Positions 1 through 12,403 of a DNA stretch of 12,403 nucleotides are shown piece after piece. The stretch covers positions 12,238 to 24,640 of the forward strand of contig JAHYJR010000010.1 of the NCBI GenBank assembly GCA_019429005.1, read 5' to 3'. The notes under the pieces were generated by a model. The model did not search any database, was not told the origin of the DNA, and saw nothing but the letters and a program-made list of their open reading frames with translations. The translations under genes were made by a program, and so were the position numbers. Source of the stretch: Nanobdellati archaeon (GTDB lineage Archaea > EX4484-52 > GLR71). Within the stretch, counting starts at the first letter, position 1. Every line of letters starts with the position of its first letter.

Positions 1-57
1 CACAAAAAATAATATCACAAAAGATATATCCTCAATATCATCATTTAAGTTAATCAC
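1..57 (-). CDS. Possible N-terminal fragment of a gene running off the window
   Basis: Directly after the TAA stop of the VanZ-like gene, a GTG (57-55 on the minus strand) opens a frame that stays open to the window edge. It reads roughly VINLNDDIEDISFVILFFV, an acidic stretch followed by a hydrophobic one, which is compatible with the start of a membrane protein in the same operon. Only 19 codons are visible and there is no Shine-Dalgarno site. Two plus-strand frames are also open here and end at 53 and 61, so the segment could instead be the tail of a convergent gene. The call is weak. Confidence 0.2.
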   Translation of the reverse strand, partial: MINLNDDIEDISFVILFFV

Positions 58-67
58 TTAAATTTTT
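43..67 (+). terminator. Hairpin followed by T-run, terminator-like for plus-strand transcription
   Basis: An 8-bp perfect inverted repeat, ATTTAAGT (43-50) and ACTTAAAT (56-63), has a 5-nt loop. On the plus strand it is followed by TTTTT and further T-rich sequence. This would suit a plus-strand gene entering from the left. It overlaps the VanZ-like stop codon, and on the minus strand no T-run follows it. A+T-rich DNA makes such repeats fairly common by chance. Confidence 0.3.
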
Positions 68-483
68 GTTTTATTAGTACCTTCAAAAGAGGATTCTTTT
101 AATCTCAAAAAAGTATAGAAAAATACAAGACCTATAATTGAACCTAATCCATCTGCAAAAACATCATATATGCTAGGAAAACGCCCTGGAACAAAACCTT
201 GCAAAAATTCTAAAGATGTACCAAACACAATTAAAAACGTAAATATCAAAAAATAATTAGATAAAGAATACTTCTTTGCTGCAAACAATAATAATACAGA
301 AAGCACCATGAACTCAAACAAATGGATGGGATTTGATAATGGACTTATCACAGGATATGCATCAAGCACGGATCCAGGCATAAGACTTCCAATTATAATT
401 AAGAACGACCAAACTATTGAATATGTAAAACTCTTTGAAAAATATTTGTTGCATTTTTGAAAACAATGACAAAACATAATCAT
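58..483 (-). CDS. VanZ-like family membrane protein
   Basis: This is a 141-aa protein with about four hydrophobic segments (near residues 20-37, 55-70, 76-93 and 110-127), the usual size and layout of a single VanZ-like domain. The family pattern is visible: H54 near the start of the second segment, E92-x-x-Q95 at the end of the third, R101, D107 and D111-G-x-G. VanZ proper gives low-level teicoplanin resistance, but most members, including archaeal ones, have no known function, so none is assigned. The start is ATG at 483, with a second ATG two codons later. The N-terminus before the first membrane segment is oddly Cys/His-rich (CHCFQKC). The gene diverges from the ABC transporter operon and has a TATA-like box about 22 nt upstream, fitting a leaderless transcript. 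Confidence 0.85.
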   Translation of the reverse strand: MIMFCHCFQKCNKYFSKSFTYSIVWSFLIIIGSLMPGSVLDAYPVISPLSNPIHLFEFMVLSVLLLFAAKKYSLSNYFLIFTFLIVFGTSLEFLQGFVPGRFPSIYDVFADGLGSIIGLVFFYTFLRLKESSFEGTNKTKI

Positions 484-500
484 AATCTTTACAATTAAAC

Positions 501-520
501 ATATATAAGATTTTTATAAT
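501..520. promoter_or_regulatory. TATA-like elements in the divergent vanZ-like / ABC transporter intergenic region
   Basis: The 57-bp gap holds ATATATAA (501-508) and TTTTTATAAT (511-520). The first is nearly symmetrical and lies about 22 nt from the minus-strand ATG at 483. The second lies about 25 nt before the plus-strand ATG at 541. Archaeal TATA boxes centre about 25 nt before the transcription start, so both genes would give leaderless or very short-leader mRNAs. The spacing is seen directly; promoter activity is inferred. Confidence 0.45.
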
Positions 521-540
521 CAAAAAACCATTAAATACAC

Positions 541-1266
541 ATGACCGATAAAATGATAACAACCGAACATCTCACAAAACAATTTGGAAATCTCAAAGCG
601 ATTGACAGCATCTCAATTGAGATTAAAAAAGGTGAGATTTTTGGATTCCTCGGACCTAACGGTGCAGGAAAAACAACAACCATAAACATACTGACAGGTC
701 AGATGAAAGCTACAGATGGTATTGCAAAAATTTTAGGCATTGATGTGAACAAACACCCTGTAAAAGTAAGGGAAAACATAGGAATTGTACCTGAACAAGA
801 AAACCCACCAAGCTTCCTTACACCAGTAGAATATCTAGAATTTATCTCAAAGATAAGACATCTAAAAGAAAACAAAAAAGATATAGATTTCTGGTTCGAT
901 TTTCTTGAATTTAATGAACATAAAAACACTTTATGTAAAGACCTGTCAAGAGGCACAAAACAAAAACTCATGATTGCACAAGCATTTATTCATAATCCAC
1001 AACTTGTATTCATAGATGAACCACTGATAAACCTTGACCCTATGATCCAAAAAAAGATAAAAACCTACATAATAAATTATGCAAAAAAAGGAAACTCAAT
1101 TTTTATATCAACACATGTTCTTGAAATAGCGCAAGAACTTTGTGATAAAATATGCATAATAAACAGAGGAAAAATTATTGCATGTGACTCACTGAAAAAT
1201 CTAACAAAGGAATCAAAAGGCAATCTTGAAACTGCATTCATATCACTTGTAGAAAAAAATAAATAA
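541..1266 (+). CDS. ABC transporter ATP-binding protein (ABC-2 exporter type)
   Basis: This is a 241-aa nucleotide-binding domain that powers the permease encoded next to it, at the cytoplasmic face of the membrane. All motifs are present in order: Walker A GPNGAGKTT (38-46), the Q-loop region VPEQ (83-86), a signature that departs from consensus (LSRGT, 135-139, instead of LSGGQ), Walker B LVFIDE (155-160) with catalytic E160, D-loop NLDP (164-167) and H-loop H192 in STH. The single-domain layout and short C-terminal tail match the exporter ATPases paired with ABC-2 permeases. ATG at 541 fits a leaderless start; a second ATG lies four codons on. The permease begins 11 nt after the stop, so the two form an operon. 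The substrate cannot be predicted. Confidence 0.97.
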   Translation: MTDKMITTEHLTKQFGNLKAIDSISIEIKKGEIFGFLGPNGAGKTTTINILTGQMKATDGIAKILGIDVNKHPVKVRENIGIVPEQENPPSFLTPVEYLEFISKIRHLKENKKDIDFWFDFLEFNEHKNTLCKDLSRGTKQKLMIAQAFIHNPQLVFIDEPLINLDPMIQKKIKTYIINYAKKGNSIFISTHVLEIAQELCDKICIINRGKIIACDSLKNLTKESKGNLETAFISLVEKNK

Positions 1267-1277
1267 AGGGAAATATC

Positions 1278-2705
1278 ATGCTAACTCTTTTGAAAAACAT
1301 GCTAAAAGAAGAGTTTAGGATACATACTGCAATGTTCAGTAAATGGCTATTTTTCATATTTCCTTTAATCATCACACTTGCAAGCGTTCTAATATCAATC
1401 TCTATATCAACGATTGATATACCAACACAATACCTTATTCTACTTGCACATGGTGCCTTTTTATTCTACGGCCTTTCTGTAGGATCTTTCGGACTCAATG
1501 CAAAAGATGCTCTAAAAATCCGCTTGGGAAACATAAGTTTCTTGGCATATTCATCAAAGATACTTCCTATAAGCCCTAAAAAAGTTTTCATGATTTTTGC
1601 AATAAAAGACATATTATTTTATCTCGCATTCACAATAATTCCAGTTATTATAGGAATTGCCATCACATCTTTGATAATCAACATATACACAGAACTTATA
1701 CCAATACTATTTGTATCGCTTACGCTTTCATTCTTATATGGACTTTCATTAAGCTTTTTAATATCTGTCCTATACAGCAGATCAAGACAAGAATTTCTCA
1801 TTGCGTCAAGCATACTAACTCTTGCACTTATAATCACAAAAAATATTTGGTTAAATCCTGAAACCATAATATCTTATTTTCATCCAATTGCATATTTCAC
1901 AACACAATCTACACAAACTTTAGGCTACTCATTAATAACCCCCTTAATATTATTCGCAATTTCAATATTTCTATTAGAAACTGACGAAAAAAACACACAT
2001 AGAGATGCAAAAGATTTATTCAAAAATCTAGAAAAACAAATCTCAAAAAGATTCCAAAAAACATCCAGCATAATTTCAAAAGATATAATAGATATGCATA
2101 GATCTATAGCAGGCTTTTCAAAAATAATATTCAGCTTTATAATACCAATCTCTATTGTATGGTTCATGTTATGGTTTATTTCGGAAACCCTAGTACCTAT
2201 TAAATACTCAATATTAACATTCGCTCTAATAATCGGTATAGTATCAACAAGCATATACAACTGGCTCAATGAATTTGACAGCTTGGAAAACTATCGTTTT
2301 TTACCAGTATCTATCAAAAATATAATGGATGCAAAGATAAACCTTTATCTTCTAATCAGTCTGATATCTTCATCAATAATACTTCTTACAATAGTGCTTT
2401 CAATGAACAAGATAAACCTAATATTTGATGCATTTATAATAATGATTACAAGCTCAATCTATGTCTTTTCAGTATTGATATATGTCGCAGGACTTACACC
2501 TAATATAGCCATATATGATGCAAAGATTTTTGTAAAATACCTCGCATATAATCTGCCAGTTCTTGTGACATTATATGTAATAACACTAGCAGACCTTGAC
2601 AACACAACCATGATACTTCTTCCATTATCATTATTCATATTGTACATTGCATCCAAAAACATCAGCAAAGCAAAAAAGATTTGGACTGATAAATATTTTA
2701 AATGA
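1278..2705 (+). CDS. ABC-2 type transporter permease, about 12 membrane segments
   Basis: This is a 475-aa very hydrophobic protein and the membrane partner of the preceding ATPase. By eye there are about six membrane segments in residues 23-232, a hydrophilic cytoplasmic region rich in Lys, Asp and Glu at about 235-278, and about six more in residues 280-458. The halves may be an ancient duplication: LPISPKKVF (96-104) and LPVSIKNIM (342-350) sit at matching places before a membrane helix. Such two-half permeases fit ABC-2 exporters, but the substrate is unknown. The start is ATG at 1278, 11 nt after the ATPase stop, with a weak AGGG 7-8 nt upstream. The gene ends in TGA and converges on herA, with 58 bp between. 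No T-rich terminator follows it on the plus strand. Confidence 0.9.
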   Translation: MLTLLKNMLKEEFRIHTAMFSKWLFFIFPLIITLASVLISISISTIDIPTQYLILLAHGAFLFYGLSVGSFGLNAKDALKIRLGNISFLAYSSKILPISPKKVFMIFAIKDILFYLAFTIIPVIIGIAITSLIINIYTELIPILFVSLTLSFLYGLSLSFLISVLYSRSRQEFLIASSILTLALIITKNIWLNPETIISYFHPIAYFTTQSTQTLGYSLITPLILFAISIFLLETDEKNTHRDAKDLFKNLEKQISKRFQKTSSIISKDIIDMHRSIAGFSKIIFSFIIPISIVWFMLWFISETLVPIKYSILTFALIIGIVSTSIYNWLNEFDSLENYRFLPVSIKNIMDAKINLYLLISLISSSIILLTIVLSMNKINLIFDAFIIMITSSIYVFSVLIYVAGLTPNIAIYDAKIFVKYLAYNLPVLVTLYVITLADLDNTTMILLPLSLFILYIASKNISKAKKIWTDKYFK

Positions 2706-2730
2706 TGTTAATCGCAATATAAATAATTCA

Positions 2731-2747
2731 ATAAAAAAATAAAAATA
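2731..2747 (-). terminator. T-rich tract after herA
   Basis: Read on the minus strand, the sequence about 17-33 nt after the herA stop is TATTTTTATTTTTTTAT, the kind of U-rich tract that ends archaeal transcripts without needing a hairpin. It lies between the convergent herA and permease genes. Confidence 0.5.
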
Positions 2748-2763
2748 AGAATCAAAACCGGAA

Positions 2764-4302
2764 TCACAAGAATGCCTCAACATCCTTATCATCCTTATCT
2801 TTCTTATCACTGAATTCAATGCAAGCATCTTCTAAGGTTGTAGAATGCACAGACTCTTTTGATTTCCTCTCACGAACTGTAATAAATACAGGATGATTAA
2901 CAGCAGCACCCACAATTATAGCATCCCCCGTCTGAAGTGACGGTATAGTCCTTACAACATTACTTGTCAGACCTTCACTAGTTTTTCCAATATGATCTAA
3001 ATCATACGGATTTGTGACACGAAGTATTATATGCGTATTACACTGCGATAAAGCCGTAGTTGAAAGATGAACTGGTCTCTGAGTAACAAGACAGAGACAT
3101 GCATTAAATTTACGACCTTCCCTTGCAATTTTTTCAATTATGGATTTTGAAATTGCATATTCTTTTCTGACCTTTTCAGGTGCAAAATTATGTGCTTCCT
3201 CAACAACAAAAAGAAATGGTGGAATTTTGCCAGACCGTCTTGAATCAAACATTCTTGATGCAATACTTGAAACAATTATCTGTCTTTTTCTAGTATCAAA
3301 AATATCACCAAAATCAAGGACAAGAACTTTTCCTTGCTTAATATCTTTAAACGCTGGATACTGCTCTTTAGCAAAAAGTTTCATTCGCTTAAGATTTCCA
3401 AGCAAAAGAGTAAGAAGATCTTTAACAGAATCTCTTGCAGACTCATCAGAAGAAACCGTTGAGATTATGTTATCAATATCATAACCGCCTTTCTCCTTGA
3501 ACGCTTCACGAACTTTACCTAAAGCTTTCTGAAGAACATGTTCATGTACTTCTTTCATAGATGAAAAAAAGCTAGAAACTTGAGATACACCCAAAGAATC
3601 AACAGGAAGTCTAATATCACTACCATTTATAACTTTGACTTTATTCACATATTTAGGATCAGAACCAAAAGACGAATATTCACCATGCGGATCTGCAATA
3701 ACAACTGCAACAGAACCTTGCTGTTTATCACGGTCTACAAGCTCTTCAAGAATAACAGATGTTAAATAGCTTTTACCCGCACCACTCATAGCAAGTATTG
3801 CAAAATGTTTCTGAAGAAGACGTGTCATATCAATTTTAGCATCAATATCCTGATATGCAACCGTACCTAAATTCAAACCATTTTCCATATTCAAACCAAG
3901 AAACTTAATTACCATTTCTTTTTTAGCAAGATATACAACATTTCCTGGTGATAAGGGTGATACTACCCTTTTTATAATGCCATCCTTATAAACACCAATA
4001 ATCTGAGCCATTGCAATAAAATATTCCCATCGTTTAACTGGAAAAACATCCTCAGCCAAAACATTATTTTTACTAAATTCACTTACAGATTCAGCACGTT
4101 CAAAATATCTATTTGCTTTTACAACTTCATCAACACGAGCCATAAGTGTACCTGACAACATTTGAACCTCAACAAACTGACCTTTTTTTATATCTGAATC
4201 TGAATTAATCACAAAATTAAAATTTATAGAAGATGGACCATCAACAGTTGAAATAACTGTGCCAATACCACTTGAAATTTTTAAAGAATCATTTTTATCC
4301 AT
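2764..4302 (-). CDS. herA: HerA-family hexameric DNA translocase ATPase
   Basis: This 512-aa protein has the HerA layout: an N-terminal beta-rich HAS-barrel region (about 8-125) and a RecA-like motor. Visible motifs are Walker A AMSGAGKS (171-178, K177), DPHGEYS (204-210), Walker B FLFVVEEAHNF (363-373, with E368/E369), REGRKF (394-399) and TQRP (407-410), followed by the family's LSQCNTHIILR segment (418-428). In archaea HerA forms a hexameric ring that pumps DNA and works with the nuclease NurA to resect DNA ends; a nurA-like gene lies two genes upstream. The C-terminus is acidic/Lys-rich. ATG at 4302 has no Shine-Dalgarno site, but a TATA-like box is centred 26 nt upstream, so the transcript may be leaderless and separate from the upstream genes. 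FtsK/TraG/VirB4 relatives fit less well than HerA. Confidence 0.96.
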   Translation of the reverse strand: MDKNDSLKISSGIGTVISTVDGPSSINFNFVINSDSDIKKGQFVEVQMLSGTLMARVDEVVKANRYFERAESVSEFSKNNVLAEDVFPVKRWEYFIAMAQIIGVYKDGIIKRVVSPLSPGNVVYLAKKEMVIKFLGLNMENGLNLGTVAYQDIDAKIDMTRLLQKHFAILAMSGAGKSYLTSVILEELVDRDKQQGSVAVVIADPHGEYSSFGSDPKYVNKVKVINGSDIRLPVDSLGVSQVSSFFSSMKEVHEHVLQKALGKVREAFKEKGGYDIDNIISTVSSDESARDSVKDLLTLLLGNLKRMKLFAKEQYPAFKDIKQGKVLVLDFGDIFDTRKRQIIVSSIASRMFDSRRSGKIPPFLFVVEEAHNFAPEKVRKEYAISKSIIEKIAREGRKFNACLCLVTQRPVHLSTTALSQCNTHIILRVTNPYDLDHIGKTSEGLTSNVVRTIPSLQTGDAIIVGAAVNHPVFITVRERKSKESVHSTTLEDACIEFSDKKDKDDKDVEAFL

Positions 4303-4321
4303 AACTATATTTATCTGAATG

Positions 4322-4333
4322 AAATTATATAAT
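4322..4333 (-). promoter_or_regulatory. TATA-like box of herA
   Basis: On the minus strand the core TTATATAA (4332-4325) is centred about 26 nt before the herA ATG at 4302, the spacing expected for a leaderless archaeal transcript. It directly abuts an inverted repeat at 4331-4347. Confidence 0.5.
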
Positions 4334-4347
4334 CATTTCGAATGATT
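4331..4347. repeat. Inverted repeat next to the herA TATA-like box, operator candidate
   Basis: AATCATT-TCG-AATGATT is a perfect 7-bp inverted repeat with a 3-bp centre. It lies between the stop of the upstream reading frame (4363) and the herA TATA-like box, where a regulator would interfere with TBP/TFB binding. A 3-nt loop and no following T-run argue against a transcription terminator. Regulation is inferred. Confidence 0.4.
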
Positions 4348-4362
4348 TAATAATAATTATAA

Positions 4363-4950
4363 TTACATTTTAGAATATTCGTTTTTAAGAAGTTCACCAA
4401 TAGTTTTTGGGCCATTTTTACTTATAAACTCTTCAGGTATCTCTATACCACTTATAAACTCGTTATTTTTCTTAAAAATATTACTACGCAAAAAATCTCC
4501 ATGTTTAGTTATTTTAGCAACAGAACTTATATCCTTCCTCTTTATATCAATAAGTTTTCTATCTTCAAGAGATTTTATGTCTGCACCAGTAAAATATTTT
4601 TTAACAAAATCAATATCAACAGAACAATCACCAGTATTTAACGGAAAATACAACAAAAACTCATTTGACTCATCCATATTTGGTAACATACTATCACCAT
4701 TATAACTTTCACGATATTTATCAAAAGGTGATTGTGATACAGCTCTTTCAACAAAAACATCTTCCGGTATATCTACATATTTAAAATTATTAGTATCTTT
4801 ACGTGTATACATTTTTGGATTTGAATACTTATTTTTAGTAGACACCTTACTTATAACAGGTTCAACTTTAACCTCAGGTTCAAAAACGTCTGATTCAACA
4901 AACTCTGGTTCAAAAGGCTCTGAAACATCTTCATCAACAAAAAGATCAAG
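4363..4950 (-). CDS. C-terminal continuation of the winged-helix protein after an in-frame TAA
   Basis: This frame is the direct in-phase continuation of the large upstream gene after its TAA at 4953-4951, and it stays open for 195 codons. The first 35 codons contain no ATG, GTG or TTG. The first usable starts are a GTG at 4845 (160 aa) and an ATG at 4812, both without a Shine-Dalgarno site. Those 35 codons encode an acidic linker with FEPEF, FEPEV and VEPVI motifs, resembling IIEPYEV just before the stop. The rest ends with a likely winged-helix module (DFVKKYFTGADIKSLEDRKL, residues 79-98 from the GTG). I read it as the C-terminal part of one protein of about 900 aa, split by a nonsense mutation, a sequence error or a readthrough codon. 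An independent 160-aa gene is the less likely alternative. Confidence 0.75.
   Translation of the reverse strand, partial: LDLFVDEDVSEPFEPEFVESDVFEPEVKVEPVISKVSTKNKYSNPKMYTRKDTNNFKYVDIPEDVFVERAVSQSPFDKYRESYNGDSMLPNMDESNEFLLYFPLNTGDCSVDIDFVKKYFTGADIKSLEDRKLIDIKRKDISSVAKITKHGDFLRSNIFKKNNEFISGIEIPEEFISKNGPKTIGELLKNEYSKM
4873..4932 (-). repeat. Two 30-bp imperfect tandem repeats encoding an acidic Glu-Pro linker
   Basis: Two adjacent 30-bp units (4873-4902 and 4903-4932) share the pattern CTCxGGTTCAAAA...TCTGA on the plus strand. On the coding strand they give EDVSEPFEPE and FVESDVFEPE. They lie just after the in-frame TAA. Because the repeat is at amino-acid level too, it suggests the segment was translated. 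Confidence 0.6.
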
Positions 4951-7080
4951 TTAGACTTCATAAGGCTCAATAATTGATTCAGTCTCAACAACAATACCAT
5001 CTACAATATCATAATCCTTAACTGACGAAGTTTTACGTTCATAATTATCATACACCTCTTTAAGATAAAGTATATACCGAGGTTTCAAAACAAAAGATTT
5101 GCTCCCCTTAGTGTCAGTATAAACTACATCTTTTTCAGATGAAATTTCAAATAAACCCGATTTTTCTAAAAAATCACCCGATTTAAAATCCAAATCCTTT
5201 ACTTGCTCTTTACCTAAAGTCTGTTCCATCCAAATTTTAATATATTTTTCACCACGATTTCTAAGAACCAATTCATAATCATTATGTAAAACCATTACAC
5301 CTTTTGAAAACAAATCATCTATAATATATGAAACCTGATGTAATGTCATAATTGATTTGAGATATTTTTTCAAATCATCCTTATAAACTGGGCCTTTAGA
5401 AGCCAAAAAATAATAGCCTAATACAGCTTTAAGTTCATTATCAAGCTGAACTTTACCCTTACTGTTCCTAAAAATAAGACCAAAATCATCACGTTTATTT
5501 CCTACATTTATATTGAGATAATCCATATTTTTTGAATTAAAAGCCTTTAAAATATATTCAATAGAATCATCATTATCATTATCATTATAATTATCATTAT
5601 CATTATCATTATAATTATCATTATCATTATCATCACTAATATCAATCATATTATAAGAAGTATCATCAGATTCAGACACACCAAACGATTCTGTATCACC
5701 TATAACAGTAGGATTCTCTTTTTTAATTTCAGAAAGATATGATCTAAATCTAATACCAGACTCTGTAAAATAAAAATTATCTACACCTTCCTTCTTAAAA
5801 TAACCGCGACGCATCATCTCACGGAATTTTGATGCTGAAATCAAATAACTATCATCTCCAGAATTAATAATTATCTGATCATTATGGCCTTTAGTAACAC
5901 TAAATTTATTATCAAGTGCTTCAAGAATACGACCATTTATACCCAAACATTTTCCTGAATCAGAATTATCTATTAATGATAGACTGACAGATTCACCTGA
6001 AATATCTAAAATTGTATTTAAATCAGTTTCAGACCATGTATCTTTTTTCGGACGATTTGCATCTTGATAATCTATAAAAGATTTAGGCGACTTTTGTGGA
6101 ATTATATTATCTAATTTATGATGCGTTTTTTTATTTACAACATCTTTAAAAAGATGATTCCCAGAATAACTAAAAGATTTTATATTTGCATCATCAACTA
6201 AAACCTTCATTTCATTCATATTTCCATCAATATAATTCAAAGCCTCAATTACATTTTCAGAGATTCCTTTTATTACAGAACCACTACCATTCATTTCAAA
6301 TAAATTTTTATCAAAAATGTTTAATACACTTTTACTAACCTTTCCTTTAAGATGCTTTTGAATAAATTTCTTTACATCACGAACATATACAACTTCATGT
6401 GTTTCAAGTAATTCTTTAATTAAGCGTATTGTAAAATATTCTGGATCCTCAATTAAATTTACAATATGGTCATGATTATCAAAGGGTCTACTTGTTTTAG
6501 AACAAACATTAAAAGACATACCATTACCAACAATTTCAAAATGATTTTTTAGTTTGGTTGGATTTATTGAAAAATGTGAAGACTTTATTTTTAAATTACG
6601 ATCCAATGTATATGTTTCAGAACTAATACCACTTACAGAATCATTATCATCAGAAACAGCTTTATCCTTAGAATACTCTAAAACCGCACAATAAGACCCT
6701 ATATCAATATTAGATTTGTCTGAATAATCAACAATAGATTTAGAACTAATTGACGGATCTTCAAGATTCAAAAATATTTTATAATCATCATGATTCTCTA
6801 CAAATGATAAAATCTTCGTCGCAACAACCCCATCTATAACATAATCATTTGTAATAAGGTTCTCTTTTTGTAACTTATTAAGTGCTTTCTTAATATCTTT
6901 CTTAGACATATCATATTTTTCAGCAATAAAATCTCTAAAATCCTTTTTAACACCCATATACCTTGAAACTTCAAAAAGTAAAGCAATCTCATCTTTAGAA
7001 CGTTCCGATAAAGAACTATCTATATAACTTAACATTTCACTTGAATATTTAGAAAGATCTTTAGTATTATCAGACACCAT
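4951..7080 (-). CDS. Large winged-helix-rich DNA-associated protein, ends at an in-frame TAA
   Basis: About 709 aa; no family recognised. It has several winged-helix-like segments, a helix-turn-helix followed by a hairpin: about residues 28-80 (FRDFIAEKYDMSKKDIKKAL), 214-271 (DVKKFIQKHLKGKVSKSVL) and 549-611 (DDLKKYLKSIMTLHQVSYII), and perhaps 416-450. Between these are polar, Asp/Ser/Asn-rich regions, including an Asn-Asp repeat at about 484-505. This suggests a DNA-binding or scaffolding partner of HerA and NurA, which is inference. I chose ATG at 7080 over an in-frame GTG at 7092 because of the standard codon and the spacing from the TATA-like box (7118-7127). The frame continues for 195 codons after the stop, so the product is probably meant to be about 905 aa. 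Confidence 0.85.
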   Translation of the reverse strand: MVSDNTKDLSKYSSEMLSYIDSSLSERSKDEIALLFEVSRYMGVKKDFRDFIAEKYDMSKKDIKKALNKLQKENLITNDYVIDGVVATKILSFVENHDDYKIFLNLEDPSISSKSIVDYSDKSNIDIGSYCAVLEYSKDKAVSDDNDSVSGISSETYTLDRNLKIKSSHFSINPTKLKNHFEIVGNGMSFNVCSKTSRPFDNHDHIVNLIEDPEYFTIRLIKELLETHEVVYVRDVKKFIQKHLKGKVSKSVLNIFDKNLFEMNGSGSVIKGISENVIEALNYIDGNMNEMKVLVDDANIKSFSYSGNHLFKDVVNKKTHHKLDNIIPQKSPKSFIDYQDANRPKKDTWSETDLNTILDISGESVSLSLIDNSDSGKCLGINGRILEALDNKFSVTKGHNDQIIINSGDDSYLISASKFREMMRRGYFKKEGVDNFYFTESGIRFRSYLSEIKKENPTVIGDTESFGVSESDDTSYNMIDISDDNDNDNYNDNDNDNYNDNDNDDSIEYILKAFNSKNMDYLNINVGNKRDDFGLIFRNSKGKVQLDNELKAVLGYYFLASKGPVYKDDLKKYLKSIMTLHQVSYIIDDLFSKGVMVLHNDYELVLRNRGEKYIKIWMEQTLGKEQVKDLDFKSGDFLEKSGLFEISSEKDVVYTDTKGSKSFVLKPRYILYLKEVYDNYERKTSSVKDYDIVDGIVVETESIIEPYEV
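5568..5634 (-). repeat. Hexanucleotide microsatellite coding for Asn-Asp repeats
   Basis: The plus strand carries repeated ATCATT hexamers, interrupted every 24 bp by a TATAATT variant. The product has the 8-residue period DNDNDNYN, about 2.5 times. A 6-bp unit keeps the reading frame when it gains or loses copies, so length variation would change only a flexible linker. Confidence 0.85.
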
Positions 7081-7117
7081 CAAACCAACCACACAATATT
7101 AATACAATATAGTAGCA

Positions 7118-7127
7118 AATTTATAAA
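7118..7127 (-). promoter_or_regulatory. TATA-like box of the winged-helix gene
   Basis: On the minus strand it reads TTTATAAATT, close to the archaeal consensus. It is centred about 30 nt before the GTG at 7092 and 42 nt before the ATG at 7080, giving a predicted leader of about 5 or 17 nt. It lies in the gap after nurA, just downstream of an inverted repeat. Confidence 0.5.
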
Positions 7128-7129
7128 CC

Positions 7130-7153
7130 TTATGTTAATTAAAAATAACATAA
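7130..7153. repeat. Inverted repeat between nurA and the winged-helix gene
   Basis: TTATGTTA (7130-7137) and TAACATAA (7146-7153) form a perfect 8-bp inverted repeat with an 8-nt A/T spacer. It begins 5 nt after the nurA stop and ends 2 nt before the TATA-like box of the next gene. It could be a hairpin ending nurA transcripts (the minus-strand loop contains TTTTT) or an operator. Confidence 0.45.
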
Positions 7154-7158
7154 ACCCA

Positions 7159-8259
7159 TTACAAAGGTCTACGATTACGTCTTAAATCAAAAATTCCAGG
7201 TAAATTACCAACAGATGAAAATATACTATTTTCAACAAAAGATATTTCCTGTTCATTTAATTTTGCTCTTAAATCTGCCTCAATTATCACAGATGGACAA
7301 CCATATGTTGTATTATGTGTAGATATTGCTAAAACATATGATGCAATATCTTTAGCACAGTTTAATACAATATCAGTATCATTTGTTTCTGAAAGAAAAT
7401 CAATCCTAATAGGACGATCAAATTCAACAGTCTTCATATAAAATGAATAAATATTATTTCCATTCTGACCAATATCTTTTAAAACAAGATTTTGGTCTGG
7501 TTTTTTTGAATACCTAAATACAAAAGACATCTCACCCTGTTTAAGAAGATAAAAAAGAAAATGTGTATCTTTAACAGTCTCAAGTATCGAAATATTGATA
7601 CTTAATTCAGTAGAACAAGATTTTATCAAATCCACACAAGTAGTACTCCGACTATCTTCAACAACACCTGCTAAATAAATATTTTTTTTAATTGACTTTT
7701 CATATAATGTTTTATACAATCGTACAATCTCAAGATAATCAGTATATAATTCAGAATCACTTTTTGGCCGTGATTGAGGGTGAGGTACAACAGAACCGTC
7801 AAGTAATAATATGTCGGGAGACCTACTAAGGGACTCTACTGCAATAGAAATCTCCTCATTAATTCTAAAAAGTGATGCTTTAATTGAAAAATCAGATTCA
7901 TACATTGGTCTATTAATTACAGATATTTTTGGTTCGTTAAATGTTCCAGGAATATACTGAGTATCATAAAGTTTACCATCCTTAAAATCAAATTTAACTG
8001 CAACAGCTCGTGTTAATATGATATCAATACCATGATATTCTTTCTTGATTAAACCACCATCTACACCAATATATGTTCTAGATTTAAGATCGTCAGGTAA
8101 AACAGTCCTAAAAAGCGATTTACTTATCACTTGAGAATCATTTTCTAATGTCAATTTATCTTTTTTAGACCTTATAATTTCAACTACAGATAAAACTGAT
8201 TTTTCCCAATCTTTAAGAGATTTACCAATATAATCTAGATCTTTAGAAATCATTGCCAT
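7159..8259 (-). CDS. nurA: NurA-family nuclease
   Basis: 366 aa from ATG 8259. NurA is a dimeric Mn-dependent nuclease that docks on the HerA ring and cuts DNA ends. The acidic motifs are present: D67 in YIGVDGG, a glutamate at 135/136 in RINEEIS, and D154 in LLLDGS. The sequence AGVVEDSRSTTC (198-209) and the C-terminal YGCPSVIIEAD (319-329) also follow the family pattern. In that last motif I recall Tyr and His in the family (YP...AH); here they are C321 and D329, so catalysis may be altered. A TTG at 8292, overlapping the upstream TGA, would add 11 hydrophobic residues. I preferred ATG 8259 because a natural NurA-like N-terminus starts there, but this is uncertain. The gene lies directly after the 276-aa gene. 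Confidence 0.88.
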   Translation of the reverse strand: MAMISKDLDYIGKSLKDWEKSVLSVVEIIRSKKDKLTLENDSQVISKSLFRTVLPDDLKSRTYIGVDGGLIKKEYHGIDIILTRAVAVKFDFKDGKLYDTQYIPGTFNEPKISVINRPMYESDFSIKASLFRINEEISIAVESLSRSPDILLLDGSVVPHPQSRPKSDSELYTDYLEIVRLYKTLYEKSIKKNIYLAGVVEDSRSTTCVDLIKSCSTELSINISILETVKDTHFLFYLLKQGEMSFVFRYSKKPDQNLVLKDIGQNGNNIYSFYMKTVEFDRPIRIDFLSETNDTDIVLNCAKDIASYVLAISTHNTTYGCPSVIIEADLRAKLNEQEISFVENSIFSSVGNLPGIFDLRRNRRPL

Positions 8260-8288
8260 AAATAAATATTGTAACTTGTATTTAAAAA

Positions 8289-9119
8289 TCAATCTAAAAT
8301 CGACATAATTTTATTATAAGAATCATCATCAGAAACGGCATGACGCACATATTCGGGAATATGATCATAGAGACCTTCCAAAACAATATTATCTCTTGTA
8401 TCATTAACACTTGAAACTAGACTTGCTGATGACTTTAAGATATCAAGGGAATTAAATTCATATGCAAATGTTCTGCAGATTTCAACACCATCTATACCAG
8501 CCATAATACCATTATATAAAAATAGATTAAATAACATCTCATTATAAAAACCATAAGCAAAAATAGATATATTATTCATGCAACTTATTGTATCCCTCTC
8601 AAGAGAAATACTCTTACGCTCATTTTCAGATAAATCTTTTTTAAGAATTTTGCCAAGACAATCAACATATACATAATTAAATCTATGATATTTATCAATT
8701 ACAGGTTTAAAAGACTCTAACTCTTGATATTTTTTATAAAATAAATTAACTGTTTTTGAACTTTTAACGTTCAAATAACTTAGAACAGGATCATCTACTA
8801 AACCAAGCATATCTGAAATCCTGTCTGAAGACAAATCTATATTATGTTCAAAAGATTCTCTAAGTTCCATCTGTATCGGAAAAATTAAAGGAAGATCACC
8901 TTTCAATGCAATTGTTTTGCAACCATCAAGAAGTTTCACATAATCATAATCATATTTAAGAGAATTCGATTTAACATCCCTATTAATCTCTTTCTTTAAT
9001 TGAAAAATATTGTTCTCAATATTTAAAATTATATCAATAAGCCTAAAAATATGATCAATATCAGAATAATAATTCTTTCTATTTAAAAAAAACTTAATAT
9101 CAGATTCATCTAAAAACAT
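8289..9119 (-). CDS. Unknown 276-aa helical protein of the HerA-NurA cluster
   Basis: Not recognised. The sequence is mostly helix-forming, with no membrane segment beyond a short hydrophobic patch (YGFYNEMLFNLFLYNGIMAG) and no visible nucleotide-binding or metal motif. The start is decided by the only clear Shine-Dalgarno site in the window: GGTGAT lies 7 nt before ATG 9119, which begins 1 nt after the TGA of the 656-aa gene. An in-frame ATG at 9137 would add six residues and overlap that gene, but would leave the site inside the coding region. The tight stop-restart arrangement suggests translational coupling and a matched amount with the 656-aa protein. The position just before nurA suggests a subunit of the same complex, which is inference. 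Confidence 0.85.
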   Translation of the reverse strand: MFLDESDIKFFLNRKNYYSDIDHIFRLIDIILNIENNIFQLKKEINRDVKSNSLKYDYDYVKLLDGCKTIALKGDLPLIFPIQMELRESFEHNIDLSSDRISDMLGLVDDPVLSYLNVKSSKTVNLFYKKYQELESFKPVIDKYHRFNYVYVDCLGKILKKDLSENERKSISLERDTISCMNNISIFAYGFYNEMLFNLFLYNGIMAGIDGVEICRTFAYEFNSLDILKSSASLVSSVNDTRDNIVLEGLYDHIPEYVRHAVSDDDSYNKIMSILD

Positions 9120-9120
9120 A

Positions 9121-11091
9121 TCAATTATCACCCACATACCCTAATCGAGATTCGTAAATACCTGCCATATACTCTATAACATCACTATTTATAACGATTT
9201 CATTTCCAACAATATTTTTTAAAAAACCTTCTTGCTTCAACAATTTTGATGATAATCCAAAATACTTTTTTAAATTAAGATCACTTTCAATTATTTTTGT
9301 AAAATTATTTTGAAATTGTGCACTATTGTGAGGTATATAACCTGTTATCTTGTAACCAGGAATATTCAACATTTTATTTGAATTTGAATCAAACGAAATT
9401 TGTGAAAGTTCATTATCTATAACTTCGAGCTTATTTAATTTTTCAATATTAGTACCAAACAATCTACTTCCTGACAAATAATTTTTATAATCTAAAATAG
9501 ATAAATATTCTCCATCCTCTTCAATAATACCTCGCCTAAACATATCTAAAATATTAAACGATTTTGATCGTTTTGCAAAATCATATTTATCTGAAAATAT
9601 TTTACACTGCGTATCAAGAAAATCTTTCACACAAGTTATATTATAATTTGAAAAAGATACATTGTTACTTAACAAACCTTTCAATTCAATAAATATCTTA
9701 GACAACTCACAGACACCTGTTGTACCAATAAAATAAAGATCAAGCAAAGCATCTTGTTCCTGCTCAAGACCATATGTAAATTTTGATATATCATTTACAA
9801 TATAAATTGGTACAGACATTGTTGACATTTTATCTATCTGAGAACGCCAGGTTTCCATCGAAATTGTGTACACATCAATATCCTGCAAACCTGCTTTTTT
9901 TTTCAAAATATCTAACATAGCAAGATCACCTACGCCATCAGTCACAATTTTTATAAACGCGGTAGGTCTTGAAACCATATCATAACGACTAACACCTTGT
10001 GAATCCAAGATCATCATATCAGAAGGTGTATCTAAAATATGTGCTTCTGAAGATTTACACAAATTAATAAGATTGCCATCTAATTTTTCAACAAGTGGTT
10101 TAAAAAAAGATATTTTTTCATATCCATGATTAACAATGATATTATCTTTAATACACCGTCCTTTATTATCAAAATCAAATTTTGTACCTTTTACTATTAT
10201 TTCAGTATCAAGACCAAAACCAGATAAAACAGATTTTAAAGGATTAATAAGTAATTTTGCACTCAAATGCTCAGAAAGAGTTGTGAAAAAAAAAACATCA
10301 ACACCAAGTACAGATTGAATAAATACATTATATGCAAACGAATCTGAAATCGGACATTTATCTTGATGTTTCATATTATTATAGACCATATCAAGCACAA
10401 TAGAAAGATAATTCATATCTGAATTTTTCTCTCCAAAATTATAATAATCAAAAAAACCACTTTTAAGTTCTTCAGACACCTTAAATAATAAATCGTTATT
10501 TATAATACCATAATCATTTATCATACTATCCTTACTATTTGATTTTGGAATTTCACTTAAATTATATTTTTCAAGAAGAGGTACTATAGAATCAAATTTG
10601 CCGTGAGTAAAACCAACATCTGCAAAACCCATAAATGAATTATTCGGATTAAAATGATTAACCGTTAAATTACATCCATTCTTAGTAAAAACCCCATCAA
10701 AATCACAAAATGCCGTTCCATGCAAAGATAATAATCCATTATTCTCTAAATCTTCAATTGCCTTAGTATCATAATAAAGTATTGAATCAGACTTGTTTAT
10801 TGAACTAATATTTTCAGAAGTCATCTTTTTATCAGTCTTCAAAAATTCAAGAAGTGGTGTTCCACCATCAATCCAATGTAAAGCCTGTTTTTTTCCTGAA
10901 GACATAAGATTACTTCGCTTTTTAATAATCTTATCCCTAATCTTTAACAATGACTCAACGTCTTTTTCAACATTTGATATAACACAAAAACCAGAATCCT
11001 TTGAAAGATCCAAACGTTCTTTTAAGACAGACGAATTTAATCTGTTTACTCCATTTAGGAGCTTATTAAAAGATTTTTTAGCATCGGCCAA
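9121..11091 (-). CDS. Unknown 656-aa protein of the HerA-NurA cluster, weak Toprim-like segment
   Basis: Not recognised. It has no membrane segment and no P-loop. Residues 377-455 have an alternating strand-helix look (FIKIVTDGVGDLAMLDIL, then VPIYIVNDISKFTYG) that recalls the Toprim fold of the Spo11/topoisomerase VI A subunit, but the expected Glu is Asp and the Asp-x-Asp is incomplete, so this is only a hint. Conspicuous Gly/Asp motifs are WIDGGTP (73-79) and CDFDG (129-133). The only in-frame start is TTG 11091. An ATG at 11101 is out of frame by one base across a run of eight T, so the true start may be hidden by an indel. It lies 42 nt after the 287-aa gene, and the 276-aa gene starts 1 nt after its stop. 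Confidence 0.85.
   Translation of the reverse strand: MADAKKSFNKLLNGVNRLNSSVLKERLDLSKDSGFCVISNVEKDVESLLKIRDKIIKKRSNLMSSGKKQALHWIDGGTPLLEFLKTDKKMTSENISSINKSDSILYYDTKAIEDLENNGLLSLHGTAFCDFDGVFTKNGCNLTVNHFNPNNSFMGFADVGFTHGKFDSIVPLLEKYNLSEIPKSNSKDSMINDYGIINNDLLFKVSEELKSGFFDYYNFGEKNSDMNYLSIVLDMVYNNMKHQDKCPISDSFAYNVFIQSVLGVDVFFFTTLSEHLSAKLLINPLKSVLSGFGLDTEIIVKGTKFDFDNKGRCIKDNIIVNHGYEKISFFKPLVEKLDGNLINLCKSSEAHILDTPSDMMILDSQGVSRYDMVSRPTAFIKIVTDGVGDLAMLDILKKKAGLQDIDVYTISMETWRSQIDKMSTMSVPIYIVNDISKFTYGLEQEQDALLDLYFIGTTGVCELSKIFIELKGLLSNNVSFSNYNITCVKDFLDTQCKIFSDKYDFAKRSKSFNILDMFRRGIIEEDGEYLSILDYKNYLSGSRLFGTNIEKLNKLEVIDNELSQISFDSNSNKMLNIPGYKITGYIPHNSAQFQNNFTKIIESDLNLKKYFGLSSKLLKQEGFLKNIVGNEIVINSDVIEYMAGIYESRLGYVGDN
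9127..9132 (-). promoter_or_regulatory. Shine-Dalgarno site GGTGAT for the 276-aa gene
   Basis: On the minus strand GGTGAT is a six-base match to the usual archaeal 16S anti-Shine-Dalgarno end, 7 nt before ATG 9119. It lies inside the last codons of the 656-aa gene. It is the only clear site of this kind in the window and fixes the downstream start. Confidence 0.65.
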
Positions 11092-11133
11092 AAAAAACCA
11101 TCTTAAGATATATATTTAATATAAAAATACATT

Positions 11134-11997
11134 TCATTGATATTTAGATATCTTACTACCTGTCTGTATATCTAAAAATGAAGACTCATAAAGATTCTGT
11201 ATAAATACATCAAAATTTTGAGGATTAGGCATATCAGATTTTTTACATGGAAAAAACATTGCAAGATCAATCTCTTCTTCACGTTTTTTTGTAAGTCTCT
11301 GACCTCCTGATGTTCTAACATAAGGACTTCCAATAAATAAATTTGGATTAATAAAAACCCTATAATCATCAATTGGTTCTGGAACATGTATACTTAATAT
11401 ATCATGACCCAAACTCTCTGTAAGATATTTTATATCAGGACTATCAGAACCTTTATAAACATTATTTTCAAGAAGAAAGATTGTACGTGCTTCGGGACTA
11501 AGCTTATCCATTACATAAGGGAAAAAATCACACATTTTTGTTTTCTTATCCTCTTTTGCAGATTCAATAAAAATTTTACCTATACCCCTCTTAATCATTC
11601 TATGTAATTCTTTTGATTCATTAGTACTCCCATTTATAACATTTAACATAGACCTTTCTAACAAATCAAGTGTACAATAGTATTGTGATGTTACAAGTAC
11701 ATTTTTAGGTATTTTTTTATGACTTATAGCAATATCTATAAAAGGAATATCTTTGATATCTGTATTACTATTAAAATAATTAAGTCCTTTCAAAATCAAA
11801 ATATCATCATCATCTATTTTTTTGGTTTGTTTAGAATCAAGACCATAATACAGATTATCCTTAAATGCCTGATATTTCCGTTCAATCTGTCTAGATTTTT
11901 CTTTATCAAAAAATAAAGAGGTCTCAAAAAGAACAATAACTCCACATCCATTTTTACCTAACAAATCCGTAATTATACTTGAGTCACAAATAGACAT
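11134..11997 (-). CDS. Unknown 287-aa protein, first gene of the HerA-NurA cluster
   Basis: Not recognised. It is a soluble protein with a hydrophobic beta-like N-terminal segment (GCGVIVLFETSLFF, about residues 17-30), a charged middle, and conserved-looking patches ARTIFLLENN and FIGSPYVRTSGGQR in the C-terminal half. No nucleotide-binding, nuclease or membrane motif is visible. ATG 11997 has no Shine-Dalgarno site; a TTTATATAAA box is centred about 43 nt upstream, giving a short predicted leader of about 18 nt. As the first gene after a long non-coding region, it probably heads the operon that continues with the 656-aa, 276-aa and nurA genes. Its role in the module is unknown. Confidence 0.82.
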   Translation of the reverse strand: MSICDSSIITDLLGKNGCGVIVLFETSLFFDKEKSRQIERKYQAFKDNLYYGLDSKQTKKIDDDDILILKGLNYFNSNTDIKDIPFIDIAISHKKIPKNVLVTSQYYCTLDLLERSMLNVINGSTNESKELHRMIKRGIGKIFIESAKEDKKTKMCDFFPYVMDKLSPEARTIFLLENNVYKGSDSPDIKYLTESLGHDILSIHVPEPIDDYRVFINPNLFIGSPYVRTSGGQRLTKKREEEIDLAMFFPCKKSDMPNPQNFDVFIQNLYESSFLDIQTGSKISKYQ

Positions 11998-12222
11998 ATA
12001 ATACTAATGATAACTAAATTTAAAAAATGTTACTATTTATATAAAAAAAGATAAAGATAACAAAAAATAAACTAAAACACAATTATAAGGCACAATTAAA
12101 GATAAATATATGACAAAATCCTAATACAATTCGTAAAAAAGTGTAATTTTAAAAAAACATAATAACACAGCAATTATATCTTATTTATAAGCTATATCAT
12201 AAACTATATAAAGTTATATCTA
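11998..12222. other. Non-coding A+T-rich region upstream of the cluster
   Basis: No reading frame of useful length is seen on either strand. Besides the promoter at 12036-12045, it holds a 13-bp near-duplicate (12078-12090 and 12091-12103, both starting CACAATTA) and increasingly alternating A/T sequence towards the tandem array. No RNA gene or known motif was recognised. Confidence 0.6.
12036..12045 (-). promoter_or_regulatory. TATA-like box of the HerA-NurA cluster
   Basis: TTTATATAAA on the minus strand is the best match to an archaeal TATA box in the window. Transcription would start near 12015, about 18 nt before the ATG at 11997. It is the likely main promoter of the operon. Confidence 0.55.
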
Positions 12223-12403
12223 TATACAATATACTATATCAAATATACTATATCAAATATACTATATCAAATATAATATATCAAATATAATATATCAAAT
12301 ATAATATATCAAATATAATATATCAAATATAATATATCAAATATAATATATCAAATATAATATATCAAATATAATATATCAAATATAATATATCAAATAT
12401 AAT
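12223..12403. repeat. 14-bp tandem direct repeat array, runs off the window end
   Basis: From 12237 there are 11.9 copies of a 14-bp unit. The first two are TATCAAATATACTA and the other ten TATCAAATATAATA, all otherwise identical, ending at the last base of the window. A degenerate unit with two mismatches precedes them (12223-12236). The unit is not a multiple of 3 and contains stops, so it is non-coding. There are no unique spacers, so it is not CRISPR. Iterons of a replication origin, a partition site, an easily melted region, or the tandem repeats known from some archaeal extrachromosomal elements are all possible. Confidence 0.95.

Follow-up and report, generated by a model that had tools for sequence, protein, structure and literature searches.

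A block of genes encoding a 656-aa protein, a 282-aa protein, the nuclease NurA and a winged-helix-like protein is conserved in one archaeal family, and this block is what is new at the locus described here. The gene cluster that contains it is probably an operon of the cell's own HerA-NurA end-resection machine, extended by accessory genes found in this family only. HerA is a hexameric dsDNA translocase and NurA is a dimeric nuclease; in hyperthermophiles, they are known to resect DNA as part of a four-protein system that includes Mre11-Rad50. The host is a small-genome, symbiont-type DPANN archaeon related to the Nanohaloarchaeota. The analysed window, meaning the whole stretch of 12,403 nucleotides, covers the end of contig C1 in a genome of 1.08 Mb and 15 contigs (93.6% complete). 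The genes of the cluster are transcribed on the minus strand in the order 287 aa, 656 aa, 282 aa, NurA, 713 aa, 160 aa and HerA:

11134..11997, minus strand: 287-aa protein, no family, no convincing relative
9121..11091, minus strand: 656-aa protein, HAD-like motifs and a helical C-terminal half; specific to the archaeal family; upstream of the 282-aa gene and nurA
8289..9137, minus strand: 282-aa protein, rapidly diverging; invariably sits between the 656-aa gene and nurA, immediately after the former
7159..8292, minus strand: NurA nuclease (Pfam PF09376)
4951..7092, minus strand: 713-aa protein, several winged-helix-like stretches (Pfam sub-threshold) and acidic linkers; own genome only
4951..4953, minus strand: TAA between the 713-aa and 160-aa ORFs (reading-frame comparison)
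4363..4845, minus strand: 160-aa ORF in the frame of the 713-aa ORF; C-terminal part homologous to the post-nurA protein of relatives
2764..4302, minus strand: HerA hexameric DNA translocase/ATPase (DUF87, Walker A/B motifs)

About 40 nt separate the 287-aa and 656-aa genes, and the 282-aa ORF overlaps the 656-aa ORF by 17 nt and nurA by 4 nt. Gaps of 66 nt and 60 nt separate nurA from the 713-aa ORF and the 160-aa ORF from herA, respectively. On its other side, the cluster is flanked by an ABC transporter and a VanZ-type gene. Because the window ends where contig C1 ends, the 5' side of the operon is out of view. The original prediction of HerA and NurA among co-directional uncharacterised genes was borne out, with four or five such ORFs on one strand. 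Its nearly contiguous pair of 656-aa and 276-aa genes with nurA close behind was also recovered, except that the second ORF (9137-8289) is 282 aa long.

The identities and key motifs of NurA and HerA were observed directly. NurA scored 60.6 bits with PF09376 against a Pfam cut-off of 21, and its acidic residues D67, E136, D202, D231, D281, and D329 are invariant across 19 archaeal NurAs. By comparison with relatives, its start is more likely nearer 8259 than 8292. HerA matched DUF87 above the Pfam cut-off (E 3e-33, 116 bits) and carries the Walker A motif AMSGAGKS and the Walker B motif FVVEEAH. Its match to the HAS-barrel was sub-threshold (16.4 bits, Pfam cut-off 25.2). It is 52–55% identical to HerA of family members and about 40–47% identical to HerA adjoining nurA in many DPANN loci. 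Judged from its sequence, it is an orthologue of the nurA-adjacent HerA of many DPANN archaea. In NCBIfam, the housekeeping HerA model ranked above the anti-phage HerA models. Since NurA is single copy in the genome and HerA is an orthologue of the nurA-adjacent type, the pair is best read as the housekeeping resection pair.

The genome has no second nurA locus; a second HerA-like gene lies on contig C11. This gene (L046:8913-11712) encodes 663 aa and is followed by a small calcineurin-type phosphoesterase (metallophosphoesterase), and the two may form a HerA pair of their own. Throughout the order there are HerAs comparable in length (about 600–670 aa). There are further HerA-like ATPases in the genome: C15 encodes one, and on C8 two lie at the ends of very long putative surface proteins. 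A single ORF of 12,145 aa on C8 (C8:15695-52129, L041-L043) is N/T/S-rich; near its C-terminus is a membrane segment, and a HerA-like ATPase (GSTGSGKS) comes after this segment. The gene after this ORF encodes 1,393 aa with a closely similar ATPase tail. These long ORFs may be read as encoding giant surface proteins that carry a HerA-type motor on the cytoplasmic side. Two other genomes, G003 and G007, also have long frames with HerA-like matches.

The gene order and its conservation were likewise observed directly. The 656-282-nurA block was found at nine loci from eight of the nine genomes of the archaeal family. The three genes are contiguous in G000, G001 (on two contigs), G002, G004, G006, and G007. 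In G005, an inserted 163-aa gene separates nurA from the 282-aa gene, and the contig of G003 holds the 656-282 pair and ends before nurA. Profile search with the 656-aa family detected it in eight of the nine family genomes and in none of the other approximately 385 (394 archaeal genomes in all), which include 25 genomes of the same order. No match to this family was found in viral contigs. Among the relatives found with NurA, the named ones are the DPANN/Nanohaloarchaea metagenome genomes GLR72, KA24, CSMAG_1348, CSMAG_1734, and RS_11_38. CSMAG_1734 (G001) holds two different 656-282-nurA modules (L123 and L105), which may reflect a real duplication or a mixed bin. The neighbourhood check therefore upholds the pair with nurA as a conserved unit. 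The broader expectation that all six genes co-occur was confirmed only in part. The 656-aa and 282-aa genes, nurA and the winged-helix-like C-terminus after nurA recur in relatives, but the 287-aa and 713-aa genes do not, and herA is outside the cluster there.

The gene upstream of the 656-aa gene encodes a protein of 117–137 aa in most relatives, whereas it encodes the 287-aa protein here. The protein of the relatives looks OB-fold-like, a fold guessed by eye for a protein that has no Pfam match. Elsewhere in the family and order, the 287-aa protein had no counterpart beyond one marginal match in G032 (E 0.004). On the downstream side, herA is absent from the block in relatives. In the genus g3, it lies elsewhere, after a Cas4-like PD-(D/E)XK gene. 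Among 80 nurA loci, 29 hold herA, and herA closely follows nurA in many other DPANN loci; the nurA-herA linkage seen here may therefore be ancestral. The Cas4-like gene, which encodes 205 aa, precedes herA at L089-L093 (G005, G003, G004, G002, and G008; Cas_Cas4 E 8e-10 in L089), and its product is a possible alternative nuclease partner of HerA in family members.

The identities between this genome and its relatives are 52–55% for HerA, 49% for Mre11, 44% for Rad50, and 36–41% for NurA, whereas they are only 17–23% for the 656-aa and 282-aa proteins. The three genes of the block are thus kept together despite about 80% sequence divergence, which argues for a functional link. The order could instead have been merely retained by vertical descent, with the 656/282 pair functionally unrelated to NurA. 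Small genomes keep their gene order, and the order is common mainly to the one genus g3. The 163-aa insertion before nurA in G005 also implies that strict contiguity is unnecessary. However, the remaining neighbours differ from genus to genus, with the 287-aa or the OB-fold-like protein upstream and herA or membrane proteins downstream, and the block stays together despite its divergence. Such passive retention keeps some weight but is considered unlikely.

A winged-helix-rich protein of up to about 905 aa had been predicted. The winged-helix-like region exists, but it is not a single ORF. It consists of 713 aa, one TAA (4951-4953), 35 open codons and 160 aa in the same frame. The acidic sequence of the 35 open codons continues that before the TAA. 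The TAA may be the true end of a two-gene arrangement, a nonsense mutation or an assembly error. Relatives have a protein of 314–326 aa after nurA, and the end of this protein is homologous to the winged-helix-like C-terminal part of the 160-aa ORF (hmmsearch E 1.2e-10). Counterparts of the 713-aa protein were searched for in the rest of the archaeal family and none were found.

Searches of Pfam, NCBIfam, PADLOC, PHROGs and PDB sequences gave nothing usable or above cut-off for the uncharacterised ORFs of the window. The 282-aa protein had no Pfam match and no credible NCBIfam match. The 656-aa protein had no Pfam, NCBIfam or PDB sequence match, and no HAD model was among its Pfam matches at E<=10. 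The alignment of its nine family members, which are about 20% identical, has 31 invariant columns. Among them are D130xD132 (pattern hhhhDxDx[TV]), T271xS273 (hhh[ST]), and D385 and D389 of [ST]D385xxxD389 ([GS]DxxxD), whose order fits HAD motifs I, II, and IV. A lysine expected for motif III is present in the region in most members (GPKK / FFKP), without exact alignment. The strict HAD signature matched four family members, none of 916 other ORFs (920 distinct) and none of 2000 shuffles; it missed four of the nine members. Strands are predicted before motifs I, II, and IV in low-confidence AlphaFold models. The models of the whole protein (pLDDT 34) and of the motif-bearing domain of the GLR72 homologue (pLDDT 44) were too poor to interpret. 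Foldseek and VIA-align with the latter model gave unrelated Rossmann-like matches, none of them significant and none a HAD. In hhalign, the family reached about 3% probability against two small HAD alignments, with motif I placed correctly. The protein may be called HAD-like by motif only.

Ordinary HAD hydrolases of other families adjoin nurA in five DPANN loci (L104, L111, L158, L169, and L181), three of which (L158, L169, and L181) have the order nurA-HAD-herA. They also lie beside nurA in the family f3 (L053, L057, and L060). About 270-aa genes without a Pfam match are located between nurA and rad50 in the same family (L053:10025-11668, L057:8417-9238, L060:3571-4371). Their homology to the 282-aa protein was tested and none was detectable. 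In the 80 nurA loci, five of ten recognised HADs are immediate neighbours of nurA (hypergeometric p 0.0035), a value from a test made after the pattern was seen, with genomes that are not independent (L158 and L181 belong to the same group) and neighbour slots from a mechanical ORF list. A PF00702 scan of 65 archaea gave no HAD adjacent to nurA among the matches listed. The adjacency of HAD and nurA is a lead, not a result. A bolder proposal makes the 656/282 pair a new kind of subunit dedicated to HerA-NurA, in which a HAD phosphatase docks on the resection machine and cleans ends or salvages nucleotides. It further supposes that DPANN lineages recruited unrelated HAD phosphatases to nurA-herA several times independently. 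This proposal is doubtful. If it is true, phosphatase coupling would be a general, unrecognised feature of resection in DPANN archaea.

An anti-element defence module had been offered as one option in the original prediction. HerA and NurA would then act as motor and nuclease against invading DNA, and the 656/282 pair would be the invader sensor or effector. The two proteins diverge far more than NurA, Mre11/Rad50 and HerA, as genes in an arms race can, and HerA matches the general PADLOC HerA models. However, no partner has a credible PADLOC match (one chance match, E 0.51), and in NCBIfam the anti-phage HerA models rank below the housekeeping one. Inheritance of the block extends across one family and is not patchy, and viral contigs gave no match to the 656-aa family. 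In addition, the genome has no NurA besides this one, the HerA of the cluster is a housekeeping-type protein, and Mre11-Rad50 is present. On this evidence, the defence option is quite improbable.

The cluster was also said to have no Mre11-Rad50. This holds inside the window but is wrong at the genome level, where both genes were observed directly. The Rad50 gene is at C9:4299-6566 on the minus strand, with its start 168 bases from the end of C9, and its product is 44% identical to Rad50 of G002. The Mre11 gene is at C7:165-1370, also on the minus strand, with its end about 140 bases from the start of C7, and its product is 49% identical to Mre11 of G007. Both genes lie at contig ends on the minus strand, and so an ordinary mre11-rad50 operon was probably split by an assembly gap. 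Linkage of mre11 or rad50 to herA or nurA is absent in the window and on contig C1; in two relatives (G002 and G004), rad50 is about 7 kb from the nurA block. The linkage is usual in hyperthermophiles, as a common arrangement and not a requirement for function. A divergent repair machine in which the partners stand in for Mre11-Rad50 was suggested by the absence of these genes from the window, but with mre11 on C7 and rad50 on C9 such replacement is ruled out and retains practically no probability.

The preferred reading sees the partners as probable lineage-specific accessories to resection by HerA-NurA, and not as a new defence system. Archaea use HerA-NurA together with Mre11-Rad50 to resect breaks (PMC5715905). 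In the proposed operon, HerA and NurA would resect broken ends with Mre11-Rad50 encoded elsewhere in the genome. The HAD-like 656-aa protein and the 282-aa protein would be made together with NurA and would probably bind it, a putative link drawn from gene order only. Most likely, the 656-aa protein would serve as a phosphohydrolase whose substrates are blocked DNA ends or nucleotides released by NurA. The 282-aa protein may be an adaptor tethering the 656-aa protein, and the winged-helix-like protein encoded downstream would have a DNA-contacting or regulatory role in the unit. A conserved, fast-evolving phosphatase-like pair beside nurA would add a new accessory to archaeal break repair. The pair would also give a testable reason for the recurrence of HAD phosphatases beside nurA in DPANN archaea, namely the cleaning of blocked ends or the removal of nucleotide products. 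No publication connecting a HAD protein with HerA-NurA turned up in a literature search, and a paper on the Nanohaloarchaeota (PMC9563170) does not mention HerA/NurA.

The locus can be compared with four known systems. Bacterial HerA anti-phage systems (Sir2-HerA, DUF4297-HerA, and NurA-HerA) also join a HerA motor to a nuclease partner. In contrast, the present cluster has no PADLOC partner such as Sir2 or DUF4297, is inherited with the lineage and contains the housekeeping copy of HerA/NurA. The 656-aa protein shares with HAD superfamily phosphatases of the C1-cap type the order and invariance of motifs I (DxD), II (T/S), and IV (DxxxD). It differs from them in that its motifs I and II are about 140 residues apart, its C-terminal half is large and helical, and it has no profile match. 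The nurA-HAD-herA loci of other DPANN archaea (L158, L169, and L181; HAD by nurA also in L104, L111, and L053) are comparable in that a HAD hydrolase gene adjoins nurA, in three of them between nurA and herA. However, their HADs are 220–270 aa long, belong to recognised families (Hydrolase_6 confirmed for L053 and L104) and have no detectable homology to the 656-aa protein, and these loci are without the 282-aa partner. With the HerA-NurA/Mre11-Rad50 system of Sulfolobus, Pyrococcus and Thermococcus, the cluster shares the same HerA and NurA families and motifs, nurA upstream of herA on one strand, and Mre11-Rad50 in the genome. On the other hand, mre11-rad50 is located outside the cluster here, and four to five ORFs without an assigned family are interleaved, three of which are conserved with nurA in the family.
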